From Deltaproteobacteria bacterium (GTDB lineage: Bacteria; Desulfobacterota; Desulfarculia; Adiutricales; Adiutricaceae), in contig JAITKK010000031.1 in assembly GCA_031278475.1 (NCBI GenBank), positions 1 through 48,088 of the forward strand: a DNA stretch of 48,088 nt, in the 5' to 3' direction. Shown here one piece after another: positions 1 to 48,088 of this stretch. Below the pieces are notes generated by a model that was given only the letters and a program-made list of their open reading frames with translations, did no database searches and was not told the DNA's origin. How positions within the stretch are numbered: position 1 is the stretch's first letter; the number at the start of each line of letters is the position of its first letter. Both the position numbers and the translations under genes were made by a program.

Positions 1-54
1 ATCTTAATTCCCGTGCCAGCCAAGGCATCAAGGGTTTCCAGGAGACATAAAGGC

Positions 55-372
55 ATGGCAGATTTAGAGAAAGACATACCGGAATCCGAAACGATTCCTT
101 CCGACACGCAACCCGGGCCCGGTTCCGCCGCGGTCAAACCGGGCAAGGTGATTCCACTCCGCAAACTCAAGGTCGGCCAGAAGGCGATCATCAGCAACAT
201 CACGGCCGAAGGCGAGATGGGCAGGAGGATAAGGGACATGGGTTTGGTCCCAGGGGTCGAGCTCACCTGCATGGGCAGGGCCCCGCTCTACGACCCGGTG
301 GCCATGCGCCTGCTTGGCTTCACCCTGACCCTCAGGAACAACGAGGCCGACTACATCAAGGTCCAGGCCTGA
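55..372 (+). CDS. feoA: FeoA-type ferrous iron transport accessory protein
   Basis: Small cytoplasmic SH3-like protein that supports the FeoB Fe(II) transporter at the inner membrane. The conserved core (about residues 35-105) holds the family pattern: a start like PLRKLKVGQKAIISNI, then GEMGRRIRDMGLVPGVEL and RAPLYDPVAMRLLGFTLTLR. About 30 polar N-terminal residues precede it. I chose ATG at 55 because AGGAG at 40-44 lies 10 bases upstream; an in-frame GTG at 13 would add 14 residues but has no visible ribosome binding site. feoB follows after 261 bases. Identity is secure; the exact start is less so. Confidence 0.9.
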   Translation: MADLEKDIPESETIPSDTQPGPGSAAVKPGKVIPLRKLKVGQKAIISNITAEGEMGRRIRDMGLVPGVELTCMGRAPLYDPVAMRLLGFTLTLRNNEADYIKVQA

Positions 373-633
373 AGCCCTGCGCAAGGGGTATTTTTCCACC
401 TCACTTTCGTGGGATTGTCCGGTTCATTTGGTTTTGATCGTGCGATCGCTTGCCAAGGCAGGGTCTTGGCGGCCACGTTTTTTTCCAGCAAAAGCAGCGC
501 TGATAATTTGTCCGGCGCTTATTCCTTAAGATATTTTCGCTTAAATATTGATTTTGACTACCGATTCATTTCGATAAAGATCCCGGTGTGTCGAAAATTA
601 CGAAAATATACTTAAAACAAGGGTGGTATAAAC
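373..633. other. feoA-feoB intergenic spacer
   Basis: A 261-base spacer, more AT-rich than its neighbours, separates feoA and feoB. I see no third Feo gene, no convincing hairpin terminator and no clear Fur box. A purine-rich GGGTGG at 621-626 lies 7 bases before the TTG start of feoB and probably acts as its ribosome binding site. The spacer may hold a separate feoB promoter, but I cannot place one. Confidence 0.4.
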
Positions 634-2805
634 TTGTACGCCTCAGACGTAATCGCATTGGCCGGGAACCCCAATTCGGGGAAAACCACGGCTTTCAACC
701 ATTACACTGGCGCACGCCAGCACGTTGGGAACTACCCGGGCATTACCGTCGAGAAAAAGGAAGGCACCGCAAAGCTTGACGGCAAGAACATAATCCTTGT
801 GGATCTTCCCGGCACTTACTCACTTACCGCCTACTCCCTGGAGGAGATAGTCGCGAGGAAGGTGCTTGCCGAGGAAAGGCCCGGGGCGGTGATAGACGTG
901 CTGAACGCGGGTGTCCTGAACCGCAACCTTTACCTCTCCGTCCAGCTGTTGGAGCTTGGAATGCCCATCGTGCTGGCCCTCAACATGATGGACGAGGCCG
1001 AGTCGCAGGGCCTCAAGGTCAACATCAAGCGACTGGAGGAGCTCACCGGCATCAAATGCTTCCCCTGCGTGGCCCGCAACGGGGAAGGCCTCGAGCCCGC
1101 CCTGAGGGCGGCGGTGGAGCTGGCCAAGGAAACCAAGGGCAAGGGCAAGCCCTTGGAGATATCCTACGGTACCGACCTCGACCTAACCCTTAACGACATG
1201 ACCCCGCTGATAGAGGAAAACAAGGTCCTGACGGATTTTTACCCCGCCCGTTGGGTCGCCTTGAAGTTCCTTGAAAACGACACCGAGGTAATCGACCGCG
1301 CCAAGAAGGCGAACCCGCAAATTACCGAGAAGCTAGAGGGGATGGTCGACAAGGTGACCAAACACCTCAAGACCACCATGGACACCTACCCGGAGGCCTT
1401 GATAGCCGACTACCGTTACGGCTGGATCAACTCCATATTGAAAAACGGTGTCATTGAGAACCAGGAGGAGGTTTTCTCCCGCACGGACTTCTCCGACAAG
1501 ATTGACAGGGTGCTCACCCACAGGATAGTGGGTCCCGTAATCCTCCTGTTGGTGCTCTACTGCCTCTACTACGTGACCATCCAGATAGGCGCTTACCCGA
1601 ACGATTGGGTGTCGGCGTTCTTCGATTGGCTCAGCGGACTGATGGGGGATCTCCTCGAAAATTCGCCAGGGATCAAATCGCTCGTGTGCGACGGGATTAT
1701 AGCCGGCGTGGGGGGTGTCTTGGGTTTCGTGCCCCTCATAATGATTATGTTCCTGTTCATCTCCATCCTGGAGGACTCAGGCTACATGGCGCGGGTTGCC
1801 TACATGATGGACCGGATTTTCAGGATTTTCGGGCTGCACGGGGCATCGATAATGCCCTTCATCATAAGCGGCGGCATAGCCGGCGGCTGCGCTGTTCCGG
1901 GGGTCATGGCGACAAGGACCCTGCGATCGCCTCTGGAACGCCTCGCAACCATCCTCACCCTGCCCTTCATGATGTGCGGGGCCAAGATACCGGTGATCAT
2001 GCTTTTCACGAGCGTGTTCTTCGAGAAACACCAGGCCTTGTACATGTCCCTGTTCACCGTGGCGGGCTGGGTTGTCGCCCTCTTGGTTGCTTTGTTCCTG
2101 AGGCACACGATCATCCCGGGCAAGTCGACCCCCTTCGTGATGGAGCTGCCGCCCTACCGCATGCCGGTCGCGTCTGGCGTCGTCATCCACACCTGGGAGC
2201 GCACCTGGCAGTACATAAAGAAGGCGGGGACCGTAATTCTTGCAATCTCCATCCTCATGTGGGCGTCCATGACCTACCCGAGCCCATCGGATGAGCAGGA
2301 AGCGCAGATCCACGGCCAGATCGAGGCGATACAGGCCAATACCGCGCTATCCGACGAGGAAAAGGAGGCGCAGGTCGCAGAACTCGAGAATTCCGACCAG
2401 AGCTCGCATCTCGCAAACTCCTACGCCGGGCGCCTCGGAAGGTCGCTCGAACCCATCACCAAGTACGCTGGGTTTGACTGGCAGACCAACATCGCCCTGA
2501 TTGGCGGCATCATGGCCAAGGAGGTTGTCCTAACCACAATGGGCACCGCATACTCGCTTGGCGCGGTGGATGAGGACGATACCACCTCGCTCAAGGATAA
2601 GGTGGCAAACGATCCGCACTGGAACGCAAGCCCGGCCAACACCATGGCGTTTTTGGTCTTCACCCTATTGTATTCCCCCTGCTTCGTGACCCTCCTTGTC
2701 ATACGGCAGGAAACCGGGAAATGGCGGTGGACATTCTGGAGCCTGTTCTTCAATCTCGGCCTCGCATTCGTTGCGGCGGTAATAGTCAAGCACCTTATGA
2801 CCTGA
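634..2805 (+). CDS. feoB: FeoB ferrous iron transporter with G-protein domain
   Basis: Inner-membrane Fe(II) transporter of 723 residues, within the usual FeoB range. The N-terminal GTPase domain shows G1 GNPNSGKT (residues 11-18), switch I GNYPGITVEKKEG (32-44), G3 DLPGTYSL (57-64) and G4 NMMD (118-121). A helical domain follows, then about eight to ten membrane segments from residue 300 on, with the Gate-type stretch SGGIAGGCAVPGVMATRTL and a second one near GGIMAKEVVLTTMGTAYSLG. A hydrophilic loop rich in Glu and Gln (about residues 555-600) lies between the two membrane halves. The start is TTG at 634; no better in-frame start is visible. A hairpin terminator follows the stop. Confidence 0.96.
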   Translation: MYASDVIALAGNPNSGKTTAFNHYTGARQHVGNYPGITVEKKEGTAKLDGKNIILVDLPGTYSLTAYSLEEIVARKVLAEERPGAVIDVLNAGVLNRNLYLSVQLLELGMPIVLALNMMDEAESQGLKVNIKRLEELTGIKCFPCVARNGEGLEPALRAAVELAKETKGKGKPLEISYGTDLDLTLNDMTPLIEENKVLTDFYPARWVALKFLENDTEVIDRAKKANPQITEKLEGMVDKVTKHLKTTMDTYPEALIADYRYGWINSILKNGVIENQEEVFSRTDFSDKIDRVLTHRIVGPVILLLVLYCLYYVTIQIGAYPNDWVSAFFDWLSGLMGDLLENSPGIKSLVCDGIIAGVGGVLGFVPLIMIMFLFISILEDSGYMARVAYMMDRIFRIFGLHGASIMPFIISGGIAGGCAVPGVMATRTLRSPLERLATILTLPFMMCGAKIPVIMLFTSVFFEKHQALYMSLFTVAGWVVALLVALFLRHTIIPGKSTPFVMELPPYRMPVASGVVIHTWERTWQYIKKAGTVILAISILMWASMTYPSPSDEQEAQIHGQIEAIQANTALSDEEKEAQVAELENSDQSSHLANSYAGRLGRSLEPITKYAGFDWQTNIALIGGIMAKEVVLTTMGTAYSLGAVDEDDTTSLKDKVANDPHWNASPANTMAFLVFTLLYSPCFVTLLVIRQETGKWRWTFWSLFFNLGLAFVAAVIVKHLMT

Positions 2806-2832
2806 CGATTTGGTTGGCGGCATGGCAGGTAA

Positions 2833-2867
2833 GCCGGTTCCGGGTTACTCCGGGGCCGGCTTTTTTT
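2833..2867 (+). terminator. Intrinsic terminator after feoB
   Basis: Arms GCCGGTTCCGG (2833-2843) and CCGGGGCCGGC (2850-2860) pair over 11 bp, two of them G-U, and are followed by seven T (2861-2867). It lies 28 bases after the feoB stop and closes the feoAB unit. Confidence 0.85.
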
Positions 2868-2964
2868 CGACATCCTGGGCATGAAAGGAGCGAGATTTCC
2901 ACCAGAAACTTAAAATGAAAAATCATAGACGGGGGCAAGGGGGAGCTTGCATCTGAAACTTATA

Positions 2965-3052
2965 TGCCATTTATATGCCATTTGCTTGCCATTTACTTGC
3001 CATTTATATGCCATTTATTTGCCATTTTCTTGCCATTTTCTTGCCATTAAGC
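2965..3052. repeat. 11-bp tandem array, eight units
   Basis: Eight head-to-tail 11-base units of the form TGCCATTTAYT (for example 2965-2975, 2987-2997, 3009-3019), with changes confined to the last four bases. The array sits in the 337-base gap between the feoB terminator and the next gene, where I see nothing else apart from an AT-rich stretch at 3050-3130. The period is close to one DNA helical turn, so the TGCCA blocks fall on one face of the helix. Confidence 0.85.
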
Positions 3053-3204
3053 TATCAATAATTTGAAGCCCCCCTCAAATCGCCTGCGCTCGCTCAAAAT
3101 TCAAAAATTTCACATAATGGTGGCTTTTGTGATAAAGTGATGGCCCTCTGCGGGCCGATGGCTGGCCTCAAGGGCAGGTCAATGCAAGGCCAAGGGAGCG
3201 GACT

Positions 3205-4179
3205 ATGGAAAAGAAAGAGCTGTTGGACAGGGTTTTCAGGGGGGAGGACGTCCCAAGGGTCCCGGTGGGCTTCTGGTTCCATTTCCTAGAAGACGCCGAG
3301 ACCGGGGATGCCGTGGCCGATCCGGGCACGATCGAGAGAAACATTGCGGGGCACAGGGCCTTCATCGAGAATTTCCAGCCGGACATGGTAAAAGTAATGT
3401 CCGATGGCTTTTTCCGTTACCCTGTCGAGGGACCCTTGGAAAGTGTTTCCGATCTATCCGGCTCCATTAGGGAAATCGACTCATCCCACCCTTGGATCCA
3501 AAAGCAGTTGGGTCTTTTCGCCTCGGTTTCGGCGATAGATCCTAAAAACAACTACTTTTACAACGTCTTCTCGCCGCTAACCACGCTCAGGTTCATGGTT
3601 GGGTACCCAAAGATCAAAAGTTTCCTTAAGGAGTCCCCTTCCCAGGTAAGCGACGCGCTCCGGGCCATGGGCCAAGGCCTCTCGAAGTTGGCTGGGGCCA
3701 TTGTTTCCGAACACAAGGGCATGGGAATCTACTTAAGCGTCCAGAACCCGGACATTTCGGCCTTTTCCGATGCATTTTACGAGGAATACGTAGCCCCGTC
3801 CGAAAAATCCGTGCTCGCATCCGCAAACGCCGCGGGCGGCCGCAACATTCTCCACATCTGCGGCTACTCCGGGGTCAGGAACAACGTGGCTTTCTTTGGA
3901 TCCTACGAGGCGGAGGCGTTCAACTGGGCGGTCCAGGTGGAGGGAATCCCGCTTTCCAAGGGCAGGGGGCTCTTTCCCGGGAAAGCCCTGATAGGGGGGT
4001 TCGCAAACCCCCCTGGCTCGCTCATCCATACGGGCAATCGTGAGGGGATACAGGCCTTCACCAAACAGCTCATGGAGGATGCCGGCAATAGGTCCCTTGT
4101 GATAGGCGCGGACTGCACCGTGCCCAACGACATCTCCCTTGAGAGGCTCCGCTGGGTCAGGGAAGCGGCTATCCTGTGA
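3205..4179 (+). CDS. Uroporphyrinogen decarboxylase-superfamily protein, MtaA/CmuA-like
   Basis: A 324-residue member of the UROD fold family. The zinc-ligand pattern of the corrinoid methyltransferases MtaA/CmuA can be seen: HICG (about residue 215) and a later Cys in IGADCTVP (about residue 302). The N-terminal Arg-rich substrate motif of HemE (the MRQAGR region) is missing. This points to methyl transfer to or from a corrinoid or coenzyme rather than haem synthesis; the substrate is unknown. ATG at 3205 follows AAGGGAG with good spacing. Its last 11 bases overlap the 3' end of the convergent potC gene. No partner corrinoid protein is encoded nearby. Confidence 0.75.
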   Translation: MEKKELLDRVFRGEDVPRVPVGFWFHFLEDAETGDAVADPGTIERNIAGHRAFIENFQPDMVKVMSDGFFRYPVEGPLESVSDLSGSIREIDSSHPWIQKQLGLFASVSAIDPKNNYFYNVFSPLTTLRFMVGYPKIKSFLKESPSQVSDALRAMGQGLSKLAGAIVSEHKGMGIYLSVQNPDISAFSDAFYEEYVAPSEKSVLASANAAGGRNILHICGYSGVRNNVAFFGSYEAEAFNWAVQVEGIPLSKGRGLFPGKALIGGFANPPGSLIHTGNREGIQAFTKQLMEDAGNRSLVIGADCTVPNDISLERLRWVREAAIL

Positions 4180-5074
4180 TGACACCCCCGGGGCCGGCGT
4201 CCCCGGCACCCCGCCCCTCCTTGGCCTTGGGCGGCAGGCCAAGTTTCTCCCTCTCTTTTTCGACCTTTGCCTCGCTTTTCTTGGTGACAAGCCTTGAAAG
4301 CCTCTCCGCGAGTATGACCAGAAGCACGGTGACGGTCAGCATCATCGTCGACAGGGCGTGTATCTCCGGGGTTATGCCGCGTTTGAGCGAGGCGTAGATG
4401 AAGATTGGGAGCGTCACGGAGTCCGGGCCGTGGGTGAAGAAGCTGATTATGAAGTCGTCCAGGGACAAAGTGAAGGCGAGCATCGCCCCGGCGATGATGG
4501 AAGGGGCCAAAAGCGGGAGCGTGAGGTGCCTGAACCGGTAGTAGGCCGTGGCGTTGAGGTCGCTTGCGGCGAGCTCGATGTCATCGTCCATGGTAGCGAG
4601 CCTGCTGCGCACCACAAGCGTCACGAAAGATATCTGGAAGGTCACATGGGAGAGTATCAGTGTGAAAAAGCCCATGTCGAACACGCTGGAAAAGGTCCTG
4701 AAAAAGCCGAAGGCCATGGTGAGGGCGACCGCCATTATAATGTCCGGGACGACTATGGGCAGGTTTATGAACAGTTTGAACAGCCAGTTGAGGGACTTGG
4801 GGAAGGTTACCCTGTGAAGCCCAAGGGCAAGCATGGTGCCCAGCACCGTCGCGACCACGGTCGAGATGCAGGCGACTATCAGGCTGTTGCGGGTTGCCTC
4901 CAGTATGAGCTCGTTTGAGAAGAGCTTCTCGTACCAGCTGAAGGTGAAGCCCCTCCAGGACAACCCGTAGCGGGAGTTGTTGAAGGAGAAAACCACGACG
5001 GCCAAGGACGGCACGTACAATAGCGCCATGCAGAAATAGGCCACACAGGTGAATAGGAAGTTAGGTCTTGGCAT
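4169..5074 (-). CDS. potC: PotC-like ABC transporter permease (polyamine type)
   Basis: Inner-membrane permease of 301 residues with about six membrane helices. The cytoplasmic EAA loop that contacts the ATPase is visible as ELAASDLNATAYYRFRHLTL (about residues 165-184), followed by LPLLAPSIIAGAMLAFTLSLDDFIISFF, typical of PotC/YdcV proteins. The C-terminus extends past the last helix with a charged, Gly-rich tail. The start codon lies 1 base after the potB stop, so translation is probably coupled. It is the third gene of potA-potB-potC. The substrate is likely spermidine or putrescine, but the binding protein that would fix specificity is absent. Confidence 0.88.
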   Translation of the reverse strand: MPRPNFLFTCVAYFCMALLYVPSLAVVVFSFNNSRYGLSWRGFTFSWYEKLFSNELILEATRNSLIVACISTVVATVLGTMLALGLHRVTFPKSLNWLFKLFINLPIVVPDIIMAVALTMAFGFFRTFSSVFDMGFFTLILSHVTFQISFVTLVVRSRLATMDDDIELAASDLNATAYYRFRHLTLPLLAPSIIAGAMLAFTLSLDDFIISFFTHGPDSVTLPIFIYASLKRGITPEIHALSTMMLTVTVLLVILAERLSRLVTKKSEAKVEKEREKLGLPPKAKEGRGAGDAGPGGVITG

Positions 5075-5075
5075 T

Positions 5076-5987
5076 TCAGTACAGGCTCGAGTCCTTGGTA
5101 AGCCTTGTCGTTCGGAACAGGGCGAAGCTAAGGAGGGTCAGCACCATGAGCGCGAGGCTAAGGGTTGCCCCGAAGGGCCAGTCCCTCGACTGGGAGAATT
5201 GCAGCTGGATGAGGTTCCCTATCAGCATGTACTTGGCGCCGCCCAGGATGTCGGTCACCACGTACATGGCCATGGCCGGGACGAAGGTGATGATTATCCC
5301 GGCGAAGAGCCCGTGGACGGTCTGCGGGAATATGGCCTCGAAAAAGATCTTGAACCTGCTCGCATAGAGGTCCTTCGCGGCCAGCACCAGGTGCCAGTTC
5401 ATGCGCTCCACGGCCGCGTAAAGCGGGAGAGCCGTAAACGGCAGGAACGTGGTGATCATCCCTAGGTAGACGGCCGCAGTCCCCGGGTAGAGCGCCGAGC
5501 CGGGGCTGGTTATGCCCAAAAACGAGCATAATAGCGCGAGAGGCGTGTTGGGGCTCAGGATCAGCTGCCAGGCGTAGGTGCGGATGACGATGTTCGTGCA
5601 AAAGGGCACGTTTAGGAGGATGAGCCACACAAGCCGCCCGAACGCCGTTTTCCTGCCGGCGATGAAGAAGGCCAATGGGTAGGACAGGAGGATGCAGGCT
5701 AGGGTAGTGAAAAAGGCCTCCCGCAGGCTGCGCAGCATTATGAGGAGAAAATCGGGGCTCCAGCCGTAGAGGCTGAAGCCGATGAGGCGCTTGTAGTTCT
5801 CAAAGGACAGCACCCACTGGATCTCCCCGAACTCGCCCCTCTGCGCGAACGAGATGAGGACGAGCCCCAGGCAGGGTATGGCAAGGAACGCCGTCAGGCA
5901 GACCAGGGCCGGGAAGGCTATGGAGAAGCCCACTAGCTGTTTTTTGAGGTCTCCCCTTGGGGCCTTGAGGAAGGACGGAAATTTCAT
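5076..5987 (-). CDS. potB: PotB-like ABC transporter permease (polyamine type)
   Basis: Inner-membrane permease of 303 residues, partner of PotC. Membrane segments include LVGFSIAFPALVCLTAFLAI near the N-terminus; the EAA loop appears as LVLAAKDLYASRFKIFFEAI (about residues 205-225). I chose ATG at 5987 because GGAGGG lies just upstream in the transcript and the N-terminal sequence then matches PotB length; an in-frame ATG at 6035 would add 16 residues without hydrophobic character. A 209-base spacer with a very stable hairpin separates it from potA, so expression relative to the ATPase may be tuned at the RNA level. Confidence 0.88.
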   Translation of the reverse strand: MKFPSFLKAPRGDLKKQLVGFSIAFPALVCLTAFLAIPCLGLVLISFAQRGEFGEIQWVLSFENYKRLIGFSLYGWSPDFLLIMLRSLREAFFTTLACILLSYPLAFFIAGRKTAFGRLVWLILLNVPFCTNIVIRTYAWQLILSPNTPLALLCSFLGITSPGSALYPGTAAVYLGMITTFLPFTALPLYAAVERMNWHLVLAAKDLYASRFKIFFEAIFPQTVHGLFAGIIITFVPAMAMYVVTDILGGAKYMLIGNLIQLQFSQSRDWPFGATLSLALMVLTLLSFALFRTTRLTKDSSLY

Positions 5988-6116
5988 TTTCCCTCCAGGG
6001 ACCGGCAAAGGCGCGCCTATCCAGGCTTTGGGCAATCGCTGGGCTTTTTGGGGGGCGCTTTGTCGGAGCCGGGGCAGGCGTCTTGGGCGACGCCCGAAAG
6101 GATTGCCTAGAAAATT

Positions 6117-6163
6117 GGCCCCTGCAGGCCGCGCCCGGAATACGGGCGCGGCCTGCGGGGGCC
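6117..6163 (-). terminator. 21-bp intercistronic hairpin between potA and potB (attenuator or RNA stabiliser)
   Basis: Arms 6117-6137 and 6143-6163 pair over 21 bp with a single G-U and a 5-base loop (GAATA). The inner 14 bp (GCAGGCCGCGCCCG and its complement) are perfect. On the transcribed minus strand the stem is followed by AATTTTCT, a short U stretch. It could end part of the potA transcript, or protect the potA mRNA 3' end after processing. It is too strong to be chance; the role is inferred. Confidence 0.6.
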
Positions 6164-6196
6164 ATTTATCACTCCCCGGACGAGCCGGGGCAAGGC

Positions 6197-7522
6197 TCAG
6201 GCCTCTTCCTGGGAGAGGCAGGGCTCGGAGTAGGGCTCAAGGACCCTCAGGTCCTTCTTCCTGATGGACAGCACCAAGGAGTCGCCCTTCTTCCAGGCAT
6301 TTTCCTTGGAGGTGGTGACCACCTGTATGGTGGAGCGGCCGTCCCCGTCCGTGTTCTCCACGGAGCAGAGCAGCTCCAGGGCGTAGCCCCTGTAGCGGAC
6401 CTGGTCCACCACGGCGTTTAGCTCGAGGTGCTTCTTGGGCGGCGTTTTCTCCCTATGGAACCTGATGGCGTCAGACCTTGGGGCCGGCTCCGGGTAGTAG
6501 GGCCCGTAGGACAGCTCGTCTTCGCCCGACAAAAGCTCGCCGTTGGAGACCAAGCCGTAGGCAAGCTTCCCCTCTTCCTGGTACTCCTCGGAAAAGACGG
6601 CGTCGTCGGAGCGCAGCTTCCCGAGCTTCGCGAAGGCCTTCTGACGCTTCTCCCGCTTCAGCCTCTTCACGGAGATGAGCTCGGGGTTGATGAGTATCTT
6701 TTCACCGGTCCCGCTTAGGGCCTCCCCGTCGGAGTAGAAGGGCAGGGTGACGGACTGGTTGCTCACGGCCCCGTCGTAGATGTTGGGCTTGCCCATGAAC
6801 TCGGCGACGAAGACGTTCTTGGGGGAAAAGTATATGTTGTCCGGCTCGTCCAGCTGGACTATCCGCCCCTTGTTGAGGATGGCCATGTAGTTGCATATGT
6901 TCATGGCCTCCTCCCGGTCGTGGGTGACCATGAGGAAGATGGTCTTGTTCTTCTGCTGCAGCCGCAGGAGATCCTGGGACACCTTGGACTTGAGGTACTC
7001 GTCCAGGTGGCTCATGGGTTCGTCCAAAAGCAGCACCTGGGGCTCGTTCACGAGGGCCCTGGCGAGGGCCACCCTCTGCTGCTGGCCGCCGGAGAGCTGG
7101 TCCGGGTACCTGTCCTCCAGGCCGTCAAGCTCCAGGGAATCGATGGTCGCGAGGAAGAGCTCCCTCTTGGCATCGAAGATGCCCTGGGCCCTGAGCCCGA
7201 ACGCTATGTTGTCTTTCACCGTGAGATGGGGGAAAAGGGCAAAGTTCTGGAATACGGTGTTGACTTTTCTGAGGTTGGCCGGGTAAGAAGTGATGTCCTC
7301 GCCGTTTAGGGTTATGGTGCCGCTGTCGAGCGACTCAAGGCCCGCGATTATCCGCAATAGGGTCGACTTGCCGCAACCCGAGGGCCCCAAAAGGGCGAAG
7401 AAACTGTTGGTGGGAACATCAAGGTTGATGTTTCTGAGGACGGGTCCTTTGCTAGGATCAAAGGTCTTGTAGACGCCTTTGATTGAAAGACCAAGGTTGC
7501 TAGTGGTGATGGTTCCTTCCAA
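6197..7522 (-). CDS. potA: PotA-like ABC transporter ATPase (polyamine type)
   Basis: Cytoplasmic ATPase that drives import through PotB and PotC. Seen: Walker A GPSGCGKST (about residues 48-56), Q-loop NTVFQNFALFPHLTV, signature LSGGQQQRVALARAL (about 142-156), Walker B VLLLDEPMSHLD and the switch His in MVTHDREEAM. A TOBE-type C-terminal region begins near residue 245. At 441 residues it is longer than typical PotA (about 370-380): a charged stretch of roughly 80 residues rich in Lys, Glu and Ser interrupts the C-terminal domain (about residues 285-365). The start is TTG at 7522; AGGGGG lies about 15 bases upstream, so the start is uncertain. Confidence 0.9.
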   Translation of the reverse strand: MEGTITTSNLGLSIKGVYKTFDPSKGPVLRNINLDVPTNSFFALLGPSGCGKSTLLRIIAGLESLDSGTITLNGEDITSYPANLRKVNTVFQNFALFPHLTVKDNIAFGLRAQGIFDAKRELFLATIDSLELDGLEDRYPDQLSGGQQQRVALARALVNEPQVLLLDEPMSHLDEYLKSKVSQDLLRLQQKNKTIFLMVTHDREEAMNICNYMAILNKGRIVQLDEPDNIYFSPKNVFVAEFMGKPNIYDGAVSNQSVTLPFYSDGEALSGTGEKILINPELISVKRLKREKRQKAFAKLGKLRSDDAVFSEEYQEEGKLAYGLVSNGELLSGEDELSYGPYYPEPAPRSDAIRFHREKTPPKKHLELNAVVDQVRYRGYALELLCSVENTDGDGRSTIQVVTTSKENAWKKGDSLVLSIRKKDLRVLEPYSEPCLSQEEA

Positions 7523-7874
7523 TTACTATCATATGCCCCCTTTCTCCCGAAAGTTAAGAGTGATTGGTATAGAAGTGTGGCCGCCTTGTGGGCGACCCCC
7601 GCCTTTGGGGCGGGTGCGCCAAGGACAAGATTCCCTGGCGGATTTTCACGAAAGTTAGGTCCACGCAAAAGCGGATCAAAAGGTACAACAGTTGGAAATT
7701 TTGGACATCTGAACTCCAAATAAACCAATTATTAGCCTTTTGCGGATCTACCAGTGAAAAATAGTCGCCGCCTTCCAATCATTAAGGGGAATTTAGCTTC
7801 TATACTGGCTTGGGCGTTTCGGAGGCTATGCTTTGGTTGGTCAGTGAGGGTTCGTGAGTCACCTCTTTGGGGTT
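7523..7874. other. potA upstream region without a gene
   Basis: About 350 bases upstream of potA hold no convincing gene; open frames here lack a ribosome binding site and family-like sequence. A small GC-rich hairpin (CCCGCC and GGCGGG around 7595-7612) lies in what would be the potA leader. The potA promoter must lie here or in the AT-rich part near 7700-7800. Confidence 0.4.
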
Positions 7875-7905
7875 AAAAAAAGCCAGGGAAGGCCCTGGTT
7901 TTTTT
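7875..7905. terminator. Bidirectional intrinsic terminator
   Basis: The stem CCAGGG (7883-7888) with CCCTGG (7893-7898) is flanked by seven A on the left (7875-7881) and seven T on the right (7899-7905), so it can act on both strands and the stem extends through A-T pairs. It has no annotated gene directly on either side, which hints at an unseen short transcript or at insulation of potA from the riboswitch unit. Confidence 0.75.
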
Positions 7906-7973
7906 GGGCTTGCCCCTGAAGCTGCATGGGGCGAGTTATGTGGGTTGTGGCCCAGGAAGCATACCTGCGCCAA

Positions 7974-7996
7974 ATTATGTCCAAGACGGACATAAT
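7974..7996. promoter_or_regulatory. Perfect 9-bp palindrome, possible operator
   Basis: ATTATGTCC (7974-7982) and GGACATAAT (7988-7996) are exact inverted copies 5 bases apart. The site lies in a gene-free, AT-rich stretch upstream of the cobalamin riboswitch. It has the form of a dimeric repressor site, or it may form a hairpin. The regulator is unknown. Confidence 0.3.
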
Positions 7997-8207
7997 GTTA
8001 GATATTTATAGCACGCCGGATGCCAGTTTTCAAGTTTTTTCGGCACTTTTTTGCTAAATATTTGTAAAATCCCACTTTTTTAGACCGATTTCGGCACTGG
8101 TTTGGCTTATTTCCTGGCTCAAATGCCATTTTTTGCTCTTTTTACGGGATCAACGTATTTTTTATAATATAATAACTTTCACTATTTTTATGAATAGTTA
8201 TATATAT

Positions 8208-8224
8208 TTAATGAGAATTATCAT
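8208..8224. promoter_or_regulatory. Weak Fur-box-like site in an AT-rich promoter region
   Basis: AATGAGAATTATCA at 8210-8223 resembles the 7-1-7 Fur consensus (TGATAATnATTATCA) with several departures. The surrounding 8150-8230 stretch is almost all A and T, as expected for the promoter of the riboswitch transcript. The Fur assignment is a guess; an AT-rich promoter here is likelier. Confidence 0.2.
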
Positions 8225-8389
8225 ATATGACATTTGAGCGGATTTGGGCCGGTTCAGGCGAATTCCACCTCGAGGTAGGCCCCAAATGTGGGAAAACAGG
8301 GAAAAGGGTTCTTATGGGTACAAAGGCTGCGGGAAACTGGGCTCCCTTTGCGGTTTTTGTATTGACAAGGCCCGAGCTATGTTTAATAA

Positions 8390-8585
8390 TCCTGGGCAGG
8401 CTTGATCATCACAGGAACAAGGTGAAATTCCTTGGCGGACCCGCCGCTGTAAACGGGGACAGCTCCGACGATGGGGCCCTCTTCAGGAGGGGCCAGGTCA
8501 CTGGGCAGGAATGCCTGGGAAGGCCATGTCGGGTGCTGGCAGATCCGTGTAGCCAGAAGACCGGTCAAGCCCGCCCCCGCGTAGC
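8390..8585 (+). promoter_or_regulatory. Cobalamin (adenosylcobalamin) riboswitch
   Basis: The conserved core can be read directly: ACAGGAAC at 8411-8418, GGTGAAATTCC at 8421-8431, CCGCCGCTGTAA at 8441-8452, the CCAGGTCACTGGG segment at 8493-8505, and a B12 box TAGCCAGAAGACCGGTCA at 8550-8567. Order and spacing match known cobalamin riboswitches. It is followed by a terminator at 8627-8669 and then the start of the AzgA-like permease at 8718, so bound cobalamin should switch the permease off. Outer boundaries (P1) are approximate. The 130-codon open frame across it (8227-8619) is not a gene. Confidence 0.93.
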
Positions 8586-8626
8586 GGAGAACGTCGCTGG
8601 GGAAGTTTTAGGCGGTTGATGGAAAA

Positions 8627-8669
8627 GACCCCTTTCGTCTGGCGCGTGTCGCCAGGGAGGGGCCTTTTT
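8627..8669 (+). terminator. Riboswitch-linked intrinsic terminator
   Basis: A two-part stem: CCCCT (8629-8633) with AGGGG (8658-8662), and CTGGCG (8639-8644) with CGCCAG (8650-8655), joined by a small internal loop and followed by five T (8665-8669). It lies about 40 bases after the riboswitch and 49 bases before the permease start, the usual place for the expression platform. Confidence 0.8.
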
Positions 8670-8717
8670 GATTTTGACTCCCAAGGCCCCTGAAAATCCG
8701 AAACCCAGGAGAGAGCC

Positions 8718-10118
8718 TTGACTGACCTACAAAAATCACAACAAGATCAAAAAGACCAACAAGAGATCCAAGGGCAGGTGTATCGGCCGGATCAGCCGGT
8801 TAGCTCGGAGCAGCCTGAAAGCGTGCCGCCCGAGGAGAGACGCAACGGCGTCTCCTTGGTGGTGGAGGTCTCCGCCGGCATCACCACCTTCCTATCCATG
8901 GTGTACGTCCTTGCGGTGAACCCGGCGATCCTCAAGTGGTCGGGCATGCCAGAGTCCGCCCTTTTCACCGCGACCGCCCTCGGAACCATCTTCGCGACGC
9001 TTATAATGTGCTTCATTGCGAGGTTGCCCTTCGTGGTGGCCCCAGGGATGGGGCTCAACGCGTTTTTCGCCTTCTCGGTGGTGGGGACCATGGGGTTTAG
9101 CTGGCAGGAGGCCCTGACGGCGGTGTTCATAGCCGGCATTGCGTTCGTGCTGTTGTCGCTTTCGCCCCTCCGGCAGAAAATCCTGAAAGAGGTTCCCGAA
9201 TCCCTCCAGTTCGCGGTCGCCGCTGGCATCGGCCTCATGATCACCTACATTGGACTCAAGAACGGCGGGCTTGTTGTTATCAGACCGGATGGCAACGTGA
9301 CCATCGGATCGCTTTCAAGCGGGGTCGGCTTGCTCACGATCATAGGCGTTTTCGTGACAGGCGTCTTCCTCGCCATGAACTTACGCTATTCGCTTTTGTT
9401 GGGCATCATTGTCACCACCGTCATCGGCATCCCGTTGGGGGTAACGGACATCTCGAATGTCACGCTCGGCTCGCTCGTAAGCACGCCGCCTTCGGTATCT
9501 GAGATTGCCTTCAAATTCGACTTCTCCGACTTAGGCAACCCACAATTCTGGGCGGTAGTCTTCACGTTCCTGTTCATGTGCGTCTTTGATACCCTTGCGG
9601 GCTTCATTGGCCTGTTCTCGGTCATGGGGGCGGAGGCGGAACGCTACAAACCCCGCATAGAGAAGGCCTTCATAGCCGACTCCTTGGGCGTCGTGGCGGG
9701 GGCCTGCGTCGGCCTCTCGCCTAACACCACCTATGCCGAGAGCGGCGCCGGGTTGGCGGCAGGGGGGAGGACAGGCATCACCGCCTTTACGGTCGCGGTA
9801 CTCTTCGCCCTGTGCCTGTTCCTCTCCAATCTGTTCCTCTTGGTACCAGCCTCCGCGGTGGCCCCGGCCCTTGTCTTGGTGGGGCTCTTGATGCTCGCCT
9901 CCGTCAAGAACCTTGACTTCTCGGACAAGACCGAAAGCTTCCCGGCATTTGCGGTCATCGCGCTCACCTGCCTCACTTGGCGGCTCTCTGACAGCTTGGC
10001 TGTTGGCTGGATTCTCTACATAGTGATGAAGGTTGTCGGAGGCAAGATTGGCTTGATCACGCCGACCGTGTGGTTGGTGGGCCTCCTGTTCTTCATTAAG
10101 GAATTCTTCGCAAGCTGA
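8718..10118 (+). CDS. AzgA-type (NCS2/AzgA) nucleobase permease under cobalamin control
   Basis: Inner-membrane permease of 466 residues with about 12 to 14 hydrophobic segments. Family features: EVSAGITTFLSMVYVLAVNP near residue 50, VVAPGMGLNAFFAFSVV (about residues 110-126), FLFMCVFDTLAGFIGL (about 285) and the stretch GLSPNTTYAESGAGLAAGGRTG (about 335-356). These mark the COG2252 adenine/guanine/hypoxanthine proton symporters. A Gln-rich hydrophilic tail of about 45 residues precedes the first helix. TTG at 8718 is the start, 7 bases after AGGAG. The cobalamin riboswitch just upstream is odd for a purine permease and suggests the substrate is a cobamide precursor base or another compound tied to corrinoid status. 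Confidence 0.9.
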   Translation: MTDLQKSQQDQKDQQEIQGQVYRPDQPVSSEQPESVPPEERRNGVSLVVEVSAGITTFLSMVYVLAVNPAILKWSGMPESALFTATALGTIFATLIMCFIARLPFVVAPGMGLNAFFAFSVVGTMGFSWQEALTAVFIAGIAFVLLSLSPLRQKILKEVPESLQFAVAAGIGLMITYIGLKNGGLVVIRPDGNVTIGSLSSGVGLLTIIGVFVTGVFLAMNLRYSLLLGIIVTTVIGIPLGVTDISNVTLGSLVSTPPSVSEIAFKFDFSDLGNPQFWAVVFTFLFMCVFDTLAGFIGLFSVMGAEAERYKPRIEKAFIADSLGVVAGACVGLSPNTTYAESGAGLAAGGRTGITAFTVAVLFALCLFLSNLFLLVPASAVAPALVLVGLLMLASVKNLDFSDKTESFPAFAVIALTCLTWRLSDSLAVGWILYIVMKVVGGKIGLITPTVWLVGLLFFIKEFFAS

Positions 10119-10921
10119 TAACAAGGCACCTAGGGCACCGCATTCGCCGCGCCCTTGGTGCCTTTGCGCCTTTGCGCCCTTGCGCAATTGGCAGCCTTGC
10201 GCACTTATTACCCTGCAAAGCTTTGGTTACTGTCACTGAGGCAATTGCCGCTAAGCTGATGGCGGATACCAACACATTGAAATCCACTAAGCTATCCAGC
10301 TCGACTGCGTCCCTGACGTAACCATGAGCGTGAGCTGCCGGCCAAAGTCAAGCAGAAATCCATAAACAACGAAATCTATAACGGCATGGTGCTAGGCATC
10401 AGCGCAAAGTTCGACGAGGCTTAAGCCCGCAAAACTTAGTGCGTCGGAATGCACTCCGTCCATACTCACTCCAACATGAAGAAAATTAAGCGGTCGGGAT
10501 TGTTCGCAGCCTCCATCACAAGGTTCCATTCTAGGTTTCTTGCGCAGATGTTGCAAGGGCAATGCGGAAGTTGTATGGATCGGAGGCTGAGACCCTCGAA
10601 TCGAAGTACATCGGCTGTTAGCAAGGTTATGACCATTTCAATAATGGTAAAGCCTCTACGACCCTTGCATCCTTACGAACATTGGCGATGATCTCGACCT
10701 TCCCGCAATGATAGCGGCAGGCAACCCGTGCATGGGTACGATGGTGAGTTTTAACTGCAAGCAGTACCTGGAAAGCAGTTCAGGATAGTCCCCGTCTGTC
10801 GGGTGCCGAAATGATAATGGAGCTTATAGAGCCATTTTCGATTTATATTTTTGTAATGTTACTTGGGCATGCGTAAAGCTTGATGTTTATTGGGCATAAT
10901 TTTCAAACAAGGAGATATTTT
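10119..10921. other. Decayed intergenic region
   Basis: About 800 bases without an intact gene. Frame fragments look coding but are broken: on the plus strand 10323-10424 reads 33 codons ending ISAKFDEA-stop with no start, and 10681-10790 reads a piece with GDDLDLPAMIAAGNP. On the minus strand a pilin-like relic lies at 10466-10672. The region looks like the worn remains of several genes beside the imported TonB receptor gene. An AT-rich stretch at 10835-10865 probably holds the receptor promoter. Confidence 0.45.
10466..10672 (-). pseudogene. Type IV pilin-like (prepilin) relic
   Basis: On the minus strand one frame reads GRRGFTIIEMVITLLTADVL and runs 68 codons to a TGA at 10466. The G-F-T-x-I-E-M-V pattern after basic residues is the prepilin peptidase recognition site (cleavage between G and F, Glu at position 5). 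An in-frame TAA directly precedes it and no start codon lies before the motif; the hydrophobic helix is short and the body has no pilin-like length. I take it as the remnant of a pilin or pseudopilin gene. A chance match cannot be excluded. Confidence 0.4.
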
Positions 10922-12958
10922 ATGATTAACAAATTGAATGCATTAGTCGCAGTTATTTTACTTTTTGTTTTCTTCGATTTCCCTATTATGGCTCAAGATT
11001 TAACCGGCGAACTAGACACCATAGTTGTGACTGGAAGCCGGACTGCAGAGCAGCTAAAAAGTGTATCAGGCAGTATGACCATAATTTCAGAAGAAGATAT
11101 TCAAAAATCCGGGGCAAAAGAACTTGGGACACTCTTGGCGCAAAAGGGTTTCGTTATTACCAGAAATGCCGCAGAGATGAGAGTCCAAATTCGTGGCATG
11201 GCTGATGATCAATCTGCATTTGAAGGCCAAGCATCCAGGGTTCTGATACTTTTAAATGGGAGAAGAATAGGTCTAAACATTGCTAATCTCACAGGGTTAG
11301 GAAATATTGATCATATCGAAATAGTACGTGGCCCTTCCGCCATTCAATATGGACCTTCGGCTATGGGTGGTGTGATAAATATTATTACAAAACGTGGTCA
11401 GCAGGACGAATTTCATGTTTCATTGGAAAGTGGAGTAGGAAGTTTTAATTATTACAAAGAATCTGTGGCAATATCAGGTGGTTTGTCTGGTTTTGATTTT
11501 TCAGGGTCTATGACTTATACCTCACGGGGTGACTACAAGGTTTATGGTGGTCGTGTCTGGCCTAAAACCGCAGAGCCTGATAATACTAACATTAATGTAG
11601 ATGTTGGTTATAATTTCTTCGATACACATAGGGTTGGAATAAATTTCTTAAGATCTAATGTTCACAGTGATTTTTATTCCCCGGGGTTAGGCGGCGGTTT
11701 TGAAAGAGCATATTATGATTATACTCACGGCATTCCTATACCAGACAATCACTATTTTGATTATCTGACTTCTAACGTTGGGTTTACATACGAAGGGGCA
11801 ACGCCATCTGAAATCTTTGACTGGTCTCTTGGTTACTCCGAAGGCAGTTTCAAAAGAATATATCAATGGGCTATCACAACAATTAAGAATAGGGAATTTC
11901 AAGGTCACATTGGTTTTAACAGTACTTATTTCGATATTGATTTAGGATTTGATTCTGTAAGATACAGAATTAATGATGTCGATAATACTAATATTGAGTC
12001 AAATTATATATCATCGGATTTCGGATTTTATGCAACCAGTAAACTTAAGCTTTTAGATGATACATTATTTTTTACCATAGGTGCGAGGCAGGATAGGTAC
12101 AAATTACAGCGATTAGAAGGAAATAATACGGAAACCGCAATACAGAGACATTTCTCGCCTTCTTTTGGAATTTCTTATGTCCCATTGCCTTGGTTAAAAT
12201 TTAGGACAAATTATTCAAAAGGTTTCAAGATTCCAACTGGCGAGCAAATGAACGGTGGCACTTGGTATGACCCTAATCCAAATCTAAGACCTGAGCAAAG
12301 CAAAACATGGGAAATAGGGGCCGATGTTAATTGGAACTATTTAAATGCAAGTTTAACATATTTTAACACTGTCTGGATTGACAAGATTCTTGGTCTACCC
12401 TCCGATGTTCAAAATTCTTATAACTATAAGTTTTTTAATATCAAGAAATCCAAGATTGCAGGAATTGAATTCTCTATTGATGCTGATATAGGACAAATTT
12501 TGAATGCGGAATTTGTTTTACAACCTCGCTTTGGCGTAACATACTATGTCAAAAGGCAAAATGACGATCCAGACACTTATATAGCAATGCTTGATGGAAC
12601 GCTATCAGACCAGCTCCCATATATCCCTAAATACTCCATATCTTATGGAGTGACTTTCGTTTACCCAAAATATGACTTGACAGTGGATCTTAATGGGGTA
12701 TATATTGGCGAGACTTTGACTAGTGATAATCGTCCTTCAACAGGCGCAACTGGAGCAGGTATCCATTATACATATGGAACAACCAGTGTTGATTTGGCTA
12801 TTGAAAAGGGGCTTGTTGATTTCGGAGAAGTTGGAGATCGTGGAAAATTATCTCTACGTTTAGAGATGAATAATATTTTTGACAACAAAAATGAGACTTA
12901 TCTTGATTTCCCAGGCCCTGGAAGAAATTTTTACGTTGCTTTGAAGTACACACTTTGA
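10922..12958 (+). CDS. TonB-dependent outer-membrane receptor, AT-rich and probably imported
   Basis: Outer-membrane receptor of 678 residues for an iron-siderophore, haem or corrinoid-type ligand. A signal peptide ends near PIMAQ (about residue 25), followed by a TonB box-like DTIVVTG. The plug domain (about 35-155) carries RIGLNIANLTGLGNIDHIEI, VRGPSAIQYGPSAMGGVINI and ITKRG. The rest is a beta barrel ending in FYVALKYTL, with a late aromatic residue as usual. ATG at 10922 follows AAGGAG by 7 bases; the in-frame ATG at 10880 has none. Base content is clearly lower in GC (line 11461: 23 of 60) than in neighbours (line 18961: 42 of 60) and codons differ, a sign of transfer. Ligand not assignable. 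Confidence 0.92.
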   Translation: MINKLNALVAVILLFVFFDFPIMAQDLTGELDTIVVTGSRTAEQLKSVSGSMTIISEEDIQKSGAKELGTLLAQKGFVITRNAAEMRVQIRGMADDQSAFEGQASRVLILLNGRRIGLNIANLTGLGNIDHIEIVRGPSAIQYGPSAMGGVINIITKRGQQDEFHVSLESGVGSFNYYKESVAISGGLSGFDFSGSMTYTSRGDYKVYGGRVWPKTAEPDNTNINVDVGYNFFDTHRVGINFLRSNVHSDFYSPGLGGGFERAYYDYTHGIPIPDNHYFDYLTSNVGFTYEGATPSEIFDWSLGYSEGSFKRIYQWAITTIKNREFQGHIGFNSTYFDIDLGFDSVRYRINDVDNTNIESNYISSDFGFYATSKLKLLDDTLFFTIGARQDRYKLQRLEGNNTETAIQRHFSPSFGISYVPLPWLKFRTNYSKGFKIPTGEQMNGGTWYDPNPNLRPEQSKTWEIGADVNWNYLNASLTYFNTVWIDKILGLPSDVQNSYNYKFFNIKKSKIAGIEFSIDADIGQILNAEFVLQPRFGVTYYVKRQNDDPDTYIAMLDGTLSDQLPYIPKYSISYGVTFVYPKYDLTVDLNGVYIGETLTSDNRPSTGATGAGIHYTYGTTSVDLAIEKGLVDFGEVGDRGKLSLRLEMNNIFDNKNETYLDFPGPGRNFYVALKYTL

Positions 12959-13139
12959 CATTCTATATTGTTGAGGAGGCAAGTATGCTGCCTCAACATC
13001 GTTTATTCACCGAATATTCATCCCAACCAACTAAATGCCCGCTTCGGCCGGGCAGAAGCTTATGGCTCAAATAGGCTGTCTCCGAGTGTGACCATGTACT
13101 TGCCCCGGCACCCTATCTTGTTTTTGGAACCGAGCTAGT

Positions 13140-13238
13140 GGCAAGCCCGTACCAAGTGCTCACAAGGGCTTAGGATCTTATCGACCTAGGAAGCTTTTGT
13201 CGTATTAATCTTTGAAAATCATTTGGTACGGGCAAGCC
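13140..13238. repeat. 99-bp element bounded by 19-bp inverted repeats
   Basis: The ends 13140-13158 and 13220-13238 are inverted copies that match at 16 of 19 positions, with a perfect core GCCCGTACCAA / TTGGTACGGGC. No open frame lies inside. The size and form suit a small non-autonomous mobile element or a long-range RNA hairpin. No second copy is visible in the window. Confidence 0.35.
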
Positions 13239-13423
13239 TGAATCCAACATGTCAACGAAATGGTCAATCAACTGAAATGTCAGGTTTTTTAGGTTTTTGA
13301 GGTCACAACATAAGCGTGATAGAGCATTTTACCTTTTTGTGACATTATCTTAGACAAAGTACCGCATAATATGTCTATCGTCTTTTGGCAAAAGATATGC
13401 CTGCATGTTTTGGCCTCTGAGTT

Positions 13424-13483
13424 AGCGGATATGGGCTTAGCGGATACGGGCCCAGCGGTTATGGGCTTAGCGGATATGGCCTA
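13424..13483. repeat. 15-bp tandem array, four units
   Basis: Four units of AGCGGATATGGGCTT with a few base changes (13424-13438, 13439-13453, 13454-13468, 13469-13483), in gene-free DNA 200 bases upstream of the CCA-adding enzyme. Confidence 0.75.
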
Positions 13484-13682
13484 GCCTGCATGGGGAGAGC
13501 GAACTGGGTGTTCGGTGTTATGTTTGGTGCGTCTCAAGCATTTGTCAGATGTTTTCAAATATGTTGCAAAATGTAAAAAATGTGTGATATAATGCTGTTT
13601 CGCAACGCTATCCGAAAAGCCTTTTGCGGCTAATCAGGCAATGCGCTGTGGAAGGGCATGCCGCCAAGGGAGGGCGGCTTCC

Positions 13683-15119
13683 ATGAGTGAACGTATCTGG
13701 CAGCTTAACGATCTTGCTGGAAGGATCAAAAAGGAAGGCGGGCGCCTGCTCGTGGTTGGGGGCGCGGTCCGCGACCGCGCGCTTTCCAGGATGGGTGCGT
13801 TTATCCCCCGCGATTCCGATGATCTGGATCTGGTGGTCTTTGGGCTCCGCCTCGAAAAGGTGGCTAGGATCCTTAAGGCCTGGGGCAGGCCCAGGGTGGT
13901 CACCCGCAAGGCAACCTCCGCCGATAAGCCAGAGACACGGTTCCTGTGGATGCGCATGAAGTCGCTAATCCTTGAGATCTCCGTGGTGGAGGGGCATATC
14001 CCCAAGTCGTCCGGCTTCCCTGGGAAGCTTCTCAAAAGGGACGCCTTGGCCCGGGACTTCACCGCTAACTCCCTCTACATGGATCCCCTCGACGGGAAGC
14101 TCATGGATCCCTTGGGAGGGCTCAAGGATCTTTCCGCAAGGCGCCTCAAGACGGCATCCCCGATGTCATTTTCGACCGATCCCCTTAGGATCCTAAGGGC
14201 CTTCTCCCTTGTCTCCCGCAGGGGGCTTGTCCCCCATCCCGAGCTCTTGAGCTTGGCAGCCAGTGCCGTCCCCCTATTGAAAAATGTCGCAAAGGCGCGT
14301 ATCTGGTCGGAGTGGAGGTCCTGGTCCTACTCCCGCTTCCCGCACTTGGGGCTGCGCTTTCTGAGGGAGTCCGGCGCGCTCGCCCATTTCCCGGAGCTCC
14401 ACGGCATGCTCTCCCTCCCGCAGAGCTGGTCCTTCCACCCGGAGGGCAGCGTCTGGAACCACACGGTCCTGGTGGTTCAGAGCATGGCCGAGCTCCCCCT
14501 TCCCCGTATCCCCGGCCACTCCTTCGACAGGGGCATGCTGGTGATGTCCGCCCTCTGCCACGACATGGGGAAGACCAAAGGGTCCTTGGTGGAGGATCCC
14601 CCGACCGGGAGGGCCTTCTACCCTAACCACGCCGCCCTGGGCGAGCCAATCGTAAGATCCTTCCTTGGGTCCCTGCTGTGCCCGGAGCACGTGGTGCGGC
14701 CCGTGACGAAGCTCGCCAGATGGCACATGGAGGGGTCCTTTTCCACCCTCAGGGCTAGCGACCTGCGGAAGGTAGCGAGATACCTGGCCCCGGAGGCGAC
14801 CCTTGCCGATCTTTGGGCCATAAAGTCCGCCGACTGGGACGGAAGGTTGTTCTGGCCTGAGCGCTATCCCGTCACACTGGAGGATTTCCTGGAGCCGGTC
14901 CGCGGCTTAATCGGCCCACCAGAGGATCCACTGAGCGGGGACGAAATAATGCGGATTTTCGGTGTGGGCAAGGGGCCAGCCCTGGGTCGGCTCGTTGCCC
15001 TTGTCCGCGACGGCCTCGACAGGGGCGAGATATCCACAAAGGAGGATGCCATCCGCTTGATAGGCAAGAGCCTCGACGAAGGTTCCATAGGGGAGGGGCA
15101 CGGCCGCGCCATGCCTTGA
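13683..15119 (+). CDS. cca: CCA-adding enzyme / poly(A) polymerase family with HD domain
   Basis: Adds or repairs the CCA end of tRNA. The class II nucleotidyltransferase head shows LLVVGGAVRDRAL (about residues 20-32) and the metal-binding acidic pair in DSDDLDLVVFG (about 43-53); the RNA-binding head and neck continue with LARDFTANSLYMDPLDGKLMD. A C-terminal HD-type domain is marked by LCHDMGKTKG (about residues 290-299). At 478 residues the length fits HD-containing family members. I chose ATG at 13683, about 10 bases after GGGAGG; an upstream in-frame ATG at 13641 would add 14 Arg-rich residues. The gene stands alone, with long repeat-filled DNA on both sides. Confidence 0.88.
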   Translation: MSERIWQLNDLAGRIKKEGGRLLVVGGAVRDRALSRMGAFIPRDSDDLDLVVFGLRLEKVARILKAWGRPRVVTRKATSADKPETRFLWMRMKSLILEISVVEGHIPKSSGFPGKLLKRDALARDFTANSLYMDPLDGKLMDPLGGLKDLSARRLKTASPMSFSTDPLRILRAFSLVSRRGLVPHPELLSLAASAVPLLKNVAKARIWSEWRSWSYSRFPHLGLRFLRESGALAHFPELHGMLSLPQSWSFHPEGSVWNHTVLVVQSMAELPLPRIPGHSFDRGMLVMSALCHDMGKTKGSLVEDPPTGRAFYPNHAALGEPIVRSFLGSLLCPEHVVRPVTKLARWHMEGSFSTLRASDLRKVARYLAPEATLADLWAIKSADWDGRLFWPERYPVTLEDFLEPVRGLIGPPEDPLSGDEIMRIFGVGKGPALGRLVALVRDGLDRGEISTKEDAIRLIGKSLDEGSIGEGHGRAMP

Positions 15120-15585
15120 GAGTGCCATTGTGCGCCAAGCCAGGCATCTTCCGAAGTAAATTCCCCCAGGCAACCACAAACAATCCCAAACAGCCACAAA
15201 AACCACAAACAACCTCAAAAAACCATAAAATCACAAAACTTTAAAACAACAAAAAAACAGCTCAATCACAAAAACAATAATCGCAAACACCAAATTGCGA
15301 TTATTGGATGGATGCCTTCATGGAAGGGTGTTTGGGATCTTTTGGCATCCCTTGCATAACCAGTGATTCACTGGCATCCGACAGAGCTCACGCCATACAT
15401 TATATATAGGAGATTCCCAATCATAGCGACTTGGCGCGCGCCTATGGCCCCGCTTGTTTTCCGTAGGGTGATTCACAAAGTACGCAAATGTGCATCTGCT
15501 AGTCCCTATCGCGCAAGCCGCTCGCGGCTCTTCACAAGCCCGTTATTATGCCCGTCTTTTTTTATTTTCACAAACGCCTTCGCGG
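15120..15585. other. A/C-rich gene-free region
   Basis: No gene seen. The stretch 15165-15295 is built of loosely repeated CACAAA/CCTCAAAAA words. Bases 15300-15360 hold GGATGGATGCCTTCATGGAAGG, with a hairpin-like CTTCATGGAAG. No T-run terminator for the CCA enzyme gene is apparent. Confidence 0.4.
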
Positions 15586-15757
15586 GCACACCCTCAAAAA
15601 TCCCACAAACACCCTCCCGAACAACTCACAAACGCCGGCACGCGCAGCCCATAAACACATCACAAAAATCTCACAAACACCCTTGCGAACACCTCATAAA
15701 CAGCTCTCAAACAGCATCGCAAACACCCTTGCAAACACCTTTACAAACACCCTTAAT
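15586..15757. repeat. Degenerate 12-bp tandem array
   Basis: Units of the form TCRCAAACACCCT repeat with a period of mostly 12 bases (some 11). The last five, 15694-15705, 15706-15717, 15718-15729, 15730-15741 and 15742-15753, are exactly 12 apart. An open frame over it would read a degenerate tetrapeptide NTLA/NTFT/NTLN, but there is no ribosome binding site or other protein-like feature. Confidence 0.7.
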
Positions 15758-15912
15758 AGACCGGCTTTGTTTTATTTGCCCACATATTGAAGGAAGGCAG
15801 GCGCTCTTACCCTAGGGTCGCCCAATCGCCGAGGGCTTCCCTGGGGATTTTTTTAGTGCGTTTCGGGATCTTCCCAGGGGAGTGGGTTTTTCGGACCCGT
15901 GCGCCTCAAAAA

Positions 15913-15941
15913 TTGACTTATTCGGGCAAAAGGGGTTAAAT
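15913..15941 (+). promoter_or_regulatory. Likely sigma70-type promoter for purA
   Basis: TTGACT at 15913-15918 and TTAAAT at 15936-15941 are 17 bases apart, with an AT-rich flank. The -35 box differs from consensus at one position and the -10 at two. It lies 157 bases upstream of the purA start; the DNA between is GC-rich with hairpin potential around 16000-16040. Confidence 0.4.
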
Positions 15942-16098
15942 GTTAAAAGCCTTACAACTAAGCTGGGCAATTTCCGCGCGCGACCCGTCCGACAGGCCCC
16001 CCTCCTACGGCCCAGGGCGCGCCCCGGGCGCGGCCGGCTTAAGGTAGGCCGAAAATCCTAGAAGCGAGTCCGGCCAAGGACAATCAGGGGGGTGCACA

Positions 16099-17394
16099 AT
16101 GGCGAACGTCGTGGTTCTTGGGACCCAGTGGGGCGACGAGGGCAAGGGAAAGGTGGTGGATCTGCTGACCGAGTCGGCGGATTTCGTGGTGCGTTTCCAG
16201 GGCGGCAACAACGCGGGCCACACACTGGTGGTCCTGGGAGAGACCTACGCCCTGCACCTGGTGCCATCCGGCATACTGCATCCCGGGAAGGTTTCGGTCA
16301 TCGCGCCGGGCGTGGTTGTCGATCCGGACGTGCTCCTGACCGAGATATCCGAGCTTAGGAAGAGGGGCGTGAGGGTTGGCCCGGACAACCTGAGGCTCAG
16401 CGGCAAGGCCCACGTGATCCTGCCCTACCACAAGATCCTTGACGCGGCCAGGGAGGCCCCCCGGGAGGGGGGGCGGGTCAGGATAGGCACGACGGGCAGG
16501 GGCATCGGCCCCGCCTACGAGGACAAGGCCTCCCGCCAGGGCCTGAGGCTCCAGGATCTCTTCGACCTCAAGGTGTTCCGGCACAAGCTGGAGTCCGCCC
16601 TCTTGGAGAAGAACTGCCTGCTAAAAGGCCTCTACGGGCTTGAGCCCTTTGATGCCGGGACCATGATGGCCAAGGCCACGGAATGGGCCGAAAACCTGGG
16701 CCCCTACATCTGCGACACCTTCCCGGTGATACGGGAGGCGCTCGACCAGGGGCGCAACGTGCTCTTCGAGGGGGCCCAGGGGACCCAGTTGGACCTCGAC
16801 CACGGCACCTACCCCTACGTGACCAGCTCCAGCACCGCGGGCGGCGGGGCCGCGACCGGCTCGGGCGCGGCCCCCAGGGACCTTGGGCGCATGGTTGGGC
16901 TGGTTAAGGCCTACACCACAAGGGTGGGCGAGGGACCCTTCCCCACGGAGCTTACGGACAGGACAGGGGAACTGCTCAGGGAGGGCGGCAGGGAGTTCGG
17001 GACCACCACCGGGAGGCCCAGGAGGTGCGGCTGGCTGGACGCGGTGGTCGTGAGGACATCGGCCGCGCTGTCGGGGCTCGACTGCCTGGCGGTCACGAAG
17101 CTGGACGTGCTGAGGGGGCTCCCCGAGCTCAGGATCGCGACCCACTACGACATGCGGGGCGAGAGGCTGGAATACCTCCCGCCCGAGACAAGGGATCTGG
17201 CCCTGTGCGAGGCCCGCTACGAGAACTTCCCGGGTTTCGACGAGGACATCCGTGGCGTGAAGGATCTTTCCGGGCTCCCGGCCAACGCGAGGCGCTACCT
17301 CGACGCCCTGCGGGACATAACCGGCGTGCCGTTGGGGCTTGTGTCCGTGGGCCCCGATCGGGACGAGACCATAATCCTCTCCGAGTTCTTCTAG
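16099..17394 (+). CDS. purA: Adenylosuccinate synthetase
   Basis: Joins IMP and aspartate using GTP, the first step from IMP to AMP, in the cytoplasm. The sequence opens with the diagnostic VVVLGTQWGDEGKGKVVDLL (residues 4-23); further family blocks are FQGGNNAGHTLVV, GTTGRGIGPAYEDKASRQGL, LFEGAQGTQLDLDHGTYPYV, TTTGRPRRCGWLDAV and the C-terminal VSVGPDRDETIILSEFF. At 431 residues it is full length. ATG at 16099 follows GGGGGG-type purines. Two GC hairpins separate it from the histidine kinase gene, which is in the same direction and may be co-transcribed. Confidence 0.97.
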   Translation: MANVVVLGTQWGDEGKGKVVDLLTESADFVVRFQGGNNAGHTLVVLGETYALHLVPSGILHPGKVSVIAPGVVVDPDVLLTEISELRKRGVRVGPDNLRLSGKAHVILPYHKILDAAREAPREGGRVRIGTTGRGIGPAYEDKASRQGLRLQDLFDLKVFRHKLESALLEKNCLLKGLYGLEPFDAGTMMAKATEWAENLGPYICDTFPVIREALDQGRNVLFEGAQGTQLDLDHGTYPYVTSSSTAGGGAATGSGAAPRDLGRMVGLVKAYTTRVGEGPFPTELTDRTGELLREGGREFGTTTGRPRRCGWLDAVVVRTSAALSGLDCLAVTKLDVLRGLPELRIATHYDMRGERLEYLPPETRDLALCEARYENFPGFDEDIRGVKDLSGLPANARRYLDALRDITGVPLGLVSVGPDRDETIILSEFF

Positions 17395-17466
17395 GGGCCG
17401 CGGCGGGCCGCGGCCCCAGGGTTCCCCTTCCCCGCCCAATCTTCAGAGGGCCCCGCGAGGGGCCCT
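17394..17466 (+). other. Two GC-rich hairpins between purA and the histidine kinase gene
   Basis: GGGGCCGCGGC (17394-17404) pairs with GCCGCGGCCCC (17407-17417), and AGGGCCCC (17447-17454) with GGGGCCCT (17459-17466). Neither is followed by a T run, so they are not classical terminators. They may stabilise or process the mRNA, or aid Rho-dependent ending. Confidence 0.45.
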
Positions 17467-17481
17467 GCCCAGGCCAAGCGA

Positions 17482-19191
17482 ATGGACGACAAAAGGTTCG
17501 ACGAGCTGGAAGCCAAGCTTGAGATCTACAAGAGCACGCTCACGGAGATCTACGAGCGCTACGACCAGAAGCTGGAAGAGCTCTCCCTGGTGAGAAGGGT
17601 GGGCGACGCCTTGCGCACCACCCTCTCGGTGGAATCCCTGGCCTCCGCGCTCATGGCCGCGGTCGCCCACGAGGTGCTGGTCGACCGCCTGGCCCTGCTT
17701 TTGAAGGACCAGGCCTCCGACTCGGACGACAGGCTGCTTCTGAGGGCGGCCTACTGGGCGGATCGGGAGGAGTTCAGGTTCTACGGCGACCCGGAGGCCA
17801 GGGCCTGGTCCCTCTCCCGGCTGGGGCTCCCCGAGGGGGAGCTCCCGGGGCTTCTGACCCTGCAGGCGGTGCCTGCCGCGCTTGATCCCCTGGGCCAGGA
17901 GGACGAGGGCCCCAGGGCCTTGGTGCTCGCGCCCTTCCTCGTGCGCAGGAGATCCCTGGGCGTGATGATCCTTAGCAGGGCGGCGCAGCACCCCTTCTCC
18001 CAGGAGCAGGAGAGGATGCTCTCCATAATGGCGGACCAGGCCTCCGCCGCCCTTAGCAACGTCAAGCTCTTCGACGACCTGTCCTCGGCCAACGCCAAGC
18101 TCATAGAGTCAGAGCGCAGGGCGAGGGAGAGCTCCAACTACCTGGAGCGGCTTTTGGAGACCGCGAACGACGCCATACTCACGATCGACCCCTTCGGGCG
18201 GATAACCTACTCCAACCGCAAGGCGGGCCAGTGGGGCTGGACCAAGGAGGAGCTGTTGGGCAGGGACTTCAGGCTCTTCCTGGAAGACGATCCCTCGCTC
18301 CAGGAGTGGAGGCCGGGGGCGCCGCCCCCGGCCGACAGGGTCTGGGAGGCGGTCCTGCTTAACGCCCAGGGCGAGCGCAGGGTGGTCCTGGTGTCCTCAT
18401 CCTCCGCCGGGGACGACTCAGGCGAGGGCGAGCCCAGCTGGATGCTCATGGTGTCCGACCTCACGGAGAGAAGGCAGCTGGAGCGGCAGCTCCTGCACTC
18501 CGAGAAGCTCGCGTCCATAGGGGTCCTTGCCGCGGGCGTGGCCCACGAGGTGGGGAACCCACTCTCGACCATATCGGGCTACGCCCAGCTCCTGGACAAG
18601 GGCGTGGACGACGAGGCGGAAAGGCGCGAGTACGTGCAGGCGATACTCACACAGACCGGGCGCATCCAGAAGATCCTAAAGGAGCTCCTCGACTACTCCA
18701 GGCCCAGCCGCGGCATAGCCGAGACGCTGGATCTTGCCGAGCACGTGCCCAGGATCATGGGCATGCTGGAGGCGCAGCGGGTGTTCGCGAGGGTAAAGGT
18801 GGAATTCGACCTGGACAAGGCCCACGCCCCGCACCTCGTCGCGATGGACCGGGACCACCTCGCGCAGGTGGTGGTAATCATAGCCATGAACGCCGCCCAG
18901 GCCATGGCCGAGCAGGTCGACCCGCAGCCCGCGCTCAGGGTGGGCCTCGCGAGGGAGGGCGGGAGCGTGCTTCTCTCCATAGCCGACAACGGGCCGGGCA
19001 TGCCGCCCGAGGTCAGGAGGAGGGTGTGGGATCCCTTCTTCACGACCAAGGGCCCGGGCCAGGGCACGGGCCTAGGGCTCGCCATCTGCCAGCGCATAGT
19101 CGACAGCTACCACGGGCGCATGGAGCTTGTGACCTCCGAGGGCGGCGGTGCCGCCTTCACCATGGCCTTCCCCGAGGCGGTGGTCAGGTGA
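17482..19191 (+). CDS. Soluble GAF-PAS sensor histidine kinase (NtrB/AtoS type)
   Basis: Cytoplasmic sensor kinase of 569 residues without membrane segments. Order: short coiled coil (1-35), GAF-like domain (about 35-200), a second short coiled coil, PAS domain (about 210-330, with ANDAILTIDPFGRITYSN), HisKA with AAGVAHEVGNPLSTISGY and phospho-acceptor His355, and HATPase with N-box NAAQAMAE, G1 DNGPGMP, F-box DPFFTTK and G2 GQGTGLGLA. The type phosphorylates NtrC-family regulators, and the next gene encodes one, starting in the GTGA that holds this stop (4-base overlap). The signal sensed is probably a soluble ligand of the GAF or PAS domain; it cannot be named. Confidence 0.93.
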   Translation: MDDKRFDELEAKLEIYKSTLTEIYERYDQKLEELSLVRRVGDALRTTLSVESLASALMAAVAHEVLVDRLALLLKDQASDSDDRLLLRAAYWADREEFRFYGDPEARAWSLSRLGLPEGELPGLLTLQAVPAALDPLGQEDEGPRALVLAPFLVRRRSLGVMILSRAAQHPFSQEQERMLSIMADQASAALSNVKLFDDLSSANAKLIESERRARESSNYLERLLETANDAILTIDPFGRITYSNRKAGQWGWTKEELLGRDFRLFLEDDPSLQEWRPGAPPPADRVWEAVLLNAQGERRVVLVSSSSAGDDSGEGEPSWMLMVSDLTERRQLERQLLHSEKLASIGVLAAGVAHEVGNPLSTISGYAQLLDKGVDDEAERREYVQAILTQTGRIQKILKELLDYSRPSRGIAETLDLAEHVPRIMGMLEAQRVFARVKVEFDLDKAHAPHLVAMDRDHLAQVVVIIAMNAAQAMAEQVDPQPALRVGLAREGGSVLLSIADNGPGMPPEVRRRVWDPFFTTKGPGQGTGLGLAICQRIVDSYHGRMELVTSEGGGAAFTMAFPEAVVR

Positions 19192-20597
19192 GGCCCGCGG
19201 CCAACATACTCATCGTCGACGACGAGGAGCACATCCGCCGCATCATGTCCATCATGCTGGGGAAGAAGAACTACGCCTGCTCGCTCGCCGCCTCCGCCGA
19301 GGAGGCGCTGAGGATGGTATCCGGCCAGAGCTTCGACGCGGTCTTCACGGACCTCAAGATGCCGGGGCTCGACGGGCTCGCGCTGCTCGCGAGGCTCAAG
19401 GCCATGGACCCCGACCTCGTGGTGATAGTGGTCACGGCCTTCGCCTCCATGGAGACGGCCATAGCCGCCATGAAGGCCGGGGCCTACGACTACATAGCCA
19501 AGCCCTTCAACGAGGAGGAGATGGTCCTGGTCCTGGAGAAGGCCCTGGAGCGCAACCGCCTCCTAAGCGAGAACCGCAGGCTCAAAAAGCAGATGGCCGA
19601 AAGGCTGGACAAGGCCTCCTTTCTGGGCGAGAGCCCTGCCATGCAGAGGGTCTTCGACGTCATAAAGCGGGTCGCCGACACCAAGGCGACCGTGCTCATA
19701 ACCGGGGAGTCCGGGACCGGAAAGGAGCTGGCCGCCCGCTCCATCCACCAGAACGGGCCCAGGAAGGAAAGGGCCTTCGTCGCGGTCAACTGCGGGGCCA
19801 TCCCCGCGAACCTCGTCGAGAGCGAGTTCTTCGGGCATGCCAAGGGGGCCTTCACTGGGGCCGAGAAGGCCAAGGAGGGCCTGATAGCCGAGGCCGACGG
19901 CGGCACCCTCTTCCTGGACGAGGTCTCCGAGCTGCCTCTCGAGATGCAGGTCAAGTTCCTCAGGGTGCTCCAGGAAGAGGAGGTAAGGAGGGTGGGGGAG
20001 AACGCCTCCCGCAAGGTTGACCTGAGGGTGGTCGCCGCCACCAACAGGAACCTGGAGCGGGAGGTCCAGGAGGGCCGCTTCCGGGAGGATCTCTTCTACC
20101 GCCTGAACGTGATAAGGCTCGCCATGCCGCCCCTGCGGGAAAGGCGCGAGGACATCCCCATGCTCGCCAGGCACTTCCTTGACGAGGCGGTTGCCAAGCA
20201 CCAGCTGGGCAAAAAGAGGCTTACCCCGGCCGCCCTCAGGGAGCTGGGCCTGCACCCGCTCCCGGGCAACGTCAGGGCCTTGAGGAACATCATAGAGCAG
20301 GCGGCCATCATGGGCGACTCCGAGGAGATAGGCCCGAAGGACCTCATATTCGGCGACGAGGGGGAAAACCCCCCGGAAGGGGATCCGGTTGGGTCCGGGG
20401 AGCTCCTGCTCAGGCTCCCCCAGGCCTGGACGGACCTCAAGCTTTCGCTCAGGACAGTGACAGAGGCCACCGAAAAGGAGATAATAAGGAGGGCGCTAAG
20501 TGCCGCAAAGGGCAACCGCACAAAGGCCGCGGGCATACTCGGGCTCTCCCGCAGGGCGCTCATAACCAAGATCCAGCTCTACGGCCTGGGGGCCTGA
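19188..20597 (+). CDS. NtrC-family sigma54-dependent response regulator
   Basis: Transcription activator of 469 residues. Receiver domain (1-125) with the acidic pair in LIVDDEE, phospho-acceptor Asp55 in FTDLKMPG and Lys in IAKPF; AAA+ domain (about 145-370) with Walker A GESGTGKE, the sigma54-contact motif GAFTGAEK, Walker B GGTLFLDEV and an arginine-finger region FREDLFYRLNV; C-terminal Fis-type helix-turn-helix NRTKAAGILGLSRRALITKI. The start is GTG at 19188, overlapping the kinase stop by 4 bases, so the pair is translationally coupled. It should activate sigma54 promoters on kinase signal. The targets are unknown; I found no convincing -24/-12 promoter in the window. Confidence 0.95.
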   Translation: MRPAANILIVDDEEHIRRIMSIMLGKKNYACSLAASAEEALRMVSGQSFDAVFTDLKMPGLDGLALLARLKAMDPDLVVIVVTAFASMETAIAAMKAGAYDYIAKPFNEEEMVLVLEKALERNRLLSENRRLKKQMAERLDKASFLGESPAMQRVFDVIKRVADTKATVLITGESGTGKELAARSIHQNGPRKERAFVAVNCGAIPANLVESEFFGHAKGAFTGAEKAKEGLIAEADGGTLFLDEVSELPLEMQVKFLRVLQEEEVRRVGENASRKVDLRVVAATNRNLEREVQEGRFREDLFYRLNVIRLAMPPLRERREDIPMLARHFLDEAVAKHQLGKKRLTPAALRELGLHPLPGNVRALRNIIEQAAIMGDSEEIGPKDLIFGDEGENPPEGDPVGSGELLLRLPQAWTDLKLSLRTVTEATEKEIIRRALSAAKGNRTKAAGILGLSRRALITKIQLYGLGA

Positions 20598-20618
20598 GCC
20601 GGGGGCTTCGCCCCCGGC
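20598..20618 (+). other. GC-rich hairpin after the NtrC-type gene
   Basis: GCCGGGGGC (20598-20606) pairs with GCCCCCGGC (20610-20618) across TTC, giving a very stable stem right after the stop codon. No T run follows, so it probably acts on RNA stability between this gene and the next rather than as a strong terminator. Confidence 0.5.
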
Positions 20619-20654
20619 CCCCCCAAGGCCGGGAAAGGCCCCGGGAAAAGCCCA

Positions 20655-21980
20655 ATGTTCAAAAGACTCAACTCCCAGACAGACCCGGCCGACAGGCCGC
20701 ACATATACAGCCTGACGGACCTCTGCCTGGCGGCGGTCCTGAGGATGCTGGAGCTTACCCTCTTCCTCCTGCTCTTCTCCTTTGCGGCCCCAAGGCTCTG
20801 GCCGGTGCTTCAGGGCAGGGTGGGCGGCCCCGTGGCAGCCTTGCTCACGATTTCCTCCATGGCATTGGCCTATGTCCTTATCAGGCTGCCCTTGGAGCTG
20901 GCCCGTTCCCAGCTGAGGAACGCCTTCGGGCTTGACCCGAGGGCCGCTGGGGCCAGGTTTCCCCCCATAATCAAAAAAGCCGCCCTTGCCTTCGTCGTTT
21001 CCGCCCTTTTCGGCTGGATCCTGCTCCTTACCCTGGACAGGCTCCCGGTCTTGGCCTGGGTGCTGCTCTATCTTGCCATGGTCTACCTCTGCCTCACTGT
21101 CCGCCTCCTGTGGCCGAGGCTCGGATTTTCCTTCTACCCGGGGCGTTACCGCCCGGCGACCGACGACGAGCTCCCGGACGGGGCCTTCAAGGTGCTCTCA
21201 GCCCTCCCCGGGGCGGGTGAGGGGCTCCCCAAGGCCTGGGTGGACCGTTCCTTCCATCCCGGCCTCAGGCCGCCCTTCGTCCTGGGCGGCAGGCTGGTCA
21301 TCCCGGAGAAGGCCCTCTCGGCCTTCCCGCCTTCGGCCCTGAAGGCCCTCATAGTGAGGGCGGTGCTTTCCCACCTTGTCAGGATCCCCAGGAACTTCGC
21401 CATCTACGGCTTCCTCTCCCTCGCTCTTTCGGCCCCCATCGCCCTGATACTCCTCAACTCCCTGGGGCTGATGGTGGGCTACCCGATTGTGGGCTCCCCA
21501 GCCCTGGTCGCCCTCTTCTGGATGGGGGCCTGGGCGGCCCTGTGCTTTTCCGAGTTCTCGGGCCTGCTCCTTTCCAGGACCCTCTGCCTCAAGCTCTCGG
21601 CCGCGACCGTGGCCGTCACGAAGGACGTCCACGGCCTCTTCGAGTCCATAGGGACGCTTGCCCGCTACAACCTCGAGCCCTTCTCAGGCTCCTTCTTCGG
21701 GGAGCTCTTCCGCGACAGGCCCTTCCCGGAGAGGCAGATAGACAGGCTCAAGGGCTCGCTCATGGAGCTCACCGAGGAGGCCCTGAGGCGGGGGGGTGAC
21801 AAGGCCAAGGCAAAGGCCAAGGCGAAGCCCAAGGCCCAGGGCCCCGGAGACGGCCACCAGGGCCCCGGCGACGGCGCCCAGGGGTCCAATGGCGGGGCGG
21901 ACGGCGAAGACCAGGGGGACGGGCCCGGGCAGGGCAGCCCGGGCCCTGGCCCGGACCATCCGGGCATCAAGCACAACTAG
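20655..21980 (+). CDS. Membrane protein resembling a Ste24/M48 peptidase without catalytic residues
   Basis: A 441-residue protein with about six membrane helices. Its layout follows M48A (Ste24) proteases: N-terminal helices, LRNAFGLDPR, then RYRPATDDELPDGAFKVLSAL matching the PLPDGEL region, then VRAVLSHLVRIPRNF where Ste24 has its HExxH zinc motif, and RDRPFPERQIDRLKGSL matching the late HPSxxERI block. The zinc motif reads HLVRI, so the catalytic Glu and second His are missing, and the downstream ExD motif is also not visible. It is thus probably inactive. A low-complexity tail (Lys-Ala, then Gly-Pro-Asp, about residues 375-441) is cytoplasmic or periplasmic. It lies 57 bases after the NtrC-type gene, perhaps in one operon. 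The family call is by eye. Confidence 0.55.
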   Translation: MFKRLNSQTDPADRPHIYSLTDLCLAAVLRMLELTLFLLLFSFAAPRLWPVLQGRVGGPVAALLTISSMALAYVLIRLPLELARSQLRNAFGLDPRAAGARFPPIIKKAALAFVVSALFGWILLLTLDRLPVLAWVLLYLAMVYLCLTVRLLWPRLGFSFYPGRYRPATDDELPDGAFKVLSALPGAGEGLPKAWVDRSFHPGLRPPFVLGGRLVIPEKALSAFPPSALKALIVRAVLSHLVRIPRNFAIYGFLSLALSAPIALILLNSLGLMVGYPIVGSPALVALFWMGAWAALCFSEFSGLLLSRTLCLKLSAATVAVTKDVHGLFESIGTLARYNLEPFSGSFFGELFRDRPFPERQIDRLKGSLMELTEEALRRGGDKAKAKAKAKPKAQGPGDGHQGPGDGAQGSNGGADGEDQGDGPGQGSPGPGPDHPGIKHN

Positions 21981-21985
21981 CCCCT

Positions 21986-22016
21986 CCCGGGCGCCCCAGG
22001 GGGGCGCCCGGGTTTT
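21986..22016 (+). terminator. Intrinsic terminator after the Ste24-like gene
   Basis: CCCGGGCGCCCC (21986-21997) pairs with GGGGCGCCCGGG (22001-22012), a perfect 12-bp stem with a 3-base loop, followed by TTTT. It begins 5 bases after the stop codon. Confidence 0.8.
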
Positions 22017-22022
22017 CGGCCC

Positions 22023-22121
22023 TTGCCTGATTCTTGTTTTACCCTTGCCTGACCCTTGCCTGACCCTTGCCTGACCCTTGTTTTACCCTTGCTTGACCCT
22101 TGCTTGACCCTTGCTTAACCC
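22023..22121. repeat. 11-bp tandem array, nine units
   Basis: Nine consecutive 11-base units: TTGCCTGATTC, TTGTTTTACCC, three TTGCCTGACCC, TTGTTTTACCC, two TTGCTTGACCC and TTGCTTAACCC. The array follows directly on the terminator. The recurrence of the TTGTTTTACCC variant at units 2 and 6 suggests duplication of a four-unit block. Confidence 0.9.
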
Positions 22122-23120
22122 ATACTCGGGTATCATCTGCGGCAATGCCGCGGGTCCTTGGGAAAGCCCGTGGGATAATCGGGCAAGGCCCCAAGCGCGC
22201 GGAGGGGCGCGCCCAGGGGCCAAAGACCCCTTGTTTTTGCGATCCCGGGTTTTTTTTATATTGGCGGGGCTAATTCCCTTCCAGGGCAATTTCCCCCGGC
22301 CTTGGGCTTGCCTGGCCCTGTTTCAAGGCCTGGGATTTCCAATTATAAGGCTATAATTCCGGCTATTTTTGCATAAGGTTATAATAATTCGATCCTTTCC
22401 GAGGGGGCGGGCAAGGCGCGGTGGGCCTGCCGCTCGCCCCGCTTTTAGGGATTCCCTGAAAATATGTCTTGACAGGGTGGCCGATAAATTGCTAACCTGT
22501 CCGTCGACAGCTGATTCAGCCACGCCGAACAACCCCATGATGCCAATGATGCCGACCGCCCCGGGGCGACTTTGCCCCAAGGCGCGGGAGGCCCGGCTCT
22601 CCGGGACCAATTACCCTCCCCGTCGGTGAAACAGACTTCCCCAATCATTCTCTGCGACAAACCCCAGCCTTCAGGATGACCCAGCCGGTTCGCCTTGCGA
22701 CTTAGGGCTTGAGGCGAGCCACTCGCCTGTGAGCCTCTTGCGCATTGGGCCTTGCGGTTGCCCAAGGACCCGGGCGGGTGCCCCCCGGCCTTGCGGGGCC
22801 GGCCAATGGCCTTTGGTGTTCGGCCAAAAGCCCTTCGGGGTCCCCTGACGGGGTTGGGGATTTTCCCAACAGCCTTGACTTGCCTCGGCATAGGTGTACT
22901 ATTGTTTTGCATTTGAGTGCGACCGGAAATATTCGCGCGACGCCTGGTTTCACGCCCAGGCCGCCCGATTGGCTCCGCAAGCCGCCCGACCCCCTCGTAA
23001 ATCCCCACTACCGCCCCAGCCCCGGAGGGAGCCCCTTGCATGCGGCTCCCCCAGCCGCGAAGGCAGGGCGGCCCAACCCAACGGAGGGCGCCATCCATTA
23101 TCCCCAGGCGTCAAGAAGAC
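22122..23120. other. Long gene-free leader region upstream of rho
   Basis: About 1 kb without a supported gene. It has an AT-rich stretch near 22240-22400 (possible promoters, with TATAAT-like words at 22343-22352), and a hairpin with AGGCGAG/CTCGCCT at its core near 22714-22731, closed by GGCT and AGCC. The 3' part is C-rich and G-poor in places, as expected of Rho-loading RNA; many bacteria regulate rho by Rho-dependent ending in its leader, which could apply here. That is inference. Confidence 0.4.
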
Positions 23121-24473
23121 ATGGCCAAAGCACGCACCACCCCAACAACCACGACAACGACCACAACGGGTCCCCCCGCAGGCAAAGACCCTGCGGTCAA
23201 GGACTCCATGCTTACCGAGAAGATGGACCTCTCGGAGCTCAAGCAGATGAAGATATCGGATCTCAACTCGCTCGCGAAGGAGCTGAAGATTGAGAATTCC
23301 ACCAGCCTGCGAAAACAGGATCTAATCTTCGCGCTGCTGCAGGCCCAGACCGAGCTTAACGGCATGATATTCGGCGGCGGGGTCTTGGAGACCCTCCCTG
23401 ACGGGTTCGGCTTCCTAAGGGCCCCGGAGTCCAACTACCTGCCGGGCCCGGACGACATCTATGTGTCCCCCAGCCAGATCCGCCGCTTCAGCCTAAGGAC
23501 CGGCGACACCGTCACCGGGCAGATAAGGCCGCCCAAGGAGACGGAGCGCTACTACGCCATGCTCAAGGTGGAGCAGTGCAACTTCGAGGACCCCGAGGAG
23601 GTGAGCAGGGACAAGATCCTCTTCGACAACCTCACCCCGCTCTACCCTGAGGAGCGCATAAGGCTTGAGACCGAGACCCGCAACTTCTCCATGCGCATAA
23701 TGGACATGATGACCCCCATCGGCAAGGGCCAGAGGGGGCTCATCGTGTCGCCGCCCAGGACGGGCAAGACCATCCTCCTCCAAAACATCGCGAACTCCAT
23801 CACCAGGAACCACCCGGACGTCACCCTCATCATGCTCCTCATAGACGAGCGGCCGGAAGAGGTGACGGACATGCAGCGCTCGGTGTCCGGCGAGGTCATA
23901 AGCTCCACCTTCGACGAGCCCGCGACGAGGCACGTGCAGGTGGCGGACATGGTGATCGAGAAGGCCAAGAGGCTTGTCGAGCACAAGAGGGACGTGGTCA
24001 TACTCCTGGACTCCATCACCCGCCTCTCCAGGGCCTACAACACGGTGGTGCCCCCATCCGGGAAGATCCTCTCCGGCGGCGTGGACTCCAACGCCCTCCA
24101 CAGGCCCAAGCGCTTCTTTGGGGCGGCGAGGAACGTGGAGGAGGGGGGCTCCCTCACCATAATAGCCACGGCCCTGATCGACACGGGCAGCCGCATGGAC
24201 GAGGTCATCTTCGAGGAGTTCAAGGGCACGGGCAACATGGAGATCCACCTGGATCGGAAATTGTCCGACAAGAGGGTGTTCCCGGCCATGGACATAAACC
24301 GCTCCGGCACCCGCAAGGAGGATCTCCTCCTATCCGAAAAGGAGCTCAACCGCATCTGGATCCTCCGCAAGCTCTTATCGCCGCTTAACCCGGTGGACAG
24401 CATGGAGTTCCTCCTCGACAAGATGCGTGGCAGCAAGAGTAACGGGGAGTTCCTGGACTCCATGAGCTCATAG
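23121..24473 (+). CDS. rho: Transcription termination factor Rho
   Basis: Hexameric RNA helicase that ends transcription. The N-terminal domain reads [20 protein letters not shown], the RNA-binding fold has [20 protein letters not shown] and [16 protein letters not shown], then come Walker [15 protein letters not shown], Walker [16 protein letters not shown], the Q-loop region with [16 protein letters not shown] and the R-loop [12 protein letters not shown]. From ATG 23121 it has 450 residues, with an unusual Thr-rich head of about 30 residues; a second start, ATG 23208, would give 421 residues, the usual Rho length, and has AAGGA just upstream. Both starts are open. The gene stands alone after a long leader. 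Confidence 0.96.
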
Positions 24474-24475
24474 GC

Positions 24476-24498
24476 CCGGGCTTCCCCTGGAAGCCCGG
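24476..24498 (+). other. Hairpin right after rho
   Basis: CCGGGCTTCC (24476-24485) pairs with GGAAGCCCGG (24489-24498) around a 3-base loop, directly after the stop codon. No T run follows. A smaller palindrome TCCCCTAGGGGA lies at about 24518-24529. Confidence 0.55.
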
Positions 24499-24558
24499 TA
24501 GCAAGGATCCCCGCTGTCCCCTAGGGGACCCCCGCTTCCGTTACTTTCCCAAACCCTG

Positions 24559-24585
24559 GCCCCCGATACCCCGGGGGCTTTTTTT
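24559..24585 (+). terminator. Intrinsic terminator downstream of rho
   Basis: GCCCCCG (24559-24565) pairs with CGGGGGC (24572-24578), followed by seven T (24579-24585). It is the first stem with a T run after rho, 85 bases past the stop. Confidence 0.8.
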
Positions 24586-25169
24586 GGGCCCTGCGATTTT
24601 TTTTTCCGGCCATGCATTTTCTGGGTCGCCATGCGGATTTTCCAGGAATCCCTCGCGACTTTATGGATATTTTACGATAATTCCCTGTAATAAAACGCCC
24701 AGGAGTCGGCATCCGTCGCCCTTTGTTGGGGGCCGCCTGGGCTTGCAAAGCCCCGGGTCCTTGGTTTAAAAAGGAAACGCCTTGGTCGGAAGGAAAGGCC
24801 CGAAGGGCAGGGCCGAAGGCAAGGTCCAAGGGCAAGGTCCAAGGGCAAGGTCCAAGGGCAGTGTCCAAAGACAAGGCCGAAGGCAAGCCGTGGGATTGTT
24901 GGCGTAGTGTTTTCGTTTAGTTGGGCCATGGTCCTATGGCCCGATGTCAGGGGCCCGCAGGGGCCCCATGCCCGGGGCCCAGGGGCGAGGGCGCCGGAAA
25001 GCCCCTTGCCCGGGACGGGCAAGGGGCGGCCTCCCGCCCTGCCGGGGCCTTTGTTTTAGCTTTAAGGCTTTTAAAATGGCCAAATGTTATGCGATAATCG
25101 GGAAAAGCACCCCCATGCGGGCCCCGGGCCACCGGGGCCGCCATGGTGCATGGTGGCGGAAGGAGCCAG
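24586..25169. other. Gene-free region before the HDOD gene
   Basis: About 580 bases with no supported gene. It contains the 13-bp array at 24820-24884, a GC-rich block near 24950-25050 with CCCGGGGCCC-type palindromes, and an AT-rich patch near 25055-25100 that may be the promoter of the next gene. Confidence 0.4.
24820..24884. repeat. 13-bp tandem array, five units
   Basis: Three identical units CAAGGTCCAAGGG (24820-24832, 24833-24845, 24846-24858), then CAGTGTCCAAAGA and CAAGGCCGAAGGC. Weaker copies extend to the left (near 24795-24819). Confidence 0.8.
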
Positions 25170-26150
25170 GTGGCAGAGAGCCCCCAGACATTGCCCGATT
25201 ATGCCGAGATGGCAGCCTTGGTGGATCCCCAGGTGACCCACAGGCTGCCGGACATAGGGAGGCTTGTGAGCCTGCCCCAGACCACCTACACCCTTCTCAC
25301 GCTGCTCATGGACGAAAGATCCCAGGCCGAGGACCTGGTAAAGGTCCTCTCCCAGGACCCGGCCTTGGCCGCCAAGGTCATCAGCCTAAGCAATTCCAGC
25401 TTCTACAGCCTGCAGCAACCGGTGTCCACCTTGGATCGGGCCATCATGGTCATAGGCTTCAAGGAGCTGGAGTTCATGGCGATGGGCCTTGGGCTCTCGG
25501 AGACCTTCGACCTTAGCAAGGTGCCCCAGGGCTTCGACGGGGAGGGGCTGTGGCTGCACTCCCTGTCGGTCTCCTTCATAGCCAGGGAGCTCGCCATCCT
25601 CTCCAAGGCCACCGAGCCCTCCGAGGCCATGATAACGGGGCTTCTCCACGAGCTTGGGCTGATAATACTTGTGTCCAAGTTCCCTGGCCAGTTCCAGCAG
25701 CTCATGGAGCTGCTGTCCGCGGGCATGCCCTTCTACGAGGCCGAGGCGGCCCTGGGCCTGAGGCACGATGTAATCGGCTACCTCCTGGCCCGCAACTGGA
25801 ACCTGCCCCTTGTCTTCCAGGCAGGCATCCTGTTCCACCACAGGCCCAAGGAGGCCACCTCCTTCAAGGCCATGGCGGCCCTGGTGGCCCTCGCGGACAT
25901 CCTGGCCCATAAGATAGGCTACTCCCTCCAGATGGAGAGCCTGGACGTGGATCTTCCCTACACGCTCACGACCTTGGGCATCAGCCCGACGCAGCTCCAA
26001 AACCTCATAAAGGAGCTGATGGTCGCCATCCCGCAGGCCCACCCCCTATGGCTGCAGATGATGCGCAGCGGCCAAACCAAGAACCGCGGCCTGCGCTCCA
26101 AGCTATCCTCCTTTTTGGAGCAGGACGGGGGCCAGGCCCGCAAGCACTGA
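25170..26150 (+). CDS. HDOD-domain signalling protein
   Basis: Cytoplasmic protein of 326 residues made of one HDOD domain (a helical, HD-like fold without catalytic metal ligands used in bacterial signalling). Visible blocks: VDPQVTHRLPDIGRLVSLPQ, VLSQDPALAAKVISLSNSSF, a TLDRAIMVIGFKELEFMAMG segment, LLHELGLIILVSKFP and HHRPKEATSFKAMAALVALA. I chose GTG at 25170 because AAGGAG lies 4 bases upstream; ATG at 25143 has no purine stretch. Such proteins often act in stress, cell-cycle or motility control; no partner domain is fused here. The next gene (RNase H) is in the same direction after 127 bases. Confidence 0.82.
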   Translation: MAESPQTLPDYAEMAALVDPQVTHRLPDIGRLVSLPQTTYTLLTLLMDERSQAEDLVKVLSQDPALAAKVISLSNSSFYSLQQPVSTLDRAIMVIGFKELEFMAMGLGLSETFDLSKVPQGFDGEGLWLHSLSVSFIARELAILSKATEPSEAMITGLLHELGLIILVSKFPGQFQQLMELLSAGMPFYEAEAALGLRHDVIGYLLARNWNLPLVFQAGILFHHRPKEATSFKAMAALVALADILAHKIGYSLQMESLDVDLPYTLTTLGISPTQLQNLIKELMVAIPQAHPLWLQMMRSGQTKNRGLRSKLSSFLEQDGGQARKH

Positions 26151-26277
26151 GGGCCTCGGAGCCAATCCCCATCGTCCCTGACTTCATTATAATTCACCAT
26201 TGAATGCCAAAAAATAGATTTGCTTGCCATAATTGCGCCCAAAAGCCGCATTTTGAGACCAAGGAGCCCTGCCAGCC

Positions 26278-26703
26278 ATGGAAAACACCGAAACCTTCGT
26301 ATTGTTCGCCGACGGCTCTTCCATCAACAACCCAGGGCCCGCCGGGGCCGGGGCCGTGCTCCTGGACAGTGGGGGGGAGCTGGTCTTCCGCCTGTGCATG
26401 CCCTTGGGAAAGGGCACCAACAACTTCGCCGAGTACAAGGCCCTGATATACGGGGCTGGCGAGGCCTTGGGCCGGGGGGTCAGGGACATCGAGATCCGGA
26501 TGGACTCCATGCTTGTGGTGAACCAGATGAACGGCAACTGGAAAGTAAAGAACCAGCAGCTGCAGGCGCTGGTGGCCTTGGCCAAGGACGTGCTCGCGGG
26601 CTTCGACGGCTGGAGGCTCAGCTACATCCCGAGGGAGCAGAACGCGCTGGCGGACGCCGCGGCCAAGGAGGCATCCGCCCTCAGCATGGCCGGGAAGGCC
26701 TGA
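26278..26703 (+). CDS. RNase HI-type ribonuclease (RNase H-like)
   Basis: Cuts RNA in RNA-DNA hybrids; 141 residues, single domain. Catalytic acidic residues appear in order: Asp in LFADGSSINNPGPAG (about residue 11), Glu in TNNFAEYKALIYG (about 52), Asp in IRMDSMLVVNQMNG (about 80) and the late Asp in NALADAAAKEA (about 127). The sequence resembles the compact RnhA/YpdQ-like type seen in Gram-positive and deltaproteobacterial genomes rather than E. coli RnhA, since the basic handle helix is short. ATG at 26278 follows AAGGAG by 11 bases. Confidence 0.9.
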   Translation: MENTETFVLFADGSSINNPGPAGAGAVLLDSGGELVFRLCMPLGKGTNNFAEYKALIYGAGEALGRGVRDIEIRMDSMLVVNQMNGNWKVKNQQLQALVALAKDVLAGFDGWRLSYIPREQNALADAAAKEASALSMAGKA

Positions 26704-27694
26704 GCCCTTCCGCCCGGCGTTGCCTGTGGCCGCCTTTAAGGATGGCGACATCACTGTGGGTATTAGGGAGTCGGCGGGAAACGATGCGAACAAGGGGAAA
26801 TATGGGGAAAAAGGGAAATTGTCGAAATTATGGAGATTCTTGAAATCCTTGAAATAAGATAGCGCACCCGCTCAAAGGCTTTTGGGCCCCGCAACATGCC
26901 TTGTCTAATTATAGGTAGCAAGGCGGGACCGCAAGGCGTTTCCAGAATCCGACGAAAGGGCGACTTTAACGCAAAAGCTTATTTTTCCAGGGGGGTGGGC
27001 CCCCTAAGGGCATAAACTTTCATGGTCACGTTTGCGAAAGGCCCTAGAGCCTGTCATGAGTGTTTTATGGAAATACTTGCATAGAGAACTTTAAAGAAAC
27101 AATTATTCCATAAAAGCAAAAGCCAAACCGTTGCTTATTAGCGCAAAGCTTGGAAGCCATACGCCTTATAAGGATTTGCTTGGATGCTTTGGGATGTCTT
27201 AAAGGATTATTTTAAGATATTGGAAAAATTTTTGGAAAATAGTTGCTAATATTGTCTTAAAAACCTAAATCTCGGTATGGAATTTGCATCTACTCAGATT
27301 TCAGTGGATCCATTGGGGCTTGGAGAGATATGGGCTATTTTTAAGTTCTTATTTGGGGGAAAATTTCGTCCTACAGGTGCGGAAAAGGCTGTGAGGGATA
27401 GTAGCAAAGCGCGGGCGAAAAATATTATCAAATTTAGGGCATTTTGGCTTGCCTGCAACAACAATGCTAACGCCCAATTTTGCATAAGTCCTATAAATAT
27501 TTGCTTGTCAAGTAATATATATCTTTTTTTGCAATTTTAGCGTCATTATTATCTAAATTTCCGTAGCGGTTTTTTTTACCAAGGCAACTTGCGACGGAAC
27601 TTGGGGCATCCCAAGGAGCCGGCACAAAAAAAATCACTAAAAACTTTTTCACGATTCGCGCCATGAAAATAGCATAAAGCCAAGGCTTTGGGCC
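26704..27694. other. AT-rich gene-free region
   Basis: About 990 bases between RNase H and the convergent glycosyltransferase gene, without a supported gene. An 87-codon open frame at 27277-27540 has no ribosome binding site and no family-like sequence. Long A and T runs (27571-27578, 27626-27635) occur, but no stem good enough for a terminator. Base content differs clearly from the flanking genes. Confidence 0.4.
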
Positions 27695-28771
27695 TTAGCC
27701 CCCCCCAAGGAGTTCAGCGGCCGAGCGCAAAACGTCCCCGGGGCTTACGTAAGGGTGGAACCCGATGCCTTCCTTGGGAAGGAGCCCGGCTATCCCAAAG
27801 CGGTCCTTTACCAGATCGTAGCAGAGAAGTCTCATGCCCTTGGAATTGAAGGGCGCCCACTGCAAAGGGTTGGAGGCGGTGTAGATGGCAACCATGGGGC
27901 AGCCGGCAAGGGCTGCCAGGTGGGCCGACCCCGTGTCCACGGTAATGAACAGATCGAGCTTGGTGAGAAGGGCCGCGAGCCCCAGAAGGGTGGTCTTCCC
28001 GCAGAGGTCGCTAACTTCCGCCTTGGCGAGCCCTTTGAGGGCCTGGGCCGCCCGGGAGTCCTCCTGGGCACCGGTCACGCAAAATTCCGCCCCGTGGCTG
28101 TCCTTCAGGCCCTCGAGCACGGCCGCGAAATAGCCGAGCGGCCAGGATTTCTCCGGCTGGCGGCCCCTGAGGCAGAGGCCTATGACGGGCCCCCTGCGGG
28201 GCCGTTCCAGGCCCAGGAGGGAGGAGGCGTCCTCTAGCTCGCCTTCCCCCGGGGGCGGGAGAGTGGGCAGCCAGGATTCCTTTAGGCTGTAGTCGTAGTC
28301 CAACCCAAGGGCCTTGGCCGCGAGTGCCGCCTGGCACACCGCCATGTGGGTCCCCATGAGTGGGTTGGGGCCGGCCCAATCGGGTTCGGGGATTAGGTCC
28401 CGCCAAGGCCATGAGGGTCGCTCGTAGCCGGGGATGAAGGAGGCGTATCGCCTCTTGTGCCCCGCTATGAGGCTCAGGAAGCCTGAGCGCCCCTTGTGGT
28501 CGAAGCCGAAGGCCGCCTCGCAGCCGAAGAGCCCGAGCTCGCTTGCGAGCCTGAACGTGCCCCCGATGCCAAGCCCCCCATGCCCGTGGTCTGCCACGAA
28601 AAGCTTGTCCACCAAGGGGCTCCCCTCCAAGAGAGGGGCGGCGGGCGGTCGCACTACCAGGGCGGTTCTCGCCCCGGGTATGCCCTCCTTGATGAGGCCG
28701 AAGGCCGGAAGGCACATCAGCGCGTCCCCGATGTTCTTGAGCTGGAAGCCCACGAAGCAGGGATCCGCCAC
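27695..28771 (-). CDS. Family 9 glycosyltransferase (heptosyltransferase type)
   Basis: Likely transfers a heptose or similar sugar from a nucleotide donor to the lipopolysaccharide core on the cytoplasmic face of the inner membrane. GT9 marks: FQLKNIGDALMCLPAFGLIK at the N-terminus, VIGLCLRGRQPEKSWPLGYF mid-protein (about residues 195-214), and the donor-site block FITVDTGSAHLAALAGCPMVAIY followed by ASNPLQWAPF near residue 280. The start GTG at 28771 puts the IGDAL motif close to the N-terminus, as in other GT9; an ATG at 28822 would add 17 Arg-rich residues and overlap the upstream gene by 41 bases. 358 residues. Confidence 0.85.
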   Translation of the reverse strand: MADPCFVGFQLKNIGDALMCLPAFGLIKEGIPGARTALVVRPPAAPLLEGSPLVDKLFVADHGHGGLGIGGTFRLASELGLFGCEAAFGFDHKGRSGFLSLIAGHKRRYASFIPGYERPSWPWRDLIPEPDWAGPNPLMGTHMAVCQAALAAKALGLDYDYSLKESWLPTLPPPGEGELEDASSLLGLERPRRGPVIGLCLRGRQPEKSWPLGYFAAVLEGLKDSHGAEFCVTGAQEDSRAAQALKGLAKAEVSDLCGKTTLLGLAALLTKLDLFITVDTGSAHLAALAGCPMVAIYTASNPLQWAPFNSKGMRLLCYDLVKDRFGIAGLLPKEGIGFHPYVSPGDVLRSAAELLGGG

Positions 28772-28781
28772 CTTCGGCCCC

Positions 28782-29564
28782 CTATAGGCCCGTCCCGGCC
28801 GCGGCCGCGACAAACGCCTCAAAGAGCGCGAGGGCCTCCTTGCGCGTGCCGAGGAGCCCTTCCGGATGCCACTGCACGCCGAGCGCGAAGGGAAGCCCGG
28901 TGTGCTCCATGGACTCTATCACCCCGTCCGGGGCAAGGCCCGTGACCCTGAAAGCCCTGCCAGGCTCCTTGGGGGCCTGGTGGTGCCCGCTGTTGACCAT
29001 TATGTCGGTGGACTTCAGGATGTCGGCTATCATGCTGTCCTTTTCCAAGGCGACGGCGTGGGAGGTGTTGGTCCTGTCCGTTTCCTGGGCGTGCCTTATC
29101 GCGCCTTCCACCTCGCTTTCGATGTCGAGGTACAGGGTGCCGCCGAAGTAACGGTTCATCACCTGAAGCCCGCGGCAGATCCCGAATATTGGCCTCCCCA
29201 TCCTCTCTGCCGACGCGAGAAGCGCAAGCTCCCAAATGTCCCGGGACTTGTCCATGTCGAATATGCTGTCAGGAAGCGATGGGGGCTTTTCCTTGTACTC
29301 GGTAAGGTCGCCCCCGCCTGTCAGGATGAGCCCCTGTATCCGGGACACGCAATCGTCGGCAAGACTCGCATATGCGGCGGCCGGGTCGTTTATGAACTCG
29401 CTAGGGCCCAAGGCGGGGGCAAGGACTGTCGGCAATCCCTTGGCAACGCTTACGGCCTCGAGGTAGTTGGAGTTAAGCCTCACCTGGGGCAGCATATTGG
29501 CCCCGTCCCAGTCCGTCATGACGCCGTGGGACGCGGAGAGCCCTATGATGGGTTGTTTGGCCAA
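28782..29564 (-). CDS. Class I amidotransferase-like hydrolase, peptidase C26 (PuuD type)
   Basis: Gamma-glutamyl amide hydrolase of 260 residues. The nucleophile Cys is in PIFGICRGLQVMNRYFGG (about residue 120), preceded by the oxyanion stretch GLILTGGGDLTEYK; the catalytic His is in FALGVQWHPEG (about residue 240). PuuD relatives cleave gamma-glutamyl-gamma-aminobutyrate in putrescine breakdown; others act on folate polyglutamates or related amides, so the substrate is open. The Pot-type transporter in the window makes polyamine use possible, but the two are 21 kb apart. The start is TTG at 29564, giving the usual MxxxPIIGLS opening. The glycosyltransferase gene follows 10 bases on. Confidence 0.85.
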   Translation of the reverse strand: MAKQPIIGLSASHGVMTDWDGANMLPQVRLNSNYLEAVSVAKGLPTVLAPALGPSEFINDPAAAYASLADDCVSRIQGLILTGGGDLTEYKEKPPSLPDSIFDMDKSRDIWELALLASAERMGRPIFGICRGLQVMNRYFGGTLYLDIESEVEGAIRHAQETDRTNTSHAVALEKDSMIADILKSTDIMVNSGHHQAPKEPGRAFRVTGLAPDGVIESMEHTGLPFALGVQWHPEGLLGTRKEALALFEAFVAAAAGTGL

Positions 29565-29631
29565 TGCGGAAGCCCTTTCCCGAGCGATTCAGGGGCGGTC
29601 TTGAACCGACTCCCGGCTGAACACGAACCAA

Positions 29632-29658
29632 GCGGCCGTTGCCTTTGGCAACGGCCGC
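29632..29658 (-). other. 12-bp perfect hairpin between the MaoC and C26 genes
   Basis: GCGGCCGTTGCC (29632-29643) pairs with GGCAACGGCCGC (29647-29658) around TTT. On the minus strand it is followed by TTGGTTCG, a poor T stretch. It may be a weak terminator or a processing and stability element. Confidence 0.5.
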
Positions 29659-29662
29659 CGCT

Positions 29663-29741
29663 AAGACCCTAAAAATCTCTAAAACCCCCAAAAACCCTAA
29701 AAAACCCCCAAAAACCCCAAAGACCCCAAAAACCCAAGGGA
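29663..29741. repeat. A/C-rich tandem words, period about 10
   Basis: Repeated words of the type AAAAACCCCC/AAAAACCCTA with period 9-11, seen from CTAAAAATCTCTAAAACCCC to AAAGACCCCAAAAACCC. They sit between two minus-strand genes. The strand bias (no G on the plus strand for about 55 bases) is marked. Confidence 0.6.
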
Positions 29742-29777
29742 CGCCTTGAGGGCGGGCAATGCCTAGGTCCCGGCCCC

Positions 29778-30224
29778 TCAGGACTTGGACTTGACAGGCT
29801 TGAAGAGGATCTCCCCCTCGCCGTCCACCACCAGGACCTTGTCCTGGTTCACGATGGTGGTCCTCAGGGTCACCTTGGGGCTCCGGCTTGCGAGGGCTAT
29901 CACCTCGGCGCGCACGGTTATGGTGTCGCCCAGGAAGACGGGGGCCTTGAAGTCGGCCCTCTGGCTCAGGTAGATGGACCCGGGGCCCGGGAGGGCGGTC
30001 CCGAATATGGCGCCTATGAAGCCCACGGGCAGGAGCCCGTGGGCGACGCGCCTCTTGAAGAAGGTACCCTTGGCGTATCCCTCGTCCAGGTGGATGGGGT
30101 TGGAATCCCCCGTGAGAGCGGCGAAGGCCCTTATGAGCGCGTCGGTTATGGTAACCCGCCTCTCGTAATAATCGCCTAGTTTTATCTCCTCGTAGCTCTG
30201 GGGTGGGTTGCCTGAGATTTCCAT
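29778..30224 (-). CDS. MaoC-like (R)-enoyl-CoA hydratase domain protein
   Basis: Single hot-dog domain of 148 residues. The hydratase 2 motif is present: ALTGDSNPIHLDEGYAKGT (about residues 36-54) with the catalytic Asp and His, then FKRRVAHGLLPVGFIGAIFG and FLGDTITVRAEV. Such proteins hydrate trans-2-enoyl-CoA to the R-3-hydroxy form for polyhydroxyalkanoate or fatty acid use. The first 15 residues (NPPQSYEEIKLGD) fit the usual family opening. It is placed 57 bases downstream of the membrane coiled-coil gene of the che-like cluster; a functional link to that cluster is not evident. Confidence 0.85.
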   Translation of the reverse strand: MEISGNPPQSYEEIKLGDYYERRVTITDALIRAFAALTGDSNPIHLDEGYAKGTFFKRRVAHGLLPVGFIGAIFGTALPGPGSIYLSQRADFKAPVFLGDTITVRAEVIALASRSPKVTLRTTIVNQDKVLVVDGEGEILFKPVKSKS

Positions 30225-30281
30225 TGGACCTGGGCCGGATGCGCCCGGCGCGGGCGCCTTATTGCTAAATGTTTTGATTTG

Positions 30282-30938
30282 TCAGGTTTTGATTAGGAGG
30301 AACACAAGCGAGCTTGACTTCAGTTGGTCAAGGAGCAGTATGTGCCGCTCGTCCCCCCTGGTTATTATGAGGCTGTCCCCGGCCTCCATGGTCCTGGAGT
30401 GGCGGGCGTCGGTGTCCAGGTGCTGGACGCGCACCTGCGCGACCTTGTCTATGCTGTCTATCTCAAGGACGCTGAGGCGCACCTGGTCGTCCAGTATGAG
30501 CCTTGACTCCCCGGGGCGGACGGAGAGCCTGGTCACGTCCTTGGGGTCCACGCTCCCCTCTTGGTCGGAGCCCTCGGCAGGCTGCGGGATGCTTAGATCC
30601 GCTTCCCTGGGGCCCGCGCCCGCGGCCGATATCGCAAGGCCGTCGACCGCCTGCGGGGACGCGTCGAGGACGGCCCGGGCATCCTCCTCGGCAACGCTTG
30701 GCGGCTCGGCTTCCCCGGATTTAAGCGTCCTTATCTCCTCTTCCTGGAGGTTCAGTTGGACCCTTAGCGATTCGATCTCCGACTGCATGCGCACCTTTTC
30801 GGCCTCGTAGCGGCCGATGCGCGCCTTGGCCGTCTGGCGGCCGTTGTCGAAGCTGAAGTAGTAGACCAGGCCGCAAAGCACGAAGAGGGCGCAGAGGCGC
30901 CATAGCCTGTCGAACCTCTGGTGCTTCCAGTCTGACAT
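30282..30938 (-). CDS. Single-pass membrane coiled-coil protein of the che-like operon
   Basis: Unrecognised protein of 218 residues. Order: a basic cytoplasmic start (MSDWKHQRFDRLWR), one membrane helix (LCALFVLCGLVYYFSF, about 14-30), a coiled coil with heptad-like Glu/Lys/Leu spacing (about 35-75), a Pro/Ala/Asp-rich linker, and a C-terminal beta-rich domain (about 135-218, with RLSVRPGESRLILDDQVRLS and a terminal VFLLIKT). ATG at 30938 overlaps the stop of the tandem-receiver gene as TGATG, so the two are coupled. The arrangement suggests a membrane or periplasmic output or anchor for the signalling cluster. A longer start at 31013 exists but lies inside the upstream gene. Confidence 0.7.
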   Translation of the reverse strand: MSDWKHQRFDRLWRLCALFVLCGLVYYFSFDNGRQTAKARIGRYEAEKVRMQSEIESLRVQLNLQEEEIRTLKSGEAEPPSVAEEDARAVLDASPQAVDGLAISAAGAGPREADLSIPQPAEGSDQEGSVDPKDVTRLSVRPGESRLILDDQVRLSVLEIDSIDKVAQVRVQHLDTDARHSRTMEAGDSLIITRGDERHILLLDQLKSSSLVFLLIKT

Positions 30939-31867
30939 CAGAGGATGAGGCCCAGGGCTATTCTGGTTATGAACTCGGGTACCTGGCTGTCGGCCGCGGG
31001 CTTTAGCAGGCAATCGTCTACCCCGTTCCCGGGGGCCATCACTATGGGCAGCATGTCGACGCTGGCCGTGCAGACCACGAAGTACAGGGGGGTGAACTTC
31101 TGGTTGTACTTGAGTTCCTTGCAGAAGTCCACGCCGGTCTTGCCGTCCTCCAGCGAGTAGTCGGAGAGCACTATGCGGGGCTTCTCCTTCAAGGTGGTCG
31201 CGACCGCCTCGTCGAAGCTCGCGGAGGTGCTCACGACGAAGTTGAAGTCCTCCATCATCTTCTTGAGGATCTCGCGCTGGTAGCCGGAGTCGGAGAGTAT
31301 GAGCACCTTTCTGGGCTGGGTACCGACCGGGGTGGTAAGGAGGTAGTTCACCAGCTTCTGGGCGCTGTTGAGGCGGAACTTGAGCTTCGCGAGCTTCTGG
31401 CCCTGGTCCTGGAGCTCCTGCTCCAAGGTGTGGCTGTCCTCGCCGGTCCGCATGCGGGACGGGCCCGAGTAGGCCCTTTGCAGGGCGTTCAGGAAGGTGG
31501 TCCTGGTGGCGTCCGGCAGAAGGAAGCCCCTGGCCCCCTCGTTGAAGGCGAAGGTTATGTTCTCCCGGTCGGCGGGGTTTCCGGGCAAGTCCACGAAGAT
31601 GAAGGCCGTCGCAGGGTACTGGTCGGTAACCGCCTGCATGACCTTGACGCTGAGGGCGTCGTCCGCGAAGTAGTCCATGACCACTATGTCGGGCTTCTGC
31701 CTGAGGATGTCCTGGGAGATCCTGGTGAGCGGGAGGGGATCCGACTCGCCCTCGCCCTCGGCCGGGGGCTTGGGCAGAAGGACCTGGTACCTCTCGCCGT
31801 CCAGAAAGCCCTTGAGCCTTTCCGTCTCGGCGCCGTCTTCTATGTGGAACAGGATGGAGGTGCTCAT
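30938..31867 (-). CDS. Tandem receiver-domain protein (REC-coil-REC)
   Basis: Soluble protein of 309 residues with two CheY-like receiver domains and no output domain. REC1 (about 1-130) has the phospho-Asp position in IVVMDYFADD but reads FLLPDAT where the conserved Lys should be, so it is probably degenerate. A helical stretch with Gln/Leu repeats (about 140-175) links to REC2 (about 185-309), which keeps Asp in IVLSDYSLEDG, Thr/Ser in VVCTAS and Lys in CLLKPA. It starts 65 bases after the cheA-like stop and is coupled to the membrane coiled-coil gene. It may be a phosphate sink or an adaptor for the permuted CheA. No close named family recognised. Confidence 0.8.
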   Translation of the reverse strand: MSTSILFHIEDGAETERLKGFLDGERYQVLLPKPPAEGEGESDPLPLTRISQDILRQKPDIVVMDYFADDALSVKVMQAVTDQYPATAFIFVDLPGNPADRENITFAFNEGARGFLLPDATRTTFLNALQRAYSGPSRMRTGEDSHTLEQELQDQGQKLAKLKFRLNSAQKLVNYLLTTPVGTQPRKVLILSDSGYQREILKKMMEDFNFVVSTSASFDEAVATTLKEKPRIVLSDYSLEDGKTGVDFCKELKYNQKFTPLYFVVCTASVDMLPIVMAPGNGVDDCLLKPAADSQVPEFITRIALGLIL

Positions 31868-31932
31868 GCTTTCCCCAAGGATCCTTGGTCGCTACGGGCG
31901 GTGGGCCCTTCGCTGGCTTAAGGCCGAAGACC

Positions 31933-34122
31933 CTAGTCCACGGCCAGGTTCTCGTACTCGGTCACGTTGTAGAGCTTCTTGAGCTGGTTCTCGCAGAAAC
32001 GGTTGACCTCCTCCATGGTGTGGGTGGAGGAGAACATCACCTTGAGTTTTTCGGTCGCAAGGCCCTTTTCTATCTTCTCAAGGTTGGGGACCGTGTCTAT
32101 GAGGTCGCCCACAAGGGCTATCCTCTTCACGATGAGGTAGGCCACGAGCGAGGTCTCCTGGAAGGAGGGGCCTATGTCGAACATGGACTGGTAGATGCGC
32201 ATGCCCTTGGTTATGAGCTTCGAGAAGTAGAGTATGGTGCCCAAGGGCGATAGGTGGAACTGGCCGTCGTCGGGCTCGGCCGCCTTTTCCTTGTCCTTGG
32301 TGTCGGTCTTCTTGTAGTGGGCGAGCTCCGCCAGAAGATCGGGATCGGTGACCTCGTAGCCCCGGCCCGCCCTTATCTCGGAGATGCCCTGCTCCATGTT
32401 CTTGACCGCGTCGAGCAGGAGATCTATCACGTCCTGGGTGACCTTCAGCTCCTTTTCCCGCACCTGGTCGAGCACGGTCTCCACCTCGTGGACGAATGTC
32501 CCCACGTTCGTGAAGCCGGTCATGATGAAGTTGCCCTTGATGGAGTGGAAGTGCCGGAATATGGTGTTGACCCGCCTGATGTTCTCCGGATCCTTTTCCA
32601 GCTGGAAGATCTCCTCGTTTAGGTCGTTCAGGATGTTTATTATCTCGACGTAGAACTCCTCGGCCATGGACTCGTCCATGGTCCCTTCCTGGGTCTTCTG
32701 GCCCGAGGGCTTGGCGTCCCCAGCGGCCTGGCCGTCCGAGGGCCCGCCGTCGGCGTCCCCCGCCCGCCCGGGGGCGGGCTCGGGCGGCTGGTCGTCGTCG
32801 TCCATGAGCGAGGAGTGGTCCATGAAGCTGCCGTCGGCCGCGTCGATTATCCTGCCGCTCGAGAGGGCTATGAGGTCGAAGGGATCCAGGACCATGCCCA
32901 GCTGGCTGCCGCCCAGGATGGTGGTGCCCGCCACCCCCCGCACGGAGAAGATCTCCGGAAGGGGTATGAGAACCAGCTTCTGGGGCCTTATGAACTCGGA
33001 GACCTTGAGGGCTATGCGCCCGTTTTTCGCGTCTATGATTATTACCGGCAGGTAGTCCTTGAACTCGGTGGATGCTAGTGGCGTCCCGGTTAAGAGCCCC
33101 CTCAGGTCGTGGAGCGGGACTATCGTGCCCAGGTAGGTGATGCTCTCGGTGCGCTCCATGGTGGTGTGCACGTCGCTCACGTTGAAGGACTGGGTGGCGA
33201 CCACGTTCCCTATGGGGACCGCGTAATAGCTCTCGCCCGAGCGGATGATGAGCGCGTCCGTGATGTTGACGGCGGAGAGCTGGGGGATCTTGTAGGTGAA
33301 GGTGGTGCCCCTGCCGGGGGCCGTGTCTATCAGGACCTCGCCGCCGAGGTTCTCGACGGTGCTCTTGACCACGTCCATGCCCACGCCCCTCCCGGATATC
33401 TCCGTCGCCTCGGAGGCGGTGGAAAAGCCGGGGAGCATTATGAGGTTCCAGGTCTCCTGCTTGGATATGGCGTGGGCGGCGGAGGCCGGCAGGAAGCCTT
33501 TCTCCACCGCGGTCTGGCGGATCCTCTGCTCGTCCAGGCCGTGCCCGTCGTCGGCCACGGAGACGTAGGTGAAGCCCTCCTTCTTGTAGGCGGTGAGCGT
33601 AAGCTGCCCCACGGGGGATTTCCCCGCGTGCTTGCGCTCCAAGGGGTCTTCGAGGCCGTGGTCCACGGCGTTCCTGATCTGGTGGGCCAGCGGCTCATAG
33701 AGCCTCTCGGCCACGGTCTTGTCAACCAGGGTGTCCTCGCCGACTATCTCGAAATTGACCTGGCGGCCCTTCTTCTTGGCGAGGTCGCGGACCAGGCGCC
33801 TGAAGCGCAGGAAGGTCTCCTTGATGGGCACCATGCGGATGTCCATCACCAGGTGGTGCAGGTCGGAGGAGATGCGGTTCGTGGTCAGGGCCACGTTCTT
33901 TATCATCTCCATGGAGTTCTTGTCGATGTTGACGGAGGACGTGGAGAGATGGCGCTGGAGGATGGAGATGTTGGAGGCGGAGATTATGATCTCGCCCGTC
34001 AGGCCCAGGAGCCTGTCCAGGTGGGAGATCTTGACCGCCATGCGGTCAAGCTCGGGGGGGCCCCCCTTGAGCGCCGGATCCTTGTGTTCGGCGGCGGCTT
34101 CGCCTTGGCCGTTACCACTCAT
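31933..34122 (-). CDS. CheA-family histidine kinase with permuted domain order (P3-P4-P5-P1-P2)
   Basis: Chemotaxis-type kinase of 729 residues. Order seen: P3 dimer helices (about 20-105, ISHLDRLLGLTGEIIISASN), P4 ATPase (about 110-290) with the CheA N-box HQIRNAVDHGLEDP, G1 VADDGHGLD and G2 GRGVGMDVVK, P5 CheW-like domain (about 293-435, SAVNITDALIIRSGESYYAV), an Asp/Pro/Gly-rich linker (about 440-490), a P1 HPt domain (about 495-600) with phospho-acceptor His526 in RHFHSIKGNFIMTGF, and a P2-like ferredoxin-fold domain (about 625-720, AYLIVKRIALVGDLIDTVPN). Normal CheA has P1-P2 first. All modules look intact. ATG at 34122 overlaps the cheY stop by 11 bases; an ATG at 34140 is also possible. 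No receptor, CheW, CheR or CheB gene is near. Confidence 0.9.
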   Translation of the reverse strand: MSGNGQGEAAAEHKDPALKGGPPELDRMAVKISHLDRLLGLTGEIIISASNISILQRHLSTSSVNIDKNSMEMIKNVALTTNRISSDLHHLVMDIRMVPIKETFLRFRRLVRDLAKKKGRQVNFEIVGEDTLVDKTVAERLYEPLAHQIRNAVDHGLEDPLERKHAGKSPVGQLTLTAYKKEGFTYVSVADDGHGLDEQRIRQTAVEKGFLPASAAHAISKQETWNLIMLPGFSTASEATEISGRGVGMDVVKSTVENLGGEVLIDTAPGRGTTFTYKIPQLSAVNITDALIIRSGESYYAVPIGNVVATQSFNVSDVHTTMERTESITYLGTIVPLHDLRGLLTGTPLASTEFKDYLPVIIIDAKNGRIALKVSEFIRPQKLVLIPLPEIFSVRGVAGTTILGGSQLGMVLDPFDLIALSSGRIIDAADGSFMDHSSLMDDDDQPPEPAPGRAGDADGGPSDGQAAGDAKPSGQKTQEGTMDESMAEEFYVEIINILNDLNEEIFQLEKDPENIRRVNTIFRHFHSIKGNFIMTGFTNVGTFVHEVETVLDQVREKELKVTQDVIDLLLDAVKNMEQGISEIRAGRGYEVTDPDLLAELAHYKKTDTKDKEKAAEPDDGQFHLSPLGTILYFSKLITKGMRIYQSMFDIGPSFQETSLVAYLIVKRIALVGDLIDTVPNLEKIEKGLATEKLKVMFSSTHTMEEVNRFCENQLKKLYNVTEYENLAVD

Positions 34123-34516
34123 GATTGAATACCCTCGCAAGCACGGTGCTGACCATCTCGGCGGTTGGGGGCTTTATAAGGTAATCGTCGGCCCCAAGCC
34201 TTAGGGCGCGGAAGATGTACTTGTAGTCGGCGTGGGTGGAGAGGATGACAACCGGTATGGAGCGGTACTTGGGGTTGTTCCTCAGGGCCTCCGTGAGCTC
34301 GAAGCCGTCCATCTCGGCCATGACCAGGTCGCTTATGACAAGGTCCACCGAGACCTTCGTCAGCTGGTCCAGGGCCTCGACCCCGTTAACGGCCTCGGTC
34401 ACCAGAAGCCCCATGGAGGCGAAGAGTTCCTTGATGGTCTTGCGCACCGCCTGGTAGTCGTCCACCACCAGGACGGACTTGCCGGCCCAAATCTTGCCGT
34501 CGACTTGCTTTGCCAT
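34112..34516 (-). CDS. CheY-like single-domain response regulator
   Basis: Receiver domain of 134 residues with no output domain. Acidic pair in VLVVDDYQAV, phospho-acceptor Asp in DLVISDLVMAEMDG (about residue 62), Thr/Ser in VVILSTHADYK and Lys in YLIKPPTAEM. A 14-residue hydrophilic head (MAKQVDGKIWAGKS) precedes the domain. It is the first gene of the unit and its 3' end overlaps the permuted cheA by 11 bases, so it is very likely the kinase's phosphate target. The 315 bases upstream hold a tandem array and the presumed promoter. Confidence 0.9.
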   Translation of the reverse strand: MAKQVDGKIWAGKSVLVVDDYQAVRKTIKELFASMGLLVTEAVNGVEALDQLTKVSVDLVISDLVMAEMDGFELTEALRNNPKYRSIPVVILSTHADYKYIFRALRLGADDYLIKPPTAEMVSTVLARVFNHEW

Positions 34517-34831
34517 CTGCGGGTTGCCCCCAAAGGGAAGGTTGTGCGGCCGGGCCTAAGACCGTCCGATAAAGCAGACATACCACTGGGGCTTGCCTTT
34601 GGAAAGTATATCACCTTGCCATGGGCATTTCAAACTCGGAACCCGGTTTCCCGGGCCCTGGGAGCCCCGGCTGGAGGGGACGAAGGCCGTTGGCCCGCCC
34701 GGGCGGGAGGCCCCCCAGGCAAGCGCTCCGACTTCCGAGGCTTGCCCAAAAAGGCCATAACAAGGCCATAACAAGGCCATAACAAGGCCACAACAAGGCC
34801 ATAACAAGGCCTCAGGGTGCCCTAAGGGCCC
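34517..34831. other. Upstream region of the che-like operon
   Basis: 315 bases between cpoB (same strand, upstream) and cheY. It holds the 11-bp array at 34751-34811. No T-run terminator for cpoB is visible and I cannot place a promoter with confidence; an AT-rich TATATC/AAAGTATATC patch near 34597-34612 is the best candidate. Confidence 0.4.
34751..34811. repeat. 11-bp tandem array, five and a half units
   Basis: Units AAGGCCATAAC at 34751-34761, 34762-34772 and 34773-34783, AAGGCCACAAC at 34784-34794, AAGGCCATAAC at 34795-34805 and a partial AAGGCC. It lies just after the cpoB stop (20 bases downstream on the minus strand). Confidence 0.9.
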
Positions 34832-35776
34832 CTACAGGGTCTTGAGCCGCTCCTTGGCCACCCCAGCCGAGTAGCTCTTGGGGTAGTCCCGCACGACCTT
34901 GTTGTAGAGCAGCTTCGCGGAGCTCGTGTCCCCCAGGGCCTGGAACGACAGCCCCTGCTTGAGCAGGGCGGCCGACACCAGGTTGTTCTTGGGGAAGCCG
35001 GTTATCATGTTCTGGTACTCGAGGATGGCGTCCGCGAACTTGTTCTGGAAGTAGAGCGACTCGCCTATGTAGTACTGGGCGGCGGGCGCCTGCTTGCCGG
35101 TGGGCTCGGCGCTGAGGTACTCCTTGAAGAGCACGGTGGCGTTGGTGTAGTCCTTCTTGTCGTAGAGGGCCTTGCCCCTGTCGTAGGCGCTCTCCACCGG
35201 GGCCGGGGCGGGGACCGCTGCCGGCAGGGCCCCGGAGGGCCCGGGCACTGGCTCGGGGCCGGTCTGTATCGGGCCGCCATCCTGGGGCGGCAGGGCGGCT
35301 TGGGGCTGCGGTGGCGGTGGCAGGGCCGGGGTGGCGCCAGTGGGGGCGGCCCCCGGGTCCGCTGCCAAGGGCGGGGCGACAAGGACGGGCACCCCCGCCG
35401 GGAGAGGCGGGTTGGGGTTCACCACCGTCATGTCAAGTGGCGGGAGGTTGGCGCGCTTTTCGAGCCGGTCCAGCCTCGCCGACATGTACTCCAGCTGCTG
35501 CCGCAGGGAGAGCCCGCCGATGGTCGCGGTATCCACGTTCTCGTTCAGGCGCTGGACGTTGGTGCGAAGGTTGTCCAGCTCGAGGCGCATGCCGGAGGTA
35601 CCGGCGCCGCCGCCCCCCCCGGACTGGTCCTTGAGGTTGGCCACCTCCATCTTCAGGATGTTCACCTCCCGCTCCAGGGAGGAGCTGCCGCCCAGGGCCC
35701 CGCCAGCGGCGCAGCCGGCGAGGGCAAGGGATAGCATGGCCGCCACGGTCCCTAAGAGTGTCGCTTTTGCTCTCAT
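34832..35776 (-). CDS. cpoB: CpoB/YbgF-like lipoprotein (Tol-Pal associated)
   Basis: Envelope protein of 314 residues that in the family links the Tol-Pal system to peptidoglycan synthesis during division. A lipoprotein signal ends at LALAGC (Cys about residue 22), so it is membrane-anchored, unlike soluble E. coli CpoB. A coiled coil follows (about 33-115, LEREVNILKMEVANLKDQ), then a Pro/Ala-rich linker (about 120-195) and three tetratricopeptide-like repeats (about 198-314, ESAYDRGKALYDKKDYTNAT, AAQYYIGESLYFQNKFADAI, ALLKQGLSFQALGDTSSAKL). No tol or pal genes are in the window, so the usual operon is broken. Start ATG at 35776. Confidence 0.88.
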   Translation of the reverse strand: MRAKATLLGTVAAMLSLALAGCAAGGALGGSSSLEREVNILKMEVANLKDQSGGGGGAGTSGMRLELDNLRTNVQRLNENVDTATIGGLSLRQQLEYMSARLDRLEKRANLPPLDMTVVNPNPPLPAGVPVLVAPPLAADPGAAPTGATPALPPPPQPQAALPPQDGGPIQTGPEPVPGPSGALPAAVPAPAPVESAYDRGKALYDKKDYTNATVLFKEYLSAEPTGKQAPAAQYYIGESLYFQNKFADAILEYQNMITGFPKNNLVSAALLKQGLSFQALGDTSSAKLLYNKVVRDYPKSYSAGVAKERLKTL

Positions 35777-36131
35777 GGGGTAGTCCCTTCAAACTCTACG
35801 GGGAAGATTAGCCGCCCGCGGCCCTGGGACGGGCAAGCGAGGCTGGCCGGACACTAGAATGTGGGATTTTTTTAGCACATCGGGGCATGGATTTCAACTT
35901 TCAGGGTCCCAAGGGCACTTCCGGGGCGGCCCCGGGCAAGAGGCCGGCCCGGCCCTTTTGCTTCCCCTCGGAAGGGCCTCCATATGTGGGGATATATCGA
36001 ATTTAAAGGTTTTGGCGAGAGAGGGGAAAGCCCATGCGCCCGGGAGGGCCCGGGGCTGGGCTTGGTGCGCTCGGCGGGGACGCCTGCCTGGGGAAGTTGG
36101 GGGCTTCTAGGGGCCCCAAGGCGCGAGCCCC
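35777..36131. other. Gene-free spacer upstream of cpoB
   Basis: 355 bases with no supported gene. AT-rich TTTTTTTAGCAC around 35867-35878 and 35990-36010 may belong to promoters; GC-rich inverted words (GGCCCGGGG, CCCGGGAGGGCCCGGGGC) occur near 36035-36060. No clear terminator. Confidence 0.35.
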
Positions 36132-36608
36132 CTACAGCTTGAACAGGTAGTAAAGGTAGGGCAGGCCCTCCACGTCGGACGACTTTAGCCGGTTCAGCTT
36201 CAGGGAGAAGGCGTTAAGGCGGGGTTTTGCCATCTTCAGCTCCCATTCGGTGGGAAGGATCTCGGGGCCGTAGGCATCCGTCATGACCTTGGTCACTTTC
36301 GTCGAGTTCTTGTTGACCCAGAGTATGACCATGACGGTCATCTTCACGGCGCAGTAGCGGATCCTGTCGGCCTTGACCTTGAAGTCCTTGGAGAGCTTCG
36401 TCTCCACGAAGCCCCGCTCGAAGTTATCGTCAAGGAGCAGATCGAGCAGGCTATCGTACATCTTTAGGTCCCGCTCGGCCAAAGGGGGCTGGTTCTTGAA
36501 AAATCCCTCGGGGAGCTGGTTGGCCGGGCTTTGGGCCCAGCCCGGCCCCGCCAAGGCCAGCACCAAAAAGACCGCCAAGAGGCTATTGCGAAAGATGTTG
36601 ACCGGCAT
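36132..36608 (-). CDS. Small secreted protein of unknown function
   Basis: Unrecognised protein of 158 residues. An N-terminal signal peptide is visible (MPVNIFRNSLLAVFLVLALA, cleavage probably after GWAQ, about residue 26). The mature part is mostly helical and charged, with KMYDSLLDLLLDDNFERGF and a VMVILWVNKNSTKVTKVMTDAYG stretch, ending KSSDVEGLPYLYYLFKL. One Cys (YCAVK). I chose ATG at 36608 because it puts the signal peptide at the start; the open frame continues to 36815 but that part is Cys/Gly-rich without a signal. Periplasmic location is inferred; no family recognised. It lies 355 bases from cpoB on the same strand. Confidence 0.65.
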   Translation of the reverse strand: MPVNIFRNSLLAVFLVLALAGPGWAQSPANQLPEGFFKNQPPLAERDLKMYDSLLDLLLDDNFERGFVETKLSKDFKVKADRIRYCAVKMTVMVILWVNKNSTKVTKVMTDAYGPEILPTEWELKMAKPRLNAFSLKLNRLKSSDVEGLPYLYYLFKL

Positions 36609-36929
36609 GCCTGAAAACCCCATCGTATGAAGAGCTTGGATATTTGCAAAGGACAAGCCCCGACATGCAAGCATTCCGGGCCTTGTCCCCATCCATTTGA
36701 AATATACCAAAAAGCAAACGCAAGGGCAAATTCCCGCAAATCCCAACAAGCCCCAGGAGCGGATAGTTTCAAGCCCGGCCTTGACGCGATGGCTATTTGC
36801 CACTTGTCGGGTCAAGCCGCTTGGGTGCTTTTGTACGGTTGAGTCCCATCTGGGGTGCGTTTGGGGTTTATTTGGGTTCGTTCGGAGGCATTGTGTTGGG
36901 ATTTAACCGTATTGGATGTTTTTGATGGG

Positions 36930-36968
36930 ATCTTTTGATTGTATCTTTTGATTGGATCTTTTGATGGT
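36930..36968. repeat. 13-bp tandem array, three units
   Basis: ATCTTTTGATTGT (36930-36942), ATCTTTTGATTGG (36943-36955) and ATCTTTTGATGGT (36956-36968), in AT-rich gene-free DNA upstream of the secreted protein gene. Confidence 0.75.
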
Positions 36969-37109
36969 GTTTTGGGGATTTTGTTGGATAAAAAAAAAGG
37001 CACTTTTTGGGATTATAAGCTGTTTGGGCGCGGCAAAGGATATTTGATTAAATCTTGGGGATTTTATTGGATAAAAATAGATTGGTCATTTGATGCGAAT
37101 GCGGATTTG

Positions 37110-37175
37110 TGCCGATATTGTGCCGATATTGTGCCGATATTGCGCCGTTATTGTGCCGTTATTGTACCGATATTG
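37110..37175. repeat. 11-bp tandem array, six units
   Basis: TGCCGATATTG three times (37110-37142), then CGCCGTTATTG, TGCCGTTATTG and TACCGATATTG. The change GATATTG to GTTATTG in units 4-5 shows gradual drift along the array. Confidence 0.9.
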
Positions 37176-37635
37176 AGCCTAATTATCCCCTATCGGGCCG
37201 TATTAGGCAATTATGCGTTTTGGCGGTTATTGGCAGGTATTGCGGTTATTGGCGGGAACTTTTGATGTTTTTGCGTATTGGCATTGTCTCAGGTTTAGGA
37301 TCCCGTTTTGGCAAAGCCATGGACCATGGTTCCCTTGGGCCTTTTGAGAGCTTTGGCAAAAGCTTGCAACATGGATGCGGTAAATCTCGGGCGGCGTTTT
37401 TGGAAAAACCCGCAATCCCCCTTAATTAAAACCCCAAAGGGGGTAAGGCAAATATCAGGGAAGGCCGGCAAAGGGCAACATTGGGGTTTTTTTCCCGTTT
37501 GGGTCTCATGCTGGGCCATGGCCCATCCGATAAGTGAAAGAGGGGGCCCTCCTCGCGGGGGGAGGGATCCATGCCAGGGGTGAAATTTTGGCCCCCCAAA
37601 AGTGGCCCCCATCTTGCACTGCAAGCGTGAGGATA

Positions 37636-37665
37636 GCCACGGGCCCGTCGTTTCGGGCCCGTGGC
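37636..37665 (+). other. 12-bp leader hairpin upstream of the 37718 gene
   Basis: GCCACGGGCCCG (37636-37647) pairs with CGGGCCCGTGGC (37654-37665), loop TCGTTT; a small CCAAC-AA-GTTGG hairpin follows directly (37666-37677). No T run follows, so it is a leader RNA structure rather than a terminator. It ends 40 bases before the next start codon. Confidence 0.5.
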
Positions 37666-37717
37666 CCAACAAGTTGGCTGGAGTTGGGCGCTTAGCCCGC
37701 GAAAGGGGTTTTTTGGC

Positions 37718-38332
37718 ATGGAATCAGTAACCATCGACGGTCAGGATTTGACGGCGAACGACATAGCCGGCTCCAACCTGGAGGAGATCCTCCTCAACAT
37801 CCTGGAGCATCCCAGCACCAACGGCAGGGTGATAACCGGCGTGCTGCTGAACGGCGAGCCTTACTCCGAGGAGGTCCCCCACGCCGCCTTGGAGGTGGAC
37901 CGCGACTCCATCAAGAGCCTGGAGCTGGACACCCTCACCCTGGAGGACATGGGGCTCGCCTTCCTGAGGCAGGGGCCCGAATACCTCAACACCCTCATGG
38001 AGGCCCTGCCCAGGATAGTGGAGGCCTTCCGGATGGGAGACGAGCAGGAGGCCAACGAGTACTTCCTCAACTTCCTGGAGTCCCTGCAGCTGCTCATGAG
38101 CATGCTGGAGCAGAGCAGGCAGGTCCTGAACCTCTGGCAGGGCCAGGACGAGGAGAACGGTTCCGACTTGAGCCAGTTCCTTGACTCCATGGTGGAGGTC
38201 CTCAACACCCTCATAAGCCTCCAGGAGCAGAAGGACTGGATATTCCTGGCCGACGTCTTGGAATACGAGCTCACCGACTCCCTCAGGAGGCTGGCGGAGC
38301 TATTGCCACTTCTCGGGAAAGGGGGCCACTGA
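37718..38332 (+). CDS. Unrecognised acidic protein, possible adaptor or chaperone
   Basis: Protein of 204 residues without signal peptide or membrane helix. The first 60 residues look beta-rich (ESVTIDGQDL, GRVITGVLLNGEPYSEE, HAALEVDRDSI), followed by long acidic helices with many Glu, Leu and Met (FLRQGPEYLNTLMEALPRIV, FLESLQLLMSMLEQSRQVLN). ATG at 37718 has AAAGGGG 9 bases upstream. The next gene starts 7 bases after its stop and also encodes a small helical acidic protein; together they recall paired genes near flagellar or secretion loci in deltaproteobacteria, but I could not assign a family. Confidence 0.7.
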   Translation: MESVTIDGQDLTANDIAGSNLEEILLNILEHPSTNGRVITGVLLNGEPYSEEVPHAALEVDRDSIKSLELDTLTLEDMGLAFLRQGPEYLNTLMEALPRIVEAFRMGDEQEANEYFLNFLESLQLLMSMLEQSRQVLNLWQGQDEENGSDLSQFLDSMVEVLNTLISLQEQKDWIFLADVLEYELTDSLRRLAELLPLLGKGGH

Positions 38333-38339
38333 GGAAGCC

Positions 38340-38795
38340 ATGGACGAGCTGGAAAGACAAAACGCCTGCGAGAAGGCCTTCTGGGTCAAGACCCTGGAGC
38401 TGTCGGAGGAGTGCCTGGACCTCGACCGCCGCTTCCTGGCGGAGCTGAACGGCCTCGGCCGCAAGGACAAGGGCGGCAAGGACCCGCTTGACCCAACCCT
38501 TTGGGAGAACTTCATAGAGGCGAGGAAGAGCCTGGTGGAGTACACCACGGGCAACCTCAACCTATTGGCCCAGGACAAGTCGTCCCAGGGCAGGAACAAG
38601 GACATGCTCGCGAGGCTCGAGACCACCTTGGGCGAGGTGATGCGCCTGGAGGAGAGGCTGGCCGGCTTCCTATCTGAGAACCTCGTGGCCCTCAAGGACA
38701 CAATCGACGGCATAGCCAAGAACCAGGCCATATTCTCAGCCTACGGCCGCAACAATACCAAGCCCATGCCGGAGGCCCTGGAGACCAGGGCCTGA
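38340..38795 (+). CDS. Small helical protein, FlgN/FliT-like in form
   Basis: Unrecognised all-helical protein of 151 residues. Heptad-like helices run from ACEKAFWVKTLELSEECLDL to LARLETTLGEVMRLEERLAG, and the tail AIFSAYGRNNTKPMPEALET is polar. Length, helix pattern and a conserved-looking end (KNQAIFSAYG) resemble flagellar export chaperones such as FlgN or FliT, but that is a likeness of form only. GAGG lies 5 bases before ATG 38340. It is co-transcribed with the gene before it (7-base gap). No flagellar gene lies in the window. Confidence 0.6.
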   Translation: MDELERQNACEKAFWVKTLELSEECLDLDRRFLAELNGLGRKDKGGKDPLDPTLWENFIEARKSLVEYTTGNLNLLAQDKSSQGRNKDMLARLETTLGEVMRLEERLAGFLSENLVALKDTIDGIAKNQAIFSAYGRNNTKPMPEALETRA

Positions 38796-38850
38796 GCCGC
38801 GGGAAGCTGCCCTGCCGTGGCGTATGAAAATTCAACCTTGATTATCCTTG

Positions 38851-38910
38851 ATTATCTAAGATAATCTCAAACTATCTAAGATAATCCCAAACTATCTAAG
38901 ATTATCCCTG
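38851..38910. repeat. 20-bp tandem array with internal palindromes
   Basis: Three 20-base units (ATTATCTAAGATAATCTCAA at 38851-38870, ACTATCTAAGATAATCCCAA at 38871-38890, ACTATCTAAGATTATCCCTG at 38891-38910). Each contains TATCTAAGATA-type dyad symmetry; GATTATC-TAA-GATAATC at 38850-38866 is a perfect inverted pair. It lies between two convergent genes. Confidence 0.75.
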
Positions 38911-38949
38911 AGGCCCCTGTGGGCGCTTGAGCGCTCACAGGGGCCTCAG
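38908..38949. terminator. Hairpin at the convergent 3' ends, inside the bioM tail
   Basis: CTGAGGCCCCTGTG (38908-38921) pairs perfectly with CACAGGGGCCTCAG (38936-38949); the loop forms a further GCGC-TTGA-GCGC stem (38923-38934). The right arm codes for the last five residues of BioM. There is no T run on either side, so it would work as an RNA 3' stabiliser or a Rho-independent block of low efficiency for both converging transcripts. Confidence 0.5.
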
Positions 38950-39618
38950 CTTGTATTCGGCCAAGAGACCCGCGAGCTCTCCTTGATCGCTTGTAAGGCG
39001 GTGGCCCCTGTCCCTTGAGAGCAGGAGCCAGACGTCGGCAAAGCCCTTGACCAGGCCCGGCTCGTGGGTCGCGAGCACCACCGTCTCGCCCGCCTCCCTG
39101 AGGCTGGCGAGGGAGCCGGCCAGGGCGAGGGAGCCCTCCCAGTCGAGCCCAGAGAAGGGCTCGTCCAGGAACAGGGCCCTGGGTTTCCCGGAAAGGGCCC
39201 CGAGTATCGCGAGCCTCTTCTTCTCGCCGCCGGACAAACTGTCAACCGGCTCCTGGAGCCTCCCAAGGAAGCCCCAGCGGCTTGCGAGCCTCTCCTCTTC
39301 CCGGGCCCTCGCGTCTTTGTCGAGCCCCGCAAGCGAGAGCCCTATCTCCTCGCCCACGGTCTGGCCCAGGAGGAAGTAGTCCACGTTCTGGGGCAGGAGC
39401 CGGCACTCCCCGCCGCCCGGGAGGATTTCCAGCTTCCCGGAAGTGGGCTCCCTCAGCCCGGCGAGCAGGTCGAGGAGGGTGGACTTCCCCGAGCCGTTGG
39501 CCCCCAGCACCGCGAGCAGCGACCCCTTCCCCAGCTCGAGGGACAAACCCTCGATGACGGGGCCGCCGCCCGGGTAGGAGTAGCCGAGGCCCTCCGCCCT
39601 TATGGCGGGCTCACCCAT
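38935..39618 (-). CDS. bioM: BioM-like ECF transporter ATPase
   Basis: ABC ATPase of 227 residues of the CbiO/BioM group that powers energy-coupling-factor vitamin uptake. Walker A LGANGSGKSTLLD (about residues 34-46), Q-loop region LLPQNVDYFLLGQTVGEEI, signature SLSGGEKKRLAIL (about 133-145), Walker B ALFLDEPFSGLD and switch His in VVLATHEPGLV. ATG at 39618 overlaps the upstream bioY stop by 8 bases, so the genes are coupled; a longer frame to 39999 is the bioY gene read in another frame. The transmembrane BioN that normally joins BioM and BioY is not encoded here. Confidence 0.88.
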   Translation of the reverse strand: MGEPAIRAEGLGYSYPGGGPVIEGLSLELGKGSLLAVLGANGSGKSTLLDLLAGLREPTSGKLEILPGGGECRLLPQNVDYFLLGQTVGEEIGLSLAGLDKDARAREEERLASRWGFLGRLQEPVDSLSGGEKKRLAILGALSGKPRALFLDEPFSGLDWEGSLALAGSLASLREAGETVVLATHEPGLVKGFADVWLLLSRDRGHRLTSDQGELAGLLAEYKLRPL

Positions 39619-40198
39619 CCGCCCCCGGCGCCTGCCCCCCGCCGCCCGACGGCCCTTCTCTCGCCGGCCGTAACCTCGCGGCCGATACGGCAAGGAAGGC
39701 CGCCGCCAAGAGCTTTGCCGCGTCCCCTGGGAGGAAGGGCAGATCCGCGTAGAGGGAAAGGGCCCAGGAAAGTTTGAGAGTGAGGTGGATGCCCGCAATC
39801 CCGCAGCCGTGGATGAGAAGGGTCGCCAAGGCCCCGAAGGCCAGGAAGCCCCCGATGCGTTTCGCGCCCCCCTTGGCCGCAAGCCCGGCCACGAAAGCCG
39901 CCGGGGCGAAGGCCAGGGCGTAGCCCACCGTGGGCCCGAACAGGATGCCCGGCCCAGCCGCGCCCTCCGCGAATACCGGAAGCCCAATGAGCCCCGCAAC
40001 CAGGTAGGCGAGCGCCGGGAAGAAGGCCCAGGGCCCCTCCATGAAGCCGCAGAGGATAATGAAAAACGTCTGAAGCGTGATGGGCACTGGCCCTATGGGT
40101 ATGGCGATGTAGGCGCCAACCGCCATGAGAGCCGCCCAAATGGCGCACCTCACGGCAAGCTCTATGTCCTTCCTGGCAAGGGATGCGGCCTGGCCCAT
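39611..40198 (-). CDS. bioY: BioY biotin transporter substrate-binding subunit, copy 1
   Basis: Integral membrane protein of 195 residues with about six helices that captures biotin. BioY family blocks: YIAIPIGPVPITLQTFFIIL (about 29-48), GFMEGPWAFFPALAYLVAGL, GLPVFAEGAAGPGILFGPTV and a VGYALAFAPAAFVAGL helix. The basic C-terminal tail is longer than usual and overlaps the bioM start. ATG at 40198 follows AAGGA by 6 bases. It is nearly the twin of the upstream copy 2 for residues 1-110, a sign of recent duplication or gene conversion. Confidence 0.9.
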   Translation of the reverse strand: MGQAASLARKDIELAVRCAIWAALMAVGAYIAIPIGPVPITLQTFFIILCGFMEGPWAFFPALAYLVAGLIGLPVFAEGAAGPGILFGPTVGYALAFAPAAFVAGLAAKGGAKRIGGFLAFGALATLLIHGCGIAGIHLTLKLSWALSLYADLPFLPGDAAKLLAAAFLAVSAARLRPAREGPSGGGGQAPGADG

Positions 40199-40322
40199 GG
40201 TTCTTCCTTGATTCTTCCTTGGCTAAAGTTGCGGGGATGGTTTGTTGGGTAAATAAGGGTTTTGTCAAGTTATTGGGAGCAAGGACTTATTCTTCGCCGA
40301 TAGCGAAGTTTGCCCGTGGGCC

Positions 40323-40877
40323 TTAACTTTGCGAGCCATACTTCCGTGCCCAGGGGAACCTGAGCGCCCCTGCCGCGAGGGCCGCGGCGGCTATCACCTT
40401 CAGGCCCGCGCCCGGGAGGAAGGGAAGATCCGCATAGAGGGATGCCACCCAGGAGAGATTCAGGGACAGATGCATGCCCATGATCCCGCACAGGTGCATG
40501 AGGATGGTCGCCAAGGCGCCGAAAACCAGGTACTTCCAGGGCTTTGGCCTTATGGCCGCGAAGCCCGCGACGAAGGCGCAGGGGGCGAAAGACAGCGCGA
40601 ACCCCCCCGAGGGCCCGAAGAGGATGCCAGGGCCGGCCGCGCCCTCGGCGAAGACCGGGAGCCCAATGATCCCCGCCAGCAGGTAGGCGAGCGCCGGGAA
40701 GAATGCCCATGGCCCCTCCATGAATCCGCAGAGTATTATGAAGAAGCTCTGGAGCGTTATGGGCACGGGCCCTATGGGTATGGACACATAGGCCCCGACC
40801 GCCATAAGCGCCGCCCATATGGCGCACCTCACGGCAAGCTCGATGTCCTTCCTGGCAAGAGACTCTTGTTGGGTCAT
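40323..40877 (-). CDS. bioY: BioY biotin transporter substrate-binding subunit, copy 2
   Basis: Membrane protein of 184 residues, first gene of the unit bioY-bioY-bioM. It shares with copy 1 the stretch LARKDIELAVRCAIWAALMA, the IPIGPVPITLQ motif and GLPVFAEGAAGPGILFGP; the C-terminal third differs more (YLVFGALATILMHLCGIMGM, end FPWARKYGSQS). ATG at 40877 has AAGGA 6 bases upstream; an ATG at 40898 would add 7 residues without one. The 125-base gap to copy 1 holds no other gene. Either copy could work alone, as solitary BioY proteins do, or the two may bind different but related molecules. Confidence 0.9.
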   Translation of the reverse strand: MTQQESLARKDIELAVRCAIWAALMAVGAYVSIPIGPVPITLQSFFIILCGFMEGPWAFFPALAYLLAGIIGLPVFAEGAAGPGILFGPSGGFALSFAPCAFVAGFAAIRPKPWKYLVFGALATILMHLCGIMGMHLSLNLSWVASLYADLPFLPGAGLKVIAAAALAAGALRFPWARKYGSQS

Positions 40878-41527
40878 CCTTGTTCCTTCGGGTGTCACGG
40901 GATTTCATTTTTAGGATTTTTGATGCGGTATTTTGTTTTTTGTGTCGTTACTTGCTACTGCGAGCCGAATAACGATTTTGGGAAGTCGCGAGAAGTATCC
41001 AAATGTTATGCGTTGTTATGGGTTGTGATGCGATGCGATGCGATCTGTTATGCGTTGGAATGCTCTGGAATGCTCTGTAATGCTCTGTAATGCGATACTT
41101 CCTTATAGCCGTATTATAATGAACGTCCGACTTTACCAGCCGTGATATCCCTTTTCATCAGGGCCGTAAGCATTTTGCGAGCTGCCAAAAATACGCGTTT
41201 GAGTGGTTATTTGTGCCCTATGGTTGGTATTTCACCTTGGGAATTGCCTGTAAGCAGGCATAAGGAACAACAATCCGCATAATTACTTTAGAGCGGGCTC
41301 TCCGTGCTTCGCACAAGGACGCTTGCGTTGCTTCGCACAAGGCCGCATAAGTTTCCGCACGCAAGGACGCAACGCGTTGCCCCAAAGCGGATAATTTAAC
41401 AACACTGAATTCAGGATGGGACTTAAGCGTGCTTTGATGCGCCAGAGCCGTCACGGGGAAGCGCAAGCCGTTATACGGGCAGGGCAGGCCACGGAAGGCC
41501 TTGCAAGGGGGAAGCGAACTGGCGCGG
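40878..41527. other. Gene-free region upstream of bioY
   Basis: About 650 bases without a supported gene. It contains the GATGC/ATGCTCTG array at 41012-41092, an AT-rich patch near 41100-41120, and at 41306-41350 two copies of TGCTTCGCACAAGG 24 bases apart. An 82-codon minus-strand frame (41218-41466) over the latter has an Ala/Cys/Glu repeat but no start signal. No BirA-type operator was recognised. Confidence 0.4.
41012..41092. repeat. Mixed 5- and 10-bp tandem array
   Basis: Starts as GTTATGCGTTGTTATGGGTT, passes through GATGC repeated four times (period 5), then GGAATGCTCT, GGAATGCTCT, GTAATGCTCT, GTAATGCGAT (period 10). It lies about 140 bases upstream of the bioY-bioY-bioM unit. Confidence 0.75.
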
Positions 41528-42595
41528 CTAGGGCCTGAAGGCCGCCATGGGTATGCCCAATCCCTCGGGTTCCCCCAGCATGATGTTGAGGTTCGCGACC
41601 GCCTGGGTCACGGCGCCCCTTGCGAGGTTGTCTATCACCGACACCGCCTTGACAAGCCCCGCCTCCGGGTCAAGGGACACGGAGAGATCGCAGAAGTTGG
41701 TGCCTCGCACGTCCAGGGTGGAGAGGCCCGCGCCTATCCCCCGGAAACGCAGGAAGGGCTCGTTTTCGCAAAAGGAGGCATAGAGCCCAGGCACCGGTTC
41801 CGGAGAGGCCCCTGGCCTAAGCCACGCGTAGCAGGTGGTGAGTATGCCCCTGCTCAGGGGGATGAGGTGCGGCGTGAAGGATACCCGGGGGGTCCTGCCA
41901 AGAAAATGGGAGAGCCCCTGGGCTATCTCGGGGGTGTGCTGGTGGCCGACGGTCTTGTAGCTTTTCAGGTTGTCGTTGAGCTCGCAGTAGGAATACTCCA
42001 CCTGGGCCTTCCTCCCGGCGCCCGACACCCCGGACTTGGAGTCGGCTATGACGGGCTTGTCCGGGTCCAGGATCCCGGCCTTGGCGAGCGGCGCCAGGGC
42101 GAGTATCGCGGAGGTGGGGTAGCAGCCGGGGTTGGCCACCAGCCGGGCCCCCCTTATGCCCTCCCTGTGGAGCTCGGGGAGGCCGTAGACGGCCTCCCCG
42201 AGCAGCCCGGGTTCCGGGTGCCGGGTCCCGTACCACTTTGGGTAGAGGGCGGGGTCCCTGAGCCTGAAGTCCCCGGTAAGGTCGATTACCCTGGCCCCCA
42301 AGGCCAAAAGCCGCGGCACAAGGGCCATGGAGGCCCCGTGGGTGACGCAGAGGAGGAACAGCCCCGGGAAGCGCCCTGGTTCCTCCTTGGCGACCCTCTC
42401 GAGGGAGTCCGGGTGCTCCAGGATCAGATCCTTGTAGGCCGGGCACCCGTCGAGGGAAGGATGGAGCCCCGCCAGTCTTTTGCCTTGGTCCCCCCTGGAG
42501 GTCACCAGGGTCACGGGGTCGCCGGGCCTTCCTGCGAGCACCGACAGCAGGGCTTGGCCCGTGTAGCCGTTGGCGCCTATCACACCCAGGTTCAT
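41528..42595 (-). CDS. argC: N-acetyl-gamma-glutamyl-phosphate reductase
   Basis: Third step of arginine synthesis: NADPH reduction of N-acetyl-glutamyl phosphate to the semialdehyde. The Rossmann opening is NLGVIGANGYTGQALLSVLA (2-21), the catalytic Cys158 is in VANPGCYPTSAIL, and the family His in HQHTPEIAQGL follows (about 218). Length 355 residues, as expected. ATG at 42595 has AAGGAG 5 bases upstream; a longer start at 42634 has none. It is downstream of rplM-rpsI on the same strand but behind a strong terminator, so it likely has its own promoter in the short gap or depends on read-through. Confidence 0.96.
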   Translation of the reverse strand: MNLGVIGANGYTGQALLSVLAGRPGDPVTLVTSRGDQGKRLAGLHPSLDGCPAYKDLILEHPDSLERVAKEEPGRFPGLFLLCVTHGASMALVPRLLALGARVIDLTGDFRLRDPALYPKWYGTRHPEPGLLGEAVYGLPELHREGIRGARLVANPGCYPTSAILALAPLAKAGILDPDKPVIADSKSGVSGAGRKAQVEYSYCELNDNLKSYKTVGHQHTPEIAQGLSHFLGRTPRVSFTPHLIPLSRGILTTCYAWLRPGASPEPVPGLYASFCENEPFLRFRGIGAGLSTLDVRGTNFCDLSVSLDPEAGLVKAVSVIDNLARGAVTQAVANLNIMLGEPEGLGIPMAAFRP

Positions 42596-42635
42596 GAGGG
42601 CTCCTTTCGTTAATGGCCGGTCGTGCCAGGGCATG

Positions 42636-42670
42636 AAAAAACCGGGCCCACGATGCGTCCGCGGGCCCGG
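42636..42670 (-). terminator. Intrinsic terminator after rpsI (minus strand)
   Basis: On the minus strand CCGGGCCC (42670-42663) pairs with GGGCCCGG (42649-42642), loop of 13 bases, followed by six T (plus-strand AAAAAA at 42636-42641). It ends 41 bases upstream of the argC start. A second GC hairpin (CCCCGGGGGCC / GGCCCCCCGGG) lies just after the rpsI stop at 42681-42708. Confidence 0.8.
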
Positions 42671-42709
42671 CCTCTGTCTTGCCCGGGGGGCCGCAAGGGC
42701 CCCCGGGGT

Positions 42710-43111
42710 CTAGCGCTTGGAGTACTGGAACCGCGCCCTGGCGCCCTTCTGGCCGTACTTCTTGCGCTCCTTTTCCCTGCTGTCGCGGGTGAGGAGCCCG
42801 GCCTTCTTCAGGGGTTGGCGCAGGTTGGCGTCGTAACGCTCCAGGGACTTGGCTATGCCGTGGCGGATGGCCCCGGCCTGGCCGCTGATGCCGCCGCCGG
42901 AGGCGAGGATGTAGAAGTCGAACTTGCCGTGGTTGCCGGTTATGGAAAGGGCCTGCTCGGCCACTATGCGAAGCGTCTCCCGGGTGAGGTAGTCGGCCAT
43001 GGGCCTGCGGTTGATGCTGATCTGGCCTGCGCCCGGGCTCATCCAGACCCTGGCTATGGCGTTCTTGCGTTTCCCTGTGGCGTAAACCCTGTTACCTGCT
43101 GCCTTTTGCAT
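42710..43111 (-). CDS. rpsI: 30S ribosomal protein S9
   Basis: Small ribosomal subunit protein of 133 residues. Family blocks: YATGKRKNAIARVWMSPGAG (10-29), GISGQAGAIRHGIAKSLERY, LRQPLKKAGLLTRDSREKER and the C-terminal KKYGQKGARARFQYSKR, whose last Lys-Arg reaches the P site of the ribosome. Its start lies 48 bases after the rplM stop; the rplM-rpsI order is the common bacterial operon. Confidence 0.98.
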   Translation of the reverse strand: MQKAAGNRVYATGKRKNAIARVWMSPGAGQISINRRPMADYLTRETLRIVAEQALSITGNHGKFDFYILASGGGISGQAGAIRHGIAKSLERYDANLRQPLKKAGLLTRDSREKERKKYGQKGARARFQYSKR

Positions 43112-43159
43112 TCCAGCTCCTTGGAAAATCGTCCGGCCCTGATGGCCGCCCTGGGCCTT

Positions 43160-43600
43160 CTAGGCCTTTATGTCCAGAGGCTCGGGCTTCTGCCTCTGGT
43201 GCGGGTGCTTGGGGCCCGCGTATACCTTCAGCTTCTTCAGCTGCCTGCGGCCCAGCGAGTTCTTGGGGAGCATGCCCCTCACGGCCCTCAGCAGGGCCTC
43301 GGTGGGCTTCTTCTCCATGAGGGTCTTGGCCAGCACTTCCTTCAGGCCGCCCACGAAGCCGGTGTGATGCCTGTAGACCTTGCGCTCCAGCTTCCTTCCG
43401 GTGAAGAGCACCTTGTCGGCGTTCACGACCACCACGAAGTCGCCCGTGTCGTTGTGGGGCGTGAATATGGCCTTGTCCTTGCCCCTTAGCTTCCTTGCGA
43501 TCTCGGAGGCGAGCCGCCCCAGCACCTTGTCGGCGGCGTCCACCACGACCCAGCGCTTTACGACCTCTTTCTCCTTGGCCATGAATGTCTTGTTGCCCAT
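43160..43600 (-). CDS. rplM: 50S ribosomal protein L13
   Basis: Large ribosomal subunit protein of 146 residues. Family blocks: VVVDAADKVLGRLASEIARK, IFTPHNDTGDFVVVVNADKV, YRHHTGFVGGLKEVLAKTL, AVRGMLPKNSLGRRQLKKLK and YAGPKHPHQRQKPEPLDI. I chose ATG at 43600 (MGNKTFMAKEKEV), which follows a GGGGGT stretch and matches the usual L13 start; the frame extends upstream to 43699 without family-like sequence. First gene of the rplM-rpsI unit; the 114 bases upstream to rsmB hold the likely promoter (AT-rich near 43645-43685). Confidence 0.97.
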   Translation of the reverse strand: MGNKTFMAKEKEVVKRWVVVDAADKVLGRLASEIARKLRGKDKAIFTPHNDTGDFVVVVNADKVLFTGRKLERKVYRHHTGFVGGLKEVLAKTLMEKKPTEALLRAVRGMLPKNSLGRRQLKKLKVYAGPKHPHQRQKPEPLDIKA

Positions 43601-43714
43601 CCTGCACCCCCAGGGGGCCCTTGGCCCCGTTTGGCTTGAACAAGTATCTATAGCGCCAAGGGCCCCGGCTGTCAACTTTATTTTAGGGGCGCCCCCCAAA
43701 AGGCCCTCCCGGCC

Positions 43715-45073
43715 TCAGCCGCCCTTCCTTTCGAGCACCGCGTAGAAGAAGCCGTCGGTCCCGTGCCGGTGGGGCAGGAAGCGCAGCATGCCCGGGGCGA
43801 TGGCCGCGTCCGATAGCGCGTCCGGGACGTCCCCCGCAGGCGAGAAGCCGGGGTTGTCGGACAGGAAGCGGCGCGCGACGCTGGGCCCCTCCTCGTCCGT
43901 TACCGTGCACACCGAGTATATGAGCCTGCCGCCCGGGGACACGGCCTTGGAGGCCGAGGACAGAAGCCCTGCCTGCAGGGCGGCAAGGGATGCGATGTCC
44001 CCCTCGGACTTCTTCCACTTGATGTCCGGCCTGCGGCGTATCACGCCCAGGCCGCTGCAGGGGGCGTCCAGGAAGACCAGGTCGAAGGAGGGCCGGAACT
44101 TCTCCGTGAGGACGTCCGCCTGGCGGGTCTGGATGTCCCCGGGCAGCCTGAGCCGCCTCGCCTCCTCCCGCAAGAGCGAGAGCTTGCCGGGGGATATGTC
44201 GAGCGCCACGACCTCGGCCGCGGGGTGCAGGGCCTTCAGGGCCAGGCCCTTGCCGCCCAGGCCCGCGCAGGCGTCGAGGATGCGCCTGGGTTTTCCGCAG
44301 AGCAGCCCCGCCACCTGGGAGGCCTCGTCCTGGATGGAGAAATGCCCCTCGTGGTAGCCGGGCCAGGTGTCCGGGTGGCCCGCGAAGTCCTGGGGCAGGA
44401 GCCCCCAGGGCGAGTACTTGGTGGGAAGGCTCGGGAAGGGGAGCCTCGCAGCGAGGAGCCCCCTTTCCACAAGGCCGGTGTTGACCCTGATGGTGGGCGG
44501 GGTCTGGCGGTTCCCGGCCACCAAAAACGAGCGGGTGTCCCGGAAGCCCCACTCGTCCAGGAATTTCTCCACCATCCACTGGGGGTAGCTGTAGAACACC
44601 GAGAGCCTTCTCGCGACCGGGGTACCGGCCCCGTCCAGCTCCACCGGCCAGTAGGGCCCCTTCTCCTTGTCGGCCAAAAAGGAGCGCAGCACGGCGTTTA
44701 CCAGGCCTTCCCTCCCGGGGGCCAGCTTCTTGGAGAGCTCGGTGGTCTCGTTCACCACGGCGTGGTGGGCCAGCCTGTCGAAGAAGAGCAGCTGGGAAAG
44801 CCCCAGCCTGAGTATCATGCGCACGAGGGAAGGCGTCGAGCCCGGCTGGGCGAGCTTCCCGTCCAGGAGGCTGTCCAGGCGGCTCTGGTGCCTGAGGCAG
44901 GCGTAGACCATGGCGGACGCCAGGGCCCTGTCCTTCTGGGACAGCATGACCCCGTCCCGGTTCAGGATATCCTCGGGCACGGCCCCCTCCTTGGTCGCGC
45001 GCAAGACCGCGAGTGCCACCCTGCGGGGGTTGGCGGACAGGCTGCCGCCCCGGGATCTGCTAGCGTCTCGCAT
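43715..45073 (-). CDS. rsmB: 16S rRNA m5C methyltransferase, RsmB/Sun family
   Basis: Methylates a cytosine in 16S rRNA using S-adenosylmethionine. The N-terminal NusB-like domain (about 12-150) has NPRRVALAVLRATKEGAVPE and GLVNAVLRSFL; the methyltransferase part has SAM motif I LDACAGLGGKGLALKAL (about residues 263-279), the Cys-containing LDAPCSGLGVIRRRPDIKWK and the catalytic-Cys segment LIYSVCTVTDEEG. At 452 residues it is full length. ATG at 45073 is the best start; a frame to 45199 adds Pro-rich sequence only. It precedes rplM-rpsI on the same strand by 114 bases. Confidence 0.92.
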   Translation of the reverse strand: MRDASRSRGGSLSANPRRVALAVLRATKEGAVPEDILNRDGVMLSQKDRALASAMVYACLRHQSRLDSLLDGKLAQPGSTPSLVRMILRLGLSQLLFFDRLAHHAVVNETTELSKKLAPGREGLVNAVLRSFLADKEKGPYWPVELDGAGTPVARRLSVFYSYPQWMVEKFLDEWGFRDTRSFLVAGNRQTPPTIRVNTGLVERGLLAARLPFPSLPTKYSPWGLLPQDFAGHPDTWPGYHEGHFSIQDEASQVAGLLCGKPRRILDACAGLGGKGLALKALHPAAEVVALDISPGKLSLLREEARRLRLPGDIQTRQADVLTEKFRPSFDLVFLDAPCSGLGVIRRRPDIKWKKSEGDIASLAALQAGLLSSASKAVSPGGRLIYSVCTVTDEEGPSVARRFLSDNPGFSPAGDVPDALSDAAIAPGMLRFLPHRHGTDGFFYAVLERKGG

Positions 45074-45568
45074 GACAAAAGCGCCTTTCGGGGGATGGTG
45101 GGTGGGGGGCAAGGGCCGGGCCCCGGGAGGGGCCCGCCGAACCCCCGGGGCCCCTTTGGGGCCCCCGGGGGGCGTCGCAACAATAGCACCTTTGACCATT
45201 TAATAGAAGGGCGGTGCGAAGGAACGGGGCCATAGGGCCTGCCTTGGGCCGGGAAGGGCGCCCATGTTCCCAAGGGCTTCTACATCTAGTGCGATTTATT
45301 GCCGCCTTCCCACAAGAAAATGTTGCCTAGGGGCAAATTCACTCAAAAAACGTTTAACTTTTTTAGCGGTTTGACGATAAGAAAACAAAGCCCATGGGGT
45401 CCCCGCCGCCAAGCGGGTCCCCAGAGGTGCCCAGAACCCACGGGGCTTGGCGCGCGCGCCTTGGGCGCCCCGCGGCCTCAGGCCGGCGGGACGGGGCGCG
45501 GGCCGCCGCGACAGCCAGCCGGAGGCGGGAACGGCGGACACACTACTCTCATTCTTCGGAGGGAAACA
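45074..45568. other. Divergent intergenic region between rsmB and the MerR-like gene
   Basis: About 495 bases, no supported gene. The part 45095-45180 is C/G-rich with CCCCGGG-type palindromes near the rsmB leader; 45330-45390 is AT-rich and is the likely promoter zone of the MerR-like gene. A nested structure lies at 45465-45499: outer arms GCGCCCCG / CGGGGCGC around an inner CGGCCT / AGGCCG, in the leader of that gene. Confidence 0.4.
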
Positions 45569-45889
45569 ATGGCCCAATTCAATTCTTTGGACAAAATAGG
45601 CCTAAGCATTGACCAGGTCTCTCAGATGACCGGTGTCAAAAAGACAACCCTCAGATACTGGGAAAAAGAATTTTCCGATTATTTAAAGCCTGAACGGACC
45701 GATACTAAGCGCCGCCAGTATTCGCTGGAGGAAGTAGAGAAAGTTGCGGTTTTAAAACAGCTTATTGAGGAAGAAAAGTACAAATCCGCCGGGGTGCGTC
45801 TCAAGCTGGGCCTTGGGAACACCTTGGGGCCTTCCCAGGGGGCTCATGCGAGGCCCCTGCCGGACGAGAAGGCCGTGCCGGATGGATGA
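45569..45889 (+). CDS. MerR-family DNA-binding protein (HTH only)
   Basis: Short regulator of 106 residues. The winged helix-turn-helix of MerR/CarA type is clear: LSIDQVSQMTGVKKTTLRYW (about 12-31), EKEFSDYLKPERTDTKRRQY and SLEEVEKVAVLKQLIEEEKY, then a short KSAGVRLKLG helix and a polar tail of about 25 residues. No effector or metal-binding domain follows, so it may be a structural or developmental-type regulator, as in many deltaproteobacteria that keep one such gene next to housekeeping genes. GGAGG lies 6 bases before ATG 45569. The codon use is less GC-rich than in neighbours for the first 80 codons. A strong terminator follows. Confidence 0.85.
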   Translation: MAQFNSLDKIGLSIDQVSQMTGVKKTTLRYWEKEFSDYLKPERTDTKRRQYSLEEVEKVAVLKQLIEEEKYKSAGVRLKLGLGNTLGPSQGAHARPLPDEKAVPDG

Positions 45890-45978
45890 GTGCGCCTGAT
45901 ACCCAGTGTTTTGACAAACGGCGCCCCGGTGGGCGCATGGCCATGGACGGCAAGGACCCGCCATGGATGGCGAATTTC

Positions 45979-46014
45979 GAAAAAAAGAGGAACCAACGGT
46001 TCCTCTTTTTTTTT
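45979..46014. terminator. Bidirectional terminator between the MerR-like gene and ispDF
   Basis: GAGGAACC (45987-45994) pairs with GGTTCCTC (45998-46005) around AAC; the stem extends through an A run on the left (45980-45986) and nine T on the right (46006-46014). It can end both converging transcripts. Confidence 0.88.
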
Positions 46015-46027
46015 GCCCGCCCCTCCC

Positions 46028-46104
46028 ATGCCATTGCCCCATCCCACCACCGTACCCATTCCCGTTCCCAATCCCATCACCATGCCCATTCCCAATCCCG
46101 TTCC
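46028..46104. repeat. Hexamer-type C-rich tandem words
   Basis: CCCATTCCCGTTCCCAATCC-type words, period 6, with a repeated block CCCATTCCCAATCCCGTTCC. It lies between the shared terminator and the ispDF stop and has no G except in four places on the plus strand. Confidence 0.65.
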
Positions 46105-46114
46105 CCTTCGGGCC

Positions 46115-47377
46115 TCAACCGAATGGCCCTCGGGGCCTTCGAGGGGGCCTCTTGCGTCCCTTTCGGGACAGGAGCGCAACCGCGGATGCCGCGAGGCCCT
46201 CGCCGCGGCCCAGGAAGCCCATGCCCTCGGTGGTCTTCCCCTTGAGGTTGACCCTTGAAACCGGGATTCCCAGTATGGCGGCCAAGGCCTCCCTTATCTC
46301 CAGGCGCCTAGGGGCAATCCTGGGGCTCTCGCCTATGAGGGTGAGGTCCAGGTTCTCTATGGCGTGGTCCTTGCCAGCCATGCCCCAGGCGAGCGTCAGG
46401 AGCTCCCTCCCGGAGGCCCCCCGGAAGGCTTCCGAGCCGTCCGGGAAGTGCTGGCCGATGTCCCCGAGGCAGGCCGCCCCCAGGATGGCGTCTATCAGGG
46501 CGTGGGTGAGCACGTCCGCGTCCGAGTGGCCCGCGAGCCCGGGGGGGCCACCGAAGTGGACGCAACCCAGGTAGAGCTCCCTGTCGGGCGCGAAGCGGTG
46601 GAAGTCCCAGCCTTGGCCGACCGAGAGGGACGGGGCAGGGCCCCGGGCGCGCCCGGGGCCCCTGGCCCCGTCCCTCGCCCCAAGCAGCGCCTCGGCCATC
46701 GCGAGATCCTCCCTGTCGGTGATTTTGAGGTTCCAGCCGTCCCCGGGGACGATTGCGACCTTGGCCCCCGTCGCCTCCACAAGGGAGGCCTCGTCGGTTG
46801 CGCCGGAGGGGTCGCCCTTTCCCATGGCCTCCTCCAGCAGGGCCACGCTGAAGGCCTGGGGCGTCTGGGCCAGCCAGAGCCCCTCCCTGGGAAGGGTCTC
46901 GGCGACGGTCCCGCTCTCCCCGGCCTCCTTCTTCAAGGTGTCAGGGAGCCTCCTCGCGAGTATCGCGGCCCCCTGTTCCAGTGCCTTGTCCAGCACCCGG
47001 GTGACATCGGTCGCGGTCGCGAGCGGGCGCGCCCCGTCGTGGATCACCGCGTGGGAGTACTCCCCGCCCAGGGCCTTTAGCCCAAGGGCCACGGATTCCC
47101 CGCGGGTGGCGCCCCCTGGGCATAATATGAGCCTGCCGTCCTTGGGATCCAATGGGGCGAGGCTTTGGGCGAAGGGCCACATAAGCGCCCGCGGGGCCAC
47201 CACGACGACCTTCCCGATCCTCCCGTGCCCCAGGAGGAGCCCCGCGGCGTGGCACACCACCGGAATCCCGCAAAGTGGCCGCAGCTGCTTGGGGAGCCCG
47301 GGATCCCCCCCGAAGCGGGCCCCGCTTCCCGCCGCCGCCACCACCGCGCCTGCCTTCTTGGTATCCGTTCTGCCCAT
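46115..47377 (-). CDS. ispDF: Bifunctional IspD-IspF isoprenoid enzyme
   Basis: Fusion of two non-adjacent steps of the MEP pathway, 420 residues. The IspD half (about 1-235) makes CDP-methylerythritol: VVAAAGSGARFGGDPGLPKQ (10-29), HDGARPLATATDV, TDEASLVEATGAKVAIVPGD and GWNLKITDREDLAMAE. The IspF half (about 250-420) makes the cyclodiphosphate: GWDFHRFAPDRELYLGCVHF with metal-binding Asp and His, GHSDADVLTHALIDAILGAA, GDIGQHFPD and TTEGMGFLGRGEGLAASAVA. Such fusions are known from alpha-, epsilon- and some deltaproteobacteria. ATG at 47377 gives the proper IspD opening; the frame runs upstream to 47632 without similarity. Confidence 0.95.
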   Translation of the reverse strand: MGRTDTKKAGAVVAAAGSGARFGGDPGLPKQLRPLCGIPVVCHAAGLLLGHGRIGKVVVVAPRALMWPFAQSLAPLDPKDGRLILCPGGATRGESVALGLKALGGEYSHAVIHDGARPLATATDVTRVLDKALEQGAAILARRLPDTLKKEAGESGTVAETLPREGLWLAQTPQAFSVALLEEAMGKGDPSGATDEASLVEATGAKVAIVPGDGWNLKITDREDLAMAEALLGARDGARGPGRARGPAPSLSVGQGWDFHRFAPDRELYLGCVHFGGPPGLAGHSDADVLTHALIDAILGAACLGDIGQHFPDGSEAFRGASGRELLTLAWGMAGKDHAIENLDLTLIGESPRIAPRRLEIREALAAILGIPVSRVNLKGKTTEGMGFLGRGEGLAASAVALLSRKGRKRPPRRPRGPFG

Positions 47378-48088
47378 GGCGTAAGCCCCGGCCGCCCGGT
47401 ATTCGCCGGGCGGGTTGGAAAAAGATACGAACCAGATAGCCGGGTTCCGTGGGGGCTCCCGCCCCAGGCGGCCATCCGCCCGGGCGGGGGCCCAAGCCAC
47501 CAACCCGGAAACATCACAGGCGGATTCGCGATCCCCCTTTTGGGCCTTGCCCCCGGCAGGGGGCATGGCCCGGCATTTCACCTTTGCCGGAGGGTGGGCC
47601 GCGGGCGGCCCGCCCTCCGCTGGGTAACCCAAGGCAAAAGCCGCTGGCCGCTAGCCATTGCCTTGCCTTGCTGAGCCCGGACTCTTCCCTAGGCCCAAGG
47701 GACCAAAGCGGCCGCCGGGCCGGCCAGGAGCTTCTGCCTACTTTACATGATGCCGGCCTTTTGGCCAAGGGCGGGGGGAGTCCTTGGCGGACGGGGGACC
47801 ATGAGGGCATTTAAGTGATTGCAAATATAGAATTTTTAGGTATTGTTCTGGATGCCCACTTGCCTTGCCGCAAGGGCGGACACGGGGGGGTCATTGGTGG
47901 ACATGTGTGGACATGGATGGACATTTGCGGGTATGGGATGAAGTAAAAAAGATATTCCAGAACGAATTCCTCAAAGATGGAACATTTGCAATAATCCCGC
48001 GACACCCGCAAATATCGATTGTACCTTGACGAAAGCCTCAAAAAGTGCATTTTGCAATAGTCCCGCGCAAGCTTTGAGAAATAATTTT
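47378..48088. other. Gene-free window edge with short repeats
   Basis: About 710 bases to the end of the window with no supported gene. 47902-47931 holds TGGACATG-type words with period about 10. Near the edge, 47970-48001 and 48037-48067 are imperfect direct copies of a roughly 32-base sequence ending TTGCAATARTCCCGCG, 67 bases apart. Bases 47811-48088 are AT-richer than the ispDF side. The sequence is cut by the window, so a gene starting beyond it cannot be judged. Confidence 0.4.

Follow-up and report, generated by a model that had tools for sequence, protein, structure and literature searches.

CheA is described as a kinase of five domains, P1 to P5, in fixed order. The protein reported here has the same five domains, H-box and ATP-site motifs as the canonical CheAs of E. 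coli, T. maritima and B. subtilis, and its core is ∼34–36% identical to the solved CheA cores in a fold comparison, but P1 and P2 stand behind P5, on a linker of ∼60 residues, and not ahead of P3; moreover, its family constitutes a distinct clade with other partner genes. Among the described departures from the canonical architecture, CheA3 and CheA4 of Cereibacter (Rhodobacter) sphaeroides are similar in that they likewise possess a P3-P4-P5 core without an N-terminal P1; their P1, however, is located on a separate protein, whereas core, P1 and P2 are here united in one chain (PMC10782961, PMC2829493). Bipartite CheAs, the HPt domain of which has a gene of its own within the operon, also show that a connection from P1 to P3 via P2 is dispensable, yet their HPt remains separate while P1-P2 of the present protein are covalently joined to P5 (PMC10782961). 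That survey of 13,673 CheAs analysed presence, absence and duplication of domains, that is, composition and not order, and its text mentions neither a permuted order nor Nitrospinota (PMC10782961). Literature searches yielded no description of the order P3-P4-P5-P1-P2, and NCBIfam offers no equivalog at cut-off for the permuted CheA.

The window, that is, the entire stretch of 48,088 nucleotides analysed here (contig JAITKK010000031.1 of a Deltaproteobacteria bacterium), encodes the protein in a single minus-strand frame of 729 codons, running from an ATG at 34122 to the stop at 31933, while the plus strand across 31933–34122 contains stops. One frame thus carries all domains (Table 1), and P1 and the core are not split between separate proteins.

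Table 1. Coordinates of the permuted cheA, its domains and its two neighbours in the window.
Feature	Position	Strand	Details
permuted cheA, order P3-P4-P5-P1-P2	31933..34122	(-)	729 aa; Pfam, phmmer, AlphaFold
P3 dimerisation hairpin, residues 30-95	33838..34035	(-)	Pfam H-kinase_dim; two long helices (AlphaFold)
P4 HATPase_c, residues 141-281	33280..33702	(-)	Pfam 55.0 bits
P5 CheW-like domain, residues 290-419	32866..33255	(-)	Pfam 48.6 bits, 134/138 profile positions
P5-P1 linker, residues 424-484	32671..32853	(-)	Ala/Glu/Pro/Gly-rich; low pLDDT
P1 HPt domain, residues 486-578	32389..32667	(-)	five helices (model); Pfam Hpt 41.1 bits
His526, predicted phosphorylation site	codon 32547-32545	(-)	invariant in 48/48
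P2 response-regulator-binding domain, model 626-728, Pfam 655-712	31939..32247	(-)	Pfam, AlphaFold
cheY-like gene, single receiver, 134 aa	34112..34516	(-)	Pfam Response_reg 94.6 bits
receiver-coil-receiver partner, 309 aa	30938..31867	(-)	Pfam Response_reg 188-297; AlphaFold

Pfam detects H-kinase_dim, HATPase_c, CheW, Hpt and P2 in this order. HATPase_c and the CheW-like domain occur in one chain, score above their Pfam cut-offs and are matched by all 48 relatives. The H-kinase_dim match (21.0 bits; E = 4.6e-4) falls just below the 23-bit cut-off, but is likewise present in 48 of 48 relatives, and a CheA-type dimerisation domain adjoins HATPase_c in spite of this score. P2 was identified from the Pfam match in combination with the topology of the model: the former amounts to 24.4 bits against a cut-off of 23, and is found in all 48 relatives with E-values of up to 0.1. 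When full-length E. coli CheA (654 aa; PDB 6s1k) is compared by phmmer, residues 487–586 of the query align to residues 9–108, and residues 28–421 align, non-collinearly with the former, to residues 264–644. Because P1 and the P3-P5 core thus align to E. coli CheA in swapped order, the protein has the order P3-P4-P5-P1-P2, i.e., the same five domains cyclically shifted, with P1 no longer N-terminal to P3. In phmmer searches against solved structures, P1 also matches the P1 structures of E. coli, T. maritima and other CheAs, and His526, the Hpt histidine in the motif F-H-S-I-K-G, is aligned to the histidine of E. coli P1 in H-S-I-K-G.

The AlphaFold model (48-row alignment, mean pLDDT 74) exhibits the folded domains in the same permuted order: a two-helix P3, P4, P5, a disordered linker (pLDDT below 50 for residues 425–481), a five-helix P1 and a C-terminal β-α-β-β-α-β domain, which we take to have the topology of P2. 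The top Foldseek matches of the model are the CheA cores 1b3q, 3ja6 and 6s1k. As a control, the domain sub-models used to read the order of the permuted proteins place P1 ahead of the core in canonical CheAs with a detectable P1. Hence, the claim of the initial annotation that a complete set of modules occurs here in permuted order, with HPt and P2 at the C-terminus, is borne out by Pfam, phmmer and AlphaFold alike. An N-terminal HPt missed upstream is ruled out because the preceding gene is cheY, the end of which overlaps the start of cheA by 11 bp.

The permuted order was found in at least 67 genomes from three phyla, a distribution wider than first stated, with a few of the copies split or cut by contig ends. 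The census covers these three phyla; a larger genome collection was scanned for exact occurrences of short peptides from the window protein, a scan that distant relatives would escape, and a tblastn search of plasmids gave no collinear full-length match among the best 20 records. In Desulfobacterota, the phylum of the window, 35 of the 37 Adiutricaceae-level genomes carry the gene (34 with a full-length match, and G029 on two contigs), as do two genomes from another family of the same order, Adiutricales. The profile of the permuted protein sets it clearly apart from other CheAs, as end-to-end matches are confined to permuted proteins: in a sample of 395 Desulfobacterota genomes the weakest permuted match reaches 1252 bits, and the next-best CheA, covered in its core only, 343 bits. 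The gene is present in 20 of 24 genomes of Nitrospinota (the phylum of record L037), one copy being cut by a contig end, and in the third phylum, with records titled Planctomycetota, in 3 of 199 sampled genomes; within one order of that phylum it is found in 10 of 18 genomes, two of these ten copies being frame-broken. A copy listed as core only (L034) turned out to be permuted as well, but truncated where its contig ends. L118 was rejected as a further permuted CheA, its P1 domains preceding the core, and so was L092 from Nitrospinota as a split-CheA intermediate, since its frame is truncated where the contig ends and L090, which is closely related to it, has an N-terminal P1. At L090 (G439:C359) and L092 (G438:C106), in two Nitrospinota genomes, a further CheA gene precedes a distinct gene that has an HPt match of its own. 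One Adiutricaceae-level genome from a genus group of carriers (G018, 91% complete) has no CheA, FliG_C or PilT match over cut-off and a single weak receptor match, apparently having lost the taxis machinery.

His526, K529 and G530 as well as the ATP-site residues N151, D191, G193, G195, G244, G246 and G248 are invariant in all 48 aligned permuted CheAs. Between the window protein and L009, dN is 0.034–0.078 in the five domains (P5: 0.05, versus a dS of 0.70) but reaches 0.39 in the P5-P1 linker, at dS values of 0.41 to 0.83; other relatives mostly exhibit the same pattern where dS is not saturated. By these comparisons, purifying selection acts on each of the five domains but not on the linker, and the tail domains are thus selected like the core. 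The linker varies between 49 and 72 residues across the family, and its identity is 10% when Nitrospinota are compared with the Adiutricales/Planctomycetota-titled group; of the domains, P2 is conserved least, with 32% identity across phyla. Most carrier genomes are metagenome assemblies and two copies from the Planctomycetota-titled order are each spread over two frames (G666:C176 and G667:C360, for which sequencing error or early decay is possible), which could suggest an artefact of assembly or annotation, or else a decaying fusion. The complete chromosome CP026657.1 (Smac51, L028) carries the gene, however, dozens of independent assemblies contain it intact at 35–88% identity, and its catalytic residues are invariant in domains under purifying selection. 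We thus reject an assembly artefact on the grounds of conservation across genomes and presence in a complete chromosome, regard decay as having a negligible probability, and concur with the initial view that the protein represents a rearrangement.

In a tree of 33 permuted and 47 canonical cores, the permuted cores fall on one side of a branch of length 1.13 with an SH-aLRT support of 100. They also grouped in an earlier tree containing fewer permuted Nitrospinota sequences, where only the contig-cut permuted L034 was mislabelled. In a separate tree of P1 domains, the permuted ones form one clade as well (support 100/99). Since cores and P1 domains each form one clade, a single origin is likely, and constitutes the simplest reading. 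Neither tree reveals a clear canonical sister of the permuted CheAs, and the two halves may therefore differ in source, a truncated P3-P4-P5 protein, such as C. sphaeroides CheA4, having gained an unrelated C-terminal P1-P2. We consider such domain accretion possible but the less probable history, for the tail comprises both P1 and P2, in the order specific to CheA, and its P1 matches CheA P1 structures. A true circular permutation could have proceeded via, e.g., a tandem duplication. Permutation and accretion would differ in their history but not in the function of the product. The Planctomycetota-titled sequences are nested among those of Adiutricales, which suggests transfer between the two groups. 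At 60–63% identity, too low for contamination by known relatives, such contamination is unlikely, although a binning error is formally possible.

The genes flanking the kinase recur along with it. cheY is located immediately upstream in nearly all loci, and in an alignment of members from three phyla its product retains the acidic pair, phospho-Asp, Ser/Thr and Lys. The gene 3′ of cheA encodes, in most loci, a receiver-coil-receiver protein of about 305 residues; where either partner is absent from the neighbourhood table, this may be due to a contig end, to divergence or to a break. The AlphaFold model of the window protein (pLDDT 91.6) consists of a degenerate first receiver (REC1, residues 3–134), a helix of 35 residues (144–178) and a second receiver (REC2, residues 187–308). 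Its nearest PDB folds are the tandem receivers of PleD, with which it shares two receiver folds in tandem and from which it differs by the long helix between the receivers and by having neither GGDEF nor any other output domain. Among 38 sequences, the phospho-Asp position of REC1 is not conserved, while in REC2 D236 and K289 are invariant, T267 is nearly so and the acidic pair is eroded. The receiver-coil-receiver protein diverges faster than the kinase, with 16–26% identity to the Nitrospinota members. The set cheY–permuted cheA–receiver-coil-receiver is conserved in three phyla, so that the partners first noticed in the window, a CheY and a tandem-receiver protein, are indeed kept elsewhere. 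Nothing else is common to the neighbourhoods across these phyla, with no recurring receptor, CheW, CheR or CheB gene, and no such gene was found among the window proteins scanned with Pfam, which cover part of its open reading frames, in keeping with what had been proposed for the locus. Elsewhere, the window encodes a GAF-PAS histidine kinase with a sigma-54 activator response regulator behind it, their listed frames overlapping (17482–20597, plus strand), an IspD-IspF (YgbB) fusion protein (46118–47632, minus strand) and, at 39611–40898 on the minus strand, two adjacent and very similar membrane proteins of ∼190 residues each, apparently from a recent tandem duplication. Judged by eye, this pair is presumably of the BioY transporter type.

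Considering domain order, completeness, invariant active-site residues, purifying selection, the single clade and the three-gene set, all of which derive from sequence, we assign a probability of roughly 0.7 to the reading that the protein is a complete and catalytically competent CheA, the P1-P2 arm of which moved once from the N- to the C-terminus in the ancestor of a distinct clade. Its phosphotransfer, receptor coupling, CheY docking, the role of its partner and its output we infer as follows. P3 would dimerise the kinase, and P5, which retains the full CheW-like fold, would connect the dimer with receptors and CheW from other loci of the genome. P4 would bind ATP and phosphorylate His526 on a P1 that reaches it on the disordered tether of ∼60 residues from the P5 end and, if E. 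coli CheA is any guide, belongs to the partner subunit. P2, at the far end, would dock the CheY encoded just upstream, which would then take the phosphate on its aspartate. The receiver-coil-receiver protein would be a dedicated second partner that most likely serves as a competitor, a phosphate sink or a scaffold, given that REC1 is devoid of a conserved phospho-Asp and REC2 keeps Asp, Thr and Lys while its metal-binding acids are eroded.

It had also been proposed that the kinase might act without arrays; it could then be a soluble phosphodonor regulated by the receiver-coil-receiver protein rather than by receptors. The recurrence in three phyla of CheY and this protein, which resembles a regulator or scaffold, without an accompanying receptor, CheW, CheR or CheB gene is consistent with the proposal. 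P5, however, is complete and under purifying selection, all 38 carrier genomes checked have at least four receptor (MCPsignal) matches elsewhere in the genome, and the kinase is absent from those checked genomes that gave no receptor match; only two of the seven genomes checked that lack the permuted kinase have two or more receptor matches. An array-free kinase is thus not supported, since all 38 hosts have receptors, and we consider it improbable. The co-occurrence among related genomes is supportive of receptor coupling, yet makes for a weak link to arrays because chemotactic genomes carry everything. As for the output, five carriers (G438, G439, G447, G459 and G462) have no FliG_C match; four of them (G438, G439, G462 and G459) form a group in the core tree and possess PilT, while one carrier (G647) has no PilT match. 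Neither the flagellum nor the type IV pilus can therefore be the sole output, and neither machine is strictly required. It is a long shot that the three genes constitute a distinct chemosensory module in which the attachment of the P1-P2 arm to P5 allows the receiver-coil-receiver protein to gate or bridge P1/P2 at the P5 ring; if true, this would provide control of the kinase, or cross-talk of neighbouring core units, by a route absent from canonical CheA.

The discovery of the permuted CheA implies that surveys of CheA by composition only can miss an architecture. The family also defines a dedicated receiver-coil-receiver partner, for which the role suggested above is a candidate. Furthermore, a natural family with P1 at the P5 end bears on the question of P1 sequestration: in one regulation model, or predicted state, of E. 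coli CheA, P1 is packed close to where the P3 bundle has its N-terminus, while experiments on detached P1 have been discussed as discounting sequestration (PMC10653900). The role of tether and order is thus testable, by comparison with an N-terminal tether, with respect to P1 sequestration, trans-phosphorylation in the dimer and array packing. Being intact and long conserved with its domain order rotated, the family hence provides a natural test of whether the order of domains in CheA matters.
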